54,339 nt of DNA, from positions 1 through 54,339 of the forward strand of contig JAHJRN010000016.1 of NCBI GenBank assembly GCA_018830865.1. Direction: 5' to 3'. Source of the DNA: Patescibacteria group bacterium (GTDB lineage: Bacteria; Patescibacteriota; Patescibacteriia; 2-12-FULL-60-25). The translations under genes were made by a program, and so were the position numbers. The first letter of the stretch is position 1; every line of letters begins with the position of its first letter. Positions 1-54,339 of the stretch are shown one piece after another. The notes under the pieces are model-generated. The model was not told the DNA's origin and did no database searches. It saw nothing but the letters and a program-made list of their open reading frames with translations.

Positions 1-177
1 ATCCGACGCGGACGTCGCGTCGTCGAGATCCCGGCGTCGCTCACGCAGCGCATCCACGGCGAGAGCAAACTCGACTACCGCAAGGAGATCGTCCGTCACA
101 TGAAGCTCGTGTGGAGGATGCTGAAGATGCGCCTGTTCCCGCGTCGGACCCTTGCCAAGGACCACGTTTCCACGTAA
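1..177 (+). CDS. GT2 glycosyltransferase, C-terminal fragment
   Basis: This is the last 58 codons of a gene that begins before the window; the frame is open from base 1 to the TAA at 175-177. The residues include VVEIPASLTQRIHGESKLDY followed by a basic, amphipathic tail. That matches the C-terminal end of the catalytic domain of dolichol-phosphate-mannose-synthase-like GT2 enzymes, where a V-E-(I/V)-P-(V/A) strand is followed by R-x-x-G-(E/x)-S-K. Family membership is inferred from this short tail only; donor and acceptor sugars cannot be told. The next gene starts 13 bases downstream, so it is probably in the same transcription unit. Confidence 0.6.
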   Translation: MRRGRRVVEIPASLTQRIHGESKLDYRKEIVRHMKLVWRMLKMRLFPRRTLAKDHVST

Positions 178-190
178 GGTGGCGAAGGAT

Positions 191-1294
191 ATGAAGGACG
201 TTTTCCTTCTCGCCGGCGCGCGACCGAACTTCATCAAGATCGCCCCGCTCGATGCCGCGCTCCGCAGCCGCGGCATTTCGACGACCCTCGTGCACACGGG
301 GCAGCATTACGACGCGAAGATGTCCGACGTGTTCTTCCGCGACCTCGGCATCCCGGAACCGCACGTCCATCTCGGCATCGGCCCGGGGGACCGGCATGCG
401 CAGACGAAGCGCATCATGGACGCGCTCGTCCCGCTGTTGCGCGAGCGGAAGCCGGACGCGCTCCTCGTCGTCGGCGACGTCACCTCGACGGCCGCGGGTG
501 CCATGGCCGGCGTCGCGGCAGGCGTGCACGTCATCCACGTCGAGGCCGGGCTCCGGAGCTTCAACTGGCGCATGCCCGAGGAACTGAACCGGATGATCGC
601 GGACCATCACGCATCGCTTCTCTTCGCGTCGGAACCCGTTGCGTTGGAGCACCTGTCGGCGGAACGTATCCCGAGCGAAAAGGTCCACCTCGTCGGCAAC
701 GTCATGATCGACAGCCTGCGACGCATCGAACCGGTCGCGGCCGCGTCGGACATGCTGGCGCGCCTCGGCCTATCGGAGAAGACGTATGGCGTGCTGACCC
801 TGCACCGTCCCGAGAACGTTGATGACCCGGTCGTGTTCCGCAACCTGTGGGAGACCATCCACATCGTGGCGGACCGTCTGCCGTTGGTCTTTCCGGTCCA
901 TCCGCGTACGAAATCGCGTATCGAATCCCTCGGTCTCGCGTCGCATGCGGATGTCCGGATGATCGACCCGGTCGGATATGTCGAGATGATTGCTCTCCTT
1001 CGATCGGCCAAAGGTATTCTGACGGATTCCGGCGGGTTGCAGGAAGAAGCATATGGCCTCAATATCCCGTGTTTGACGTTGCGGGGGGAGACGGAGCGGC
1101 CGCTGACGGTCGAGCAGGGGACGAGCGAGATCGTCGGGACGTCGCGCGACCGCATCATGGACGCCTTCGACCGGCTCATGTCCGGCGCATGGAAGACGCC
1201 GACGCCGTATGAGCTGTGGGACGGCCACACGGCGGAACGCATCGCGGACATCATCGAACGGACCGTTTTTCCTCCCATGACGGACACGCCATGA
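191..1294 (+). CDS. wecB: UDP-N-acetylglucosamine 2-epimerase, non-hydrolysing (copy 1)
   Basis: A 367-residue cytoplasmic enzyme expected to interconvert UDP-GlcNAc and UDP-ManNAc (or the same step on a UDP-GlcNAc-derived uronic acid). Visible family motifs: GARPNFIK at 9-16, HTGQHYD at 35-41, GD at 95-96, HVEAGLRS at 116-123, HRPENVD at 205-211, VHPRT at 236-240, DSGGLQEE at 279-286, TERP at 301-304. D96, E118, E131 and H205 fall where E. coli WecB has its catalytic acids and histidine. I chose the ATG at 191, preceded by GAAGGA, rather than an in-frame ATG at 152 that lies inside the preceding gene and adds residues foreign to the family. It overlaps the next gene by ATGA. A second, clearly different copy lies at 9713-10816. 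Confidence 0.93.
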   Translation: MKDVFLLAGARPNFIKIAPLDAALRSRGISTTLVHTGQHYDAKMSDVFFRDLGIPEPHVHLGIGPGDRHAQTKRIMDALVPLLRERKPDALLVVGDVTSTAAGAMAGVAAGVHVIHVEAGLRSFNWRMPEELNRMIADHHASLLFASEPVALEHLSAERIPSEKVHLVGNVMIDSLRRIEPVAAASDMLARLGLSEKTYGVLTLHRPENVDDPVVFRNLWETIHIVADRLPLVFPVHPRTKSRIESLGLASHADVRMIDPVGYVEMIALLRSAKGILTDSGGLQEEAYGLNIPCLTLRGETERPLTVEQGTSEIVGTSRDRIMDAFDRLMSGAWKTPTPYELWDGHTAERIADIIERTVFPPMTDTP

Positions 1295-2310
1295 CCCGCC
1301 TTCTGTTCATCACCCCGAAGATCGACGAACGGCATGATGACCTCGCGTTCGCAAGCCTGTGGGCACGAGCCTTCTCGGACGCCGGGTATGCGGTGACGGT
1401 CGTCTGCACGGCAAAGGGGGAGACGGGCCTGACGCTTCCGGTCCTGTCCCTCGGCGGGGAGCATGGCGCACCGCGTTGGCTCCAGGTCCTTCGGTTCTGG
1501 AGGATCCTCCTTACGACACCGCATGACCGCGCCTTCGTGCACATGACCCCGCGATGGCTCTTCGCGGGGTGTTGGTTCTGGTGGCTGAAGCGCATCCCGT
1601 GTTACCTCTGGTTCACGCACTACACGAACACGCTGTCGCTCAAGGTCGGTTCCCGCGTCGCGAAGCGGATGTTCGCGGCCACGAAGGAATGCCTGCCGCA
1701 CTACGATGGGAACCCCAAGAAGGTCGTGACCGGCCACGGCATCGATACGACGTTCTGGGACCTTCCGGAACTCTCAGAAACGGAACGTGAACCCGCGACG
1801 CAGCTGCTCGCGGTGCACCGCATCTCGCGGTCGAAGCGGCTCGAGATTGTGCTGAAGGCTCTCGCGCTCCTTCCGCCGGAGTATCGGTTGACGCACTATG
1901 GCCGTCCACAGGATCCACGTTTCGATCCGACGTACCAGCAGGAGATCGAATCCCTCATCGGGACGCTGGGCCTACGGGATCGCGTGGAGCTGAAGGGATC
2001 CATCCCCATGCGTAACCTTCGATCGGTCTATCCGAGATATCGGGTCTTCATCAACATGGTGCCGCAGACCATCGACAAGACCGTCCTCGAAGCGATGTAC
2101 AGCGGATTGACGCCCGTCATGACGCGAGGACAGGCCGACGCCATCGGGTATCCGGACGCGCCAGCCGACGACACGCCGGAAGCCGTCGCTGCATACATCC
2201 GAGGCATGTCGCTCATGCCGCGCGACCAGGTCCGGAAGATCGTCGACGATGGCCATAGCCTGAAGAGCCTCATCGATAAGATGTCCGTGTATATTCAACC
2301 CGGTACCTGA
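1291..2310 (+). CDS. Glycosyltransferase, GT1/GT4 (GT-B) type
   Basis: A 339-residue predicted retaining glycosyltransferase. It begins MTRLLFITPKIDERHDD, a short beta strand and loop typical of GT-B N-domains. The second half has LLAVHRISRSKRLEIVLKAL (strand with R-x-x-x-x-K), ELKGSIPMRNLRSVYPRYRVFINMV and a KTVLEAMYSGLTPV segment, which is the E-x(7)-E-like nucleotide-sugar binding region in a degenerate form. No signal peptide or strong membrane span is obvious. The start ATG overlaps the wecB stop by ATGA, so the two are co-translated. Donor and acceptor are unknown. Its place between an epimerase and an amidotransferase points to surface-glycan assembly. Confidence 0.8.
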   Translation: MTRLLFITPKIDERHDDLAFASLWARAFSDAGYAVTVVCTAKGETGLTLPVLSLGGEHGAPRWLQVLRFWRILLTTPHDRAFVHMTPRWLFAGCWFWWLKRIPCYLWFTHYTNTLSLKVGSRVAKRMFAATKECLPHYDGNPKKVVTGHGIDTTFWDLPELSETEREPATQLLAVHRISRSKRLEIVLKALALLPPEYRLTHYGRPQDPRFDPTYQQEIESLIGTLGLRDRVELKGSIPMRNLRSVYPRYRVFINMVPQTIDKTVLEAMYSGLTPVMTRGQADAIGYPDAPADDTPEAVAAYIRGMSLMPRDQVRKIVDDGHSLKSLIDKMSVYIQPGT

Positions 2311-2311
2311 T

Positions 2312-4150
2312 ATGTGCGGCATCAACGGCTTCACCTGGCAGGACCGGAATCTGCTCCGCAGCATGCATGCGGCGACGCGGCATCGCGGACCTGATGACGA
2401 AGGGTTTTTCGAAGCGCCCGGCATCTCCTTTCGGCAGAGCCGGCTCTCCATCATCGACCTTTCGCCGGCCGGTCATCAGCCCATGAGCACGCAGGACCAA
2501 AGGTTCACGATCATATTCAACGGAGAGATCTACAATTATCAGGAGTTGCGGAGAGAACTCGAACGGCTCGGCGAACGCTTTCGGTCGACATCTGACACGG
2601 AAGTCCTGCTTGCCGCGTTCGCTCGGTGGGGTGAGGCGTGCTTGCCGAAGCTGAACGGCATCTTCGCGTTCGCCATCTGGGACCGGGAGGAGCGTCGTTT
2701 GACGCTTGTACGCGATCACGTCGGCGTGAAGCCGCTCTATTATGCGTGGGACGGGGAGAAGCTCATCTTCTCATCCGAGATCAAGGCAATCCTCGTCCAT
2801 GATGTCGCGAAGGATATCGACACTGATGCACTGAATCAGTATTTCCGTTATCTCTATGTGCCGGGGCCGCGGACCATGTTCCGGTCCATCCGGAAGCTTC
2901 CGGCGGGACATGTCGCGACATTCCATGACGGCGTGTTCGACGTGCGGTCCTGGTGGTCGCTGAAGGAAGGGAACACGGTCGCGTCGTATAACGAAGCTGT
3001 CGAAGGCGTCCGACAGCGCGTGAAGGACGCGGTCAAACGACAGCTCGTAAGCGACCGGCCGCTCGGCGTCTTCCTGTCCGGCGGCATCGATTCGTCCGCG
3101 GTCCTTGGCATCATGGCCGAGATCGCGACAGGTCCCATCAGGACGTTTTCTGTGGGCTACGAGTCCTCGGCGCAGGCGGAGAAATACAACGCGGACGCAC
3201 GCCTCGCGGAGCTGACGGCGAAGCATGTCGGTGCCGAACACCGGACGTTCATCCTGTCGGCGGAGGAAGCGGCCGCGGACCTCGAAACGGTCGCGTGGCA
3301 TATGGATGAGCCTGTCGCGAACCATGTGCAATCTTCGACGTTCCTGCTCGCGAAGTCGGCGAAGCCGCATATCACGGTCGCGCTCGGGGGCGACGGCGGA
3401 GACGAGCTATTCGGCGGCTACAGTCGATACTGGTACAGCCGGACGATCGATAGGGTCAGGAGCCTTCCGTTGGGCGGGGAGACCGCGGCCGCGCTCGCGC
3501 TCCTCGTCGGGAAACCGGATCTCGCGATGAAGTTCGGTTCGCGCGCGGGTCTCGAGCGTCAGCTTGCGTTCGTCGCGCAGAAGGAAGGGGCGATCGGGTC
3601 GTTCCTGAAGAAGGACCTGAACCGTCCAGATGCCGTCGGCGAACCGCTCGGGCCGGTCTTCTCGTCCGCGTGGCGCGATGCGACGAATCAGCTCATGGCC
3701 GCGGACGTGCGGACGTGGATTCCGGACGAGTCGCTCATCCGGACGGACCGGCTCACGATGGCGCACGGCCTCGAGGAACGCGTGCCGCTCCTCGATCCGG
3801 AGCTTGTCGCATATGCATCCCGCGTCCCGTCGAGATTCAAGCTGAAGAATCGCCGTCAAGGAAAGCGTGTCTTTATCGATGCGATGCGCCCCTATCTCCC
3901 GCCGCATGTGCTCAACCAAGAGAAACGCGGATGGATGTCGCCCATGGCGAAATGGATTCGCGGGCCGCTCCTACCCCGTGTCCGTGAGATCCTCTCGCCG
4001 ACGTACGCGGACACTACGGCCTATCTCGACCTTTCCGCCGCGAACCGCATCCTCGACGATCACGTCTCGATGAAGGAATACGCATTGAACACGATCTGGT
4101 CCATCGTCGCGTTTCAGCTCTGGTGGAGGCGTTTCATGCAGAACGTATGA
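2312..4150 (+). CDS. asnB: Asparagine synthase (glutamine-hydrolysing) family amidotransferase, copy 1
   Basis: A 612-residue two-domain enzyme. After Met removal the N-terminal nucleophile would be Cys2 (MCGINGF), followed by the class II glutamine amidotransferase signatures RHRGPDDEG, FNGEIYNY and LNGIFAFAIWD. The C-terminal synthetase domain carries the PP-loop LSGGIDSSAVLG near residues 253-264 and the VALGGDGGDELFGGY motif. It should use glutamine and ATP to amidate a carboxylate. True AsnB makes asparagine. In O-antigen and capsule loci such genes also amidate uronic acids (for example WbpS in Pseudomonas aeruginosa O6), and the setting here favours that role, by inference. It starts 1 base after the previous stop and ends in an ATGA overlap with a methyltransferase. 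Confidence 0.93.
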   Translation: MCGINGFTWQDRNLLRSMHAATRHRGPDDEGFFEAPGISFRQSRLSIIDLSPAGHQPMSTQDQRFTIIFNGEIYNYQELRRELERLGERFRSTSDTEVLLAAFARWGEACLPKLNGIFAFAIWDREERRLTLVRDHVGVKPLYYAWDGEKLIFSSEIKAILVHDVAKDIDTDALNQYFRYLYVPGPRTMFRSIRKLPAGHVATFHDGVFDVRSWWSLKEGNTVASYNEAVEGVRQRVKDAVKRQLVSDRPLGVFLSGGIDSSAVLGIMAEIATGPIRTFSVGYESSAQAEKYNADARLAELTAKHVGAEHRTFILSAEEAAADLETVAWHMDEPVANHVQSSTFLLAKSAKPHITVALGGDGGDELFGGYSRYWYSRTIDRVRSLPLGGETAAALALLVGKPDLAMKFGSRAGLERQLAFVAQKEGAIGSFLKKDLNRPDAVGEPLGPVFSSAWRDATNQLMAADVRTWIPDESLIRTDRLTMAHGLEERVPLLDPELVAYASRVPSRFKLKNRRQGKRVFIDAMRPYLPPHVLNQEKRGWMSPMAKWIRGPLLPRVREILSPTYADTTAYLDLSAANRILDDHVSMKEYALNTIWSIVAFQLWWRRFMQNV

Positions 4151-5010
4151 CGGAGAACGACATCAGGAGCATCGGTTTCGCTTGTCCGTCCTGCCGCAGC
4201 GCGCTGGATGCGGCGACGTTGTCGTGCGCGGCGTGCGGGACCGTCTACGGTCGGCATCAGGGCGTCCCGTGTTTCCTCGGACCGGATGCGCGTGCGGCCA
4301 TCGAAGCCGCGGAGAAGTCCGACCGCGAGAACGCCTTCAAGAACTTCTTCAAACGGTGGCCGCGGTTCTACCGGTTCACGACACGTCTCATCATCCCGCT
4401 CGTCTACACCGGTCTGACCTCGGAGCGGTTTCTGTCCCGGTATTCGAGGGACGAGAAGCTCCTGAACGTCGGTTCCGGCCCCTATCTGATCCATCCCGGT
4501 ACCGTGAACGTAGACTTGTTTCCTTTCCCGAACGTGCATGTCCTCGCGGACGCCTCGGCACTCCCGTTCGCGGACGGGACATTCGATGCGGTCTGCTCCG
4601 ACCAGGTCTTCGAACACGTCCCGAATCCGCTGGCGGTCGCGAAGGAGGTCTTGCGCGTCACGAAACCCGGCGGCCTCATCTATACGGCCGCACCCTTCAT
4701 TTTTCCTTTGCATCCATCCCCCAAGGACTATTCACGATGGTCGAAGGATGGCCTCGCGGAACTCTTCGCAGGACATGATTCTGTCGAGTCCGGCGTCCTC
4801 ATCGGACCGACTTCGGCGTTCCTTTTCGTGTTCTCCATGTGGCTCGCGACAATCTTCTCGTTCGGCATCACCCCGCTTCGCAAGGCCCTGTGGTATGTCT
4901 TCATGGTCCCTTTGTTCCCGTTGAAGGTGCTTGATTTCGTGTATGCGAGACTCCCTGGGGCGGAAGATATCGCATTAAGCCCGTATCTCATCATCCAGAA
5001 GCGCGTATGA
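4147..5010 (+). CDS. SAM-dependent methyltransferase with N-terminal zinc-ribbon
   Basis: A 287-residue protein. Residues 12-32 hold two CxxC pairs (FACPSC and LSCAAC), a Trm112-like zinc ribbon often found ahead of class I methyltransferases. A Rossmann methyltransferase domain follows: LLNVGSGPY as motif I, NVDLFPFPNV as the acidic motif II region, LPFADGTFDAVCSDQVFEHV and LRVTKPGGLIYTAAP. The C-terminal third is hydrophobic and may associate with the membrane (SAFLFVFSMWLATIFSFGI; ALWYVFMVPLFPLKVL). The likely substrate is a sugar or lipid-linked glycan, inferred from the locus. It overlaps both neighbours by ATGA, so it is translationally coupled in the operon. Confidence 0.85.
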   Translation: MTENDIRSIGFACPSCRSALDAATLSCAACGTVYGRHQGVPCFLGPDARAAIEAAEKSDRENAFKNFFKRWPRFYRFTTRLIIPLVYTGLTSERFLSRYSRDEKLLNVGSGPYLIHPGTVNVDLFPFPNVHVLADASALPFADGTFDAVCSDQVFEHVPNPLAVAKEVLRVTKPGGLIYTAAPFIFPLHPSPKDYSRWSKDGLAELFAGHDSVESGVLIGPTSAFLFVFSMWLATIFSFGITPLRKALWYVFMVPLFPLKVLDFVYARLPGAEDIALSPYLIIQKRV

Positions 5011-6890
5011 AGCGACCCGTGACCGAACGGATGCATACATGGCTCTGGCGTCTCGCCGTCATCCTCGGGACCGGCGCGTGGACATGGCTTCCGCATTGGA
5101 TCGCGAACATCCGCGACGGTGTCGTGTGGTGGCGGATTCCGGTGATGGCCCCTGCCATCTTCGACACGTACGCGTATCTGCAATGGATGGGGCAGGCGAG
5201 GGAGGGGATGGATTTCGGAGGACATCTCGGCTGGGTCGGCACGCTCATCCAGCTCGTGTCGGCCGTCATCCCGTGCATGTCCGTTCCGGAATGTTGGCTC
5301 ATGACGCAATGGGTCGCTGCGTCGGCGACCATCTTCGTGTCCGCATGGGCGTTTCGCGTCTGGGCCTCCGCACGCATCATGCCGTCGCGTCTGTTTGCTG
5401 TCGCGATGTGGTTTTCGTTCCTCGCCGTGCTCGGCATGCGGCCCGGCATCTTCTCGTGGTATCTGCCGTTCGGCATCGCGGCGATGACTGCGGCGTTCCT
5501 GTCGGCGCGGGCCGTCGAGGAACGTCGGATTCCCCATGCGCTCCTCTGGTCCGTTCTCGCCCTCATGATATCGACGGTCTATGCATGGTTTCTTGTCTTC
5601 ATCGTCATCTGGATTGCATCCGTCTGGGCTGTCTGGCTCATCCGAAAGGGGAGAGGGACATGGACGATGATGACCGTCTTCGTGACGGGTGCTTCCCTTG
5701 CTGTCGGCTGGCTCGCGGCATATCTCATCGAATCCGGTTCAGGCTTTCGTGAAAGCCTTGAGATGCAGGAGCGGTTGGGGATGGTCGCGACGCATATGCC
5801 GCAGGTCATCAACCTGACGGTCGCCGTCGTGTTTTGGATACCGTTATTGTTCATCGTCGGACGACAGGTTCGTGATGCGGCCGCATCCCGTCGCATCGTT
5901 GTCGTGACGTGGGCATGGTTCACTTTGCTTCTCGCCTGGTTCGTGACTCCGTTCATGGGGTACTACATCCATAACGACCACTTCCGGACCCCTACGGTCC
6001 TCCTCTCGTGGTTTACCCTCGCGGCCGTCTGGTCCGCGGTTCCGTCATCATCCTCCCTTTTGCAAGGTGAGATACGGAGATGTTCCGTCAGGTGTCTCGT
6101 TCCTTTCGCGACGTTCGTTGTCGCGATCGCATTCGTCATCGATGTCCTGCGGACGCCGTATTGGTCAGGACGGGACAACCTCGACGTCCTGCACCTTTCG
6201 GTCTGGTTTACCCTCGCGGCCGCGTCATGGTCCGTGCTGTCGGTATCGGCGCGGGTCCCGTCCATGTCGCGTCGCGCGCTTCTCATCGTCGCCGTGCTCC
6301 TCGGTCTTGTCCAGCTTCCGGCCGTGTACGCGAGGACGTTCGGTGACATGTCCGTCCTCCGGTCGCGTGGGCCCGTCTTCGCATGGATCGTCGCGAACGT
6401 CCCGCCTGACGAGACCGTCTGCGCCGACCCGGCGTCCGCGGACATGTTCGCCGCGCATTCGGGGCGCGTGACCCTTCCGTCCGAGACGTCGTATTACCTT
6501 CCGGAAACGAAAGAGGCGACTCTTCGTCGTCTTATGGCCTATGCGAGCGGCTATGACCTCGTCGCCTCCGCATCGGGTGATGCGATGCGTCAGTACGTCG
6601 GCCTCGGCCAGTGGATCGTCTGCAACCAGTATCCGTTCCAGACGAAGTTCCTTCGGGCGCTCGGATGGTCGGACGTCCGCATCGACGAGGCCATCGGCTG
6701 TCCGCGGGGGATGCTCGAACGTCGTCTCGCGACGGTCATGGCATCGCCGGTCGGCTCGGACGACATCGGATTCGGGCGGGCATGTCCATGGGTCATCGTG
6801 ACGGACGCCGAGCGGATGTCGTGGCACATCCCGGTCGATTACGAAGAGACCCGCGTCGGGGACGGGGTCTCGGTGTGGCGGGTCCGATAG
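5007..6890 (+). CDS. Polytopic membrane protein, GT-C glycosyltransferase-like
   Basis: A 627-residue integral membrane protein with roughly 10-12 hydrophobic spans over residues 10-450, then a soluble, presumably extracytoplasmic tail of about 170 residues (from FAWIVANVPPDETVC onward). The first outer loop holds acidic DTYAYLQWMGQAREG, placed like the catalytic acidic motif of GT-C enzymes that use polyprenyl-phosphate sugars. Whether it is catalytic is inference. The tail has four cysteines (VCADP, VCNQY, GCPRG, RACPW) that could form disulfides, which fits the DsbA/DsbB pair encoded near the end of the window. The ATG overlaps the methyltransferase stop. It ends one base from the stop of the convergent gene at 6892, with no room for a classical terminator. 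Confidence 0.72.
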   Translation: MKRPVTERMHTWLWRLAVILGTGAWTWLPHWIANIRDGVVWWRIPVMAPAIFDTYAYLQWMGQAREGMDFGGHLGWVGTLIQLVSAVIPCMSVPECWLMTQWVAASATIFVSAWAFRVWASARIMPSRLFAVAMWFSFLAVLGMRPGIFSWYLPFGIAAMTAAFLSARAVEERRIPHALLWSVLALMISTVYAWFLVFIVIWIASVWAVWLIRKGRGTWTMMTVFVTGASLAVGWLAAYLIESGSGFRESLEMQERLGMVATHMPQVINLTVAVVFWIPLLFIVGRQVRDAAASRRIVVVTWAWFTLLLAWFVTPFMGYYIHNDHFRTPTVLLSWFTLAAVWSAVPSSSSLLQGEIRRCSVRCLVPFATFVVAIAFVIDVLRTPYWSGRDNLDVLHLSVWFTLAAASWSVLSVSARVPSMSRRALLIVAVLLGLVQLPAVYARTFGDMSVLRSRGPVFAWIVANVPPDETVCADPASADMFAAHSGRVTLPSETSYYLPETKEATLRRLMAYASGYDLVASASGDAMRQYVGLGQWIVCNQYPFQTKFLRALGWSDVRIDEAIGCPRGMLERRLATVMASPVGSDDIGFGRACPWVIVTDAERMSWHIPVDYEETRVGDGVSVWRVR

Positions 6891-6891
6891 G

Positions 6892-7602
6892 TCAAAGTTT
6901 CTTCAGCGTGAAGATGTAGCGCACGGGCAACGCATCGAAGGGCGCCCCCTGGATGCGCGTGATGCGGAACAGGCCGGCGCACGTCTTCTCCATGAGGGGG
7001 ATATCAAAGCTCGAAAGGTGCCATTCCTCGGTCATGTCCTTCGAGATGTTCGGGAAGAGCCAGCGGAACAGGCCGAGGGAGATGAAGAAGTTCTTCAGAC
7101 GGTTGATGAGCGGCTCGTTCGGCGTCGAGACGATGACGGCTTTCGTGTCCGGCCCGACGACGCGATGAAGCTCCTCCATGAGGGCACGCGGATTTGGGAT
7201 ATGCTCGATGACTTCGCTGCAGAGGATATTCGTGTAGGACCCCGCGTGGATCTCGTCAGGCCAGCGTTGCGCATCGCCGGAGACGATGATGCCGAGCCGA
7301 TGGGGGAACGCGTCCGAGATTTTTCCCCGTGTCAGTTCGACGAGTCGTTCGGACAGGTCGAACCCGTGGAGCTTGCCTTTCGGTACGGCCATCAACACTT
7401 GTCCGGCCCCACATCCGATTTCCAGGGTGTCGGCACCGTCGTCCATGACGAGCGCGTCGAGCATCTTCCGCAGGCGCCGTCGTTCGATCCAACGGATGAT
7501 GCGGATGGGATGGTCGTAGTAGTTGATGAGATCGTATTTGTCGATCATCCGCTCGTTCCAATCCTTGAGCGCGACGGGGTCGTTCCTGTCGATGGGGTTC
7601 AT
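6892..7602 (-). CDS. Class I SAM-dependent methyltransferase
   Basis: A 236-residue cytoplasmic protein with LEIGCGAGQVL (motif I), LHGFDLSERLVEL (motif II), GDAQRWPDE, ILCSEVIEHIPNPRALMEEL (motif IV-like) and VIVSTPNEPLI. This is the usual Methyltransf_11/UbiE-like order. The N-terminal WNERMIDKYDLINYYDHP is like other glycan-locus methyltransferases. The start codon overlaps the end of the upstream GT2 gene (ATGA on the minus strand at 7599-7602), so both are one operon read leftward. The substrate is not predictable; a lipid-linked sugar is plausible from the pairing with a GtrB/DPM-like transferase. Confidence 0.86.
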   Translation of the reverse strand: MNPIDRNDPVALKDWNERMIDKYDLINYYDHPIRIIRWIERRRLRKMLDALVMDDGADTLEIGCGAGQVLMAVPKGKLHGFDLSERLVELTRGKISDAFPHRLGIIVSGDAQRWPDEIHAGSYTNILCSEVIEHIPNPRALMEELHRVVGPDTKAVIVSTPNEPLINRLKNFFISLGLFRWLFPNISKDMTEEWHLSSFDIPLMEKTCAGLFRITRIQGAPFDALPVRYIFTLKKL

Positions 7603-8525
7603 AGGTTGAGTGTATCAGAAACGACATACGACGGCCGCTTCCGCGATTCGTCGTAGGTGCGCCAGAGGTATTCGCCGATGACGCCCATCATGAGCATCTG
7701 TAGGCCGCCGACGAGGAGGACCACGACCATAAGCGAGGTCCATCCTTGGACCGGCGTGCCTCGTAGGATGCGGTCCACGACCACGACCACGGCCGCGACG
7801 AACCCGACCACCGCCGTCACGAGACCGACGGCGCTCATGGCGCGGACCGGGACGAACGAGAAGGCGATGGCCGAATCGATGAAGAGCTTCAGCTTCTTGG
7901 AGAAGGTCCATCTCGACGTGCCGGCGCGGCGCTGCCGACGCACGTAGGGGATGATTTTCGGCGTGAAGCCGGTCCAGAGCAGGAACGTCATGAGATGCGA
8001 ATTGCGTTCGCGTGTCCGCGAGACGATGTCCGCGATGGCGCGGTCGAACAGCACGTAGTCGAAGCCGCCGCGCGGCATGTCCTTCAGGGCGAAGCGTCGG
8101 ATGAACCACCAGAAGAACCCGGCGAAGACGCGGTCGATCCATCGGTCCTCACGCGTCTCGCGCGCCGCGATGACGAGCTTCGAGCCGCGTCGCCATTCCT
8201 CGACCATCGTACGCAGCAGCTCGGGCGGGTCCTGGAGGTCGGCCATGATGATCGCGAGGCAGTCGCCCGTGGCGTGGTCCACGCCCGCGAGGAGCGCCGT
8301 GTGCGCACCGAAGTTGCGGGAGAGCCGGACGACCTTGATGCGCGGGTCTGTCGCGGCGGCGTCTTTCAGCAGCGCGTAGGAGGCGTCGCCAGATCCATCG
8401 TCGACGAATACGAGCTCGCCGTCCATGTCCGGGATGCCCGCGAGGGTCTGTTGCAGCTCGGGAATTGTCGTCGGGAGGTTTGCTTCGTTGAAGTAGACCG
8501 GGACGATGACGGAGAGTTTCGGCAT
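7599..8525 (-). CDS. GT2 polyprenyl-phosphate glycosyltransferase (GtrB/DPM1-like) with C-terminal membrane anchor
   Basis: A 308-residue protein starting MPKLSVIVPVYFNEANL. The GT2 fold is shown by ELVFVDDGSGD, LSRNFGAHTALLAGVDHA, IMADLQDPPELL (the DxD-type metal site) and the basic RRQRRAGTSRWTFSKKLKLF. Two hydrophobic spans follow, about residues 225-250 and 262-290, as in GtrB and bacterial dolichol-phosphate-sugar synthases. The expected reaction transfers a sugar from a nucleotide donor to undecaprenyl phosphate on the cytoplasmic face. I chose the ATG at 8525 over an in-frame ATG at 8552, because MPKLSVIVPVY is the natural family start. It is the first gene of a two-gene leftward operon with the methyltransferase. 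Confidence 0.9.
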   Translation of the reverse strand: MPKLSVIVPVYFNEANLPTTIPELQQTLAGIPDMDGELVFVDDGSGDASYALLKDAAATDPRIKVVRLSRNFGAHTALLAGVDHATGDCLAIIMADLQDPPELLRTMVEEWRRGSKLVIAARETREDRWIDRVFAGFFWWFIRRFALKDMPRGGFDYVLFDRAIADIVSRTRERNSHLMTFLLWTGFTPKIIPYVRRQRRAGTSRWTFSKKLKLFIDSAIAFSFVPVRAMSAVGLVTAVVGFVAAVVVVVDRILRGTPVQGWTSLMVVVLLVGGLQMLMMGVIGEYLWRTYDESRKRPSYVVSDTLNL

Positions 8526-8590
8526 ACGCGAATGATGGTCGAAGTGAACCATATCCAGGCGGCTGCGTCCATCGACGCTATGGACAGAAT

Positions 8591-8699
8591 CGTCGTTGCG
8601 AGCGAAGTCCGACGGAGCGCGGCAATCTTACCGAAACCCTTCGATTCGGTCGGAGAATCAAGGTAAGATTGCTTCGTCGTATGACTCCTCGCAACGACG
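8591..8699. repeat. Nested palindromic intergenic element
   Basis: This element fills the gap between two divergent genes. The outer arms are a perfect 12-base inverted repeat (cgtcgttgcgag at 8591-8602, ctcgcaacgacg at 8688-8699). Inside them is a perfect 11-base pair (gcaatcttacc at 8622-8632, ggtaagattgc at 8662-8672), and further inside a near-match around ccttcgattc and gaatcaagg. The nesting could extrude as one long cruciform or fold as RNA. It has no open frame of its own and no transposase, so it looks like a MITE- or REP-type dispersed repeat. Confidence 0.75.
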
Positions 8700-8708
8700 G
8701 AATATATC

Positions 8709-8737
8709 TTGTCATTCTTGTCTGCGCGCGGTACGCT
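8709..8737 (+). promoter_or_regulatory. Sigma70-type promoter for the epimerase operon
   Basis: A -35 box TTGTCA (8709-8714) and a -10 box TACGCT (8732-8737) are separated by exactly 17 bases. The start codon is at 8745, only 7 bases after the -10 box, so the transcript should begin at or next to the ATG. It sits just outside the right arm of the palindromic element. Confidence 0.65.
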
Positions 8738-8744
8738 CTGACGC

Positions 8745-9677
8745 ATGTCACTCCCGTCCCGTTGGGTCATCGTCGGCGCGTCCGGATTCCTCGGGACGAA
8801 CCTCCTGCATGCGCTCGCGCCCGAGGACGGCGAGGTCGTCGCCATCGACCGTCGTGCGGCGCGCTGGCCCGTGATCCGCGATGGTATCCGATACCTCGAG
8901 CGCGACAGCCGGGAGGTCGAATCGTATCGGGAGGAGCTCGTACCGGGAGCCGTCGTGGTGCATATGGCGAGCGTCTCGTATCCGGGCAAGGCGGAGCAGC
9001 TCATCGAATCGGACATCCAGGATAACGTCCTCGGCACAATTCGTCTCGCGCAGGTTTGCGCAGATCGCGGCGTGCGGTCCTTCATCTTCATCTCGAGCGG
9101 TGGCGCCGTCTATGGGGATGTCTCGACCTCACCCATCCCGGAGGACGCGCCGACGCGACCCGTGAGCGCGTACGGCGCGATGAAGGTCTCCATCGAGCAC
9201 TATCTCCATATCAACCATCATCTGCGCGGACTGCCGGTCGCGTGCCTCCGGCCGTCCAATCCGTTCGGGCTGTGGCACGGAGGATCCGGGCAGGGTGCGG
9301 TGAACGTGTTCCTCGCGAAGATGCTCCGCGGAGGGACCATCGACATCTGGGGCGACGGGTCGCAGGTCCGTGACTTCGTGGCGGCGGAGGATGTCGTCTC
9401 CGCCATCCGGACCGTCGGCCTCTTGTTCGCGTCCGGGTCCGAAACCTTCAACGTCGGCTCCGGCATCGGACGTTCCATCACGGAGATCCTGTCGGAGACG
9501 CAACGGGTCGCGGGCGTCACGGCGGATATCCGATATCTGCCCGCTCGTTCCGTGGACGTCAGGACCAACGTGCTGGATATCCGGAAGATGAAGGAGCGCT
9601 TCGGCTGGGAACCGACGGTCCCGTTCGAGGTGGCGTTGTCCCGTGCCTGCGACTGGAGTCGGACGTCCCTGGCTTGA
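8745..9677 (+). CDS. NAD-dependent epimerase/dehydratase (extended SDR)
   Basis: A 310-residue nucleotide-sugar enzyme with an N-terminal Rossmann motif IVGASGFLGTNLL (G-x-x-G-x-x-G), the FISSGGAVYG strand with catalytic Ser, and Y-x-x-x-K in SAYGAMKVSIEHYL. RPSNPFG and the late IWGDGSQVRDFV are typical of the GalE/WbpP-type extended SDR family. It probably epimerises or dehydrates a UDP-hexose; the exact substrate cannot be read. It is the first gene after a promoter with a very short leader, and the stop lies inside the promoter of the second wecB. There is no signal peptide, so it is cytoplasmic. Confidence 0.88.
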   Translation: MSLPSRWVIVGASGFLGTNLLHALAPEDGEVVAIDRRAARWPVIRDGIRYLERDSREVESYREELVPGAVVVHMASVSYPGKAEQLIESDIQDNVLGTIRLAQVCADRGVRSFIFISSGGAVYGDVSTSPIPEDAPTRPVSAYGAMKVSIEHYLHINHHLRGLPVACLRPSNPFGLWHGGSGQGAVNVFLAKMLRGGTIDIWGDGSQVRDFVAAEDVVSAIRTVGLLFASGSETFNVGSGIGRSITEILSETQRVAGVTADIRYLPARSVDVRTNVLDIRKMKERFGWEPTVPFEVALSRACDWSRTSLA

Positions 9678-9702
9678 CGTTTTCGCCATTTTTCGACATC
9701 CT
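9674..9702 (+). promoter_or_regulatory. Possible internal promoter ahead of second wecB
   Basis: TTGACG (9674-9679) is followed 17 bases later by CATCCT (9697-9702), a weak -10 match (A2, T3 and T6). The predicted start is close to the ATG at 9713. It overlaps the stop of the preceding gene, so it would add transcription inside the operon. Confidence 0.4.
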
Positions 9703-9712
9703 GCATGTAATC

Positions 9713-10816
9713 ATGTCCCTGACGATTGTCCTCGGCACGAGGCCCGAGATCATCAAGTGCGCGCCCGTCGTCCATGAGGCTTTGCGACGCGGTGTTCCTT
9801 GCGTCATCATCCATACCGGCCAGCACTACACCCCGGAGCTCGATGAGGTGTTTTTCCGTGAGCTCGACCTACCAGCACCGATCACGAACCTGAACGTTGG
9901 GTCCCTGCCGCCGGCTAAGCAGGTCGCGGCCATGATGGACCGGCTGTATGATGCCTTCCTTGAGTGGAAGCCGTCCGTCGTGGTGGTCCAAGGCGACACG
10001 AATTCGGTCCTTGCAGGTGCACTTACGGCACACAAGATGGGCGTCCCGGTCGCGCACCTCGAAGCCGGCTTGCGGAGCGACGACTGGGGGATGCCCGAGG
10101 AGGGGAACCGCGTCCTCGCGGGCAACGTGGCGGATATCCATTTTTGTCCGACCGAGGTCCAGCGCATCCGTCTGGCGACCGAGGGCGTCTTGGACGGCGT
10201 GCATGTGGTCGGCAACACGGTCGTCGACGCGGCACGTCATTATGTCGGGAAAGCGGAAGGGACCTCGAAGGTCCTTGAGACGCTCAACCTCGAACCGGGG
10301 TCCTTTGCGCTCCTCACGATGCACCGCCCCTCGAACGTCGACGAGCCCGGTCGCCTCGGCGCGCTCATCGACGCCATCGAGGACATGGCTGTATCCTACG
10401 GGTGGAAGATCGTGTTTCCGGTCCATCCGCGGACCGAGACGGCCTTGAAGACCGCAGGACTCTGGGATCGGCTTGAGGCCTCGCCGGTCTTCGTCCTTTC
10501 GAAGCCCGTCGGCTATCTCGATCTCCTCCATCTGCAGGCGTCGGCCAGCCTCGTCGTCACGGATTCGGGCGGTATGCAGGAGGAGGCGAATATCCTGCAG
10601 GTGCCATGCATCACGCTTCGGGCGAACACGGAGCGGCCGGAGACGGTGAAGGCCGGAGGGAACGTCCTGTATGAAGGCACAGAGAGCGCGGAGCTGATTG
10701 CGCTCGCGAAGGAGATGACGTCGAAGCCTCGTGATTGGACGTGTCCGTTCGGCGACGGCCGCACCGCGGAACGGGTGATGGACGTGCTGATGACGTTCCT
10801 GGACACGAAGGTATGA
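9713..10816 (+). CDS. wecB: UDP-N-acetylglucosamine 2-epimerase, non-hydrolysing (copy 2)
   Basis: A 367-residue paralogue of the enzyme at 191-1294. Motifs: GTRPEIIK at 8-15, HTGQHY at 34-39, GD at 94-95, HLEAGLRS at 115-122, HRPSNVD at 204-210, FPVHPRT, DSGGMQEEA and NTERPET. The catalytic set corresponds to D95, E117, E130 and H204. The start ATG at 9713 is favoured over an in-frame TTG at 9674 because family proteins begin at this strand. Two divergent copies in one locus suggest two substrates, such as UDP-GlcNAc in one case and a 2,3-diacetamido uronic acid (WbpI/WlbD role) in the other; which does which is inference. It ends in an ATGA overlap with a methyltransferase gene. Confidence 0.93.
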   Translation: MSLTIVLGTRPEIIKCAPVVHEALRRGVPCVIIHTGQHYTPELDEVFFRELDLPAPITNLNVGSLPPAKQVAAMMDRLYDAFLEWKPSVVVVQGDTNSVLAGALTAHKMGVPVAHLEAGLRSDDWGMPEEGNRVLAGNVADIHFCPTEVQRIRLATEGVLDGVHVVGNTVVDAARHYVGKAEGTSKVLETLNLEPGSFALLTMHRPSNVDEPGRLGALIDAIEDMAVSYGWKIVFPVHPRTETALKTAGLWDRLEASPVFVLSKPVGYLDLLHLQASASLVVTDSGGMQEEANILQVPCITLRANTERPETVKAGGNVLYEGTESAELIALAKEMTSKPRDWTCPFGDGRTAERVMDVLMTFLDTKV

Positions 10817-11463
10817 TGCCGTGGGAGGCATTTTTTGATGAAGCGGTCCGTCAGGCGGTCCTTCCGGGATCGTCGGTTTTGGATATCGGAGCCGGCCTGC
10901 GCGTCGACGGATCGCGCGGCAACGTCGTGGATTCGACACGTGCGTGGATCAAACCGCTTCTCGAGCAGGCGACGTACGTCGTGATGGACCCGGTCGACAC
11001 GTATCATCCGGATATCGTCGCCGACGTGATGGACATGCCGAGCGTGGCGAGTGCGTCTTTCGACACGGTGTTCTGCCTCGCGGTCCTGGAACATGTCCCT
11101 CGTCCGTGGGACGCGATGCGCGAGATCCATCGGGTCCTGAAGCCAGGAGGGACGTTCGTCGGTTACGTCCCGTTCCTCTCGCCGTACCACGGTATGCCCG
11201 GGTATTACGGCGACTTCTTCCGCTATACGGATGAGGGCGTACGTTCCATCTGTTCCGGGTTCGTCGACGTTCGTCTCGTGCCGGTCCGTGGTCCGGTCGA
11301 GACGCTGGTCCACCTGCTTCCTGGGACGTTGCCCCGTCGTCTCCTCGGTGGATTGGTCCGCCGCATCGACGGCATCCGCCGTTCGTCCGGACATCAGGTA
11401 TCCGGGTATACGTTCACAGCGAAAAAAGCTTTGAACAACGATAATACTCATACGAATTTATGA
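10813..11463 (+). CDS. SAM-dependent methyltransferase
   Basis: A 216-residue class I methyltransferase. Motif I is VLDIGAGLRVDG, then VVMDPVDTYHPDIVADVMDMP and FDTVFCLAVLEHVPRPWDAMREIHRVLKPGG with GTFVGYVPF. The region after motif I is a little longer than usual and the protein is short. The start ATG at 10813 overlaps the wecB stop (an adjacent ATG at 10816 is also possible), and the stop overlaps the next start by ATGA. It lies in a run of sugar-nucleotide genes, so a sugar O- or C-methyl transfer is likely but not shown. Confidence 0.83.
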   Translation: MMPWEAFFDEAVRQAVLPGSSVLDIGAGLRVDGSRGNVVDSTRAWIKPLLEQATYVVMDPVDTYHPDIVADVMDMPSVASASFDTVFCLAVLEHVPRPWDAMREIHRVLKPGGTFVGYVPFLSPYHGMPGYYGDFFRYTDEGVRSICSGFVDVRLVPVRGPVETLVHLLPGTLPRRLLGGLVRRIDGIRRSSGHQVSGYTFTAKKALNNDNTHTNL

Positions 11464-12464
11464 AGGTCCTTGTCGTCGGAACGGGATATTGGGGTCCGAA
11501 CATCGTCCGGAACCTCGTGGAGTTCTCGGAAGTCGAGTGCATCGGCGTGTCGGATCTCGACCGGGCGAAGGCGGAGAAGATGGTCGCGCGATTCCCGCGG
11601 ACACGCCTTGCGGGTCCGGCACCGGAGGCGTTCGGCGAAGGATACGATGCGGCCGTCATCGTCACGCCAGTCGACTCGCATGCGCCTTTAGCCGAAGCCG
11701 CGTTACGGGCGGGTCTGCACGTCCTCGTCGAGAAGCCGCTGACGCGGACGTCCGCCGACGCGGAACGCCTCATCGCGCTCGCGGAGGAGAAGAATCGCCG
11801 CCTCATGGTCGGGCACGTGTTCCATTACAAGCCGGAAGTCCGCGAACTGGTCCGCCTTGTCGAATCGGGAGAACTCGGCAACGTCCGGTACATGGATTCG
11901 GTACGCGTGAACCTCGGCCTGTTCCGTTCCGACGTCAACGTGATGTGGGACCTCGCGCCGCATGACCTTTCCATCTTCGAGGCCATCATGAAGCGCATGC
12001 CGGAACGCGTTTCCGCCATCGGCGCGTGCCATGTGCATCATCCGACGACGCCGCAGGAGACGATGGTGCTCATGACGCTGGACTACGGCGACGGATGCCT
12101 CGGCCATGTGCACGTGAACTGGTTCTCGCCGCTCAAGCAGCGGACCATGGTCATCGCCGGCGACAGGAAGATGGCGGTCTACGACGACATCAACCCGACG
12201 CATCCGATCAAGGTCTACGACCGCGGGACCTACGATCCAGCCACGGATACGCCGATGTATCCCGCCCTACGGACCGGCGAGACGGTCAGCCCGCACGTGA
12301 AGCAGGAGGAGCCGCTCCGTATCCAGCTGCGGGAATTCTTCGGGGCCATCGCCGAGGGGCGTGCACCGGCGACGGACGGCGCCGCAGGCCTCCGTGTGGT
12401 GAAGCTCCTCGAGGCGGGCATGCGGTCGCTCGCCGAGGACGGCCGGTTCGTGAACGTCGCCTAG
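11460..12464 (+). CDS. Gfo/Idh/MocA family oxidoreductase (WbpB/WlbA-like)
   Basis: A 334-residue NAD(P)-dependent oxidoreductase. The N-terminal Rossmann motif is VVGTGYWGPNIVRNL, the catalytic EKPL follows VLVEKPLTRTSADAE, and the second domain has MWDLAPHDLSIFEAIM, matching the conserved histidine region. In glycan loci, enzymes of this family oxidise the C3 hydroxyl of UDP-N-acetylglucosaminuronate (WbpB/WlbA) ahead of transamination and N-acetylation. Here an acyltransferase and two DegT-type proteins follow, so that role is a good inference. The bases just upstream of the start (11440-11459) are unusually AT-rich. Confidence 0.88.
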   Translation: MKVLVVGTGYWGPNIVRNLVEFSEVECIGVSDLDRAKAEKMVARFPRTRLAGPAPEAFGEGYDAAVIVTPVDSHAPLAEAALRAGLHVLVEKPLTRTSADAERLIALAEEKNRRLMVGHVFHYKPEVRELVRLVESGELGNVRYMDSVRVNLGLFRSDVNVMWDLAPHDLSIFEAIMKRMPERVSAIGACHVHHPTTPQETMVLMTLDYGDGCLGHVHVNWFSPLKQRTMVIAGDRKMAVYDDINPTHPIKVYDRGTYDPATDTPMYPALRTGETVSPHVKQEEPLRIQLREFFGAIAEGRAPATDGAAGLRVVKLLEAGMRSLAEDGRFVNVA

Positions 12465-12469
12465 ACCCC

Positions 12470-12498
12470 TTGTCCGAGGGCCTGTTTTGCGCTAGGGT
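12470..12498 (+). promoter_or_regulatory. Promoter for the FemAB-DegT fusion gene
   Basis: TTGTCC (12470-12475), a 17-base spacer and TAGGGT (12493-12498) form a sigma70-like promoter in a 43-base gap. The ATG at 12508 is 9 bases beyond the -10 box, so the mRNA would be leaderless or nearly so. Confidence 0.55.
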
Positions 12499-12507
12499 TT
12501 TCCTGCC

Positions 12508-13956
12508 ATGACAATCCCGCTTTCGTACGTCTCGAAGGATTATGTGATACGCGGAAACCTGATCGATCTTATGGACGATCAGGCAGCATGGGATGCGGTC
12601 GACAAGCGCGTCCGAACGAGCGTCAGGAAGGGGAGGCGTATGGGCGTCCGCATCCGTCCTTTCGACACCACTACCGAGGAGCTCGACGTGCTCCGGTCGT
12701 TCACCCCGAACGACGATGATATCCCCGCGGTCTTCGAGGACCGCCATCACGCGTACGTCGCGATCGCGGAGGACACCGGGGAACGCCTCGGATGGATTCT
12801 GCTCGCGGGGGTCGGGCGTAAGCTCTTCATGCTCTGCCATGCCTCGACTCCGGAAGGAAAGCGGCGGCAGACGCCGAACCTGCTCCTGTGGCACGCTATC
12901 TCGACCTGGTGTGGCGGTCCGTATCTGACGCTCGACGTGGGCGCCTCGTATCGGCCGTCCCTGCAGGTCTACTTTCGGGGATTCCGTCAGCGGCCATACC
13001 CCATGGTCATGAAGCCCGCGGATTTTCCGATGGACCTCCGAATCACGCCGTTCGACACCGCGTCGTATGGGCTTGAGCCGCGGGATCCGAAGGAAGGGCG
13101 TCGTATCCTCGGCCACCTGTTCGGTACGGATGTGTTCACGGTGGTTCCGCGCGCGATGTACGCCATCGCGGCGTGCCTGCGCGAATACCGTGAACTCGGT
13201 CGACTCTCCGAAGACGACGAGGTCCTCATCTCCACGACGACCGGGACGCCGTACGTCTCGTCATGCGTCACGCGCGCCATCGAGGCGGTCTGTCGTTGGT
13301 CGCTCACGCCGTCCGAGAAGACGCGCGCCGTGCTCATGATCCACGAGTTCGGCTTCCTGAATCCGCATGCCGCCGCGCTCCGTCGTTTCTGCGATGAACG
13401 GGGCATCCCGCTCATCGAGGATCTGGCGTACGGATGGGGGAGCGCCGGGACAGGGACATGGGGAGACGTGCGCATCTACTCCGCGACGAAGACGTTTCCC
13501 CTGCAGTTCGGCGGTTTCCTCGTCGGGATGAGGATTCCGTTCCGTCGCCTATGGGATGTCCATGGCGCATCGGACCTCGGCAAGGAAGCGGAGACCCTCG
13601 CGACCTTCACGGCCGCTTGGTCCGACCTCGGGGTCGATCCGTTCACGTCCATCAAGGACGTACGTCGCGCGAACTGGGAGCGGTACGTCGAGAATCTCTC
13701 GTCCGTCCTGGATCCCTACGCTGACCTGCCTCCGGGCGTCATTCCCGGCGCGTTCCTTCTCAAGCTTAAGGATGAGGACGATATGCGACGCGTCTCCGCC
13801 TTCGTCCGCCGGTTCGGCATCGAGGTGGGCAACTGGTATCATCACGCCTCCATCTTCCTCCCGTGCCATCAGCGCATGACCCGACGTCACGTGGACTTCG
13901 TGTCCGGCGCCGTCCTCGCGAATTACCGCGAGGATTGCGGCATCCCGCACGTTTAG
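12508..13956 (+). CDS. Fusion of FemAB/GNAT-like N-acyltransferase domain and DegT-type aminotransferase domain
   Basis: A 482-residue single frame with two parts. Residues 1 to about 180 look like a FemAB/GNAT acyltransferase half: RTSVRKGRRMGVRIRPF, DIPAVFEDRHHAYVAIAE, LGWILLAGVGRKLFMLCHAS and YRPSLQVYFRGFRQRPYP. From about 195 on it resembles fold-type I PLP aminotransferases of the DegT/DnrJ/EryC1 group: TTTGTPYVSS, IHEFGFLNPHAA, IPLIEDLAYGWGS (Asp305) and YSATKTFPLQFGGFLVG, with Lys328 as the expected PLP lysine. The second half is shorter than a full DegT enzyme (about 290 against 360-400 residues). Such a protein could make an amino sugar and acylate it, but that is inference. A rho-independent terminator follows, so the gene is a single-gene unit. 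Confidence 0.7.
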   Translation: MTIPLSYVSKDYVIRGNLIDLMDDQAAWDAVDKRVRTSVRKGRRMGVRIRPFDTTTEELDVLRSFTPNDDDIPAVFEDRHHAYVAIAEDTGERLGWILLAGVGRKLFMLCHASTPEGKRRQTPNLLLWHAISTWCGGPYLTLDVGASYRPSLQVYFRGFRQRPYPMVMKPADFPMDLRITPFDTASYGLEPRDPKEGRRILGHLFGTDVFTVVPRAMYAIAACLREYRELGRLSEDDEVLISTTTGTPYVSSCVTRAIEAVCRWSLTPSEKTRAVLMIHEFGFLNPHAAALRRFCDERGIPLIEDLAYGWGSAGTGTWGDVRIYSATKTFPLQFGGFLVGMRIPFRRLWDVHGASDLGKEAETLATFTAAWSDLGVDPFTSIKDVRRANWERYVENLSSVLDPYADLPPGVIPGAFLLKLKDEDDMRRVSAFVRRFGIEVGNWYHHASIFLPCHQRMTRRHVDFVSGAVLANYREDCGIPHV

Positions 13957-13963
13957 CCCTCCG

Positions 13964-13986
13964 CCCCGACCTTCGGGGTGTTTTTT
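13964..13986 (+). terminator. Rho-independent terminator
   Basis: A 6-bp GC stem ccccga (13964-13969) and tcgggg (13973-13978) with a 3-base loop is followed by tg and a run of six T. It lies directly after the fusion gene; its T run overlaps the -35 box of the next promoter. Confidence 0.85.
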
Positions 13987-14013
13987 GACGAGATGCGTGG
14001 AATTATGTAGAGT
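13985..14013 (+). promoter_or_regulatory. Promoter for the acyltransferase operon
   Basis: TTGACG (13985-13990), 17 bases, TAGAGT (14008-14013). The predicted start is near 14020, giving a leader of about 22 bases that contains a strong ribosome binding site. The -35 begins in the T run of the preceding terminator. Confidence 0.7.
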
Positions 14014-14027
14014 TTCGATGCTCATTC

Positions 14028-14034
14028 AAGGAGG
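14028..14034 (+). promoter_or_regulatory. Strong Shine-Dalgarno site deciding the start at 14042
   Basis: AAGGAGG lies 7 bases upstream of the ATG at 14042. It selects that start over the in-frame ATG at 14018, which lies upstream of this site. Such a full match is rare in this window, where most genes have no clear site. Confidence 0.8.
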
Positions 14035-14041
14035 TATCCTG

Positions 14042-14551
14042 ATGCATCGAGGTGGGTATACATGCGGTGATGACGTCGACCTCGCGGAAGACGTCCATCC
14101 GAATTTTGTGGTGATGGGCAGCCGCGTGCGCATCCGCACCGGCACCATCCTCTTCGGGTCCGTGGGCCGTCCGCTGACCATCAGCGATGACGTGTACGTA
14201 AACGCGAAGTGTGTCCTGCATGGCGGGGCCGCGCAGCTCATCATCGGAAACCGCGTGACGCTCGCCGTCGGCGTGGCCATCCATACCGACTCGGGGCCGA
14301 ACACGTCCCCGTTGCTGCAGAAGGATTTTCCCATCCTTGCAAAGGATGTAGCTATCGAAGACGACGTTTGGATCGGCGACTATGCCGTCATCCTTCCGGG
14401 CGTGACGATCGGTCACGGATCGGTTATCGGCGCCGGCACCATCGTACGACGATCCGTCTTGGCGCATACGGTCGTCGTAGGGAATCCCCAGAAGATCCTT
14501 CGGATCCTCGAACACGCGAAACTCAAATGCTATGCCTGTACCCCTCCTTGA
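14042..14551 (+). CDS. Hexapeptide-repeat (left-handed beta-helix) acyltransferase
   Basis: A 169-residue trimeric LbH-type acyltransferase. Imperfect hexapeptide repeats run through FVVMGSRVRIRTGTILFG, LIIGNRVTLAVGVAIHT and VAIEDDVWIGDYAVILPGVTIGHGSVIGAGTIV, ending with VVVGNPQKILRIL, the usual last coil of NeuD/WbpD/maltose acetyltransferase relatives. HTDSGPNTSP forms the loop that carries the catalytic His in the family. It would N- or O-acetylate a sugar nucleotide using acetyl-CoA. The start is set by a strong AAGGAGG site. It overlaps the DegT gene by 20 bases, so the pair probably acts together (transamination, then N-acetylation). Confidence 0.9.
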   Translation: MHRGGYTCGDDVDLAEDVHPNFVVMGSRVRIRTGTILFGSVGRPLTISDDVYVNAKCVLHGGAAQLIIGNRVTLAVGVAIHTDSGPNTSPLLQKDFPILAKDVAIEDDVWIGDYAVILPGVTIGHGSVIGAGTIVRRSVLAHTVVVGNPQKILRILEHAKLKCYACTPP

Positions 14552-15632
14552 CCTGAAGCGTGACGTCGTCGCGCACCGTGACGAATACCTGTCCGCCATT
14601 GCCCGTGTCGTCGACTCGGGCACTTTCATACTCGGACCGGAAGTCGAAGCGTTCGAAGCGGCCTTCGCGTCGTTCCTCGGGGCGAAGCATTGCGTCTGCG
14701 TGAACAACGGGACGTCGGCCCTGTACGCGGCGTACCTCGCCCTCGGCATCGGCCCCGGCGACGAGGTCATCGTTCCGGCCAACACCTTCATCGCGACCGC
14801 CGAGGCCGCATCCATGACGGGCGCGACGCCGGTCTTCGTCGACATCGATTCCGCGACGCATCATCTCGACGTACAGGACCTCGATCGCGTCGTCACGCCA
14901 CGGACCAAGGTCGTGGCCGTGGTCCACCTCTTCGGCATGGCCGCCGACGTCGCGGTCGTGAAGGCGTGGGCCGACCCGCGCGGCATTGTCGTGGTCGAGG
15001 ACACGGCGCAGGCGCATGGTGCGATTCTCGCGGATGGACAGAAGGCCGGCACGGCCGGAGCTATCGGTTGTTTCAGTTTTTATCCCACCAAGAACCTCGG
15101 GGCCTTCGGCGAGGGGGGTGCGGCGGTCACGGACGACGACGCGCTCGCAGAGCGTCTCCGCGCCATCCGCGCGCATGGCGCGACGACCCAGAACCGACAT
15201 GAGACGTTCGGGACGAACCTCCGCATGGAGGCGTTCCAGGGTGCCTTGCTCGGCGTGCGCCTCCTGCGACTCGCCGCGGCTGCGGAACGACGTCGGTCGA
15301 TTGCGGCACGTTATCGCGCCGGACTCGCGGGAATTCCTGTCGCGCTGCCTCCTGACGTCGGCGCGCGTCACGTCTTCCATCTCTTCGTCGTCACGACCGA
15401 CCGACGCGACGCGTTGAAGGAGCATCTTGCGTCACGCGGTATCGGGAGCGCTATTCATTACCCGACCGCATGCCCGGACCAGCCCGTGTACGCCTCCCGT
15501 GGCATCGCCGGGACCTGCCCGAACGCGACCGCCGCCGCTGCGAGAATCCTGTCCCTGCCGATGTTCGCCGAGATGACGGACGTGGAGGTGGACGAGGTCA
15601 TCGATGGCGTCCGGTCGTTTTTCCTCGCGTAA
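14532..15632 (+). CDS. DegT/DnrJ/EryC1/StrS sugar aminotransferase
   Basis: A 366-residue PLP-dependent aminotransferase of full family length. It has GTFILGPEVEAFEAAFA, NNGTSALYAAYLALGIGPGD, VPANTFIATAEAA, VHLFGM, VVVEDTAQAHGA (Asp157) and CFSFYPTKNLGAFGEGG with the internal-aldimine Lys187. ATTQNRHETFGTNLRMEAFQ matches the substrate-binding end. It should convert a keto-sugar nucleotide to an amino sugar using glutamate, as WbpE/WlbC do at C3. It overlaps the acyltransferase gene by 20 bases and is followed 4 bases later by a GT2 gene. Confidence 0.93.
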   Translation: MPVPLLDLKRDVVAHRDEYLSAIARVVDSGTFILGPEVEAFEAAFASFLGAKHCVCVNNGTSALYAAYLALGIGPGDEVIVPANTFIATAEAASMTGATPVFVDIDSATHHLDVQDLDRVVTPRTKVVAVVHLFGMAADVAVVKAWADPRGIVVVEDTAQAHGAILADGQKAGTAGAIGCFSFYPTKNLGAFGEGGAAVTDDDALAERLRAIRAHGATTQNRHETFGTNLRMEAFQGALLGVRLLRLAAAAERRRSIAARYRAGLAGIPVALPPDVGARHVFHLFVVTTDRRDALKEHLASRGIGSAIHYPTACPDQPVYASRGIAGTCPNATAAAARILSLPMFAEMTDVEVDEVIDGVRSFFLA

Positions 15633-15636
15633 GCCC

Positions 15637-16470
15637 ATGGAGAAGATCGTCTGCTCGGTCCCTATCCTGACGCTGAACGCAAAAGCGCATCTTGAACGTC
15701 TGCTCCCCCTCGTCGTCCCGTTTTTTGACGACGTGTTCATCATGGACGGGAACAGCACGGACGGCACGCAGGAATTCGCGCGGTCGCTCGGCGTGCGCGT
15801 CGAGCGACAGTTCGAGACGGATGAGCCGGACCAGCGCATCACGGATTTCCGCGCGATGCGCCTCCGACTATGGTCCAAGGCGAGGCATGACTGGCTGTTT
15901 CTCCTCGATGCGGACGAGGAGCCGAGGCCTGAGGCCATCGACCTCGTGCGCCGCGTGGTCGAGGAAAACGAAACGTCGAGGGCCCACCGCGTCCTCCGTC
16001 TCGTGCGCCTGCCGGACGGTCGCGTCGTGAAGCATGCGCTGTTCTATCCATTTTGGTATCCAAACCTGTTTTCGCTGAAGAGCGGCGTCACCCTCGCGGA
16101 ACGCGCGGTCCACGAGCGGCTCGTGTTCCCCGAGGGCGTGACCGTCGTCGACGACCAGGTCGCCATCATCGATCCGCAGCCGTCCGCGCGGGAGTGGCGT
16201 GCTCGCCAGCTTCAGTACCTTCCGCTCGAGGCCGCGAGCATGAGCGACGCGTCGTGGGCGTATCTCTGGCGGTGGGTCATCGTGTACAACCTCCGAAGTT
16301 TTCTTGGACAATGCCTCCGTGCGGTCCGTGCGACAATCACGGGTTGGGTCCGGCACGAGACGTCATTGCCCTGGTCGTACAACGTCGTCTTCCTCGAATA
16401 CCGCCTCCAGAGCATGTGGTGGAATGGGCGTGCGTGGGCACGACTGCGGAAGAAGCGGCGGAGCGCCTGA
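15637..16470 (+). CDS. GT2 family glycosyltransferase
   Basis: A 277-residue protein. CSVPILTLNAKAHLERLLP, DVFIMDGNSTDGTQEFA and DWLFLLDADEEPRPE (DxD-type site) mark a GT2 catalytic domain of the WaaE/KdtX-like kind (FFDDVFIMDGNSTDGT). The C-terminal part is rich in Trp and Arg and may lie on the membrane (WRWVIVYNLRSFLGQCLRAV). An in-frame ATG at 15604 lies within the preceding gene and is rejected. It starts 4 bases after the DegT stop and ends 1 base before the second asnB-type gene, with the same TGATATG junction seen elsewhere. Confidence 0.85.
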   Translation: MEKIVCSVPILTLNAKAHLERLLPLVVPFFDDVFIMDGNSTDGTQEFARSLGVRVERQFETDEPDQRITDFRAMRLRLWSKARHDWLFLLDADEEPRPEAIDLVRRVVEENETSRAHRVLRLVRLPDGRVVKHALFYPFWYPNLFSLKSGVTLAERAVHERLVFPEGVTVVDDQVAIIDPQPSAREWRARQLQYLPLEAASMSDASWAYLWRWVIVYNLRSFLGQCLRAVRATITGWVRHETSLPWSYNVVFLEYRLQSMWWNGRAWARLRKKRRSA

Positions 16471-16471
16471 T

Positions 16472-18385
16472 ATGTGCGGCATCGCAGGATATGTCGGGAA
16501 CGGTTCGCGCGAGGCGTTGCGTCGCATGGGCGAGGCAATCGCGCGTCGAGGCCCGGACGACCACGGGACGCATGAGGCGCCGGGCGTCGGTTTCGCGTTC
16601 CGCCGGCTGTCCATCATCGACGTCGAGGGTGGTCATCAGCCGATATCGAACGAGGACGCGTCCGTCTGGGTGATGCTGAACGGCGAGATCTACGGGTTCG
16701 CGTCCCTGCGCGATGAGCTCATCCGGTCCGGGCATCGGTTCCGTACGCGGACGGACACGGAAGTCGTCGTGCACGCGTACGAGGAATGGGGAGACGCCTG
16801 TTTCGGGCGGTTGGAAGGGATGTTCGCCCTGGCCATCTGGGATGCGCATGCCCAACGCCTCGTCCTCGCGCGTGACCGGCTGGGCAAGAAGCCCCTGCAT
16901 TGGACGACGCGGAACGGGACTATCTGGTTCGCCTCGGAACTCAAGGCGTTGCTTGCGGCGGGTATCGTCGATCGGGATATCGACCCCGTGTCCCTCGGCC
17001 TGTATTTCCGGACGGATGCGGTGCCGACGCCGCGGACCATCTTCCGTGGCGTCTCGAAGATGGAACCCGCGACGGCTATGGCTTGGCGGAACGGAGAGGT
17101 GGAACGGACGTGGTCGTTCTGGCGATGTCCCTTGGATGTCATGACCGACCCTTCCCCAAAGGATGTTGTCGCGGGCCTAGGTGCATGCGTCGACGGTGCT
17201 GTGCGGGAGCGCCTCGTTTCGGACGTGCCGCTCGGACTCTTCCTGTCCGGAGGCCTCGATTCCGCCGTGGTCGCCGAGAGCGCGAGCCGGCAGTCATCCA
17301 CGCCGCTCAAGGCGTTCACTGTCGGGTTCGACGAGGCATCGCACGACGAGACGCCCATCGCACGTATGGTCGCGAAGGCGCTCGGGCTCGATCATCACGT
17401 CGAGACGCTGACGGCAGGGGATGCGCTCCTCATGCTGGACGAGGCGATTCGCGTCCTCGACGAGCCGCTCGCGGACCCATCCATCCTGCCGCAACTCCTC
17501 CTTTCTCGGTTCACACGTCGTCATGTGACGGTCGCGTTGTCCGGCGACGGGGGTGATGAGCTCCTGCTCGGCTATCAGCATATTCCGGCCCATGTCTGGA
17601 CGCGTCGTCTCGTGCGGCTTCCCCTCTCGATCCGATCCGTCGCCGCGTCGCTTCTCGCCTCGGTCCCAGCAGGGGGAGGTTATTTCAGTGCTGGCTTCAA
17701 GGCTCAGCGCCTCGCCCGAGGTATCGCCATCGACGATCCGTGGACTCGCGATACAGCTTGGCGCGGTGCATTCACGGCCGACGGCCTTACGTCGATTCTC
17801 GCACCTGACGTCGCGTCCGCCGCATTCGTCGGCACAGCGGAGACAACCCTGGCGTTACGCGCCGATGAGGCCGTATCGGACCCGTCGGATGAGCAGGACG
17901 ATTTTTGGAAGCGGTGGACATGGGCCTATCTCCGGACGTTCCTCATGGACGACGTGATGGTGAAGGTGGATCGCGCGACCATGTGGTACGCCCTTGAGGC
18001 GCGCGCGCCGCTCCTGGACCGCGCGGTCGTCGAATACCTCCTGAAACTTCCACCGTCGTTCAAACTGGGCCGATGGTCCGGCAAGCGACTCTTCAAGGAT
18101 CTCCTTCGTGGCAAGGTCCCGGACGCGGTCCTTCGCCGTCCAAAGCACGGGTTCGGCGTCCCGGTCTCGGACTGGCTCCGTGGTCCGCTCGCGGCCCGAC
18201 TCGCAGACCTCACCTCGCCGGACTTCCTTCGCGAACAGGGGCTGTTCGACGCCGACGCCGTCGGCCGTCTTGTCGCGGAACATAGCGCAAAACGGGTCGA
18301 TCGGCGGAAGGAATTATGGGCTTTACTGATGTTTCAGCTGTGGTACCGTAGGTGGATGATGCGCGACACATCTGAACGCCTTTGA
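16472..18385 (+). CDS. asnB: Asparagine synthase family amidotransferase, copy 2
   Basis: A 637-residue paralogue of the protein at 2312-4150, with the same domains. MCGIAGYVG supplies the nucleophile Cys2, followed by RRGPDDHGTHE, LNGEIYGF and LEGMFALAIWD. In the synthetase half are the PP-loop LSGGLDSAVVAES and VALSGDGGDELLLGY. The alignment with copy 1 is partial and the sequences are clearly different, so this is not a recent duplication. It may amidate a uronic acid or amino-sugar acid of the glycan; real asparagine synthesis cannot be excluded for either copy. It is followed after 1 base by a methyltransferase. Confidence 0.93.
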   Translation: MCGIAGYVGNGSREALRRMGEAIARRGPDDHGTHEAPGVGFAFRRLSIIDVEGGHQPISNEDASVWVMLNGEIYGFASLRDELIRSGHRFRTRTDTEVVVHAYEEWGDACFGRLEGMFALAIWDAHAQRLVLARDRLGKKPLHWTTRNGTIWFASELKALLAAGIVDRDIDPVSLGLYFRTDAVPTPRTIFRGVSKMEPATAMAWRNGEVERTWSFWRCPLDVMTDPSPKDVVAGLGACVDGAVRERLVSDVPLGLFLSGGLDSAVVAESASRQSSTPLKAFTVGFDEASHDETPIARMVAKALGLDHHVETLTAGDALLMLDEAIRVLDEPLADPSILPQLLLSRFTRRHVTVALSGDGGDELLLGYQHIPAHVWTRRLVRLPLSIRSVAASLLASVPAGGGYFSAGFKAQRLARGIAIDDPWTRDTAWRGAFTADGLTSILAPDVASAAFVGTAETTLALRADEAVSDPSDEQDDFWKRWTWAYLRTFLMDDVMVKVDRATMWYALEARAPLLDRAVVEYLLKLPPSFKLGRWSGKRLFKDLLRGKVPDAVLRRPKHGFGVPVSDWLRGPLAARLADLTSPDFLREQGLFDADAVGRLVAEHSAKRVDRRKELWALLMFQLWYRRWMMRDTSERL

Positions 18386-18386
18386 T

Positions 18387-19157
18387 ATGCAGGAGAAACA
18401 TGGCGAATGGGCGTGGCAGTGGGCGAATTTCCCGGACGTGGATGAGTGGCTGTTTTCGGATTGGATCGCGCCCGTGACCCTGGAGGATTTTCGCGGGAAG
18501 CGCGTCCTCGACGCAGGATGCGGGGGTGGGCAGTATCTCTCGCTCATCGCGCCGTACGCGCGTGAGGCGATCGGCGTGGACCTGAACACCGCGCATATCG
18601 CCGCGGAGCGCAATCGCGTCCACCCGAACGTGCGCACGGTCGAGGGCGACATCGCGCTTGCCTCGTTCCCGGAGACGTTCGATCTCGTCTACTGCATCGG
18701 CGTCATCCACCACACGGACGATCCAGACGCGACGTTCCGGAACCTCGCGGCACAGACGGCACAAGGCGGCCGCACGGTCGTATGGGCGTATTCCCACGAA
18801 GGGAATTTCTTGAACCGCACCCTGGTCGAAGGCGTGAAGCGCCTGTTCGTCCTCCGTCTGCCGAAAGGCGTCGTCCGCGCCATCGCGTACGTCCTCGCGA
18901 CGCTGATGTATCTCCCGATCTACACGCTCTATCTGTTGCCGCTCCCGTGGCTTCCATACTACGAGTATTTCCGGAATTGGAGGAAGCTGACGTATCGCAT
19001 GAATATCCTGAATGTGTTCGATAAGCTGAATGCCCCGCAAACGCATTTCATCACGCGCGACCGCATCGAGCGCTGGTTCGTCGAGAACGGGTATCGCGAC
19101 ATCCGTATCCTTCCGTATCGCGGCGTGAGCTGGCACGGGGACGGCGTGAAGGTATGA
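18387..19157 (+). CDS. SAM-dependent methyltransferase with membrane-associated tail
   Basis: A 256-residue protein. VLDAGCGGGQYLSLIAPYA (motif I), AIGVDLNTAHIA, VRTVEGDIALASFPETFDLVYCIGVIHHTDDP and GGRTVVWAYSHEGN place it in the class I methyltransferases. A hydrophobic segment (VVRAIAYVLATLMYLPIYTLYLLPL) near residues 170-195 suggests membrane contact. The last residues HGDGVKV overlap the start of the radical SAM gene by ATGA, so the two are coupled. Confidence 0.85.
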   Translation: MQEKHGEWAWQWANFPDVDEWLFSDWIAPVTLEDFRGKRVLDAGCGGGQYLSLIAPYAREAIGVDLNTAHIAAERNRVHPNVRTVEGDIALASFPETFDLVYCIGVIHHTDDPDATFRNLAAQTAQGGRTVVWAYSHEGNFLNRTLVEGVKRLFVLRLPKGVVRAIAYVLATLMYLPIYTLYLLPLPWLPYYEYFRNWRKLTYRMNILNVFDKLNAPQTHFITRDRIERWFVENGYRDIRILPYRGVSWHGDGVKV

Positions 19158-20578
19158 CGGAGACGACGAACCTTGCGAGGAAGCGCGTCGTGCTGCTGAA
19201 CCCGCCCGGATCGCGGAAGTACTTCCGTGACTATTTCTGCACGCTCGTCTCCAAGGCGCGATACTACTACCATCCGGTCGACCTCATCTACCTCTCCGGC
19301 ATCCTCGACCGCGCCGGGTGGTATGTCGAATGCGTGGATGCCATCGCCGAAGGATTGACGCCTGAACAGACAGCGGCCCGCGTCGAACGATGCGCGCCGG
19401 ACCTTGTCGTCTACCTCATCGCCTCGCCGTCCTACGACGAAGACGTCCCGTTCCTGACGATGCTGAAGGGACGCGTCCCGCAAGCGACGTTCGTGGGCTC
19501 GGGCGACATCTATCGCGAGCTGCGCGAACGCGCGTTGGAGTTGCATTCGTTTTGCGACGCGGTCCTCACGGATTTCTCGACGTCGGATTTGACGGACTGG
19601 CTCTCGCGGACCGAGGACACGCTCGTCCGGAACGTCATCTACCGCGCGGCGGACGGACGTATCCTCGCGGGCGAGGAGACACATGGCCGTGGCGCGTACC
19701 ATCTGCCCGTCCCGCGTTGGGACCTGTGGCCGCTCGACCGGTACATCTTCGCGTTCGCGCGTCATCGCCGGTGGGCGACTGTCCTCACGGATTTCGGGTG
19801 CCCGTTCTCCTGCCTGTTCTGCCCCATGAGCACGACGGGATACAAGCTGCGCGACATCGACACGGTCATCGACGAAATACGTCTCCTTCGGAGCCTCGGT
19901 ATCCGCGAGATCTTCTTCCGCGACCAGACGTTCGGCGTGGACCGCGTGCGGACGCAGGAGCTGCTGCGCCGCATCCGCGAGGAGTTCCCGGGCCTGTCAT
20001 GGACCTGCTGGTCCCGCGTGGATCTCGTGACGGCGGATTTCCTGAAGTCCATCGTTGAGGCGGGGTGCCACACCATCATGTTCGGCATCGAATCCTCCAA
20101 CGAGGACGTGCTGAAGCAGTACAAGAAGAACACGCGGCGTCAGCAGATGGAACAAGCATTGCGTATGTGCGAGGACGTGGGGCTTCGCACCGTCGGGACG
20201 TTCGTCATCGGCCTGCCCGGCGAGAGCAAGAAGTCCATCCTCCGGACCATCGAGTACGCCCGCGACATCCCGCTCGACTTCGCGTCGTTCAACATCGCGA
20301 CCCCGCGGTTCGGCTCGACCTTCCGCCGTCTGATGAAGGAACAGGGCGCGGTCGACCTGGACCGCATGACGTACGATTCCTCGAAATCGTCGCCGACGTG
20401 GACCGGGGACGCGGGGACCGATACGCTGTCCAACAAGGAAATCTTCCGGCTGCAACAGCGCGCCATCCGGCGTTTCTATCTCCGTCCCTCCTACCTGTTA
20501 CGCCGCCTGCGCCGCATCCGTAGCGCGTATGAGCTGTACGCGCAGGTCCGCGAAGGGTGGGACCTCCTGATATCCTGA
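19154..20578 (+). CDS. B12-binding-domain radical SAM protein
   Basis: A 474-residue protein. Residues 1-150 form a Rossmann-like B12-binding-type domain (RVVLLNPPGSRKYFRD, HPVDLIYLSGILDRAGW), but no DxHxxG base-off motif is seen. The radical SAM core has Cys216, Cys220 and Cys223 (GCPFSCLFCP) for the 4Fe-4S cluster, FFRDQTFGVDR, IMFGIESSNEDVLKQYKK and VGTFVIGLPGESKKS. The C-terminal part is basic. The family often does C-methylation or other radical changes on lipids, sugars or natural products. The neighbours (methyltransferases and GT2 genes) suggest a glycan or lipid carrier as target. It overlaps the methyltransferase start by ATGA. Confidence 0.87.
   Translation: MTETTNLARKRVVLLNPPGSRKYFRDYFCTLVSKARYYYHPVDLIYLSGILDRAGWYVECVDAIAEGLTPEQTAARVERCAPDLVVYLIASPSYDEDVPFLTMLKGRVPQATFVGSGDIYRELRERALELHSFCDAVLTDFSTSDLTDWLSRTEDTLVRNVIYRAADGRILAGEETHGRGAYHLPVPRWDLWPLDRYIFAFARHRRWATVLTDFGCPFSCLFCPMSTTGYKLRDIDTVIDEIRLLRSLGIREIFFRDQTFGVDRVRTQELLRRIREEFPGLSWTCWSRVDLVTADFLKSIVEAGCHTIMFGIESSNEDVLKQYKKNTRRQQMEQALRMCEDVGLRTVGTFVIGLPGESKKSILRTIEYARDIPLDFASFNIATPRFGSTFRRLMKEQGAVDLDRMTYDSSKSSPTWTGDAGTDTLSNKEIFRLQQRAIRRFYLRPSYLLRRLRRIRSAYELYAQVREGWDLLIS
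20568..20576 (+). promoter_or_regulatory. Extended -10 promoter, leaderless type
   Basis: TGATATCCT: a TGn extension plus TATCCT at 20571-20576, 6 bases before the ATG at 20583. It overlaps the radical SAM stop codon (20576-20578). No convincing -35 box is visible. Confidence 0.5.
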
Positions 20579-20582
20579 ACCT

Positions 20583-21455
20583 ATGGCACGAGACATCAGC
20601 ATCATCATCCCGGCCTTCGACGAAGCGGAAGGCATCGTCCCGACCATCGAGCGCGTGAAGGCCGTCGCGTCCGCGAACGGCTGGGACGCCGAGATCATCG
20701 TCGTGGACGACGGGAGCACGGACGAGACCTGGGCACGTGCGGCGTCTGTCGGTGCCCGTGTCATCCGGAATCCGGTGAATGGGGGATACGGCCTATCGCT
20801 ACGGCGCGGCATCATGGCCGCGGAGTCCGATATCGTCGCCATCACGGACGCGGACGGGACCTATCCGGTCGAGGACCTGCCGAAACTGTTCGTGTCTGTC
20901 CGCGACGGCGTGGATATGGCCGTCGGCGCGCGGCAGGGCAAGGAATACCGAAAGGGACGCTTCAAGAACCCGGCGCGCGCCATATTCCGCATCATCGCGG
21001 AGTTCGTGGCCGGTCGGAAGATCCCGGACATCAATTCGGGTCTGCGCGTCATGCGCCGGGACACGCTCCTGCCGTACCTGCCGCAGACATGCCTCGGCTT
21101 CTCCTTCACGACGTCCATCACGCTCATCCTGATGCTGAACGGACACTTCGTCACATACCGGCCCATCGCCTACGCGCCACGCGTCGGGTCGTCAAAGGTC
21201 CGGCATGTCCGTGACACGCTCCGGACCGCGCAGATCATGACGTCCATCATCGCGACGCATAATCCCATCAAGCTCGCCATCATCGTGGATATGGTCGCGG
21301 TCGTCGCGATTCTCCTCGCGTTCCTCGCCGCCTGGATATTCCCGCTGGCCTCGGCCATCCCGGTCGTCGTGGCAGGAGGTCTCATCGCGACGCTGCCGGT
21401 CGTCTTCATGCTCGGATGTCTCGGCGAGGTCATCCGCATCCAACGCCTCCGATGA
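20583..21455 (+). CDS. GT2 family glycosyltransferase with C-terminal membrane segments
   Basis: A 290-residue DPM1-like enzyme. ISIIIPAFDEAEGIVPTIE, IIVVDDGSTDET, NGGYGLSLRRGIMAA and AITDADGTYPVEDL (DxD-type) form the catalytic domain, with INSGLRVMRRD and GFSFTTSITLILML as in polyprenyl-phosphate sugar synthases. Two hydrophobic spans lie at about residues 230-255 and 258-280 (IIVDMVAVVAILLAFLAAWIF; IPVVVAGGLIATLPVVFML). It likely loads a sugar onto undecaprenyl phosphate. It overlaps the large fusion gene by ATGA, so the two should be made together; the membrane domain of the fusion could use its product (inference). Confidence 0.9.
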   Translation: MARDISIIIPAFDEAEGIVPTIERVKAVASANGWDAEIIVVDDGSTDETWARAASVGARVIRNPVNGGYGLSLRRGIMAAESDIVAITDADGTYPVEDLPKLFVSVRDGVDMAVGARQGKEYRKGRFKNPARAIFRIIAEFVAGRKIPDINSGLRVMRRDTLLPYLPQTCLGFSFTTSITLILMLNGHFVTYRPIAYAPRVGSSKVRHVRDTLRTAQIMTSIIATHNPIKLAIIVDMVAVVAILLAFLAAWIFPLASAIPVVVAGGLIATLPVVFMLGCLGEVIRIQRLR

Positions 21456-24400
21456 TGCATTTCCGATTGCCGTCCCTCCGACGGTCCTTGTTCTGGCCCA
21501 GTCTCGCCGCGTTCCTCCTCGCCGCGGGGTTCGTCATCGTTCAACCTGGGTCCATCGCGAAGGATGCAGGGGAGTATGACCGGCTCGCGGAGTCCGTCCT
21601 TCGAGGTCGGTATGAGCTGGACGGTGCGCCGAGCATGCTCCGCGAACCCGGCTACCCGGTCTTCCGTGCGGCCGTCAAAGTGTTCAATGATCATCCGGCG
21701 TCTATCCTTTGGATACAATCGTTGCTCTTTGCTTTTTCCGTCGTTCTCGTCGGCAGCGCGTCCCGTCGTCTGATGCCGGAGGCGGGGAGCCTTCCTGCAT
21801 GGGCCGCCGCCTGCTCCTATGGCCTCGCCGTCTACGCGTCGCGACATCTCCTCGAGATCCTGACGGCCTTCCTCCTCTCGCTCGTCGGCTGGCTGTTCAT
21901 CCGCGCCACGGAGACGGAGGCGCGTCCGACCTGGCGATGGCTGCTCGTCGTCGCGAGCGCTGCGTTGCTGTTCACGCGATTCTCGTTCATCTTCGTCCCG
22001 GTCACGCTGTTCGTATGCCTCGCGGTCCTTGAGGCGCGACGCCTGCGGGCTTGGAAGAAGCCCCTTGTCTCCGCCGCCGTCTCGATGGCGACCGTCGGCC
22101 TGCTGCTCGCGCCGTGGGTCGTCCGCAACGGCATGACGTTCGGAAGTTGGGGTGTCGCGGGCCGCACGGGCATCCAGATCGCGGCTCGGGCGTATAAGGC
22201 CGAGGCGTCCTGGTCGCGGTTCGGCGCGAGCGCATCGTCGGTCTTCGTCGGACGGACATGGCTCGCGACGCTGGTGCCTGGCGCCTCGCCCATCTTCCTC
22301 GAACAATGGAAGGATGTGTGGGCACGCGTCGCGGAGACGCGGTCCCGGGCGGATTCGGATCAGGCGGCGGACGCACTCCTGAAGGCGGAATCGATGGCGC
22401 GCATCCTCGCGACGCCCGGGACGTTCTTCCGCGCAGGACTCTGGTCCGCGGTCGACACCGGCCGTCTCCTCGCGCTTCCATCGCCCATGTCGCCGGAGTT
22501 CTCCATCGAAAGCATGTTCATCGCGCAATCCGAGGCGGGGACCGTGACGTGGAAGCATCTCGCCGTCGCGGCGTTCGCGTTCCTCCTACAGCTGCTCTGG
22601 TGGATCGGTATCGCGGCCGGCACCGTCGTTGGGTTCCGCAGGTTCGGGTTCCGCTTCGTCCCGGGTATCCTTCTGTTCGCGACCGTCGCGGCGCATCTGC
22701 CCGCGGACGATATCGTCCGCTATGCCGCGCCGATCTATCCGTGGATTGCTTTCATATTCATAATGCCGATTATTTTGAAGTCAGGTACATGGGATGCTAA
22801 CGTTAATCGATTTAATGAAGAAGGCGTCTCTCGCCCCATGTACAAACGTTCAATTGATTCGAATCTCATAGAGGCGGCAAATTTGGCGTATCACGAAGCG
22901 GAGGCCGGTCTGTATGACGCCTCACATCCAGAGATCATCTGGTGCGAACGATTGCATTGGGATGATTTCGCGGTGCGACACGTCGATTCAAGACCACGTC
23001 CCATTTCCATACTGGACATCGGCGCAGGGACCGGATTTGTCGGATCGGTCTTGAAGGGTCATCTCCATCAAGGTGATCGATACGTCGCAACCGACATTTC
23101 GCCGGAGATGTTGGAGATTTTGAAGAAGAACCTCGAGGGATGTCCGTGCGATGTCACGACGGCAATCGCATCTGCGGATCGTCTCCCTTCCCCGGAGCGA
23201 GCTTTCGACATTGTCGTGGTGAACAGCGCGATGCATCATTTTCCCGACCCGGAGAAGTGCTTGGAGGAGGCGGCCCGTGTCACGAAGCCTGGTGGCATCG
23301 TCGTGGTGATGCATGAACCGAATCTCGCGTTCGCGTCGTCTCCCTTTTCGAGACTCGTCGCGAGTCTCAGCTCCGTGATTGCGGCCCGCATCGACGTGCG
23401 GAAGGGGAATGCGGTGCGTCCGGATTACACGTCCGTATTCGCGCACGTGAACGATCGCCTCATGTCCGGCGGATTCATCACGGAACCGCTGTCGCGACCT
23501 GAAATCCAAGGACTGGTGGACGTCCATTCCCCGACGGCGCGCGGCCGTTATGAGGCTGTCGGTTTCGATGTGCGGACATGGCTCGCAGGAGCGCTTTCGG
23601 GATGGAAACTAGTCCGTTTCGAAACGTACAATCATCTCGGGAAGCTGGATCCCAACGCGTTCACGTGGCGCCGTGTCATCGAACGCGTCCTTGGGACATT
23701 CCGGCCCAGGAAAGGTTCGTTGTTTTCGTTCATCGCGAGGAAACCGGGGAGATGCAACGTGTTCATGACGTGCGACACCTATCTGCCGGACATCGGCGGC
23801 GCGGAGATCCACGTATTCGAGCTGCAGAAACGTCTGAGGGAAATGGGTCACAGCGTCACGCTGTTCGTGACGAACCCGAAGCCATCGACAGAAGACGAGA
23901 GATATCCCGTCATCCGCGAACAATGGTCGCTGTCACGCACGCCCCGTCTGCTCCGGCGGATTTGGATCGCCTCGAAAGACGCCGAAATCTACCATTCGCA
24001 TTATTGCCACAAGCTCGCCATGCTGACGGGCGTCGTCGCACGCGTCCGCCGCAAACCTTTCTTCATCACGTTGCACGGTCTCGGCATCCTGGATCATCCG
24101 GGGACGCCTTGGATCTACGACAAGGCCCACAGGTTCTACCGGTGGACTTCGTTGCATCTTGCGACCGGAATCATTTCGACGAGCGAGGATCTGGCGATGG
24201 TCTGTAGGCGGTATCTTCCAGATGAACGGATCCATGTCATCCCGAACGGATTGGACACGTCCGCATTCGATCCGTCCCGCATCGTACCTTCTGCGGATCC
24301 GCGGTTCTCGGACGCGTCACCTCTTATCCTCACAGTGCGTCGTCTCGTCCCGAAGAACGGCATCCATTACGCCGTTTCCGCGATGCCCCATCTCCTCCGA

Positions 24401-24913
24401 AGATATCCGAAGGCGAAACTCGTCATGGTCGGCGACGGGAGGATGCGGGAAGCGATTCAGGAACGGGCGCGGAGGCTTGGTGTCGAACATGCGTGCGTGT
24501 TTCTCGGGTCCGTCCCGAATCGCGAAATCGCGCCAATCGCCATGCGTGCGGACGTCGTACTCTTCCCCTCGACGGCGGAATCGACGAGCATCGCCTGCGC
24601 GGAGATGATGTCCCTCGGCAAGCGCATCGTCGCGAGCCGTGTGGGCGGCCTGATCGAATTGCTCGGCACCGACGAGGAACGCGGTTGGTTGATGAAACTG
24701 GTTCCTTGGGAGTCCTGCGACTACGATGCGCCAGACGAATTGCCCGAAGACAGGTATCGTGCGCTGGCGGATCGCGTCATGGATGCCTACACGTCGTCGG
24801 AAGGAACCCGGAAGACGGACGCGGCTCGTCGATATGCAATGGAGGAGTTGGACTGGTCCGTCATCGTCAGGAAGACCTTGGAGACGTATCGGTCTTTCCT
24901 TGCGGATAGCTGA
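21452..24913 (+). CDS. Three-domain fusion: GT-C-like membrane domain, SAM methyltransferase, GT4 glycosyltransferase
   Basis: An unbroken 1153-residue frame. Residues 1 to about 440 are polytopic membrane with GT-C features (KDAGEYDRLAESVL acidic loop, YPVFRAAVKV, about 8-10 spans). Residues about 465-740 are a class I methyltransferase (YHEAEAGLYDASHPEI, LDIGAGTGFVGSVL near 519, NSAMHHFPDPEKCLEEA, TKPGGIVVVMHEP). From about 763 a GT4 domain follows (FMTCDTYLPDIGGAEIH, ITLHGLGIL, ILTVRRLVPKNGIHYAV, MVGDGRMREAI, PSTAESTSIACAEMMSLGK). The join at 22751-22820 is AT-rich (23 of 70 bases G or C by my count). An internal ATG near 22838 could start a separate methyltransferase-GT4 protein. The 3' end overlaps the convergent flippase gene by 47 bases. 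It could be an assembly artefact or a recent fusion. Confidence 0.8.
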   Translation: MMHFRLPSLRRSLFWPSLAAFLLAAGFVIVQPGSIAKDAGEYDRLAESVLRGRYELDGAPSMLREPGYPVFRAAVKVFNDHPASILWIQSLLFAFSVVLVGSASRRLMPEAGSLPAWAAACSYGLAVYASRHLLEILTAFLLSLVGWLFIRATETEARPTWRWLLVVASAALLFTRFSFIFVPVTLFVCLAVLEARRLRAWKKPLVSAAVSMATVGLLLAPWVVRNGMTFGSWGVAGRTGIQIAARAYKAEASWSRFGASASSVFVGRTWLATLVPGASPIFLEQWKDVWARVAETRSRADSDQAADALLKAESMARILATPGTFFRAGLWSAVDTGRLLALPSPMSPEFSIESMFIAQSEAGTVTWKHLAVAAFAFLLQLLWWIGIAAGTVVGFRRFGFRFVPGILLFATVAAHLPADDIVRYAAPIYPWIAFIFIMPIILKSGTWDANVNRFNEEGVSRPMYKRSIDSNLIEAANLAYHEAEAGLYDASHPEIIWCERLHWDDFAVRHVDSRPRPISILDIGAGTGFVGSVLKGHLHQGDRYVATDISPEMLEILKKNLEGCPCDVTTAIASADRLPSPERAFDIVVVNSAMHHFPDPEKCLEEAARVTKPGGIVVVMHEPNLAFASSPFSRLVASLSSVIAARIDVRKGNAVRPDYTSVFAHVNDRLMSGGFITEPLSRPEIQGLVDVHSPTARGRYEAVGFDVRTWLAGALSGWKLVRFETYNHLGKLDPNAFTWRRVIERVLGTFRPRKGSLFSFIARKPGRCNVFMTCDTYLPDIGGAEIHVFELQKRLREMGHSVTLFVTNPKPSTEDERYPVIREQWSLSRTPRLLRRIWIASKDAEIYHSHYCHKLAMLTGVVARVRRKPFFITLHGLGILDHPGTPWIYDKAHRFYRWTSLHLATGIISTSEDLAMVCRRYLPDERIHVIPNGLDTSAFDPSRIVPSADPRFSDASPLILTVRRLVPKNGIHYAVSAMPHLLRRYPKAKLVMVGDGRMREAIQERARRLGVEHACVFLGSVPNREIAPIAMRADVVLFPSTAESTSIACAEMMSLGKRIVASRVGGLIELLGTDEERGWLMKLVPWESCDYDAPDELPEDRYRALADRVMDAYTSSEGTRKTDAARRYAMEELDWSVIVRKTLETYRSFLADS

Positions 24914-26129
24914 ACGGAAGACTCATGAAGCGCGTCGCGGTCCGTGAGAGGACCGCGCCCCACGCGCCGAGGAACGGGATGAAGAGGAGGTTGGTCCCGA
25001 TCTGCAGGACCGTGTTCGCCATGTAGAAGGTCCAGAGGGAGCGGATGCGGTCGTGCGCCTGGAAGTAGTTCACGCCGACGATGGACGCGAGGCCGACGAG
25101 GCCGGTCGCGTAGACGATGGAGGGCAGGACCTGGCTCGCGTACTGCGGGAAGAGCCACGGCAGGACGAACGGCGCGGCCACGGCATACGCGGCGGCCGCG
25201 AAGCCCGCGAGCCCGAAGACCGTCCAGAAGTGGCGGCGTGTCGCGCGGACGAGGGAACGCGTCTCGTCGCGTCGCGAGAACCGGCGGAGCATCAGGCCTG
25301 TTATCGAGTTGATGAAGTCCTTGATCTGTTCCGGGATAAGCATGGCCACGCTGTAGTTGGCGAGCGTGCCGTAGCCGAAGAAGCGCTGGAGCAGGATTTG
25401 GTCGAGCTGGTATGCGATGGTCTGGAAAGCGCCGATGGCCGAGAGATGCGAGCCGAGCCGGAGATGCCCTTTGCCTTGGCTGCCGGCCGGTAGGGCGAGG
25501 ACCTCGCGGAGGGTGTATGCGCCGCGGATGAGGATGTCGAACCCGAAGTACGCGAGGGTGATGGTGAGCAGGCCGCGGGCGTTCAGGATGACCGCGAAGA
25601 AGCACGCGGCGAACAGGATGTTGTTCACGACCGCGAGCACGACGAGCTTGCGGACGTGTTCCTTGCCGGTCAGGATGGGGCCGTACATCCCGCACAGCGA
25701 ATAGATGGGGAACGCGACCGCGGCCACGAGGATGCCGAGGGCGACCGTCGTCTCTCCGTGGAGATGGCGTTCGAGCGCGGCGAGGACAAGGAGGACGGAG
25801 CCGAGCGGGGAGACGAGGGCGATGCGCTTGAGCGCGGCGCGGACGATGCCGTAGTCACCCTTCGCCACGCCGCGGATGACGCTCGCGTTGAGGCCCGACA
25901 TCGAGAAGATGCCGGCGATGCCGAACATCGCGAGGACGTAGCGGAATTCGCCGAGCGTCTCGCGCGGGAGCCAGCGCGCCATGAGGAACGTCGTGGCGAC
26001 GCCGCGTACGACCGCACTTAGGTGCCCGAACGACATCAATGTCAATGAGCGTCCGTAGAAGCGGACGTCGAGATGCAGGAGGGCCGTGAGCCGCGTGGCG
26101 GCGCGTCCGGCGAGTTGACGGAGACGCAT
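24867..26129 (-). CDS. Wzx-like polysaccharide flippase
   Basis: A 420-residue polytopic membrane protein of the polysaccharide transporter (MATE/Wzx) superfamily with about 12 hydrophobic spans. FLMARWLPRETLGEFRYVLA, ASVIRGVAKGDYG, FQTIAYQLDQILLQRFFGYGTLANYSVAMLIPEQIKDF and PFVLPWLFPQYASQVLPSI are typical segments, with the central GT-like QLDQILL (aspartate between helices) as in Wzx. It should move lipid-linked glycan across the cytoplasmic membrane. Its last 15 residues are encoded over the antisense end of the fusion gene (47-base convergent overlap). The promoter TACGCT (minus strand, 26140-26145) overlaps the divergent promoter of the next gene. Confidence 0.85.
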   Translation of the reverse strand: MRLRQLAGRAATRLTALLHLDVRFYGRSLTLMSFGHLSAVVRGVATTFLMARWLPRETLGEFRYVLAMFGIAGIFSMSGLNASVIRGVAKGDYGIVRAALKRIALVSPLGSVLLVLAALERHLHGETTVALGILVAAVAFPIYSLCGMYGPILTGKEHVRKLVVLAVVNNILFAACFFAVILNARGLLTITLAYFGFDILIRGAYTLREVLALPAGSQGKGHLRLGSHLSAIGAFQTIAYQLDQILLQRFFGYGTLANYSVAMLIPEQIKDFINSITGLMLRRFSRRDETRSLVRATRRHFWTVFGLAGFAAAAYAVAAPFVLPWLFPQYASQVLPSIVYATGLVGLASIVGVNYFQAHDRIRSLWTFYMANTVLQIGTNLLFIPFLGAWGAVLSRTATRFMSLPFSYPQGKTDTSPRSS

Positions 26130-26139
26130 GACGGAAGGT

Positions 26140-26149
26140 AGCGTACAAT
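26140..26149. promoter_or_regulatory. Overlapping divergent -10 boxes
   Basis: The plus strand reads TACAAT at 26144-26149 (start codon 26169), and the minus strand reads TACGCT at 26145-26140 (start codon 26129, 10 bases away). The two -10 boxes share bases, so only one polymerase can open the site at a time. Confidence 0.5.
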
Positions 26150-26168
26150 CGTTTCAACCATTCGCACA

Positions 26169-27008
26169 ATGACCGACGAGAATAAGGCGTTCTATCGCAA
26201 GCACGCGGATACGATCTGGGCCAAGAGGTTCGACGCGCCCGATCCCATCCGCCGACACGCGCACCGCACGCAGTACGCCGCGCTCATCGACACGCTCGGC
26301 AAGGGGAGTGTCCTTGACGCCGGTTGCGGCGAAGGTGTCATCCCCATCCTGCTCGCGGAACGCGGCAGGGCGTCTGTCGGCGTGGACCTCTCGGAACCGA
26401 ACATCGCCGCGGCGCGTGCGCTCGCGGCCGGACGCGGCCTCGCGCATCTCGCGACGTTCGAGGTCGGCGACGCCGAGCGTCTCCCGTTCGCCGACCGGTC
26501 GTTCGACACGGTCGTCTCGTCGCATGTGCTCGAGCATCTCCCGGATTTCGACGCCGGGTTCCGCGAACTGTGCCGCGTCGCCCGTCGCCGCGTCGTGGTC
26601 GCACTCCCGACCTGTCTCAATCTGTCGGCGGCCGCGCTCCTCGGAGGCGATCACGGGTATTGGAAGTTCTCGAAGCGTTCGTTCCTCGCGTTGCCGTGGG
26701 GCCTCCTGCGCATCATCGGCCATCTCTTCGGCGAAGGCGTGCAGGAAGGATACGCAGGTCGCGACGACCTACCGCACGTCTGGCGTTACCCATGGGTGAT
26801 GCGACGATGTCTCCGTCATCCGGAGTTCGTCATGACGTCCTTCCGCGCGTCCACGTTCGTCCTCCCGTACGCCACATGGTCGCTCCCGTTCGTCCGTTGG
26901 CTCGAGCGGTATCGGAGCGCCCCGTTCCTGCGGAATTTCGGGTATGGGAGCATCGCTGTCCTTGAGAGGAAAGACCCTTGCCAGGAGGGGAAACTTCCCG
27001 TAGGGTAG
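26169..27008 (+). CDS. SAM-dependent methyltransferase
   Basis: A 279-residue class I methyltransferase: VLDAGCGEGVIPILLAERG (motif I), SVGVDLSEPNIAAARALA, GDAERLPFADRSFDTVVSSHVLEHLPDFDAGFRELCRVARRRVVVALP. The C-terminal half (WKFSKRSFLALPWGLLRIIGHL) resembles UbiE-like methyltransferases of glycan loci. It is preceded by a TACAAT -10 box 19 bases upstream and is followed 14 bases later by the UDP-sugar dehydrogenase. The substrate is unknown. Confidence 0.86.
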   Translation: MTDENKAFYRKHADTIWAKRFDAPDPIRRHAHRTQYAALIDTLGKGSVLDAGCGEGVIPILLAERGRASVGVDLSEPNIAAARALAAGRGLAHLATFEVGDAERLPFADRSFDTVVSSHVLEHLPDFDAGFRELCRVARRRVVVALPTCLNLSAAALLGGDHGYWKFSKRSFLALPWGLLRIIGHLFGEGVQEGYAGRDDLPHVWRYPWVMRRCLRHPEFVMTSFRASTFVLPYATWSLPFVRWLERYRSAPFLRNFGYGSIAVLERKDPCQEGKLPVG

Positions 27009-27022
27009 GGGGACAAAAACGT

Positions 27023-27928
27023 ATGACGCGGATCGCCATCATGGGCACAGGGATGGTCGGCGGGGCGCTTGCCCGCTATTTTCGGACCCAGCACGTCGAG
27101 CCGGCCCTGTACGACCCCCCGAAGGGACATGACGACACGTCCGCCCTCGCGGATGCGGACGTGATTTTCGTCGCGGTGCCGACGCCGTACTATTTGGACG
27201 GTTCGGGCTTCGACGAGTCGTTCCTTCGCGCTGCGCTCGATGCCATCCCGGGCGAGAGCAAGACCGTCGTCCTCAAGTCCACCATCCTCCCCGGGACGAC
27301 CGGGCGGTTCCAAGCGCTGTATCCCCGGCATCGCATCCTCTTCAATCCGGAATTCCTGACCGAGACCACGGTCGACCGCGACATGCAGAACCCGAACCGG
27401 CAGATCGTCGGGTTCACGCCCGAGAGCCGCCGCGACGCGGAGCTCGTCATGGGGCTCCTGCCGCGCGCGCCGTTCGAGAAGATCGTCCCGGCAAAGGCCG
27501 CGGAGCTCGTGAAGTATTTCGGCAACGCGTTCTACGCCCTCAAGGTCACGTTCGCGAACCAGATGCACGACGTGTGCGCGAAGCTCGACGTGGACTACGA
27601 CGCCGTGAAGGAATGCGCCAAGGCCGAACCGTGGATCGGGACGCATCATCTCGAGATTTTCCATAAGGGCTATCGCGGATACGGCGGGAAGTGCCTGCCC
27701 AAGGACACGCGGTCCATCATCCAGCTCGGCGAGTCGTTTGACGTCGACCTCTCCGTCCTCAAAGCGGCCGAGGCGTATAATAACGCGCTCCAGACCTCCC
27801 AGGGCATCGACATACAGTGGGAGGAGGGAAGCCCACGGAAAGAACGTCAATCAGATTGTCATTCCCGTGAAGACGGGAATCCAGAACTGTCTCCGAAATC
27901 GGATGGATTCCCGCCTGCGCGGGAATGA
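27023..27928 (+). CDS. ugd: UDP-glucose/GDP-mannose dehydrogenase family protein, short form ending in a palindromic repeat
   Basis: A 301-residue oxidoreductase. RIAIMGTGMVGGALARYF is the NAD-binding motif; VFVAVPTPYYLDG, KSTILPGTT, FNPEFLTETTVDRDMQNPNRQIVG and YRGYGGKCLPKD with catalytic Cys224 follow. It would oxidise a UDP-hexose(NAc) at C6 to the uronic acid. The C-terminal UDP-binding domain of full-length enzymes (about 430 residues) is missing: after the central helical domain the chain ends in CHSREDGNPE and later residues, positions 279-301, which are encoded by a dispersed palindromic element. Short family members exist, so activity is possible, but a repeat-caused truncation is equally so. 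The ATG at 27023 follows an AGGGGG site. Confidence 0.82.
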   Translation: MTRIAIMGTGMVGGALARYFRTQHVEPALYDPPKGHDDTSALADADVIFVAVPTPYYLDGSGFDESFLRAALDAIPGESKTVVLKSTILPGTTGRFQALYPRHRILFNPEFLTETTVDRDMQNPNRQIVGFTPESRRDAELVMGLLPRAPFEKIVPAKAAELVKYFGNAFYALKVTFANQMHDVCAKLDVDYDAVKECAKAEPWIGTHHLEIFHKGYRGYGGKCLPKDTRSIIQLGESFDVDLSVLKAAEAYNNALQTSQGIDIQWEEGSPRKERQSDCHSREDGNPELSPKSDGFPPARE

Positions 27929-27930
27929 CA
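27857..27930. repeat. Palindromic element overlapping the end of the dehydrogenase gene
   Basis: Two small hairpins in tandem: attcccgt (27861-27868) with acgggaat (27873-27880), and attcccgc (27907-27914) with gcgggaat (27919-27926). The outer ends tgtcattcccg and cgggaatgaca are also inverted, so the whole 74 bases are one palindrome. Its left part codes for the last 23 residues of the dehydrogenase, and the stop codon lies in its right arm. A 26-base stretch recurs inside the GT4 gene at 36681-36706. Confidence 0.85.
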
Positions 27931-27936
27931 GAACAT

Positions 27937-28854
27937 ATGTCCCTGTATCTCATCCCCGGCGGTGCCGGATTCATCGGCAGCAACATCGCGGAAGCGCTCC
28001 TCAAGGAGGGTCATCGCGTGCGCATCCTCGACAACTTCTCGACCGGGAAGCGCTCGAACGTGCCCGCGGACGCGGAGCTGTTCGAACTGGACTTCACGGA
28101 TCTCGCCTCCATTCGTCCCGCGTTCGAGGGCGTGGATGGCGTGTTCCTCACGGGCGCCTTGCCGCGTATCCCGTATTCCATCGACCACCCGGTCGAGTCC
28201 GCGCAGGCGAACGTCTTCGGCACGCTCAATGTCCTGGTCGCGGCGCGCGACGCCAAGGTGAAGCGGGTCGTGTATTCCGCGTCGTCGTCCGCGTACGGCG
28301 GGCAGGAGACGTTGCCGCTCCATCCGGACATGCCGGCGAACCCGCTGAACCCGTACGCCCTGCATAAGTACATCGGGGAGAAGAACGCGGAGCACTTCGC
28401 CAAGTTCTACGGCCTCGAGACCGTCTCGTTGCGGTATTTCAACGTCTATGGCCCGCGCATGGCGGACGAGGGTGCCTACGTCACGGTCATCTCGCATTTC
28501 GTGCGCCAGAAGAAAGCCGGCGCGTCGCTGACCGTCCATGGCGACGGGGAACAGACACGTGACTTTACGCATGTCGCGGACGTGGTGCGCGCGAACATGC
28601 TCGCGATGGCATCGCCGAGGGTCGGGAAGGGCGAGGTCGTGAACGTCGGTGCCGGGCAGAATTTTTCCATCAATCACATCGCGGCCATCGTGGGCGGTCC
28701 CGTCGAATATCATCCGGGCCGCGTGGGCGAAGCGCGCCACACCCGCGCGGACATCACGCGGACGAAGGAGCTGCTCGAGTGGGAGCCGACCGTCGAATTC
28801 GAGGAGGGACTCCGGGAGTATCTTCGGTCACAGGGCATTGAGCCGGGGGGATGA
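27937..28854 (+). CDS. NAD-dependent epimerase (GalE-like extended SDR)
   Basis: A 305-residue enzyme. LIPGGAGFIGSNIAEALL is the NAD-binding motif, with RILDNFSTGKRSNV, SVYSASSSAYG-type strand (VYSASSSAYGG), YALHKYIGEKNAEHF giving Y-x-x-x-K, LRYFNVYGPR and HGDGEQTRDFTHVADVV. All are hallmarks of UDP-glucose/UDP-GlcNAc 4-epimerases. I chose the ATG at 27937; the in-frame ATG at 27925 lies in the palindromic repeat and overlaps the preceding stop. With the dehydrogenase upstream it may supply Glc/Gal-type isomers or galacturonic-acid donors (inference). Confidence 0.9.
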   Translation: MSLYLIPGGAGFIGSNIAEALLKEGHRVRILDNFSTGKRSNVPADAELFELDFTDLASIRPAFEGVDGVFLTGALPRIPYSIDHPVESAQANVFGTLNVLVAARDAKVKRVVYSASSSAYGGQETLPLHPDMPANPLNPYALHKYIGEKNAEHFAKFYGLETVSLRYFNVYGPRMADEGAYVTVISHFVRQKKAGASLTVHGDGEQTRDFTHVADVVRANMLAMASPRVGKGEVVNVGAGQNFSINHIAAIVGGPVEYHPGRVGEARHTRADITRTKELLEWEPTVEFEEGLREYLRSQGIEPGG

Positions 28855-28864
28855 CGGAGAGCGC

Positions 28865-28929
28865 GTAGGGGCGCATGGTAATGCGCCTCGGGTCGATATC
28901 AGAAAGGGCGCATTACCATGCGCCCCTAC
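28865..28929. repeat. Perfect 23-bp inverted repeat between convergent genes
   Basis: The left arm at 28865-28887 and the right arm at 28907-28929 are perfect reverse complements (gtaggggcgcatggt at the left end), with a 19-base loop. It sits between the stops of two convergent genes. It could form a strong hairpin on either strand but has no T run, so it is listed as a repeat rather than a terminator. Confidence 0.85.
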
Positions 28930-28949
28930 AGGAATCCAAGTTTTTTCGT

Positions 28950-30323
28950 CTATGTCCCTTTCCTTCGCAGCACGATGCCGACGGTTCGCAGGAGGATGGC
29001 GATGTCCAAGAAGAGGGATCGGTGTTTGATGTAATAGAGGTCGTACTGGAGCTTCTGGAGATTGTCCTCGACCGTGCCTGCATAGGGGAACTTGATCTGC
29101 GCCCATCCGGTGAGGCCGGGTCGCGTGAGGTGGCGGAGAGCATAGTACGGCATCTGTAGCACAAGCGCTTCGACGAACTCGGGACGTTCAGGTCGCGGGC
29201 CGATGAGGGACATCTCGCCCTTAAGCACGTTCCAGATCTGCGGGAGCTCGTCGATGCGCGTCTTGCGGAGGAACGCGCCGACGCGGGTGATGCGCGGGTC
29301 GCTCTCCGTGGCCCATTGGGGCTGCCCGTCCGCCTCCGCATCTTGCCGCATCGTCCTGTATTTCCAGATGCGGAACGGCTTTCCCATCTTGCCGACGCGG
29401 ACCTGCGAGTAGAGCACGGAGCCTTTGGACGAAAGCTTGATGGCGAGCGCGACGAACGGATAGCAGGCGAGCGCGACGAGGCCGATGGGGACGGCGAGGA
29501 TGATGTCGACGATGCGTTTCATGGTCTCGTACCACGTCTTTTCGTTCTCGCGGAGGTGCTCGAGGAACCAGGTTTCGGAGACGTATTCAAGCGGCACACG
29601 GCCGGTCAGCGCCTCTTCGAGGGCCGTGCGGTCCACGAGTTCGACCGGGGTGAAGATGGTTCGGTACAGCGCATCGCGCAGCTTCGGCACGTCGTCCGGT
29701 CGATGGCCCAGCAGGATGGTATGGATGCGATGCTCCACGATGATGCGGTCGAGAGAATCTACCGAGAGGTGCCACGTGATACGTTCGTCGTCGAAGCGCG
29801 TGCCCGGGTAGGTCTCCACCACGGCGGCGAGTTCGAGACCGCTGGACGAACGTTCGAGGAGCAAGCGCGCCTTGGCCGCATCCGCGCCGGAGCCGACGAA
29901 CAGGACACGGTTCCGGAATATCGAATTGGTCAGGAACCGGTTGTAGGCGAGGCGCCAGCCGTAGCCAAGCAAGAGCACGATCGCGAAATAGAGGAAGAGG
30001 TTGGTGCGCGGCTCGATGCCGAAGACCGGCACGAGATAGAAGAAGGCAAGCGCGACCGCGAGGTTGGCGATCATCCCCTCCAGATACAGCCGGAAGAAGT
30101 GGACGCCGTTCTTGAGGACGTTCAGGTCGTACAGCCCCGCGATGTAGGAACCGACAATCCAAAGTAGGCTGACGATGCCGAAGGGGATGGCATGGAAGTC
30201 CCAGATGCGCCGCTCCACCACGCCGTAGCGCAACAGTAATGTCAGCAGGAGGGACGCCTGGAAGATAAGGAGGTCGCCCGTGACGAGCACGAGGCGTTTG
30301 ACCCGCAGGCCGGATCGGAACAT
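28950..30323 (-). CDS. Polyprenyl-phosphate sugar-1-phosphate transferase (WbaP/WcaJ family)
   Basis: A 457-residue membrane enzyme that should start glycan assembly by moving a sugar-1-phosphate from a UDP-sugar to undecaprenyl phosphate. The N-terminal four-helix membrane region (residues about 8-120) is followed by a Rossmann-like soluble domain (NRVLFVGSGADAAKARLLL). The catalytic domain begins near 270: KRIVDIILAVPIGLVALACYP, VLYSQVRVGKMGKPFRIWKYRTMRQDAE, FLRKTRIDELPQIWNVLKGEMSLIGPRPERPEFV and RPGLTGWAQIKFPYAGTVED, all family signatures. It is read leftward as a single gene. It is the best candidate in the window for the priming enzyme of the glycan pathway. Confidence 0.95.
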   Translation of the reverse strand: MFRSGLRVKRLVLVTGDLLIFQASLLLTLLLRYGVVERRIWDFHAIPFGIVSLLWIVGSYIAGLYDLNVLKNGVHFFRLYLEGMIANLAVALAFFYLVPVFGIEPRTNLFLYFAIVLLLGYGWRLAYNRFLTNSIFRNRVLFVGSGADAAKARLLLERSSSGLELAAVVETYPGTRFDDERITWHLSVDSLDRIIVEHRIHTILLGHRPDDVPKLRDALYRTIFTPVELVDRTALEEALTGRVPLEYVSETWFLEHLRENEKTWYETMKRIVDIILAVPIGLVALACYPFVALAIKLSSKGSVLYSQVRVGKMGKPFRIWKYRTMRQDAEADGQPQWATESDPRITRVGAFLRKTRIDELPQIWNVLKGEMSLIGPRPERPEFVEALVLQMPYYALRHLTRPGLTGWAQIKFPYAGTVEDNLQKLQYDLYYIKHRSLFLDIAILLRTVGIVLRRKGT

Positions 30324-30393
30324 ATCGCGGCCATCCTGGCATGAAATCGTGGTTTTGGGTAGGGGGGAGGCGGTCGCGTGAGCCGCGGTCGCG

Positions 30394-30402
30394 TGTTAGA
30401 AT
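30394..30402 (+). promoter_or_regulatory. Extended -10 promoter, leaderless type
   Basis: TGTTAGAAT: TGn extension plus TAGAAT (30397-30402), 8 bases before the ATG at 30411. The sequence upstream is GC-rich with no -35 match. Confidence 0.6.
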
Positions 30403-30410
30403 CGTCCGAT

Positions 30411-30869
30411 ATGGCATCAGTCGTGTCGCGTGCGATCGAGACGCTGCATCGGGAGTGGTACTCGGTCTTCAAGTTCCTCGTGGTTGGTGGGACGACCGTC
30501 GGGATGAAACTCGGCCTCTATGCGCTCCTCTCGCGCGTGTTTTGGACTGGCGGGCCGAGATGGGTCGAGAATATCCTCGCGCTGTCCGTCGCCACCATCT
30601 TCAACTACCTGTTCCATCGCCACTGGACGTTCAGCCATCTTGCCGCCGCGCCCGGGTCGACGGCGCGGTACCTCATCGTCCTCGTCTTCGGCAACGCGCT
30701 GGACGCCTCGTTGTTCTATGTCGGTCACGAGATCTTCCGGCTCTATGACTTTTTCCTGATCATCGGCATCAGTGCGATCATCCCGTTCTTCACGTTCGTC
30801 ATCCATCGGGTCTTCACGTTCCATCCGGACCCCTACCGACGTAAGCCGGACGTGGTACAATCGGCCTGA
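30411..30869 (+). CDS. GtrA-like membrane protein
   Basis: A 152-residue protein with four hydrophobic helices. FKFLVVGGTTVGMKLGLYALL, ALSVATIFNYLFHRHWTFSH and HRVFTF are GtrA family signatures. GtrA proteins are linked with movement of polyprenyl-phosphate sugars across the membrane and usually work with a GtrB-like GT2. GT2 candidates here lie at 7599-8525, 20583-21455 and 32949-33626. I chose the ATG at 30411, since an extended -10 box sits 8 bases before it and would exclude the in-frame start at 30378 from the transcript. It is the first gene of a rightward operon. Confidence 0.9.
   Translation: MASVVSRAIETLHREWYSVFKFLVVGGTTVGMKLGLYALLSRVFWTGGPRWVENILALSVATIFNYLFHRHWTFSHLAAAPGSTARYLIVLVFGNALDASLFYVGHEIFRLYDFFLIIGISAIIPFFTFVIHRVFTFHPDPYRRKPDVVQSA
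30853..30861 (+). promoter_or_regulatory. Extended -10 promoter inside the end of gtrA-like gene
   Basis: TGGTACAAT: TGn plus TACAAT (30856-30861), 11 bases before the ATG at 30873. It lies within the last codons of the preceding gene, so it could transcribe the SDR pair separately. Confidence 0.5.
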
Positions 30870-30872
30870 CAT

Positions 30873-31880
30873 ATGTCCGAACAGATTTTCGAGCGGCGCA
30901 ACGTCTTGGTCACGGGAGGAGCGGGTTTCATCGGCTCCTATCTCTGCGACCGCCTCGTGAAAGACGCGAACGTCATCTGCGTCGACAACTTCATCACGAG
31001 CAACGAGGCGAACATCGACCACCTCCTGCAGGACCCGCACTTCGAGTTCATCAACCACGACATCACGGGGCCTATCGACCCGCTCGCGTTCCCCGAGCTC
31101 GAGCGCTTCAAGGTCCGATTTCAGGGCATTCAGGAGATCTATCACCTCGCGTGCCCCATCTCGAAGCGGCATTTCGACGACTTCAAGATCGCGACCATCC
31201 TCACCAACTCCATCGGCGTCAAGAACGTGCTCGATCTCGCGGTCGCACATCACGCGAAGGTGCTCTACGCCTCGTCGAGCGTCCTCTATGGGCTGCGCGT
31301 GAACGGCGAGCATGCGCGCGAGACCGACGCCTGCCGGCTGGACCATCTCACGACGCGCGGCGCCTATGACGAGGGGAAGCGCTTCTCCGAAGCCATCCTC
31401 CAGACCTACGCCGACGTATACGGCTTCGACGTGAAGATTGCACGCATCTTCCGCACATACGGGCCGCGGATGAAGATCTTCGACGGCAACCTGATGCCCG
31501 ACATGGTCCTGAACGCCATCGAGAACCGCGACGTGGTGCTGACCGGCGACGAGGAGTCGCGCGTCGCGCCGACCTTCGTGAGCGACATCGTGGACGGCCT
31601 CATCCGGCTCATGGCGACGCCCATCGACGTCACGCTCATGAACCTGGGGTCCGACACGGACTACCGCCTCGTCTCCGTCGCGCAGAAGATCATCGAGATC
31701 ACGGGCTCGTCCTCGCGCATCCGCTTCGAGCCGCCCGGTCCCTACGCGACCGAGGCGCCTATGCCCGACATCACGCGAGCACGGGAGATTCTCGGATGGA
31801 TTCCGCTGGTCCGCCTCGACGACGGCCTGCGGAAGATGATCGAATACGCCAAATCGCATCGACACCTCATCACTTTCTGA
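30873..31880 (+). CDS. Extended SDR, UDP-glucuronate decarboxylase/epimerase-like (tandem copy A)
   Basis: A 335-residue enzyme. VLVTGGAGFIGSYLCDRLV is the NAD motif, ANVICVDNFITSNEANIDHLL the ribose-binding acidic loop, LYASSSVLYG the catalytic Ser strand, and YDEGKRFSEAIL gives Tyr and Lys of Y-x-x-x-K. ARIFRTYGPRM is a hallmark of UDP-xylose synthase-type members. Given a UDP-sugar dehydrogenase at 27023, formation of a UDP-pentose from a UDP-uronate is a reasonable but unproven role. It is 1 base from a clearly related copy (31882-32907). Confidence 0.9.
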   Translation: MSEQIFERRNVLVTGGAGFIGSYLCDRLVKDANVICVDNFITSNEANIDHLLQDPHFEFINHDITGPIDPLAFPELERFKVRFQGIQEIYHLACPISKRHFDDFKIATILTNSIGVKNVLDLAVAHHAKVLYASSSVLYGLRVNGEHARETDACRLDHLTTRGAYDEGKRFSEAILQTYADVYGFDVKIARIFRTYGPRMKIFDGNLMPDMVLNAIENRDVVLTGDEESRVAPTFVSDIVDGLIRLMATPIDVTLMNLGSDTDYRLVSVAQKIIEITGSSSRIRFEPPGPYATEAPMPDITRAREILGWIPLVRLDDGLRKMIEYAKSHRHLITF

Positions 31881-31881
31881 T

Positions 31882-32907
31882 ATGCCTGACCTTCCGATTT
31901 TCGATAAGCCGAACATCCTCGTCACGGGCGGTGCGGGCGTCATCGGCTCGTTCCTCTGTGAGAAGCTGCTCGCCGCGAACGCGCGCGTCATCTGCCTCGA
32001 CACGTTCGTCACGTCGCAGGAGTCGAATATCGATCTCCTGCTCAAGAATCCCGACTTCGAGTTCATCCGGCAGGACATCAACGCGCCGTTCGACCTCGAC
32101 GCGTTCCCCGAGCTCGCGCGGTTCAAGCTGAAGTTCCAGGGTATCCAGGAGGTCTACCACCTCGCATGTCCGACGAGCCCCAAGAAGTTCGATCAGTTCA
32201 AGATACAGACGCTGTATGCGAACTCCATCGGGATGCGGAACATCCTCGATCTCGCGGTGAAGCACAAGGCCAAGGTCCTGCATGCGTCCACGTCGGTCGT
32301 GTACGGCGCGAGGCCGAAGGACGGGCATGCATTCAAGGAGGAGGAATACGGCGCGGTGGATCTGCTGAACGAACGTGCCTGCTACGACGAAGGCAAACGG
32401 TTCGCCGAGACGGCCTGCGCCACGTACATGCAGGTACACAAGCTGGACGTGCGCATCGCGCGCATCTTCCGGACGTATGGGCCGCGGATGCCGCTGTATG
32501 ACGGTCACATGCTGCCGGACTTCATCATGGCCGCGCTCGACAACAAGGACCTGACCATCTACGGGGACGAGACGTTCCGGACCTCGTTCGCCTACGTGAG
32601 CGACATCGTGGACGGCATGATGAAGCTGATGGCCGCGGCGCCTGGCATCGGTCCCATGAACCTGGGGAGCGACTTGGATATCCCAATTGTGGACGTGGCC
32701 CAGCGTATCATCGAAATGACAGGTTCCAGCTCAAAGGTCGTATTCGAGCCGCCGCTCATGTTCATGACCCAGCTTGGCCTCCCGGATCTCACGAAAGCCA
32801 AGGACGTCCTCGGCTGGCTGCCGCTCGTCGGGCTGGACGACGGCTTGAAACGCACCATTGACTATACCGTGGCGCATAAAGGGCTCTTGGGCTTCAAGGC
32901 AGGGTGA
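31882..32907 (+). CDS. Extended SDR, UDP-glucuronate decarboxylase/epimerase-like (tandem copy B)
   Basis: A 341-residue paralogue of the gene just upstream. Shared landmarks: ILVTGGAGVIGSFLCEKLL, the TSQESNIDLLLKNPDFEFI loop, VYHLACPTSPKKFDQFKIQT, YDEGKRFAETACATY and ARIFRTYGPRMPLYDGHMLPDF. In copy B the NAD motif reads GGAGVIGS, and the Ser strand is LHASTSVVYG, so both keep the catalytic residues. The pair probably arose by tandem duplication and has diverged in the middle, which suggests different UDP-sugar substrates (inference). Confidence 0.9.
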   Translation: MPDLPIFDKPNILVTGGAGVIGSFLCEKLLAANARVICLDTFVTSQESNIDLLLKNPDFEFIRQDINAPFDLDAFPELARFKLKFQGIQEVYHLACPTSPKKFDQFKIQTLYANSIGMRNILDLAVKHKAKVLHASTSVVYGARPKDGHAFKEEEYGAVDLLNERACYDEGKRFAETACATYMQVHKLDVRIARIFRTYGPRMPLYDGHMLPDFIMAALDNKDLTIYGDETFRTSFAYVSDIVDGMMKLMAAAPGIGPMNLGSDLDIPIVDVAQRIIEMTGSSSKVVFEPPLMFMTQLGLPDLTKAKDVLGWLPLVGLDDGLKRTIDYTVAHKGLLGFKAG

Positions 32908-32912
32908 CCCCC

Positions 32913-32941
32913 TGCACAAAAACCGCTTTTTCGCGTAAGGT
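32913..32941 (+). promoter_or_regulatory. Promoter supporting a GTG start at 32949
   Basis: TGCACA (32913-32918), 17 bases, TAAGGT (32936-32941). The GTG at 32949 lies 7 bases beyond the -10 box, so it would be the first codon of a leaderless mRNA. This favours 32949 over the GTG at 32904. Confidence 0.5.
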
Positions 32942-32948
32942 ACCTTGC

Positions 32949-33626
32949 GTGAAGGTCATCGCGGTCATCCCCGGGTTTCGGGAGGAGACGCGCATCGGGG
33001 AGACCGTACGCGGGGTTTTGACGTACGTGGCCGTGGCCGTGGTCGTGGACGACGGGTCGCCGGACCAGACCGCCGAACGCGCGAAGGAGGCGGGGGCCGT
33101 CGTCCTCCGGCATCGGTTGAACCGCGGACAGGGTGCGGCGCTCAAGACCGGGACCGAGGCCGCGCTCCGGCTCGGCGCCGACGTCGTGCTCCATGTCGAT
33201 GCGGACGGCCAGCACGATCCCGCGTCCATTCCGGCGTTGCTCGCTCCCATCTCGTCGCAGGAAGCGGACGTCGTGTTCGGCTCGCGATTCCTCGGCGAGG
33301 CCGTGGGCATACCGCTCTCGCGCCGGCTGCTCCTCGCGGCCGCACGGACGTTCAACGCGCTTGCAGTCGGCGTTCCGCGCCGCGTGACCGACCCGCAGTC
33401 CGGGTTCCGTGCCCTCACGTCGTCCGCCGCGCGCCGCATCGACTTCCATCAGGATCGCATGGCGCACTGCTCCGAAATCTTGCGCCTCGTGACGCGGTCG
33501 GATCTCCGATGGCGCGAGGTCCCGGTCCGTATCCGATATTCGGAAGACTCGCTCAAGAAAGGACAAAAACCCTGGGACGCCGCCGGCATCGCCTGGCAGC
33601 TGCTTCTCGGCATCTTTACCCGCTGA
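32949..33626 (+). CDS. GT2 dolichol-phosphate-sugar-synthase-like glycosyltransferase
   Basis: A 225-residue enzyme with just the catalytic domain: VIAVIPGFREETRIGETV, VVVDDGSPDQTAE, RHRLNRGQGAALKTGTEAAL, VLHVDADGQHDPASIPAL (DxD-type) and VTDPQSGFRALTSSAARRI. There is no C-terminal membrane anchor; the DUF2304 membrane protein encoded next may serve that role. The start is a GTG, supported by a -10 box at 32936-32941; a longer form from GTG 32904 would overlap the upstream stop. The order GT2, DUF2304, GT2 is a common glycan-locus arrangement. Confidence 0.87.
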   Translation: MKVIAVIPGFREETRIGETVRGVLTYVAVAVVVDDGSPDQTAERAKEAGAVVLRHRLNRGQGAALKTGTEAALRLGADVVLHVDADGQHDPASIPALLAPISSQEADVVFGSRFLGEAVGIPLSRRLLLAAARTFNALAVGVPRRVTDPQSGFRALTSSAARRIDFHQDRMAHCSEILRLVTRSDLRWREVPVRIRYSEDSLKKGQKPWDAAGIAWQLLLGIFTR

Positions 33627-33630
33627 ACCT

Positions 33631-33981
33631 ATGCTCATCCAGATCATCCTCGTCGTCTCATTGGCCCTCGCACTCGTCATGACCTGGCGCCGTGCGCGTC
33701 AGGACGTCATCGCGAACCGCGAAGCCCTCGCGTGGTCGGTTTTGTGGGTCGCGGCGGCCATCGTCGTACTCCTGCCGGGCGTGACGTCATGGCTCGCGTC
33801 GCTCGTCGGCGTCGGACGCGGCGTGGACCTCGTCGTGTACGCGTCCGTCGTTGCGCTGTTCATGCTCGTGTTCAAGCTGTTCATCCAGCATCAGCGGCTG
33901 GAAAGGAACCTCACCGACCTCGTCCGGCGGGAAGCGTTGAGGGACCTCGACCGTCCGAAGGAGGACGAACCCAAGGCATGA
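33631..33981 (+). CDS. DUF2304 membrane protein
   Basis: A 116-residue protein with three hydrophobic stretches, about residues 2-18, 32-50 and 62-82 (IQIILVVSLALALVMTW; ALAWSVLWVAAAIVVLLPG; VVYASVVALFMLVFKLFI), then a basic and acidic tail predicted to be a short coiled coil. Length, span order and the R-(E/x)-A-L-x-W segment agree with DUF2304 proteins, which almost always sit beside a GT2 gene as here. No activity is known. It overlaps the next GT2 by ATGA. Confidence 0.85.
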   Translation: MLIQIILVVSLALALVMTWRRARQDVIANREALAWSVLWVAAAIVVLLPGVTSWLASLVGVGRGVDLVVYASVVALFMLVFKLFIQHQRLERNLTDLVRREALRDLDRPKEDEPKA

Positions 33982-35060
33982 CAGGAGATCGTCCCCACGT
34001 CGACGTCATCGTCGTGCTCTGGAAGAGCGCTCCGTATCTTGAGGCGCTGTTCGAAGGCCTCGCGGGACTCGACTACCCGACTGACCGGATGACGCTTCAT
34101 CTCGTCGATAACGGACCCGGGGACGGGTCGCTCGTCGAGGCGAGGCGTCAGATGGAGCGGCTCGCTGGTCGTCTCCCGGAGACGGTCATCCGTGAGCCGG
34201 GATCGAATCTCGGCTTCAGCGGCGGGAACAATCTCGTACTCCGCGAATCCATCGTCTCGGGTCACGACTACGCGTATTGCCTGAACGCCGACGCATCCTT
34301 CGAGCCGGGAGCGCTCCGCGAAGCCGTCGACGTCGCCGAGGCGGACACGGGCGTCGGTGCGGTCCAGTCGCTCCTCGTGCTCCAACAGGATCCGGACGAG
34401 GTGAATTCGGAGGGGAACGCCATTCACTTCCTCGGCTTCGGATATTGCGCTGGCTATCATCGCAAACGGTCCGATGTGCCGGAGACGGTCAAGGGCATCG
34501 CGTATGCGTCCGGGGCGGGCGTCCTGTTCCGGAACGCGGTGCTGAAGGATGTCGGGCTCTTCGATGAGACGCTGTTCATGTATCACGAGGACCTCGACCT
34601 CGGCTGGCGTCTCATGATCGCGGGATATCGGAACGTCCTCGCGCCGCGGAGCGTCGTGCGGCATCGATATGATTTCTCGCGGTCCATCTCAAAGTGGTTT
34701 TTCATGGAACGTAACCGCCTGCTCGTCGTGCTCAAGAACTATCGTCTCCCGACGCTCCTCGTCCTCGCGCCGCAGCTCGTCGCGCTCGACATCATCCTGT
34801 TCCTCTTCGGCGTACTCGGCGGCTGGTGGAAGCAGAAGCTTCGGGCGACCGCGTGGCTGTTCAGGCCGTCGACGTGGGCATATCTTCGTCGTGGACGGAA
34901 AGATGTCGCACGCATCCGCCGCGTGCCGGACCGCATGATTCTTGGCCTGATGACGCCGCTCATCTCGTATCAGGAGTTCGAGAGCCCGTTCATGCGGGCG
35001 GTCGCGAATCCGCTCATGCGGCTCTCGTTCGCGCTCGTGAAACTTATCGTGAGATGGTGA
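33978..35060 (+). CDS. GT2 rhamnosyltransferase-like glycosyltransferase
   Basis: A 360-residue enzyme of the WcaA/rhamnosyltransferase branch. VDVIVVLWKSAPYLEALFE, LHLVDNGPGDGS, REPGSNLGFSGGNNLVLRES, YCLNADASFEPGAL (DxD-type: NADA), YASGAGVLFRNAVLKDVGLFDETLFMYHEDLDLGWRL (the ED-acid motif) follow each other in the standard order. A hydrophobic segment at about residues 255-280 (PTLLVLAPQLVALDIILFLFGVLGG) suggests peripheral or integral membrane contact. It starts in an ATGA overlap with the DUF2304 gene, and its last codons abut the GT4 start. Confidence 0.9.
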   Translation: MTGDRPHVDVIVVLWKSAPYLEALFEGLAGLDYPTDRMTLHLVDNGPGDGSLVEARRQMERLAGRLPETVIREPGSNLGFSGGNNLVLRESIVSGHDYAYCLNADASFEPGALREAVDVAEADTGVGAVQSLLVLQQDPDEVNSEGNAIHFLGFGYCAGYHRKRSDVPETVKGIAYASGAGVLFRNAVLKDVGLFDETLFMYHEDLDLGWRLMIAGYRNVLAPRSVVRHRYDFSRSISKWFFMERNRLLVVLKNYRLPTLLVLAPQLVALDIILFLFGVLGGWWKQKLRATAWLFRPSTWAYLRRGRKDVARIRRVPDRMILGLMTPLISYQEFESPFMRAVANPLMRLSFALVKLIVRW

Positions 35061-35065
35061 ATCCT

Positions 35066-36145
35066 ATGCGCATCATTCATTTTTCCTGTGTGGGTCCGCC
35101 GCAGGTCGGCGGCATCGGGCGCGTCGCCTCGCTCGAGGTCGCGTCGCTCGTCGAGCGCGGGCATGACGCGCATCTCGTTTCGCTTTCGACGCATGCCGCG
35201 TTCCGCTTCGGCAACGCTGGCGCCATCCATGGGGTGGAACATTTCGTGGCGGACGCGGACATCGTCCATCTCCATTATCCGTTCTTCGGCACGGCCGGTA
35301 CGCTCGCTCGCCTCCGTCGTTCCGGCGTCATCAAAAAGTTTGTCATGACGTTGCATATGGACGCGACGGCGACAGGGCCGAAGGGGTGGGCATTCGATGC
35401 GTACCGCAAGCTGTTCCAGCCGAAGATCCTCGCGGCCGGCGACGCGCTTCTTGTCTCGTCAAAAGACTACGCGACGCATTCGTCGTACGCCCCTGTCGCG
35501 TCCAACGCGATCGAGCTGCCGTTCGGTGTGGACGAGATACGGTTCTCGCCGGGTCTGCCGGAACGTGAGCGGTTCGGGCTTCCTGTCGACGTGCCGGTCA
35601 TCCTCTTCGTCGGCGGGATGGACACGCCGCACGCGTTCAAGGGCGTGGATGTGTTGCTGCGCGCGGCTGTCAGGATGCCGGAAGCGCATCTCCTCCTCGT
35701 CGGCGACGGCGTATTGAGAAAAGGATACGAGAAACTCGCGGCGAGGATCGGCATCACGTCGCGCTGCCATTTCGCCGGGTCGGTCCAAGACGACGGTCTC
35801 GTCGCGGCATACCGGTCCGCCGACGTGTTCGCGTTCCCGTCGATTTCCTCGGCGGAGGCGTTCGGTCTCGTCGCGGTCGAGGCCCACGCCTGCGGACTTC
35901 CGGTCGTGGCGACGGATTTGCCGGGCGTCAGGACCGTGGTCGCGGACGGAGAGACGGGGTTCCTCGTTCCGGTCGGAAATCCGCAAAGGCTCGCGGAACG
36001 TCTCAATGAAATCTTGAAGGATACAGGAATGCGTCAACGGATGGGGGAGGCAGCACGTCAGCGTGTCTTGGATCGGTTCACCTGGACGAAACACATGGAA
36101 GGACTCGAACGAATCTATTCGAATGTATGCGCATCGCCGTCCTGA
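35066..36145 (+). CDS. GT4 family glycosyltransferase
   Basis: A 359-residue GT-B enzyme. It begins MRIIHFSCVGPPQVGGIGRVASLEVASLV (glycine-rich N-domain loop), with VHLHYPFFGTAGTLA and VMTLHMDATATG. The C-domain has ILFVGGMDTPHAFKGVDVLLRA, LLLVGDGVLRKGYEKLA, FAGSVQDDGLVAAYRSADVFAFPS and EAFGLVAVEAHACGLPVVATDLPGV, the E-x(7)-E nucleotide-sugar motif. A longer in-frame start at 35054 overlaps the previous stop; I use 35066. It overlaps the next GT4 by 19 bases. Confidence 0.9.
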   Translation: MRIIHFSCVGPPQVGGIGRVASLEVASLVERGHDAHLVSLSTHAAFRFGNAGAIHGVEHFVADADIVHLHYPFFGTAGTLARLRRSGVIKKFVMTLHMDATATGPKGWAFDAYRKLFQPKILAAGDALLVSSKDYATHSSYAPVASNAIELPFGVDEIRFSPGLPERERFGLPVDVPVILFVGGMDTPHAFKGVDVLLRAAVRMPEAHLLLVGDGVLRKGYEKLAARIGITSRCHFAGSVQDDGLVAAYRSADVFAFPSISSAEAFGLVAVEAHACGLPVVATDLPGVRTVVADGETGFLVPVGNPQRLAERLNEILKDTGMRQRMGEAARQRVLDRFTWTKHMEGLERIYSNVCASPS

Positions 36146-37203
36146 CGAATGATTATCCTCCGCAGTCGCGCGGGGGCGCCGGTATCATCGCGGACCTGCA
36201 GGTACGTGAGCTTCGGCGTCGCGGGCATGAGGTGAAGGTGTTCACGTCGATTCCGGAGTGGACCTCGAAGCCGCCGCTCGTCCGTCTGTTCCGGCATCTT
36301 GCGGACCTGAAGGCGGACCGGAAGCTCTGCGAAGACATCTACGCGTGGAAACCGGAGATGCTCCTCACGCACAACCTGACCGGCTGCGGCATCGGGACGC
36401 CGGACGCGCTCAAGGTCGCGGGCATCCCGTGGGTGCATGTCCTGCACGACGTCCAGCTCGTAGAGCCGTCCGGGGCCATCGTGACAGGGGAGTCGTTTCT
36501 TCTGTTCCGATCGTTGTGGCGTCGCATCTGGTCGTCGTTGCGACGGAATGCGCTCGGCAATCCGACGGCCGTCGTCTCGCCGACGCAGTGGCTCATCGAT
36601 TTCCATCGGAGATGGGGATTGCTTCGTTCGTCGAAGACGGTCGTGATCCCGAATCCTGTCGAGATCGAGGATGAAGGGAGGGGTTCCCGTCTTCACGGGA
36701 ACGACAAAGGGATATTGTTCGTCGGGCGGCTTGATGTCGAGAAAGGCATCGATGTCCTGATGCAGGCATGGGAAGCGCTGGGCGACGATGCGCCACCGTT
36801 GTCGCTCGTCGGGGACGGAAAGCGTCGTGCCGCAATCGAGGCGCGCAAGGACCCGCGCCTCACGGTCTACGGCCCGCAGCCGCATGGACACGTCCTGGAG
36901 CTGATGCGCTCGCATGCCATCCTCGTGGTTCCGTCGCTCCTCATCGAAAACCAACCGACCGTCATCCTCGAGGGGCTCGCGTCCGGATGCGAGGTCATCG
37001 CCTCGGACGTCGGCGGCATTCCGGAGACGCTCGGCGACGCGGGGCGCATCGTCCGGGCAGGGGATACCGTCGCGTTGATGTCAGCGCTCGTGGATACGAT
37101 GGCGTCCAAGGACCTCACGACCGGTCGTGAAGGTATCCTCGCACGTCATCGCGTGGACGTTTCGGTCGGCGCGTTGGAGTCCGTGTTGATGTCGAACCGG
37201 TAG
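36127..37203 (+). CDS. GT4 family glycosyltransferase carrying an in-frame palindromic insert
   Basis: A 358-residue GT-B enzyme. It begins MRIAVLTNDYPPQSRGGAGIIADLQVREL, with VPSLLIENQPTVILEGLASGCEVIASDVGG giving the E-x(7)-E motif region and ILFVGRLDVEKGIDVLMQAWEAL the donor-side strand. At residues 186-194 (between IPNPVEIEDE and ILFVGRL) the chain reads GSRLHGNDK. That stretch is encoded by a copy of the dispersed palindrome also found at 27857-27930, in a loop between the two GT-B domains where extra residues are tolerated. The frame is kept. It ends 58 bases inside the convergent membrane-protein gene. Confidence 0.9.
   Translation: MRIAVLTNDYPPQSRGGAGIIADLQVRELRRRGHEVKVFTSIPEWTSKPPLVRLFRHLADLKADRKLCEDIYAWKPEMLLTHNLTGCGIGTPDALKVAGIPWVHVLHDVQLVEPSGAIVTGESFLLFRSLWRRIWSSLRRNALGNPTAVVSPTQWLIDFHRRWGLLRSSKTVVIPNPVEIEDEGRGSRLHGNDKGILFVGRLDVEKGIDVLMQAWEALGDDAPPLSLVGDGKRRAAIEARKDPRLTVYGPQPHGHVLELMRSHAILVVPSLLIENQPTVILEGLASGCEVIASDVGGIPETLGDAGRIVRAGDTVALMSALVDTMASKDLTTGREGILARHRVDVSVGALESVLMSNR
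36681..36706. repeat. Palindromic element copy inside a coding sequence
   Basis: gttcccgt (36683-36690) pairs with acgggaac (36695-36702) around a 4-base loop. In reverse orientation, 24 of 26 bases match 27857-27882. The two differences are at paired positions (a-t in one copy, g-c in the other), so the hairpin is preserved. Confidence 0.85.
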
Positions 37204-39278
37204 ATTTTGAGTTTCCACGGGTCGCCGCCGATGTCCCATTCCTCGTCCGCGATGGCGGCGATGGATTCGGCGACGGGCTGGCTCCGCCACCAGTAGTCGT
37301 TCAGGACGACATAGACGATATCGGCCGCGGCGAGATCCGCGGCGTCTTCGACCGTATCGCGCGACGGTTTGCCATAGGTCATGCGGAGATAGGTCTCGTA
37401 GAGCGGGCCGCCGGTCGGGATGGGATAGAAGAAGACGTCGCCGACATACCGCTTGAAGCCGAGCGTCGCGACCGCGGCCGCGGAGACGCTTTGGTTCGCC
37501 AGCACGGCATAGTCGCGGCCGTCGGCATCGCGGTCGATGAGGCGGACGGCTTCCATGTCGTGTCGGCTCACGGTCCAGCCGCGTCCCGTGACGAGCGCGT
37601 CGTGACGCGGAAGGCTGTCGTACGCGAGGCCGGTCGCGATGCCGACCGTAGCAAGGGTGAGGCAGGCGGCCACGATGCGCGGAGCGGCGCGGAGTCGGTC
37701 CCAGGTGTACGGGAGAAGGGGAAGGACGGCCGCGGCAAGGCAGAGGATCGCGAGGGTATTCAGGCGGTCGGCGTAGTTGCCACGTTCGTAGTCGATGAGG
37801 AACGCGAAGTCGCCGGCGCCTTTGAGCACCACGGCCGCGGCGAAGAGCGCAAGCGCCGCGCCCGCAAGGAGGGGCATGGTCCTGCGACGGATGGCAACGA
37901 ATCCTGCGATGGCACCGGCGAAGAGGAGCGCGGGTAGGGAGGTCATCATGAGCGTCGACCAGGCGGGCCACAATGCGAAGCGGTTGCCGATCCATGGAAG
38001 GAGCTCGCGGACGCGTGCAATCCACGGACCGGCTGTGGAGATGACGTCGAAATCCCAGGTCGACATGAAGCCACGCGCCACGTCGAGCGCCCAGAACATG
38101 AACGGCACGGAGGCGCCGGCGAGGAGGATCGTCAGGATGGCAAGGGCAGTGGCCCAGAGCCGATGCTTCCGCACGAGAATACAGGCGCCGACAATGAAGA
38201 TGAGAGGGATGCCCGCGAGCGGATGTACGGCCGTTGACCAGGTGGCGAGGAAGAGCGGCGCGAGGGGATGGATTTCTTCGTCGCCGACGCCGATGCAGAG
38301 GAGGAGGGCGGCGAAACCAAGGATGTAGGCGAATCCTTGCGGTGTGGTCGCGACGAACCCGGCGAGCGGCACGAGACCGAGGCAGAGGAATCCGGCGGCG
38401 CTCCGGGCCTCGCGGCGCAGCGTGACGAGAACGATGAGCGGCAGGAGCAGCGCGGCCGCGACCGGGACCAGCCAGCGATCCACGTCCGCGATGCCGATAT
38501 CGGCGGCCCGTGAGAACCACGTCGTGAAGACGTACTGCCCGATGTAGTAGAGGGGCTTCGGCGTCAGCGTGCCCGTCGTGAGCAGGATTTTTTCGCTTGC
38601 GACATGCAGGAACCCGTCGAAGCCGAACCCGATGCGGTAGACGAACGGCGCGATGGCCGTCGTGACGCCGACCGCGAGCGCGGCATGGACCGCGGCGGCC
38701 GTGGGCGAGCGGACGATGACGGCGGAGAGCAGCAGGGTCAGCCACACGCCGGCGATGGCCGCGAGCGTCCAGTCCGGAAGGAGCGGCCATGGCGTCCGGA
38801 TGGATTCCATGGTCGCTGCGTCAGACGCGGCGTGGAGGACGAGCGCCGTCAGTGTCCCGCCAGCGGCAAGCAGGAGCGATGTGAGGGCCGTACGGCCCAC
38901 GGAAAAATGCTTCCAGACCGGAACGGGTTCGATGGCGCCCAAGGCATCACGGCACGTCGCCGTGAGGTATTGGGCGATGAGGACGCCTGCGACGAGGGAC
39001 GTCAGGTCGCTCGCCGGCCCGAGGCCGTCCGTCGCGTAGTACCACACGGCCTGCACGACGCTTTGGATCGCGAGGAAGAGGACGACGCCAAGACCGGTCG
39101 CAGGAATCCAGTGCGCCCGTTGCGCGAGCGAGCATCCGAGGAAATAGCCGTGGGCGAGGATGGTGAAAATGATGACGAACGACGCGATGCCGGGGATGCC
39201 GGTCGGCACGAAGAACGCGACGGCCGCGGCGATGATGCATCCGAGGCCGACAAGATACCGGGCGTGGCGTTTTCTCAT
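37146..39278 (-). CDS. Large polytopic membrane protein, function unknown (GT-C-like)
   Basis: A 710-residue integral membrane protein beginning MRKRHARYLVGLG, with about 14-16 hydrophobic spans up to residue 530 and a soluble tail of about 180 residues (DMEAVRLIDRDADGRDYAVLAN onward, ending GDPWKLKIYRFD). The loop IGFGFDGFLHVASEKILL with a downstream PKPLYYIGQYVF is placed like the acidic GT-C loop, but I recognise no firm family signature. The start ATG at 39278 is about 10 bases from a TATGCT -10 box; longer open frames upstream have no hydrophobic or family character. The 3' end overlaps the convergent GT4 gene by 58 bases. Confidence 0.7.
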   Translation of the reverse strand: MRKRHARYLVGLGCIIAAAVAFFVPTGIPGIASFVIIFTILAHGYFLGCSLAQRAHWIPATGLGVVLFLAIQSVVQAVWYYATDGLGPASDLTSLVAGVLIAQYLTATCRDALGAIEPVPVWKHFSVGRTALTSLLLAAGGTLTALVLHAASDAATMESIRTPWPLLPDWTLAAIAGVWLTLLLSAVIVRSPTAAAVHAALAVGVTTAIAPFVYRIGFGFDGFLHVASEKILLTTGTLTPKPLYYIGQYVFTTWFSRAADIGIADVDRWLVPVAAALLLPLIVLVTLRREARSAAGFLCLGLVPLAGFVATTPQGFAYILGFAALLLCIGVGDEEIHPLAPLFLATWSTAVHPLAGIPLIFIVGACILVRKHRLWATALAILTILLAGASVPFMFWALDVARGFMSTWDFDVISTAGPWIARVRELLPWIGNRFALWPAWSTLMMTSLPALLFAGAIAGFVAIRRRTMPLLAGAALALFAAAVVLKGAGDFAFLIDYERGNYADRLNTLAILCLAAAVLPLLPYTWDRLRAAPRIVAACLTLATVGIATGLAYDSLPRHDALVTGRGWTVSRHDMEAVRLIDRDADGRDYAVLANQSVSAAAVATLGFKRYVGDVFFYPIPTGGPLYETYLRMTYGKPSRDTVEDAADLAAADIVYVVLNDYWWRSQPVAESIAAIADEEWDIGGDPWKLKIYRFDINTDSNAPTETSTR

Positions 39279-39285
39279 GTCGGCA

Positions 39286-39295
39286 TGGTAGCATA
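39286..39295. promoter_or_regulatory. Overlapping divergent promoters (TGGTAGCATA)
   Basis: The plus strand has TGg plus TAGCAT (39289-39294) for the gene at 39325. The minus strand has TATGCT (39295-39290) for the gene starting at 39278, 11 bases away. The boxes share five bases. Confidence 0.55.
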
Positions 39296-39324
39296 GGGCA
39301 GGCCGGGTTGCGCCAGTCGGAGCC

Positions 39325-39906
39325 ATGCTCGTCACGAACGACAACGCGAAAATCCTTTTGCATGACCGCTTCCTGAACGCGGTATGTATCCGTTTCCTGC
39401 CGTCGCAGCTCCATCCGAACCACGTTACCATTTTCCGGTTCCTGCTCATCCCGCCCATCCTCTGGTGCGTGGTGTCCGAGGACTGGCGGGCCGCCATCGT
39501 GCTCTTTCTGTTCGCGGCGTTCACGGACGCGCTCGACGGCTCCATGGCCCGCGTCCGCAAGCAGATCACGATGTGGGGCACGGTCGCGGATCCGACCGCG
39601 GACAAGCTCCTTATCGGCACGGTCGTCATCCTGTTCGTGGCGCAGGAGGTGAACCGTACGTTCGCGGCCGTTATCGTCCTTATCGAGGTCCTCATCATCG
39701 TCTCGCGCCTCCTCCGGCATCGGAAGGACTGGATCGTGAGCGCGAACTGGGCGGGGAAGGTGAAGATGATTCTTCAGGTCTCCGGCGTCTCGCTCCTGCT
39801 CCTCGCCAAGGTCTTCGGCATCAGCCTCCTCGTACCGGTCTCCATCGGTACGCTCACGGTCGCGATCGTCTTTGCCGTCGTCTCCCTCCTGACCTACAGC
39901 ATCTGA
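39325..39906 (+). CDS. CDP-alcohol phosphatidyltransferase
   Basis: A 193-residue membrane enzyme with about 5-6 helices. The full CDP-alcohol phosphotransferase motif is seen: D68, D71-G72, A75-R76, G85, D89 and D93 (DALDGSMARVRKQITMWGTV and following). It condenses a CDP-linked lipid with an alcohol such as glycerol-3-phosphate or inositol phosphate; PgsA is the most likely identity. A GGAG sequence sits 2 bases before the ATG, and a promoter at 39286-39294 gives a leader of about 25 bases. A 1-base gap separates it from the MurE-like gene. Confidence 0.92.
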   Translation: MLVTNDNAKILLHDRFLNAVCIRFLPSQLHPNHVTIFRFLLIPPILWCVVSEDWRAAIVLFLFAAFTDALDGSMARVRKQITMWGTVADPTADKLLIGTVVILFVAQEVNRTFAAVIVLIEVLIIVSRLLRHRKDWIVSANWAGKVKMILQVSGVSLLLLAKVFGISLLVPVSIGTLTVAIVFAVVSLLTYSI

Positions 39907-39907
39907 C

Positions 39908-41260
39908 ATGACCTTTCGCCTCAAACGCCTCATGCCTTCGCCTCTGCTTCTTGCGTATCATTGGATGCTGTCGTGGATTGCTGCGTCGTGGTACGGGCAT
40001 CCGTCGAACGAGCTTGTCGTCGTCGGCGTGACGGGCACCAACGGCAAGACGACGACGGCATACCTGACCGCCCGTGCGCTCGAGGCCTCCGGGTTCCCGA
40101 CGGGGTGCACGACGACCGCGTTGTTCAAGATTGCCGACCGCGAATGGCTGAACGAGACGAAGATGACCATGCTCGGCCGGTTCCTCCTGCAGAAGCGCCT
40201 GCGCGAGATGGTCCGGGCCGGATGCGCGTATGCGGTCATCGAAGTGTCGTCGCAGGGCATCCTCCAGTACCGCCATCGGCAGGTGAATGTCGACATCGCG
40301 GTGTTCACGAACCTGACACCCGAGCATATCGAGGCACACGGCGGGTTCGAGGCGTACAAGCAGGCGAAGATCGAGTTGTTCCGGCACGTCGCGGCGAGTC
40401 CGCGCAAGGTCTTCAACGGTAGGACCATCCCGAAGGTCGCGGTCCTGAACGCCCAGGATCCGCACGCGGAGGCGTTCGCGGTATCTGGATTCGACCGTGT
40501 GATGCGGTATCGGACCGACGCGGGGCCCGGCGACGTGGTCGCGAAGGACATCCGGTTGGAGCCAACGTCCATCGCGTTCACCGTCGACAGCGTCGCGATG
40601 CGCCTCGCGGTGCCGGGCAAGGTCAATGTCGAGAATGCGATGGCGGCCATCGCCGTCTGCCGCGCGTTCGATATTCCGCTCGCATCCGTATCGGAACGTC
40701 TTGCGCTCGTGCGGGGCATTCCTGGACGGTTCGAACGCATCGACGAAGGCCAGCCGTGGACCGTCATCGTGGATTACGCGCCAGAGCCCGCCTCGCTCGG
40801 GAAACTCTATGAGACCGTGGAGGCCATGCCGAAGCGCCGGCTCATCCACCTGCTCGGCTCATGCGGTGGTGGCAGGGATGTCGCGCGCAGGCCCATCCTC
40901 GGAAAGATGGCAGGGGACCACGCGGACCTCGTCATCGTGACGGATGAGGATCCGTACGACGACGATCCGAACGAAATCATGGAACAGGTCGCGGCCGGTG
41001 CGCGCGAGGCGGGGAAGCAGGACGGCACGTCGCTCCTCATCATCCCGGAGCGCGCAGAGGCCATCCGCGAAGCCATGCGTCAGGCACAGGAAGGGGATAT
41101 GATCCTACTGACCGGAAAAGGATGCGAACAGGCCATCATGGGCCCGAACGGCATGTGCACGCCTTGGGACGAGCGGGACGTCGCACGGGCCGCCATCCAG
41201 GCGGAACTGGAGGAACGGGAATCGACGGATGGACAGGCAGTTCCGATATCCGTACCCTAA
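39908..41260 (+). CDS. murE: MurE-like Mur ligase lacking the N-terminal UDP-binding domain
   Basis: A 450-residue ATP-dependent ligase. VVVGVTGTNGKTTTAYLTA (P-loop near residues 37-52), VIEVSSQGILQYRH, NLTPEHIEAHGGFEAY, FNGR, VPGKVNVENAMAAIAV, GIPGRFERI and VDYAPEPASLGKLYE are in MurE order. Three things differ from textbook MurE: the P-loop is only about 40 residues from the start (E. coli has it near 110), so the UDP-MurNAc-holding N-domain is missing; DYAHTP reads DYAPEP; and the meso-DAP specificity motif DNPR is replaced by TDEDPYDDDP near residue 345. It probably adds the third amino acid or another residue to a peptidoglycan precursor, but the substrate is open. It is cytoplasmic. Confidence 0.87.
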   Translation: MTFRLKRLMPSPLLLAYHWMLSWIAASWYGHPSNELVVVGVTGTNGKTTTAYLTARALEASGFPTGCTTTALFKIADREWLNETKMTMLGRFLLQKRLREMVRAGCAYAVIEVSSQGILQYRHRQVNVDIAVFTNLTPEHIEAHGGFEAYKQAKIELFRHVAASPRKVFNGRTIPKVAVLNAQDPHAEAFAVSGFDRVMRYRTDAGPGDVVAKDIRLEPTSIAFTVDSVAMRLAVPGKVNVENAMAAIAVCRAFDIPLASVSERLALVRGIPGRFERIDEGQPWTVIVDYAPEPASLGKLYETVEAMPKRRLIHLLGSCGGGRDVARRPILGKMAGDHADLVIVTDEDPYDDDPNEIMEQVAAGAREAGKQDGTSLLIIPERAEAIREAMRQAQEGDMILLTGKGCEQAIMGPNGMCTPWDERDVARAAIQAELEERESTDGQAVPISVP

Positions 41261-41284
41261 TCCCAGCATTCAGCCATACATCAC

Positions 41285-42118
41285 ATGTTTCATATCGAAG
41301 AAGTCCTGCAGGTCAAGGACACGGAAGACGTGAAGCTCGTCGTGCGCAGGCATCCGGTCGCGCTCGTTCCCGGGCTCGGCATCGCGCTCGTGCTCATCGT
41401 CGCGCCGTTCTTTTTCCTGTTCCCGCTGTTTTCGTGGGGCGTTCCCGGCGTCGTGAGTTTTGGGGCATCCATCGTCGCCGGCATCGTGGTCGCGGTGAGG
41501 GCCATCATCCTCTGGAACGCCGACGTGCTCATCATCACGACCCTTCGTGTCGTGCAGGTGGATCAGCGCGGCATGTTCTCGCGGTTCGTGACTGAGGTGC
41601 CTCTCGCGTCCGTGCAGGACGTCTCCTGGAGGAACGAAGGCGTCGTGGATACCGTCACGAAAGCCGGGACGCTGTCCATCCAATCCGTCGGCACGTCGCC
41701 GAACGTGGAGGTACGCCGCATCGCGCATCCCGAACGTCTCCATGAACTCCTGAACGACCTGCGGCATCGTACGGCCCCCAAGCGGTCCGACCTGCCGCCG
41801 GATGTCCATGAACGGCTGAAACGGATCATGGCAGACGTCGAACAGCTTCCAGAAGACGCACTCACCCGCGTCGAGGCGTTCGTCAGGTCGCAGGATCGTG
41901 AACAGGCCGTGGCGACGTTCCTCGACGAACGGGTACCGGAGGGAGTGGGTGTCCAGGAACACATGCAGGAATCCGCGTCGGAACAAGAAGAGGAACAGGA
42001 AATGGATGGAACCCTGGCGGTCGAGGTCAGGCCCGTGCCGGATTCCGTGACGGTCGAGACGGAGACATCCCCGAACGGGACGGATTCTTCCCCGGTGCCG
42101 CCCGTGACGACACCGTGA
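41285..42118 (+). CDS. Bacterial PH-domain (bPH2/YdbS-like) membrane protein
   Basis: A 277-residue protein. Two hydrophobic spans at about residues 25-50 and 55-77 (VALVPGLGIALVLIVAPFFFLFP; VSFGASIVAGIVVAVRAIILW) are followed by a bacterial PH-like domain (DVLIITTLRVVQVDQRGMFSRFVTEVPLASVQDVSWR and GTLSIQSVG). The rest is a helical, charged tail with a run of Glu/Gln (about residues 219-241) and a Pro/Thr-rich end. Family members bind at membranes with no known enzyme role. It lies 24 bases after the ligase gene. Confidence 0.82.
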   Translation: MFHIEEVLQVKDTEDVKLVVRRHPVALVPGLGIALVLIVAPFFFLFPLFSWGVPGVVSFGASIVAGIVVAVRAIILWNADVLIITTLRVVQVDQRGMFSRFVTEVPLASVQDVSWRNEGVVDTVTKAGTLSIQSVGTSPNVEVRRIAHPERLHELLNDLRHRTAPKRSDLPPDVHERLKRIMADVEQLPEDALTRVEAFVRSQDREQAVATFLDERVPEGVGVQEHMQESASEQEEEQEMDGTLAVEVRPVPDSVTVETETSPNGTDSSPVPPVTTP

Positions 42119-42124
42119 TATCCT
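42116..42124 (+). promoter_or_regulatory. Extended -10 promoter, leaderless type
   Basis: TGATATCCT: the TGA is the stop of the PH-domain gene, and TATCCT (42119-42124) is the -10 box, 8 bases before the ATG at 42133. It is the same sequence as at 20568-20576. Confidence 0.5.
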
Positions 42125-42132
42125 AGGTCCAG

Positions 42133-42576
42133 ATGAGGCACGACGCCGGATCACCGTCTTCGAAGAAGCGTTCCTTGCGTACCATCGTACGTCTGCCCCT
42201 TTTTCTGTTGGCCAACGTCGCGCTCCTGCTCGTCATCGGCATCTCAACCGTCCGCGAGACGTATCGCGGATGGACCGTGGACCGCGAGATCGGCGCGTTG
42301 GAGGCGCATGCTTCGTCCCTCGAGGGGCGCAAGACCGACCTGGAGCTTCTCGCGCAGGAACTCGTCTCGCCGGATCGCGTCGAGTATGATGCGCGGGCGA
42401 GGCTCGGGCGTGCCTTGCCGGGCGAACGCGTCATCGTGCTCCAAGGCGTCTCGTCGACCGCGACATGGAACGGCGCAGCACGGACCATCGACGAGCCGAT
42501 AGGGGAGACGTCGGACGTGGGGACATCCAATCCCGCCCGCTGGTGGGCGTATTTCTTTCATGAACTACCCTTATGA
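42133..42576 (+). CDS. DivIC/FtsB-like septum formation initiator
   Basis: A 147-residue bitopic protein. One membrane span at residues about 22-40 (LPLFLLANVALLLVIGIS) is followed by a helical region with heptad spacing (TVDREIGALEAHASSLEGRKTDLELLAQEL), then DRVEYDARARLGRALPGERVIVLQ, the Y-x-E-x-x-A-R-(x)-x-(L)-G-x-x-x-P-G-E pattern of FtsB/DivIC/FtsL-like proteins. It should join the divisome on the outer face. It is followed by an ATGA overlap with the SurA_N-like gene. Confidence 0.87.
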   Translation: MRHDAGSPSSKKRSLRTIVRLPLFLLANVALLLVIGISTVRETYRGWTVDREIGALEAHASSLEGRKTDLELLAQELVSPDRVEYDARARLGRALPGERVIVLQGVSSTATWNGAARTIDEPIGETSDVGTSNPARWWAYFFHELPL

Positions 42577-43274
42577 CCGAATCCATGACCCCTCCCCAGA
42601 CGGCTCCGACCCCAGCCCCCGCATCTGACACGAACGTCGCTCCGACTCCCGCATCGCGTCGGAAGACGATCATCATCTCCATCATCGCCGGCGTGACGGC
42701 GCTGATCGTCCTCCTCGCCGTCGGCATCGGTATCACGTATGCCGTCTTCGTCTCCCGTTCCGAGAGCGGGTGGGTAAGGACTGTCGCCTCCGCCCTTCCG
42801 ATTCCGGCCGCGAAGGTCGGAAGTCGGGACATCTTGTATCGTGACTTTCTCAAGACGCGCGATACGGTGAAGGTCTTCATCGCATCGGAGGCCGCCAAGG
42901 ATCAGGGGCTCGACGTGCCGTTCGACGTCGCACTTGAGACGAACGTGCTCGAGAAGCTCATCCGTCAGGCCGCGGTCGAGGAACAGGCGGCGGAGAAGGG
43001 GATCGAGGTGACGGATTCGGAACTGCGTGCGTTCTTCTCGGACGTCGTCGCGGCCGCATCCAGCACCACGCCGGACGTCGGCGTCTATCTGCTCGAGAAC
43101 TTCGGATGGAACGAGGAGGATTTCCGCCAGAACGTCCTGAAGCCCGCATTGCTTGAACAGCGCGTCGGCACCGCATTGGCAGAGCAGACACAAGGCGATA
43201 CGACCGCATTCGCCGCGTGGCTCGAGGAACGCCTTTCCCGGTCGGACGTGGTCCGTTATCTCCGTTTCGAGTGA
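42573..43274 (+). CDS. Membrane-anchored SurA_N-like protein without PPIase domain
   Basis: A 233-residue protein. A Pro/Ala/Thr-rich N-terminus (residues 1-28) and a single membrane span (TIIISIIAGVTALIVLLAVGIGITYAV) are followed by an extracytoplasmic helical domain: VGSRDILYRDFLKTRDTVKVF, VALETNVLEKLIRQAAVEEQAAEKGIEVTDSELRAFFSDV, FGWNEEDFRQNVLKPALLEQRV. This is the SurA/PrsA N-terminal chaperone fold. The chain ends without a parvulin domain, so it may be a chaperone, not an isomerase. The ATG overlaps the DivIC-like stop. Confidence 0.75.
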   Translation: MTESMTPPQTAPTPAPASDTNVAPTPASRRKTIIISIIAGVTALIVLLAVGIGITYAVFVSRSESGWVRTVASALPIPAAKVGSRDILYRDFLKTRDTVKVFIASEAAKDQGLDVPFDVALETNVLEKLIRQAAVEEQAAEKGIEVTDSELRAFFSDVVAAASSTTPDVGVYLLENFGWNEEDFRQNVLKPALLEQRVGTALAEQTQGDTTAFAAWLEERLSRSDVVRYLRFE

Positions 43275-43357
43275 GACCGGCAGCGCCCTTGCGGACATCG
43301 TCTTGCGTGCGCTACCATTGGCGCGCCATCGACAGCAATCGGAGCGGTGGGTGTCAG

Positions 43358-43432
43358 GCGGGTATCGTATAGTGGCTATTATGGGTGCTTCCCAAGCACC
43401 AGAGACGGGTTCGATTCCCGTTACCCGCTCCA
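43358..43432 (+). tRNA. tRNA-Gly (anticodon CCC)
   Basis: 75 bases: acceptor gcgggta pairs with tacccgc; anticodon arm ggtgc-ttcccaa-gcacc gives anticodon CCC; T arm acggg-ttcgatt-cccgt. Discriminator T is followed by an encoded CCA at 43430-43432. A terminator follows. Confidence 0.95.
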
Positions 43433-43438
43433 AGAACG

Positions 43439-43465
43439 AGTTCCGGCGACCACCGGAGCTTTTTC
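43439..43465 (+). terminator. Rho-independent terminator after tRNA-Gly
   Basis: An 8-bp stem (agttccgg at 43439-43446, ccggagct at 43453-43460, with one G-U pair) has a 6-base loop and is followed by tttt and cgttt. Confidence 0.8.
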
Positions 43466-43580
43466 GTTTCGGGAGCGGGTCGTGGTGAGTGTACGGAGCG
43501 CTCGGCGTATGCTACATATACGTCGTGTTACAGGACGATATCGGAGTCCATGGGCGGCTCCGTATGGAACGACGAGGCGT

Positions 43581-44603
43581 ATGAAGAAGAACAAGGAGTC
43601 ATTGGTACTCGGCCGCATCCTAAAGAAGATCGCCCCTCGGATCGGGGCGCAGGTGCTTCTTGAATCCGAATGGGGGGTCGTTGGGCGTATCACGTTCAAG
43701 AACGGACGTCACTCGTATTTCAGGTACAACACGTTGGACCTCAATCCCACGGGGAGCTCCGAGATCGCGAAGGACAAGGATTTCGCCGACTTCTTCATGC
43801 GGAAGCTCGGCTATCCGACGGTCCCCGACAGCAGGACGTTCTTCTCGAAAGACTGGGCGCGGGCCATCGGGATGCCGAACCGCGGCATCGAAGCCGCGTA
43901 TCGGTACGCGCGGAAAATCGGTTTTCCGGTCATCGTGAAGCCGAACGGCTGCAGTCAAGGCGTGGGCGTCTCGTTGGTGTATGACAAGCGGGAACTGTTC
44001 GCGGGGATTCGGTCGATCTTCCGGCATGATCGGGTCGCGCTCGTCCAACGCCCCGTGTCCGGGGTCGATTATCGGCTCGTCGTCCTCGATGGGGAGGTGA
44101 TTTCCGCCTATAGCCGCATGCCCCTCAACGTGGTCGGGGACGGGTCGTCCACCATCGGTCGCCTCTTTGAGCTGAAACGACGTCGGTTCGCCGTCGACAA
44201 GCGTGGGATGAAGATCACGAAAGACGACCCGCGCATCAGGAGAAAACTGGCTCACCAAGGCCTGTCGTTCCGTTCCGTCCCGAAAACAGGGGAGCAGGTC
44301 TTCCTGCTCGACAATGCTAACCTGTCATCCGGCGGGGACGCCGTCGACGTGACCGTACGGGTCCATCCCGCGTTCCGACGGCTTGCCGTCCGGCTGACGC
44401 GCGACATGGGGCTGCAGCTCTGTGGCGTCGACCTCATGGTGGAAGGAGGTATCGACCAGGTACCGGAGGCCTATCATATCCTCGAGATCAACAACGCGCC
44501 GGGCCTCGATCATTATGTTACGATAGGCAAGGAACAGATGAAGATCGTCGAGGGCCTGTACCTCAAGGTCTTGAAACATATGGAGCGTCGTTCGAATCGA
44601 TAA
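43581..44603 (+). CDS. ATP-grasp ligase, CphA/GshF-like
   Basis: A 340-residue enzyme. FPVIVKPNGCSQGVGVSLV, VALVQRPVSGVDYRLVVLDGEVISAYSRMPLNVVGDGSSTIGRL, LSSGGDAVDVTVRVHPAFRRLA and HILEINNAPGLDHYV follow the ATP-grasp order found in cyanophycin synthetase and bifunctional glutathione synthetase, including the VVGDG-x-S-T-I and G-G-(D/T)-A-x-D-V-T segments. The N-terminal CphA domain is absent. It should form a peptide-like amide bond from a carboxylate via an acyl phosphate; the substrate is unknown. A YhhQ-like transporter and a CofE-like ligase follow within 7 bases each. A TGctACATAT sequence about 70 bases upstream may be a promoter. Confidence 0.88.
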   Translation: MKKNKESLVLGRILKKIAPRIGAQVLLESEWGVVGRITFKNGRHSYFRYNTLDLNPTGSSEIAKDKDFADFFMRKLGYPTVPDSRTFFSKDWARAIGMPNRGIEAAYRYARKIGFPVIVKPNGCSQGVGVSLVYDKRELFAGIRSIFRHDRVALVQRPVSGVDYRLVVLDGEVISAYSRMPLNVVGDGSSTIGRLFELKRRRFAVDKRGMKITKDDPRIRRKLAHQGLSFRSVPKTGEQVFLLDNANLSSGGDAVDVTVRVHPAFRRLAVRLTRDMGLQLCGVDLMVEGGIDQVPEAYHILEINNAPGLDHYVTIGKEQMKIVEGLYLKVLKHMERRSNR

Positions 44604-44609
44604 TCCCCT

Positions 44610-45272
44610 ATGATGAACCTCTCGGAACGGTCGTTCAAAAAACTGCTCATCGCGCTCGCGGTGTATCTCACGTCGCTCTTCGCGGCGAACACCCTCGGGT
44701 TGAAGATCATGCCGTTCATCCTCGGTTCCCATGTCTCCGTGGCCGTCTTTTCCTTTCCGGTCGTCTTCCTCATGACCGACGTGGTCGGGGAAATCTATGG
44801 GAAGCGCGTCGCGAAACTTTTCGTCCTCGCGGGATTCATCAGCACGGCCCTCTTCATCGCGTATTCCTTCCTCTCGCTCGCCATGCCATGGTCGGCCGAC
44901 GGCGCGTGGGCGCGGCAGGGGTACGAACAGATGTACGGCCTCTCCATCCGCATCGCGTCCGCCTCCCTCGTGGCCTTCCTGATCGCGGAATATCAGGACG
45001 TGATCTCGTTCTTCTTCTTCCGCGACCGGATCGGGACGCGGCTCTTCTGGTTGCGGTCGTTCCTCTCTAACGTCTGGTCGCAGTTCCTCGACACGGTCAT
45101 CTTCATGGTCATCGCGTTCGCCGGCGTCTATCCGACGCGGACGCTCGTGAGCCTCATCGTCACCTGGTGGATCTTCAAGGTCGCGATGGGCGCACTCTAC
45201 ACGCCGCTGTCGTATGTGGGACTGCATCTGTTGCGGAAGGACGGCGAGACGGGACCGAACGCGCTCCCATGA
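44610..45272 (+). CDS. yhhQ: YhhQ/VUT-type queuosine-precursor transporter
   Basis: A 220-residue protein with six hydrophobic spans. Family features are AANTLGLKIMPFILG, FSFPVVFLMTDVVGEIYGKRVAKLFVLAGF, FLIAEYQDVISFFFFRDRIG and LRSFLSNVWSQFLDTVIFMVIAF, as in YhhQ. The family takes up queuine precursors in E. coli; other members may carry other small bases or vitamins. No queuosine gene is visible here. It starts 6 bases after the ATP-grasp gene, and a GATAAT sequence lies at that gap. Confidence 0.9.
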   Translation: MMNLSERSFKKLLIALAVYLTSLFAANTLGLKIMPFILGSHVSVAVFSFPVVFLMTDVVGEIYGKRVAKLFVLAGFISTALFIAYSFLSLAMPWSADGAWARQGYEQMYGLSIRIASASLVAFLIAEYQDVISFFFFRDRIGTRLFWLRSFLSNVWSQFLDTVIFMVIAFAGVYPTRTLVSLIVTWWIFKVAMGALYTPLSYVGLHLLRKDGETGPNALP

Positions 45273-45278
45273 CCGACG

Positions 45279-46013
45279 ATGACGACGATGAACGTACATC
45301 CGATCAAGACCAGGATTTTCAGGGAAGGCGACGACCTCTTCATGTTCGTCAGGGACCACCTTCGGAAGCTGCCGGAGCGGTCGGTCCTCGTCGTCACGTC
45401 GAAGATCGTGGCCCTGTCGGAGCGACGGACCGCGGTCGCGGGGGACGACAAGGCCGAAGAGCGGTTGATCCGTTCGGAGAGCGACGTCGCGATACCCACC
45501 AAGTACGTCTGGCTCACGATCAAGGACGGGATGGTCATGGCATCCGCCGGCATCGACAAATCCAACGCGGACGGCAAGCTCGTCCTGCTCCCGAAGGACA
45601 GCTACAAAGCAGCCCGTCTCCTGCGCGCGAAGCTCCGACGGGCCTATAAGGTCACGCATCTCGGCGTCCTGCTCACCGACAGCCGCACCGTCCCATTCCG
45701 TGCCGGCGTGACCGGCGTCTCTCTCGGGTATGCGGGTTTCCGGGGCGTGAGGGACTATCGGGGACAGCCGGATCTCTTCGGAAGGACACTTACGTTTTCC
45801 CGCACGGACATCGCAGACGGACTTGCCGCCGCCGCCGTGCTCGTCATGGGCGAGGGGGACGAACGTCAGCCCTTGGCGCTCGTGACGGGGGCGCCCATCG
45901 AGTTCTGCGACAGGATTCGGCGCGAGGAGCTCCATATCGATATCGAGGACGACATGTATCGGCCGCTGTTTCTGAAGTTGCCGCGAAAAAGACGAGGGGA
46001 TGGGAAGATATGA
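45279..46013 (+). CDS. CofE-like gamma-glutamyl ligase (coenzyme F420:L-glutamate ligase family)
   Basis: A 244-residue protein. VLVVTSKIVALSE, MASAGIDKSNADG (CofE: AGVD-x-SN), GVLLTDSRTVPFRAGVTGVSLGYAGFRGVRDYRGQPDLFGR and the metal/GTP-binding aspartates fit the CofE fold. In CofE the D-T/S-x-G-R-P-W motif reads DSRTVPFR here. The known reaction adds L-glutamate to F420-0 using GTP. No other F420 gene is seen, and the neighbours are an ATP-grasp ligase and a transporter, so the acceptor is probably different. It starts 6 bases after the transporter stop. Confidence 0.85.
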   Translation: MTTMNVHPIKTRIFREGDDLFMFVRDHLRKLPERSVLVVTSKIVALSERRTAVAGDDKAEERLIRSESDVAIPTKYVWLTIKDGMVMASAGIDKSNADGKLVLLPKDSYKAARLLRAKLRRAYKVTHLGVLLTDSRTVPFRAGVTGVSLGYAGFRGVRDYRGQPDLFGRTLTFSRTDIADGLAAAAVLVMGEGDERQPLALVTGAPIEFCDRIRREELHIDIEDDMYRPLFLKLPRKRRGDGKI

Positions 46014-46122
46014 CCGTCGTGTGATGGAGTCGTATGTTGACATTGTCCGTCCACGATGGTTTCATATCGCCGGACAACGGGCCTTCCGCGTCGGATGTCC
46101 CGTGGGACTCGACCGTTTCCGT

Positions 46123-46197
46123 GCCGATGTAGCTCAGTGGTAGAGCAGTGCTTTCGTAAAGCAAAGGTCGTCGGTTCAATCCCGACCATCGGCTCCA
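46123..46197 (+). tRNA. tRNA-Thr (anticodon CGT)
   Basis: 75 bases: acceptor gccgatg pairs with catcggc, D arm gctcagtggtagagc, anticodon loop ttcgtaa (CGT), T arm gtcgg-ttcaatc-ccgac, then discriminator T and encoded CCA at 46195-46197. The anticodon stem gtgct/agcaa has a G-A mismatch at its first pair, so it has four good pairs. Confidence 0.92.
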
Positions 46198-46199
46198 TC

Positions 46200-46231
46200 A
46201 AAAGCCGACCCCGTCAAACGGGTCGGCTTTT
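46200..46231. terminator. Strong bidirectional terminator
   Basis: A perfect 12-bp stem (aaaagccgaccc at 46200-46211, gggtcggctttt at 46220-46231) has an 8-base loop. A/T ends on both sides let it work in either direction. Confidence 0.9.
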
Positions 46232-46272
46232 GAGATAGGGATAATCCATCGATAGGCTTTGTGGATATCGAC

Positions 46273-46390
46273 GATTCGCTTCCTGAGCGAAGCGGAGCGC
46301 AGTCGAAGGACCTTCAAGCGAGCCGCAGCGGCATGTCGGATGGGCTGCGGTAGACTGGAAGGTCCCTCGGCGGACCTCGGGACGCGAATC
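46273..46390. repeat. Palindromic intergenic element
   Basis: The ends gattcgc (46273-46279) and gcgaatc (46384-46390) are inverted. Inside are ggacctt (46308-46314) and aaggtcc (46359-46365), plus the middle pair ccgcag and ctgcgg. The 118-base element fills the gap between the terminator and the rlpA-like promoter. It shares the tcctgag and gaaggaccttc words with the element at 53279. Confidence 0.75.
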
Positions 46391-46449
46391 ACCGGTATTC
46401 GGAAGTGAGCGAAGGATAGGACGCACGCTTCCTGTTTCTTCTTCGTTTC

Positions 46450-46458
46450 TGCTAAACT
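46450..46458 (+). promoter_or_regulatory. Extended -10 promoter, leaderless type
   Basis: TGCTAAACT: TGn plus TAAACT (46453-46458), exactly 6 bases before the ATG at 46465, so transcription should start at or beside the ATG. Confidence 0.6.
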
Positions 46459-46464
46459 ATCCGT

Positions 46465-47322
46465 ATGCGGAAAGGAGCTGGCATGTTCTTCGTCGCGGCG
46501 TTCGTCGTTTGGGGTTTTTCGGCGCGCCCAGTCGCCGCGGAGGAGACGGTCGCGCCGACATTCATCAGAGAAGACCGCGTCATCCTGTATCTCGATTGGG
46601 GATTCGTCGGGCGTCCGGTCACGCTCGACCTGTTCGACGACAGCATCCGCGTGAGCTGGGACACGGGTGACCTCACGGCGCCGACCATCCTCATGGTCGA
46701 ACGGGAGCGGACCGCGACGACGACTCAGGGCGATGTCATTCTCGGCGAAGACGTCGCGCATCTCACGTGGGCCGACCCGAACCATCTGTCCGAACGAGGC
46801 GTGAAGGTCGAGGTCCATACGGGTTGTGTCGTGGGGGATTGGACGACGTGCGCCTCCTATCGCCTCGCGGGGACGTCGTGGTCCGAGCTGACCGACGCGC
46901 GGGCCTATGGTCACGTCCGCGTTCGCGCCGGCGAGAAGCCATCTTCCTACATGCGCGAGGGCAAGGCGTCCTGGTATGCGTATAAGAATTGCCGTTGCGC
47001 CGCATCGCCGGATTTCCCCAAGGGAACCCGTGTCCGTGTGACGAGTGCGCTGACAGGGAAGTACACGGTGGTACGCATCAACGACTGGGGTCCGGAGCGC
47101 GACATATTTCCGGAGCGCGTCATCGACCTCGACGCGGTCGCGTTCAAGGAATTTGCGCCGCTCGGCGCCGGCGTCATCACCGTGAAGGTCGAACCTATCG
47201 GGCCGGACGACCCGGACTACGTCTTGGCGGACCAGATGCCGTCCACGGCGGTTCTCGTGACATCACCGTCCGCGCCGACGCCTGTCGCGAAACCGGAACC
47301 CGCGCCGACGTGGAATTACTAG
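46465..47322 (+). CDS. rlpA: Secreted RlpA-like double-psi beta-barrel protein
   Basis: A 285-residue exported protein. The N-terminal signal peptide is MRKGAGMFFVAAFVVWGFSA with cleavage likely after PVAA (residue 25). Residues about 160-245 form the RlpA-like domain: REGKASWYAYKNCRCAASPDFPKGTRVRVT, GKYTVVRINDWGPERDI (Asp as catalytic-type residue) and RVIDLDAVAFKEFAPLGAGVITVKVE. RlpA proteins bind or cleave peptidoglycan at the septum. A Pro/Ala-rich tail ends the protein. It is read with ftsE/ftsX 7 bases downstream, which fits a division role. Confidence 0.88.
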   Translation: MRKGAGMFFVAAFVVWGFSARPVAAEETVAPTFIREDRVILYLDWGFVGRPVTLDLFDDSIRVSWDTGDLTAPTILMVERERTATTTQGDVILGEDVAHLTWADPNHLSERGVKVEVHTGCVVGDWTTCASYRLAGTSWSELTDARAYGHVRVRAGEKPSSYMREGKASWYAYKNCRCAASPDFPKGTRVRVTSALTGKYTVVRINDWGPERDIFPERVIDLDAVAFKEFAPLGAGVITVKVEPIGPDDPDYVLADQMPSTAVLVTSPSAPTPVAKPEPAPTWNY

Positions 47323-47329
47323 CACGACC

Positions 47330-48016
47330 ATGATCCGACTTGAGGGCGTTTCTAAGATCTACCCCCCTGACGTGCATGGCCTGCGCGACATCACGCTGGA
47401 CATCGATCCGGGCGAATTCGTGTCCATCGTGGGGCAAAGCGGCGCGGGCAAGACGACGCTCGCGCGGCTCCTCATCGCGGAGGAACAGCCGACGCGTGGA
47501 AAAATCGAGATCGGCGGGTGGGACATCACACGCATCCGCTCCCGTCGGATTCCTGATCTCCGGCGCCAGGTCGGCGTCGTGTTCCAGGACTTCAAGCTCC
47601 TGCCCAAGAAGACCGTGTGGGAGAACGTGACGTTCGCGCTTGAGGTCTCGGGCGTGCCGACGCGCCGTATCCGCGACGTCACCCCCCAGGTGCTCAAGAT
47701 CGTCGGCCTCGAGGAGAAGGCGGAACGGTTCCCGTACCAACTTTCGGGCGGGGAGCAGCAGCGTGTCGTCATCGCGCGTGCCCTCGTGCATCGTCCTAAG
47801 ATCCTGCTTGCGGACGAGCCGACCGGCAACCTGGACTCCATCAACACGCGCGACATCATCGACCTCCTCCTCAAGATCAACGCGTTCGGCACCACCATCG
47901 TCCTCGTGACACATAACCGTGAGGTGGTGAACGCCCTGCGGCGGCGCGTGATCACGCTTGCGAACGGCCAGGTGGCCGCCGACCATAAGGAGGGGAAGTA
48001 TCTCCTCCCGACCTGA
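47330..48016 (+). CDS. ftsE: Cell division ATP-binding protein FtsE
   Basis: A 228-residue ABC ATPase. The Walker A is [10 protein letters not shown] (residues 36-45), then [20 protein letters not shown] (FtsE-type Q-loop), [32 protein letters not shown] (signature, Walker B) and VTHNREVV (H-loop). The PKKTVWENV segment is typical of FtsE. It partners with FtsX in the next gene to regulate peptidoglycan hydrolysis at the septum; the RlpA-like protein upstream is a possible extracytoplasmic partner (inference). The gap to ftsX is 1 base. Confidence 0.95.
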
Positions 48017-48017
48017 C

Positions 48018-48938
48018 ATGTCCATCGCCATCACCTCGGGACGCATCGTCTCCTACGCCTGGAAGAACTTCGCGCGTAACGCGTGGATCGGCTTGGCGAC
48101 CGTGTTCGTCCTCGTGCTTGCGCTTCTTTCTGTGAACGTGCTCGTCGGTGTGAGCGCGATGCTCGACCGCGCGGTCACCATCCTCGAAGACAAAATCGAC
48201 ATCTCCGTCTACTTCAAGAACGACACGCCCGAAGCCGTCCTGCAGCAGGCGCAGTTCTTCATGGCGGGCCTGCCGCAGGTCCGCGAGGTCTCGCTCCTGA
48301 ATTCGGATCAGGCGCTCGACGCGTTCAAGGAACGTCACGCGAACGATCCGCGCATCATGGAGGCGCTTGCCGAGCTGGACCAGAACCCGCTCGGCGCGTC
48401 GCTCGTCATCCGCGGACGCAAACCCGACGACTACCCGTTCCTGCTCGAGGCGCTCAAGAACCCGCAGTTCGGCTCCGCCATCGAGTCCAAGACGTATGAC
48501 GACCACGCCGAGGCCATCCGGCAGGTCCGCGATATCGGCGCGTCCGCGCGGCTCTTCGGCGCCATCCTCATCGCCATCTTCGCGCTGTTCTCCGCCATGA
48601 TCGTGTACAACGCCATCCGCGTCGCCATCTACACCCAGCGCGAGGAGATCGGCGTGATGCGCCTCGTCGGCGCATCGAGCTCGTTCGTGCGCATGCCGTT
48701 CGTGGTCGAAGGTCTCTTCATCGCGGCACTCGCGCTCGTCCTCACGGCCGGCGTCGTCGCCGCGACCATCGCGTTCCTCGAGCCACGCCTTATCCCGTTC
48801 TTTGATGGCTCTGACCCCGGGCTCCGCTTGTTTTTCTACGGTCGTTTCTGGTATCTCCTCGCGGCCGAAGGCGGGACGCTCGTGGTACTCGTGACCATCT
48901 CGTCATGGGCCGCGGTCGGCAAATACCTCAAGCGCTGA
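48018..48938 (+). CDS. ftsX: Cell division protein FtsX
   Basis: A 306-residue protein with the FtsX plan: a first span ([23 protein letters not shown], about residues 22-44), an outer domain of about 110 residues with [29 protein letters not shown] and [21 protein letters not shown], and three more spans ([59 protein letters not shown]), with [18 protein letters not shown] between. It forms the membrane part of FtsEX. The ATG at 48018 is chosen over in-frame upstream starts inside ftsE. Confidence 0.93.
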
Positions 48939-48939
48939 T

Positions 48940-49287
48940 ATGGGAATCGACTTCGAGAAGCTCGGATGGGGCGCATCGACGGAACAGGAGACGGTGTCTT
49001 CGGATTCCTGTCATTTTCGGTCGATGCATAAAGCACTCGAACGTGTCGGCGGGGGCCATGTGCCTCATGCGGCGGTCGAGGAGATGGCGGTGAAGGTCGC
49101 ACCGGAGGCGGAGGTCCTGAAGACGAGCGGGGAACGACGGACGACGAAGGTGGTCAAGGCCGTCCTGAAGGGGATGATGTCGCATCTCCCGACCTATGCC
49201 ATGCCGACCAAGGACAATGGGAGGGAGTGGGAACTCCACGCCCTTGAAGCGATTCATGAAGGTTCCGATAAGGGAGGAAACGTATGA
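48940..49287 (+). CDS. Hypothetical protein behind ftsX
   Basis: A 115-residue protein. It starts MGIDFEKLGWGASTEQE and has SDSCHFRSMHKALERVGGGHVPHAAVEEMAV, with several His and one Cys, but no family is recognisable. There is no membrane span or signal peptide, so it is probably cytoplasmic. It begins 1 base after ftsX and overlaps the next unknown gene by ATGA, so the two are a translational unit linked to ftsEX. Codon use agrees with its neighbours, so it is very likely real. Confidence 0.65.
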   Translation: MGIDFEKLGWGASTEQETVSSDSCHFRSMHKALERVGGGHVPHAAVEEMAVKVAPEAEVLKTSGERRTTKVVKAVLKGMMSHLPTYAMPTKDNGREWELHALEAIHEGSDKGGNV

Positions 49288-49814
49288 TCGAAGCCACGCT
49301 CCTGTTCGACCATGATCATGCCTTCTTCGGCGAGATCGAGACGCATGGCGGCACGTTCCGCCACGCGATGCTTTCCGAGGCGGGGGAGCGTCGTCTCGAG
49401 TCGCATCTGCGCGAGTGGCAGGTGCGCGGCGTCCCGGTCCTGCGCGAGGTCGTGCGGTCGAACGTTTCGGGGCATCCGGTCGTGTTCTTCCAGGAGCGCG
49501 TGCAGGTCCGGACACAGGGATTCCTGCAGGCGGCACGCCAATGGTTCGAGAGCCACGGCATCGCGGCCATCACCGTGGACCGCGACGTCCTGCGCTGCTG
49601 GTCGCATATCGCACGCCTTCCGCTCGACCCGCGCGAACGGTTCCTCCTGCTCATCTCGTTGCGCGGTTCCCGTCGTGCGGACCTGCTCGCTTGCGAGAAG
49701 ACGCTCCTCGAAGCCGTGGAAGCCGCGGACGTCGGGCGCGAGAAGATGACGAAGGCCATCGGGAAGCTGTGGGACCGTGCCGCGAAGGAACTTGTCGCCA
49801 AGTTCGCGGCGTGA
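49284..49814 (+). CDS. Hypothetical protein, last gene of ftsEX operon
   Basis: A 176-residue protein of unknown function. MIEATLLFDHDHAFFGEIETHGGTF, WQVRGVPVLREVV, GHPVVFFQERVQVRTQGFLQAARQWFESHGIAAITV and a helical C-terminus are mainly soluble alpha/beta. There is no signal peptide or membrane span. It is the last gene before a palindromic repeat and tRNA-Gln. It overlaps the upstream unknown gene by ATGA, which implies co-translation. Confidence 0.65.
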   Translation: MIEATLLFDHDHAFFGEIETHGGTFRHAMLSEAGERRLESHLREWQVRGVPVLREVVRSNVSGHPVVFFQERVQVRTQGFLQAARQWFESHGIAAITVDRDVLRCWSHIARLPLDPRERFLLLISLRGSRRADLLACEKTLLEAVEAADVGREKMTKAIGKLWDRAAKELVAKFAA

Positions 49815-49849
49815 GGCGACCCATTTGTTCCCTTGGAAATAGCCCGTCT

Positions 49850-49944
49850 TGTCATCCCGAGCGAGTCCGACGAGCCGAGGGAACGCTTCAGAACCCCAAA
49901 GGGTTTCCTCCGCTCGTCGCAGAGCCTCCTCGGTCGGAATGACA
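49850..49944. repeat. 95-base palindromic element, copy 1
   Basis: The ends tgtcat and atgaca are inverted; the arms are related through gagcgagtccgacgag and ctcgtcgcagagcctc. The whole 95 bases differ from 54095-54189 at only 5 positions by direct comparison. The flanking cttgtcat and atgacaag extend the arms to 49848-49946. Confidence 0.88.
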
Positions 49945-50018
49945 AGTGGAAACAACGATGTCTTGTCGTTGACGGAACACGGAAAACACGGCATGATGGC
50001 CGCGCTTTGACGCACCGG

Positions 50019-50092
50019 TCGGGGATCGTCTAATGGTAGGACAGCGGCCTTTGAAGCCGTGAATCATGGTTCGAATCCATGTCCCCGAGCCA
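50019..50092 (+). tRNA. tRNA-Gln (anticodon TTG)
   Basis: 74 bases: acceptor tcgggga pairs with tccccga, anticodon arm gcggc-ctttgaa-gccgt gives TTG, T arm catgg-ttcgaat-ccatg, discriminator G and encoded CCA at 50090-50092. Confidence 0.95.
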
Positions 50093-50098
50093 TGAACG

Positions 50099-50126
50099 CA
50101 CGGGCCGCCTCGCGGCCCGTGTTTTG
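50099..50126 (+). terminator. Rho-independent terminator after tRNA-Gln
   Basis: A 10-bp GC stem (cacgggccgc at 50099-50108, gcggcccgtg at 50112-50121) has a 3-base loop, followed by ttttg. Confidence 0.85.
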
Positions 50127-50213
50127 TTGACGTCGTTGCGCACGGGCGCAAAGATGGAAGCGTCGAATCTCGACATGTGGCGATGACCTTAAGAACGCAG
50201 TAACCAAGCGTGT

Positions 50214-50564
50214 ATGGACAATGTCTTCATTTGGATTGGAATCGTCGTCGGCAGTTTCGTCATGGGGCGCCTCCATCTCACGTCCGTTGTTCAGCAACAT
50301 GGGCCTGGAGACATCATCCAACAAAAGGCGTATCGACTCATGGACGGTTGGCGCTTGATCCTCGGCTATTTCATCGGTTACACGGTCGTCTATTATTTTC
50401 TCGATATACGCTGGGCTCACATAAGCCAGTCGCTCGACTGGAAGGCGAGTGATTTTGTCCTAGGGCTTTTGGCGTTAGTCGGGATTTTCGGTTGGTTGTC
50501 GCACGCCGTGAGGAATGTCACGGAAGGGATCAATGCCATCATCACGCGAGTTCTGGAAAAATGA
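50214..50564 (+). CDS. Small membrane protein, unknown
   Basis: A 116-residue protein with hydrophobic stretches at about residues 4-17 (VFIWIGIVVGSFVM), 45-63 (WRLILGYFIGYTVVYYFLD) and 80-97 (DFVLGLLALVGIFGWLS), and a C-terminal helix. No family is recognised. Base composition is lower in GC than the neighbours, and the gene lies alone between tRNA-Gln and the ICMT-like gene, so it may be newly acquired. No clear ribosome binding site or -10 box is seen before the start. Confidence 0.6.
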   Translation: MDNVFIWIGIVVGSFVMGRLHLTSVVQQHGPGDIIQQKAYRLMDGWRLILGYFIGYTVVYYFLDIRWAHISQSLDWKASDFVLGLLALVGIFGWLSHAVRNVTEGINAIITRVLEK

Positions 50565-50581
50565 ACGTAGGGTGGGACGAA

Positions 50582-50590
50582 TGGTAGAAT
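50582..50590 (+). promoter_or_regulatory. Extended -10 promoter, leaderless type
   Basis: TGGTAGAAT: TGn plus TAGAAT (50585-50590), 6 bases before the ATG at 50597. Confidence 0.6.
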
Positions 50591-50596
50591 AACGGC

Positions 50597-51280
50597 ATGG
50601 AACAGCACGCGCTCCGCAGACTGAAGATGAAGATGGCGCTCCTGTTGCCGCTGTCGTTCGTTGTGCTCGGTCTGTTCCTCGGACTGTCCGCGGGCACCAT
50701 CTGGTTCTGGCAGGGGTGGCTCTTCTGCGCCGTCCTCTTCGTGCCCCTGCTGTTCGTCATGTCCTATTTCCTCAAGGCCTCGCCTGAGTTCCTGGAGCGG
50801 AGGATGAAGTACGCGGAGAAGGAGAAGGAACAGCGGTGGATCATCGCCGTCACGAACGTCTTTTTCCTCGTCGGACTCGTCCTTCCGGGATTGGATTATC
50901 GGTACGGATGGTCGTCCGTGCCGGTCTGGATGATCCTCGCGGCCGATGTGGTCGTCCTCATCGGTTATGCCCTCATCTTCCTGACGTTCAAGGAGAACGC
51001 CTTCGCCGGGCGGACTGTCGAGATCTTCGAGGGACAGAGGGTCATCGAGACCGGACCGTACGCCGTCGTGCGGCATCCCATGTATGCGGGAATCATCCCG
51101 ATGTTCCTCGGCATGCCCATCGCGCTCGGCTCGTTTGTCGCAATCATCCCGCTCATCCCGGTTTGCGGTCTCATTATCTTACGAACACTGAACGAGGAGG
51201 CTGTATTGCGTCGCGATTTGCCGGGATACGCTGCATACTGCACGAAGGTGCGGTACCGGTTGATACCGTCGGTGTGGTGA
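50597..51280 (+). CDS. ICMT/PEMT-like membrane methyltransferase
   Basis: A 227-residue membrane protein with 4-5 spans. The C-terminal half has the isoprenylcysteine carboxyl methyltransferase/PEMT signature: VIETGPYAVVRHPMYAGIIPMFLGMPIALGS (GPY-x-x-x-RHPxY), then LRTLNEEAVLRRDLPGYAAYCTKVRYRLIPSVW, which matches the family end (E-E-x-x-L, P-G-Y-x-x-Y). It uses SAM to methylate a lipid or small membrane substrate; which one is unknown. An extended -10 box 6 bases upstream suggests a leaderless mRNA. Confidence 0.85.
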   Translation: MEQHALRRLKMKMALLLPLSFVVLGLFLGLSAGTIWFWQGWLFCAVLFVPLLFVMSYFLKASPEFLERRMKYAEKEKEQRWIIAVTNVFFLVGLVLPGLDYRYGWSSVPVWMILAADVVVLIGYALIFLTFKENAFAGRTVEIFEGQRVIETGPYAVVRHPMYAGIIPMFLGMPIALGSFVAIIPLIPVCGLIILRTLNEEAVLRRDLPGYAAYCTKVRYRLIPSVW

Positions 51281-51337
51281 CCAGATACTTTCGCCGACGT
51301 TGACGCGGCCGACACGGGACGAGATGATAGGGGCGCT

Positions 51338-51847
51338 ATGAAACGTTTTTTCGCGTTGGTCGCCGCGTTCGCCGTCATGGGCGCGGGGTGCGTATCCGTC
51401 GACGTCATGACGAAAGGGGCGGCGGATGACGCGACGCCGGTGGTCGAGGAGACAATCGTGTCCGAGGCTGATGCGCTCGCCGTCGAGACGTCGTCGACCG
51501 AGTCGGTCGAGACGACGACGATGCCTGAACCTGTCCCGGCTGCGGAAGTACGGTTCACGGACGATGAACTGCGACTGGAAGCGCGCGAGCATGCGGACGG
51601 CGTAGTGCTCGAATGGACAGCTTCGAGCGCCGAGGTGTTCGAAGGTTATAAGGTCGTCCGCTCGGAGACCGACGCGTTGCCGTGGTATCCGAAAGACGGC
51701 GCGGTCGCGTTCCTGCCGAACCGCGAGACCCTCACGTATCTCGACGCAGACGCCGAACACGGCGGGGTCTATCATTACCGCATCTGCGCGCTCGAGACGG
51801 ACGCTCCGCCGACGTGCGGCAACGTCGTCAACGTCGAGCGTCCGTGA
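51338..51847 (+). CDS. Lipoprotein with fibronectin III-like domain
   Basis: A 169-residue exported lipoprotein. MKRFFALVAAFAVMGAGC is a lipoprotein signal with lipobox AGC (Cys18). A Thr/Glu/Val-rich, probably disordered linker (residues 25-68) follows, then a beta-rich domain EAREHADGVVLEWTASSAEVFEGYKVVRSE, with YLDADAEHGGVYHYRICALE, as in fibronectin type III. Two Cys in the last part (RICAL, PTCGN) could form a disulfide. It would sit outside the membrane. It is convergent with dsbB, with one base between the stops. Confidence 0.75.
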   Translation: MKRFFALVAAFAVMGAGCVSVDVMTKGAADDATPVVEETIVSEADALAVETSSTESVETTTMPEPVPAAEVRFTDDELRLEAREHADGVVLEWTASSAEVFEGYKVVRSETDALPWYPKDGAVAFLPNRETLTYLDADAEHGGVYHYRICALETDAPPTCGNVVNVERP

Positions 51848-51848
51848 A

Positions 51849-52301
51849 TCACGCCTTCTTCGTCGTGAGTTTCCGATAGATGAGGAGACAGGCGAGGATG
51901 GCGACGAACCCGAGCAGCGACATCATCGGGATGGAGATGAACCCGAAGAGTTCGTAGTATTTCGTGGAACACGACACCTCGATGGTGCAGGGCTGGAGTT
52001 TCTGCGGGATGAAGCCGTGGTAGAGGAGGTTGTGGTAGGCGGCGATGAGGAGGCCGACGATGACGGTCGGCAGGCCGTAGATCCAGACGCGCGTGTCCTC
52101 GAGCAGGACGCCGACCGCGACGATGAAGATGAGCGGGTACATGGCGATGCGCTGGTACCAGCACAGGACGCACGGCGGGAACTTCATGATGTCGCTGAAG
52201 TAGAGACTGCCGAGCGTCGCCGCGAGGGCGATGCCGAACGCGACGTAGAGGTACGTCTGCGGGTGCTTGATGAGGCGTGTGATGGGGTTCATAGGATTCA
52301 T
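51849..52301 (-). CDS. dsbB: Disulfide bond formation protein DsbB
   Basis: A 150-residue protein with four membrane spans. Cys44-V-L-Cys47 after IMKFPP is the quinone-side redox pair (PPCVLCWYQRIAMYPL is a firm DsbB signature); Cys105 and Cys111 in the second outer loop (PCTIEVSC) are the pair that reoxidises DsbA. It should pass electrons from an exported thiol oxidase to quinone or another acceptor. The DsbA-like gene at 53417 is the expected partner. The ATG at 52301 overlaps the Smr gene stop (ATGA); a start at 52292 is also possible. Confidence 0.92.
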   Translation of the reverse strand: MNPMNPITRLIKHPQTYLYVAFGIALAATLGSLYFSDIMKFPPCVLCWYQRIAMYPLIFIVAVGVLLEDTRVWIYGLPTVIVGLLIAAYHNLLYHGFIPQKLQPCTIEVSCSTKYYELFGFISIPMMSLLGFVAILACLLIYRKLTTKKA

Positions 52302-52624
52302 TTCCGTGCGAGGGCCGCATAGGTGACGGCGCCGGCTTGGGTCGGTGCATTCGAGCCGCGCCAGTATTCGACGAGCTGATGTGTGGAGAGGAGCGCTTCG
52401 ACGGCCTTTCGGAGCTTCTGTTCGCCTCGGCCATGGATGATCTTCACGACCTCGGTCCCGGCCATGAATTCCGTGTCGAGAGACGCGTCGAGCGCGTCGG
52501 TCGCTTCGCGGATAGTCATGCCATGCAGGTCCACTGACGCGCACTCGCCACCGAGCTCCGCCCCGAAGACAGCCGCCTCATGTTCGGAAAGTTCCTGCAT
52601 GGGTTCCGTCGGGCGTTCCGGCAT
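52298..52624 (-). CDS. Smr-domain protein
   Basis: A 108-residue protein made mainly of one Smr domain (the MutS2 C-terminal type): ASVDLHGMTIREATDALDASLD and VVKIIHGRGEQKLRKAVEALL, with D-L-H-G and H-G-(R/K)-G. Smr domains have nicking or RNA endonuclease activity. A longer start at 52636 lies inside the extended -10 box that serves this gene, so it would not be transcribed; I use 52624 (MPERPTEPMQ). It is read leftward with dsbB. Confidence 0.85.
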   Translation of the reverse strand: MPERPTEPMQELSEHEAAVFGAELGGECASVDLHGMTIREATDALDASLDTEFMAGTEVVKIIHGRGEQKLRKAVEALLSTHQLVEYWRGSNAPTQAGAVTYAALARK

Positions 52625-52634
52625 ACCGCGAGTC

Positions 52635-52644
52635 ATGCTAGCAT
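52635..52644. promoter_or_regulatory. Palindromic divergent extended -10 (ATGCTAGCAT)
   Basis: The 10-base palindrome gives TGCTAGCAT on both strands: plus strand with the ATG at 52651, 6 bases beyond, and minus strand with the ATG at 52624, 10 bases beyond. Both genes would be leaderless or nearly so from one shared box. Confidence 0.6.
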
Positions 52645-52650
52645 GAAGCT

Positions 52651-53268
52651 ATGAGGTTGGAAACGCTGCTGAAGAAGCCGGAACACCGGCTTGCGGGGTT
52701 CATGGGTGCGCTTCTGCTCGCCGCGGTCTACGGTGTTTTTTTGATGGTAGGAGGTCCGACGCTATCGGAGGTATCGGAGGTTGGGGAGGAGATTGTCGAA
52801 CCGCCCGTCGTCGTCACGACATCGACGCCGGTCGTGGAAGCAAATGCGACCGTCACGCGGGTCGTGGACGGGGATACGTTCCACGTGACATTCGACGCGG
52901 AGCCGGGCGATTGGACTATCCGCATGCTGGGCGTCGATACGCCGGAGACCGTGGATCCGCGTAAAGAAGTGCAATGCATGGGCAAGGAAGCGTCCGATTT
53001 CATGAAAGGGCTCCTGACGGGCAGGCGCGTGCGCCTCGAGGCGGATGTGCAGGCGGATGAGCGTGACAAGTACGACCGGCTCCTGCGCAACGTCCTCCTC
53101 GAAGACGGGACCGACGTGAACGCGTTGCTCGTCCGTCAGGGCTATGCGCATGCCTATCTCTCGTTCCCGCTCGCGCCCGAACGCAAGGTCGAGCTCCGTG
53201 ATTTGCAGGAGCAGGCGAAAGCGGATACGGTCGGTCTGTGGAATCCGGAGAGTTGTCCGGTCCGATAA
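52651..53268 (+). CDS. Membrane-anchored thermonuclease (SNase-like)
   Basis: A 205-residue exported protein with an N-terminal anchor (LAGFMGALLLAAVYGVFLMV, residues about 14-33). The nuclease domain has VTRVVDGDTFHV, WTIRMLGVDTPETVDP (Arg and Glu of the staphylococcal nuclease active site), GKEASDFMKGLL, DKYDRLLRNVLLEDG (second Arg) and VNALLVRQGYAHAYL. It should cut DNA or RNA outside the cell in a calcium-dependent way; nucleotide scavenging is a likely use for a reduced organism (inference). The leaderless promoter is shared with the Smr gene. Confidence 0.92.
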   Translation: MRLETLLKKPEHRLAGFMGALLLAAVYGVFLMVGGPTLSEVSEVGEEIVEPPVVVTTSTPVVEANATVTRVVDGDTFHVTFDAEPGDWTIRMLGVDTPETVDPRKEVQCMGKEASDFMKGLLTGRRVRLEADVQADERDKYDRLLRNVLLEDGTDVNALLVRQGYAHAYLSFPLAPERKVELRDLQEQAKADTVGLWNPESCPVR

Positions 53269-53278
53269 TTCAAAACAT

Positions 53279-53393
53279 GTCATCCTGAGGGAAGTCGGAG
53301 CGACGAAGGACCTTCCAGACAACCCCTCTGCCGAGAGTATCCGAAAGACGTGACGAAATAATCGGAAGTTTCTTCGTCGGACTCAGAATGACA
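53279..53393. repeat. Palindromic intergenic element
   Basis: The ends tgtcatcctgag (53279-53290) and ctcagaatgaca (53382-53393) are inverted at 11 of 12 positions. Inner arms gacgaag (53302-53308) and cttcgtc (53372-53378) pair. It has the same ends (tgtcat, atgaca) as the 95-base family but a different middle. Confidence 0.75.
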
Positions 53394-53416
53394 ATCATGT
53401 ATCACTCGAATCGGAT

Positions 53417-54085
53417 ATGATATTCTGCTCCCTTTCGCCACTGCATAAAAAAATCCTCGTCCTCATCGCCATCGTCCTCATCGGCGTGGGTGTCTTCATC
53501 CTGATGAAGCCGAAGCCGGCGACGGACGTGCCTGAATCGGTGACGGTCGAAGTCTCGCAGGAGGTGATGACGATGCTCGCGTCGCCGACCGCACCGACTG
53601 AAGGGCCGACCACCGCCAAGGTCATGGTCACGGAGTTCCTCGACTACCAGTGCGAGGGATGTATGCAGTTCCAGCCCACGATGGACCGTGTCCGCGAGAC
53701 CTATCAAGGCCGCGTCCGGTTCGTCGTCCGTCATTTCCCGCTCGTGGAGGGGCATTCCTTCTCCAAAGGCGCGGCTATCGCGGCGACATGCGCGGACCGT
53801 CAGGGGGAGTTCTTCGGTTATTCCTCGACGCTGTTTGCTCACCAGGATGCGCTCGCGCGGACGGACCTCGAAGGATACGCGGCGGAGCTCGGTCTCGACG
53901 AGGCATCGTTCGTCGCATGTCTCGACGACGTATCGGTCGCCGAGCAGGTGATGGCGGACCGTCGCGACGGCCAGTCGCTCGGCGTGCGGCAGACGCCGAC
54001 GATCTTCCTGAACGACGCCATGCTCTCGGGCATCCCGTCGGAAGAGGAATTCCGCTCGCTCATCGACGGGATGCTGGAACGGTAG
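53417..54085 (+). CDS. DsbA-family thioredoxin-fold protein, membrane-anchored
   Basis: A 222-residue protein. An N-terminal anchor (ILVLIAIVLIGVGVFIL) is followed by a linker and a thioredoxin-fold domain: VMVTEFLDYQCEGCMQFQP with the redox pair Cys79-E-G-Cys82, VRFVVRHFPLVEGHSFSKGAAIA, ADRQGEFFGYSSTLF and GVRQTPTIFLND with the cis-proline. It should oxidise or isomerise exported disulfides and be recharged by DsbB (51849-52301). A TGATATTCT extended -10 sequence at 53418-53426 overlaps the proposed start, so a shorter start from a CTG near 53441 is possible. Confidence 0.88.
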   Translation: MIFCSLSPLHKKILVLIAIVLIGVGVFILMKPKPATDVPESVTVEVSQEVMTMLASPTAPTEGPTTAKVMVTEFLDYQCEGCMQFQPTMDRVRETYQGRVRFVVRHFPLVEGHSFSKGAAIAATCADRQGEFFGYSSTLFAHQDALARTDLEGYAAELGLDEASFVACLDDVSVAEQVMADRRDGQSLGVRQTPTIFLNDAMLSGIPSEEEFRSLIDGMLER

Positions 54086-54094
54086 GGGATTTTT

Positions 54095-54189
54095 TGTCAT
54101 CCCGAGCGAGTCCGACGAGCCGAGGGAACCCTTCAGGACCACAAAGGGATTCCTCCGCTCGTCGCAGAGACTCCTCGGTCGGAATGACA
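54095..54189. repeat. 95-base palindromic element, copy 2
   Basis: Near-identical (5 mismatches in 95) to the copy at 49850-49944, with inverted ends tgtcat and atgaca. The last 12 bases are followed by a second partial copy of its end (ggaatgacagat at 54181 and again at 54195), a short tandem repeat. Confidence 0.88.
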
Positions 54190-54225
54190 GATTCGGAATG
54201 ACAGATAAGGATCGGCACTGTTCGG

Positions 54226-54339
54226 TTATTGGTTGATAACTTGAGGTGAGACTTGGAGTAACAGCTCGTTCACGAGCAGCTCCATCGAAGTATCTGATTT
54301 GATGCCACGTCGTGTCTTAAACCGCGCCTCGACCTGACC
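54226..54339 (-). CDS. C-terminal end of an unknown gene entering from the right edge
   Basis: On the minus strand, a frame is open from the window edge (54339) to a TAA at 54228-54226, giving 37 residues such as KTRRGIKSDTSMELLVNELL. It is helical and charged and unlike any family I can name. It is clearly less GC-rich than the rest of the window. The call is tentative because only the tail is seen. Confidence 0.4.
   Translation of the reverse strand, partial: GQVEARFKTRRGIKSDTSMELLVNELLLQVSPQVINQ

Follow-up and report, generated by a model that had tools for sequence, protein, structure and literature searches.

A fused FemAB-DegT gene and its neighbors

The window, by which we mean the whole 54,339-nt stretch of DNA that was analyzed, belongs to a Patescibacteria genome of 1.14 Mb whose close relatives are labelled Candidatus Uhrbacteria. 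At 12508..13956 on the forward strand it contains a frame that begins with ATG and encodes a 482-aa protein, in which a FemAB-type GNAT half is fused to a short DegT-type PLP domain. A single GNAT domain (residues 1-172, 12508..13023) is followed by a junction with helices (residues 173-206, 13024..13125) and a compact fold-type I PLP domain of the DegT/ArnB type (residues 207-482, 13126..13953). The motifs RTSVRKGRRMGV and FRGFRQRPY occupy residues 36-47 and 156-164, while the DegT-type motifs IEDLAYG and YSATKTF contain Asp305 (codon 13420..13422) and Lys328 (codon 13489..13491), which by homology to DegT enzymes would be the partner of PLP N1 and the Schiff-base lysine of PLP. An earlier note on this DNA had named these residues and motifs, read the frame as a FemAB/GNAT-DegT fusion and listed a Gfo/Idh gene, a hexapeptide transferase and a full DegT as its neighbors; each of these is present as described, and the fusion is borne out by the frame itself, by a structural model and by full-length relatives.

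The gene upstream encodes a Gfo/Idh/MocA oxidoreductase (11460..12464, forward strand; PF01408, 4.5e-22), for which the nearest NCBIfam model is the UDP-GlcNAc 3-dehydrogenase NF040723 (8.7e-48; 163 of 450 bits, below cut-off). Downstream on the same strand are a hexapeptide-repeat acyltransferase of the WbpD/NeuD kind (about 14042..14551; PF00132, 1.6e-11), the start of which was placed at 14042 from AAGGAGG and from homologues, and a full-length DegT aminotransferase (14532..15632; PF01041, 1.1e-111). Among the ten other complete fused loci described below, Gfo/Idh is encoded upstream on the same strand in every one and directly adjoins the fusion in seven, and the hexapeptide acyltransferase is downstream in six; every other fused locus has a full DegT close by. 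The fusion and the hexapeptide gene are separated by a terminator-like hairpin, CGCCCCGACCTTCGGGGTG, followed by TTTTTT (13962..13980, forward strand), and may therefore at times be transcribed apart; the region has five terminator-like sites, against 2.7 expected by chance.

Five other genomes carry full-length homologues without internal stops (72, 64, 49, 45 and 36% identity). When 84,980 species genomes were scanned by pattern, ten fused loci emerged, one of them interrupted by a contig end, from Uhrbacteria, Peribacteria/Peregrinibacteria, Taylorbacteria and unclassified Patescibacteria. Several genomes are common to both searches, which when pooled give complete fused relatives in ten other Patescibacteria assemblies (identity 72 to about 33%), the recurrence in other genomes that the earlier note had named as support. 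Within its class the fusion is carried by five of 381 genomes; in an even sample of 380 genomes across the phylum it was seen solely in the source genome of the 482-aa protein, and among 192 genomes of the class to which locus L021 belongs solely in the query genome.

An assembly join or a frameshift artefact is ruled out by these full-length homologues and by the presence of the same junction in independent assemblies. We also considered an origin from phages or plasmids and rejected it, as phage records gave no match, and plasmids and viral contigs gave weak partial DegT matches only.

AlphaFold2 predicted the full-length protein with a mean pLDDT of 92.3 and a pTM of 0.89 from an alignment of 14 sequences. 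The junction has a pLDDT of about 89-96 in this model, whereas most of residues 173-182 fall below 50 when the N-terminal half is modelled alone, which suggests that the junction rests against the DegT half instead of forming a loose tether. Where dS could be estimated, it was 1.3 to 2.4, close to saturation, and ratios of the dN/dS type came to about 0.09-0.25 for either half; amino-acid change is restrained in the GNAT half and the DegT half alike, despite the near-saturated synonymous sites. The two-domain fused protein is genuine, far beyond chance. Its rarity and its reality are both underlined by the finding, described further below, that the same two parts are adjoining separate genes in other phyla.

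In one fused relative, L020:8001-9407 (G033), identity to the 482-aa protein is 72% over the GNAT half and just 36% over the DegT half. There the TTT-PY motif is changed and Ser325 is replaced by Asp, with Lys328 and Asp305 retained; the DegT half of this protein evolves much faster.

No Pfam or NCBIfam model that we found covers the whole FemAB-DegT architecture, no virus protein spanning both halves stands out in BFVD, and our literature searches returned no description of a FemAB-DegT or GNAT-DegT fusion. The fusion is a new arrangement of known families, and its N-terminal half is not a canonical FemAB member.

The N-terminal half

Modelled on its own (pLDDT 85.5, pTM 0.80), the N-terminal half forms one GNAT domain, the counterpart of the second such domain in FemAB/FemX. 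A Foldseek search of the PDB with this model placed Sbb17 (9wqw, 1.6e-8) and Sba18 (9wqy, 2.4e-7) first and FemX (1xe4, 6.3e-7), FemA (1lrz, 4e-6) and also MprF next, each of them named or known as an aminoacyl-tRNA-dependent transferase, ahead of every acetyl-CoA enzyme. The GNAT/FemAB fold that the earlier note had proposed for this half is thus recovered. Since its closest solved relatives are of the aminoacyl-tRNA-dependent type, the models support in outline an N-terminal half that is FemAB-like and not acetyl-CoA-like. An identity as an acetyl-CoA GNAT was considered and is less likely, because FemABX/MprF-type structures top the Foldseek results and acetyl-CoA GNATs score weaker.

At the sequence level, Pfam FemAB (PF02388) matches residues 24-66 of the 482-aa protein below threshold, with 9.6 bits against a cut-off of 24. 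Acetyltransf_6 (PF13480, cut-off 22) gives no match in the 482-aa protein and 18.8 bits, below cut-off, in L027; in the fused relative L017, one frame exceeds the curated Pfam cut-offs of both families, with 30.4 bits for Acetyltransf_6 and 37.5 for DegT (cut-off 19.8). A sequence search of the PDB with the N-terminal half gave weak PanZ matches alone (E 0.016). When alignment was compared with alignment by hhalign, the fused N-terminal half matched the second GNAT domain of the split FemAB-like proteins described below (probability 95.9%, E 5.2e-9); its profile against one such protein as a single sequence gave a weak match (probability 4.6%).

In FemX the first GNAT domain forms half of the acceptor site. 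No such domain is seen in the full-length or the N-half model of the fused protein, and the hhalign match reaches the second domain only. Further, the position aligned to the Lys305-type catalytic lysine of FemX, whose functional role we take from PMC12945691, is Arg157 (codon 12976..12978) and is variable, being R, E, S, T or K across the fused proteins and Lys in the split FemAB-like partners; the alignment there is short and has low confidence. Invariant charged residues of the half include Lys10, Asp11, Lys118 and Asp143, and Arg149 is nearly invariant. With the first domain missing and the Lys305 position variable, the N-terminal half may use another residue, possibly Arg149, or may be a binding domain.

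The C-terminal half

With the whole model as query, Foldseek ranked DegT-type enzymes first among PDB entries, namely TlmJ (5uid, 8.7e-13), WecE (4piw, 4.1e-12) and PseC (2fn6, 1.9e-10), in keeping with the PLP fold type I that had been predicted for this half. Pfam DegT_DnrJ_EryC1 (PF01041) matches residues 270-338 of the 482-aa protein with 24.8 bits against a cut-off of 19.8, and the C-terminal half by itself with 27.0 bits (3.3e-6). An hhalign comparison of the short DegTs with full DegTs from the same clusters covers 281 columns (E 2.6e-20) and matches Lys328 and Asp305 to the catalytic lysine and aspartate. Both residues are invariant in an alignment of 14 sequences and in every fused or split member, L020 included.

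Compared with the full DegT/DnrJ/EryC1/StrS aminotransferases (TlmJ, WecE, PseC, WbpE), with which it shares the fold-type I PLP domain and the conserved Asp and Lys, the domain is short, by about 50 residues against the neighboring full DegT, has HEFG in place of H-x-x-G and is joined to a GNAT half. In the ED-x-A-Q motif, the Gln (third after the Asp, at PLP O3') gives way to Tyr308 here and to His, Trp or Glu in relatives, a departure specific to this clade and no ground for exclusion across the DegT_DnrJ_EryC1 family. The short DegTs form a distinct clade, as a gap in clade-profile scores shows: fused and split members all score 1.9e-61 or better, whereas the full DegTs of the same loci reach 3e-16 at best, and two DegT-like proteins further away lie at about 1e-20. 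A tree of the DegT halves agrees, grouping fused and split members apart from full DegTs with support of 100/100; a single origin of the fusion is weakly supported (49/77).

Split forms in other phyla

Stand-alone short-DegT genes (286-311 aa) were found at three Omnitrophota loci (L028, L029, L039) and in a Cytophagales genome (L030). At all four, the short DegT is preceded on its own strand by a gene for a FemAB-like protein (323-338 aa), directly in three cases and with one methyltransferase gene in between at L039. Three of these FemAB-like proteins were scanned, and two matched Acetyltransf_6. Their best NCBIfam match is TIGR03019 (FemAB family XrtA/PEP-CTERM system-associated), found in all three at 25-67 of 260 bits, far under its cut-off, whereas the fused 482-aa protein gave no match. 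The fourth scores 4e-154 against the profile of the first three, though it was itself included in that profile. Within the stretches examined, a Gfo/Idh gene was not seen at any split locus, which makes the FemAB-like gene the constant partner of the short DegT. The Omnitrophota and Cytophagales gene pairs are a split version of the fusion.

At L014:8008-10039 (minus strand, G046) a FemAB/Acetyltransf_6 gene with the FK-x-GFGG motif retained is overlapped by a more remotely related DegT-like gene, another case of the two families paired within the same class. WbmS-like polysaccharide deacetylases (PF22537) are encoded shortly upstream of two split pairs (L029:4535-5275 and L030:3351-4082).

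Discussion

The fold and the partnership of the two halves are well supported, and the chemistry is inferred. We favor, tentatively, the reading that the fused protein is a two-domain enzyme of surface-polysaccharide (amino-sugar) synthesis, in which the DegT half aminates a keto-sugar and the FemAB-type half acylates the resulting amine. The Gfo/Idh enzyme (11460..12464) is a candidate maker of a 3-keto sugar nucleotide, and could supply, or act on, the same keto-sugar nucleotide pool. The compact DegT domain would bind PLP on Lys328 and transfer an amino group onto the keto-sugar; the N-terminal domain, as the acyl-donor half of a FemAB/FemX-type transferase, would then acylate the newly made amine, and the fusion would keep the two steps together. 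Given the structural kin of the N-terminal half, an aminoacyl group from aminoacyl-tRNA is a likelier donor than acetyl from acetyl-CoA. A precedent for such chemistry on an amino-sugar compound is Orf11, a FemABX-type relative reported in a review to glycylate streptothrisamine from Gly-tRNA (PMC12945691).

In favor of two linked steps are the ten fused relatives, the confident model, the DegT fold with invariant Asp305 and Lys328, the aminoacyl-tRNA-type kin of the N-terminal half, the four out of four split pairs, the conserved neighbors and the constraint on both halves. Against it count the unconserved Lys305-type lysine, the missing first GNAT domain, the shortened DegT half with Tyr308 for Gln, the terminator-like hairpin 3′ of the fusion, and L020, with its diverged DegT half beside a conserved GNAT half; moreover, the separate hexapeptide acyltransferase and full DegT nearby could already perform both reactions. 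The earlier note's proposal of amination and acylation in one enzyme stands in part: the coupling of the two parts is upheld by the split neighbors, and a FemAB-like N-terminal half in outline, whereas a first GNAT domain and conservation at the Lys305 position are missing. Catalysis by both halves on one molecule, and the lipid-linked acceptor that the note had raised as an alternative, are hypothetical.

These gaps could instead mean that the DegT half is the sole enzyme and that the FemAB-type half is a non-catalytic domain binding a UDP-sugar, a lipid-linked substrate or a partner enzyme. The N-terminal half touches the DegT half and orders the junction with it, and the invariant Lys10, Asp11, Lys118 and Asp143 could serve binding alone. 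We nevertheless consider this somewhat unlikely, since the GNAT half is constrained about as strongly as the DegT half, is far better conserved in L020, and has a conserved polar pattern, including Arg149, that suggests an active site. The roles could also be reversed, with the GNAT half as the working enzyme and the short DegT as a scaffold, or as a PLP protein that does not aminate, standing in for the missing first GNAT domain in shaping the acceptor site. The loss of about 50 residues, Tyr in place of Gln at PLP O3′, the strong divergence of the DegT half but not the GNAT half in L020, and the full DegT aminotransferases encoded nearby would all fit; yet no fused or split member, not even L020, departs from Lys328 or Asp305, which would not be expected of a scaffold and makes this option improbable.

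Finally, both halves may be active on different substrates, with the fusion merely equalizing the dose of two cluster enzymes. With another aminotransferase and another acyltransferase in the cluster, the products may include two distinct acylamino groups, and the split genes can be separated by one gene. We hold this to be the least probable option, as the repeated pairing of the same two families in unrelated phyla and the ordered junction both suggest a closer link. Returning to the favored reading of amination followed by acylation, a more specific and speculative version, which we think unlikely as it stands, is a bifunctional synthase in which PLP-dependent amination is followed by attachment of a tRNA-derived amino acid, the DegT domain providing the acceptor site instead of the lost first FemAB domain, and Lys305 giving way to a new residue, perhaps Arg149. 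If true, a bifunctional enzyme would tie the tRNAs of protein synthesis to the decoration of surface polysaccharides in Patescibacteria.

Several known systems come close to the fusion. With FemABX (FemX of Weissella, FemA; PF02388) it shares the fold of the second GNAT domain and an R-x-x-x-R-K helix region, but it has one GNAT domain, a variable Lys305 position, a sub-cut-off Pfam score and an attached DegT. Sbb17, Sba18 and Orf11, from streptothricin-type antibiotics, include the best solved structural relatives of the N-terminal half; Sbb17 and Sba18 are named as aminoacyl-tRNA-dependent and were solved with streptothrisamine. Unlike the fusion, these proteins are stand-alone (285-288 modelled residues) and have no PLP domain. 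The neighboring Gfo/Idh 3-dehydrogenase-like enzyme, full DegT and hexapeptide acyltransferase are of the enzyme kinds of the WbpB-WbpE-WbpD route to GlcNAc3NAcA (PMC10622841). However, that pathway has no counterpart of the fusion, and the sole UDP-sugar 6-dehydrogenase-like gene found in the genome is incomplete: the frame at 26978-27925, the only match to the UDP-sugar dehydrogenase N-domain, covers the profile from position 71 onward, and a C-terminal domain was not found.

Together with the split neighbors, the fusion makes a Rosetta-stone case for a working partnership between a compact DegT and the FemAB-like proteins found in polysaccharide clusters. It thereby offers a role open to testing for FemAB-like proteins beyond peptidoglycan, relatives of the PEP-CTERM-associated family among them, and for the little-noticed short-DegT clade. 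In the window, two asparagine-synthase-like amidotransferases (2312-4150 and 16472-18385) flank the amino-sugar genes, and both resemble the XrtA/PEP-CTERM amidotransferase model, below its cut-off. A B12-binding radical SAM gene (19154-20578) lies inside the polysaccharide cluster, and several radical-SAM-looking genes are also found near the split pair at L039.
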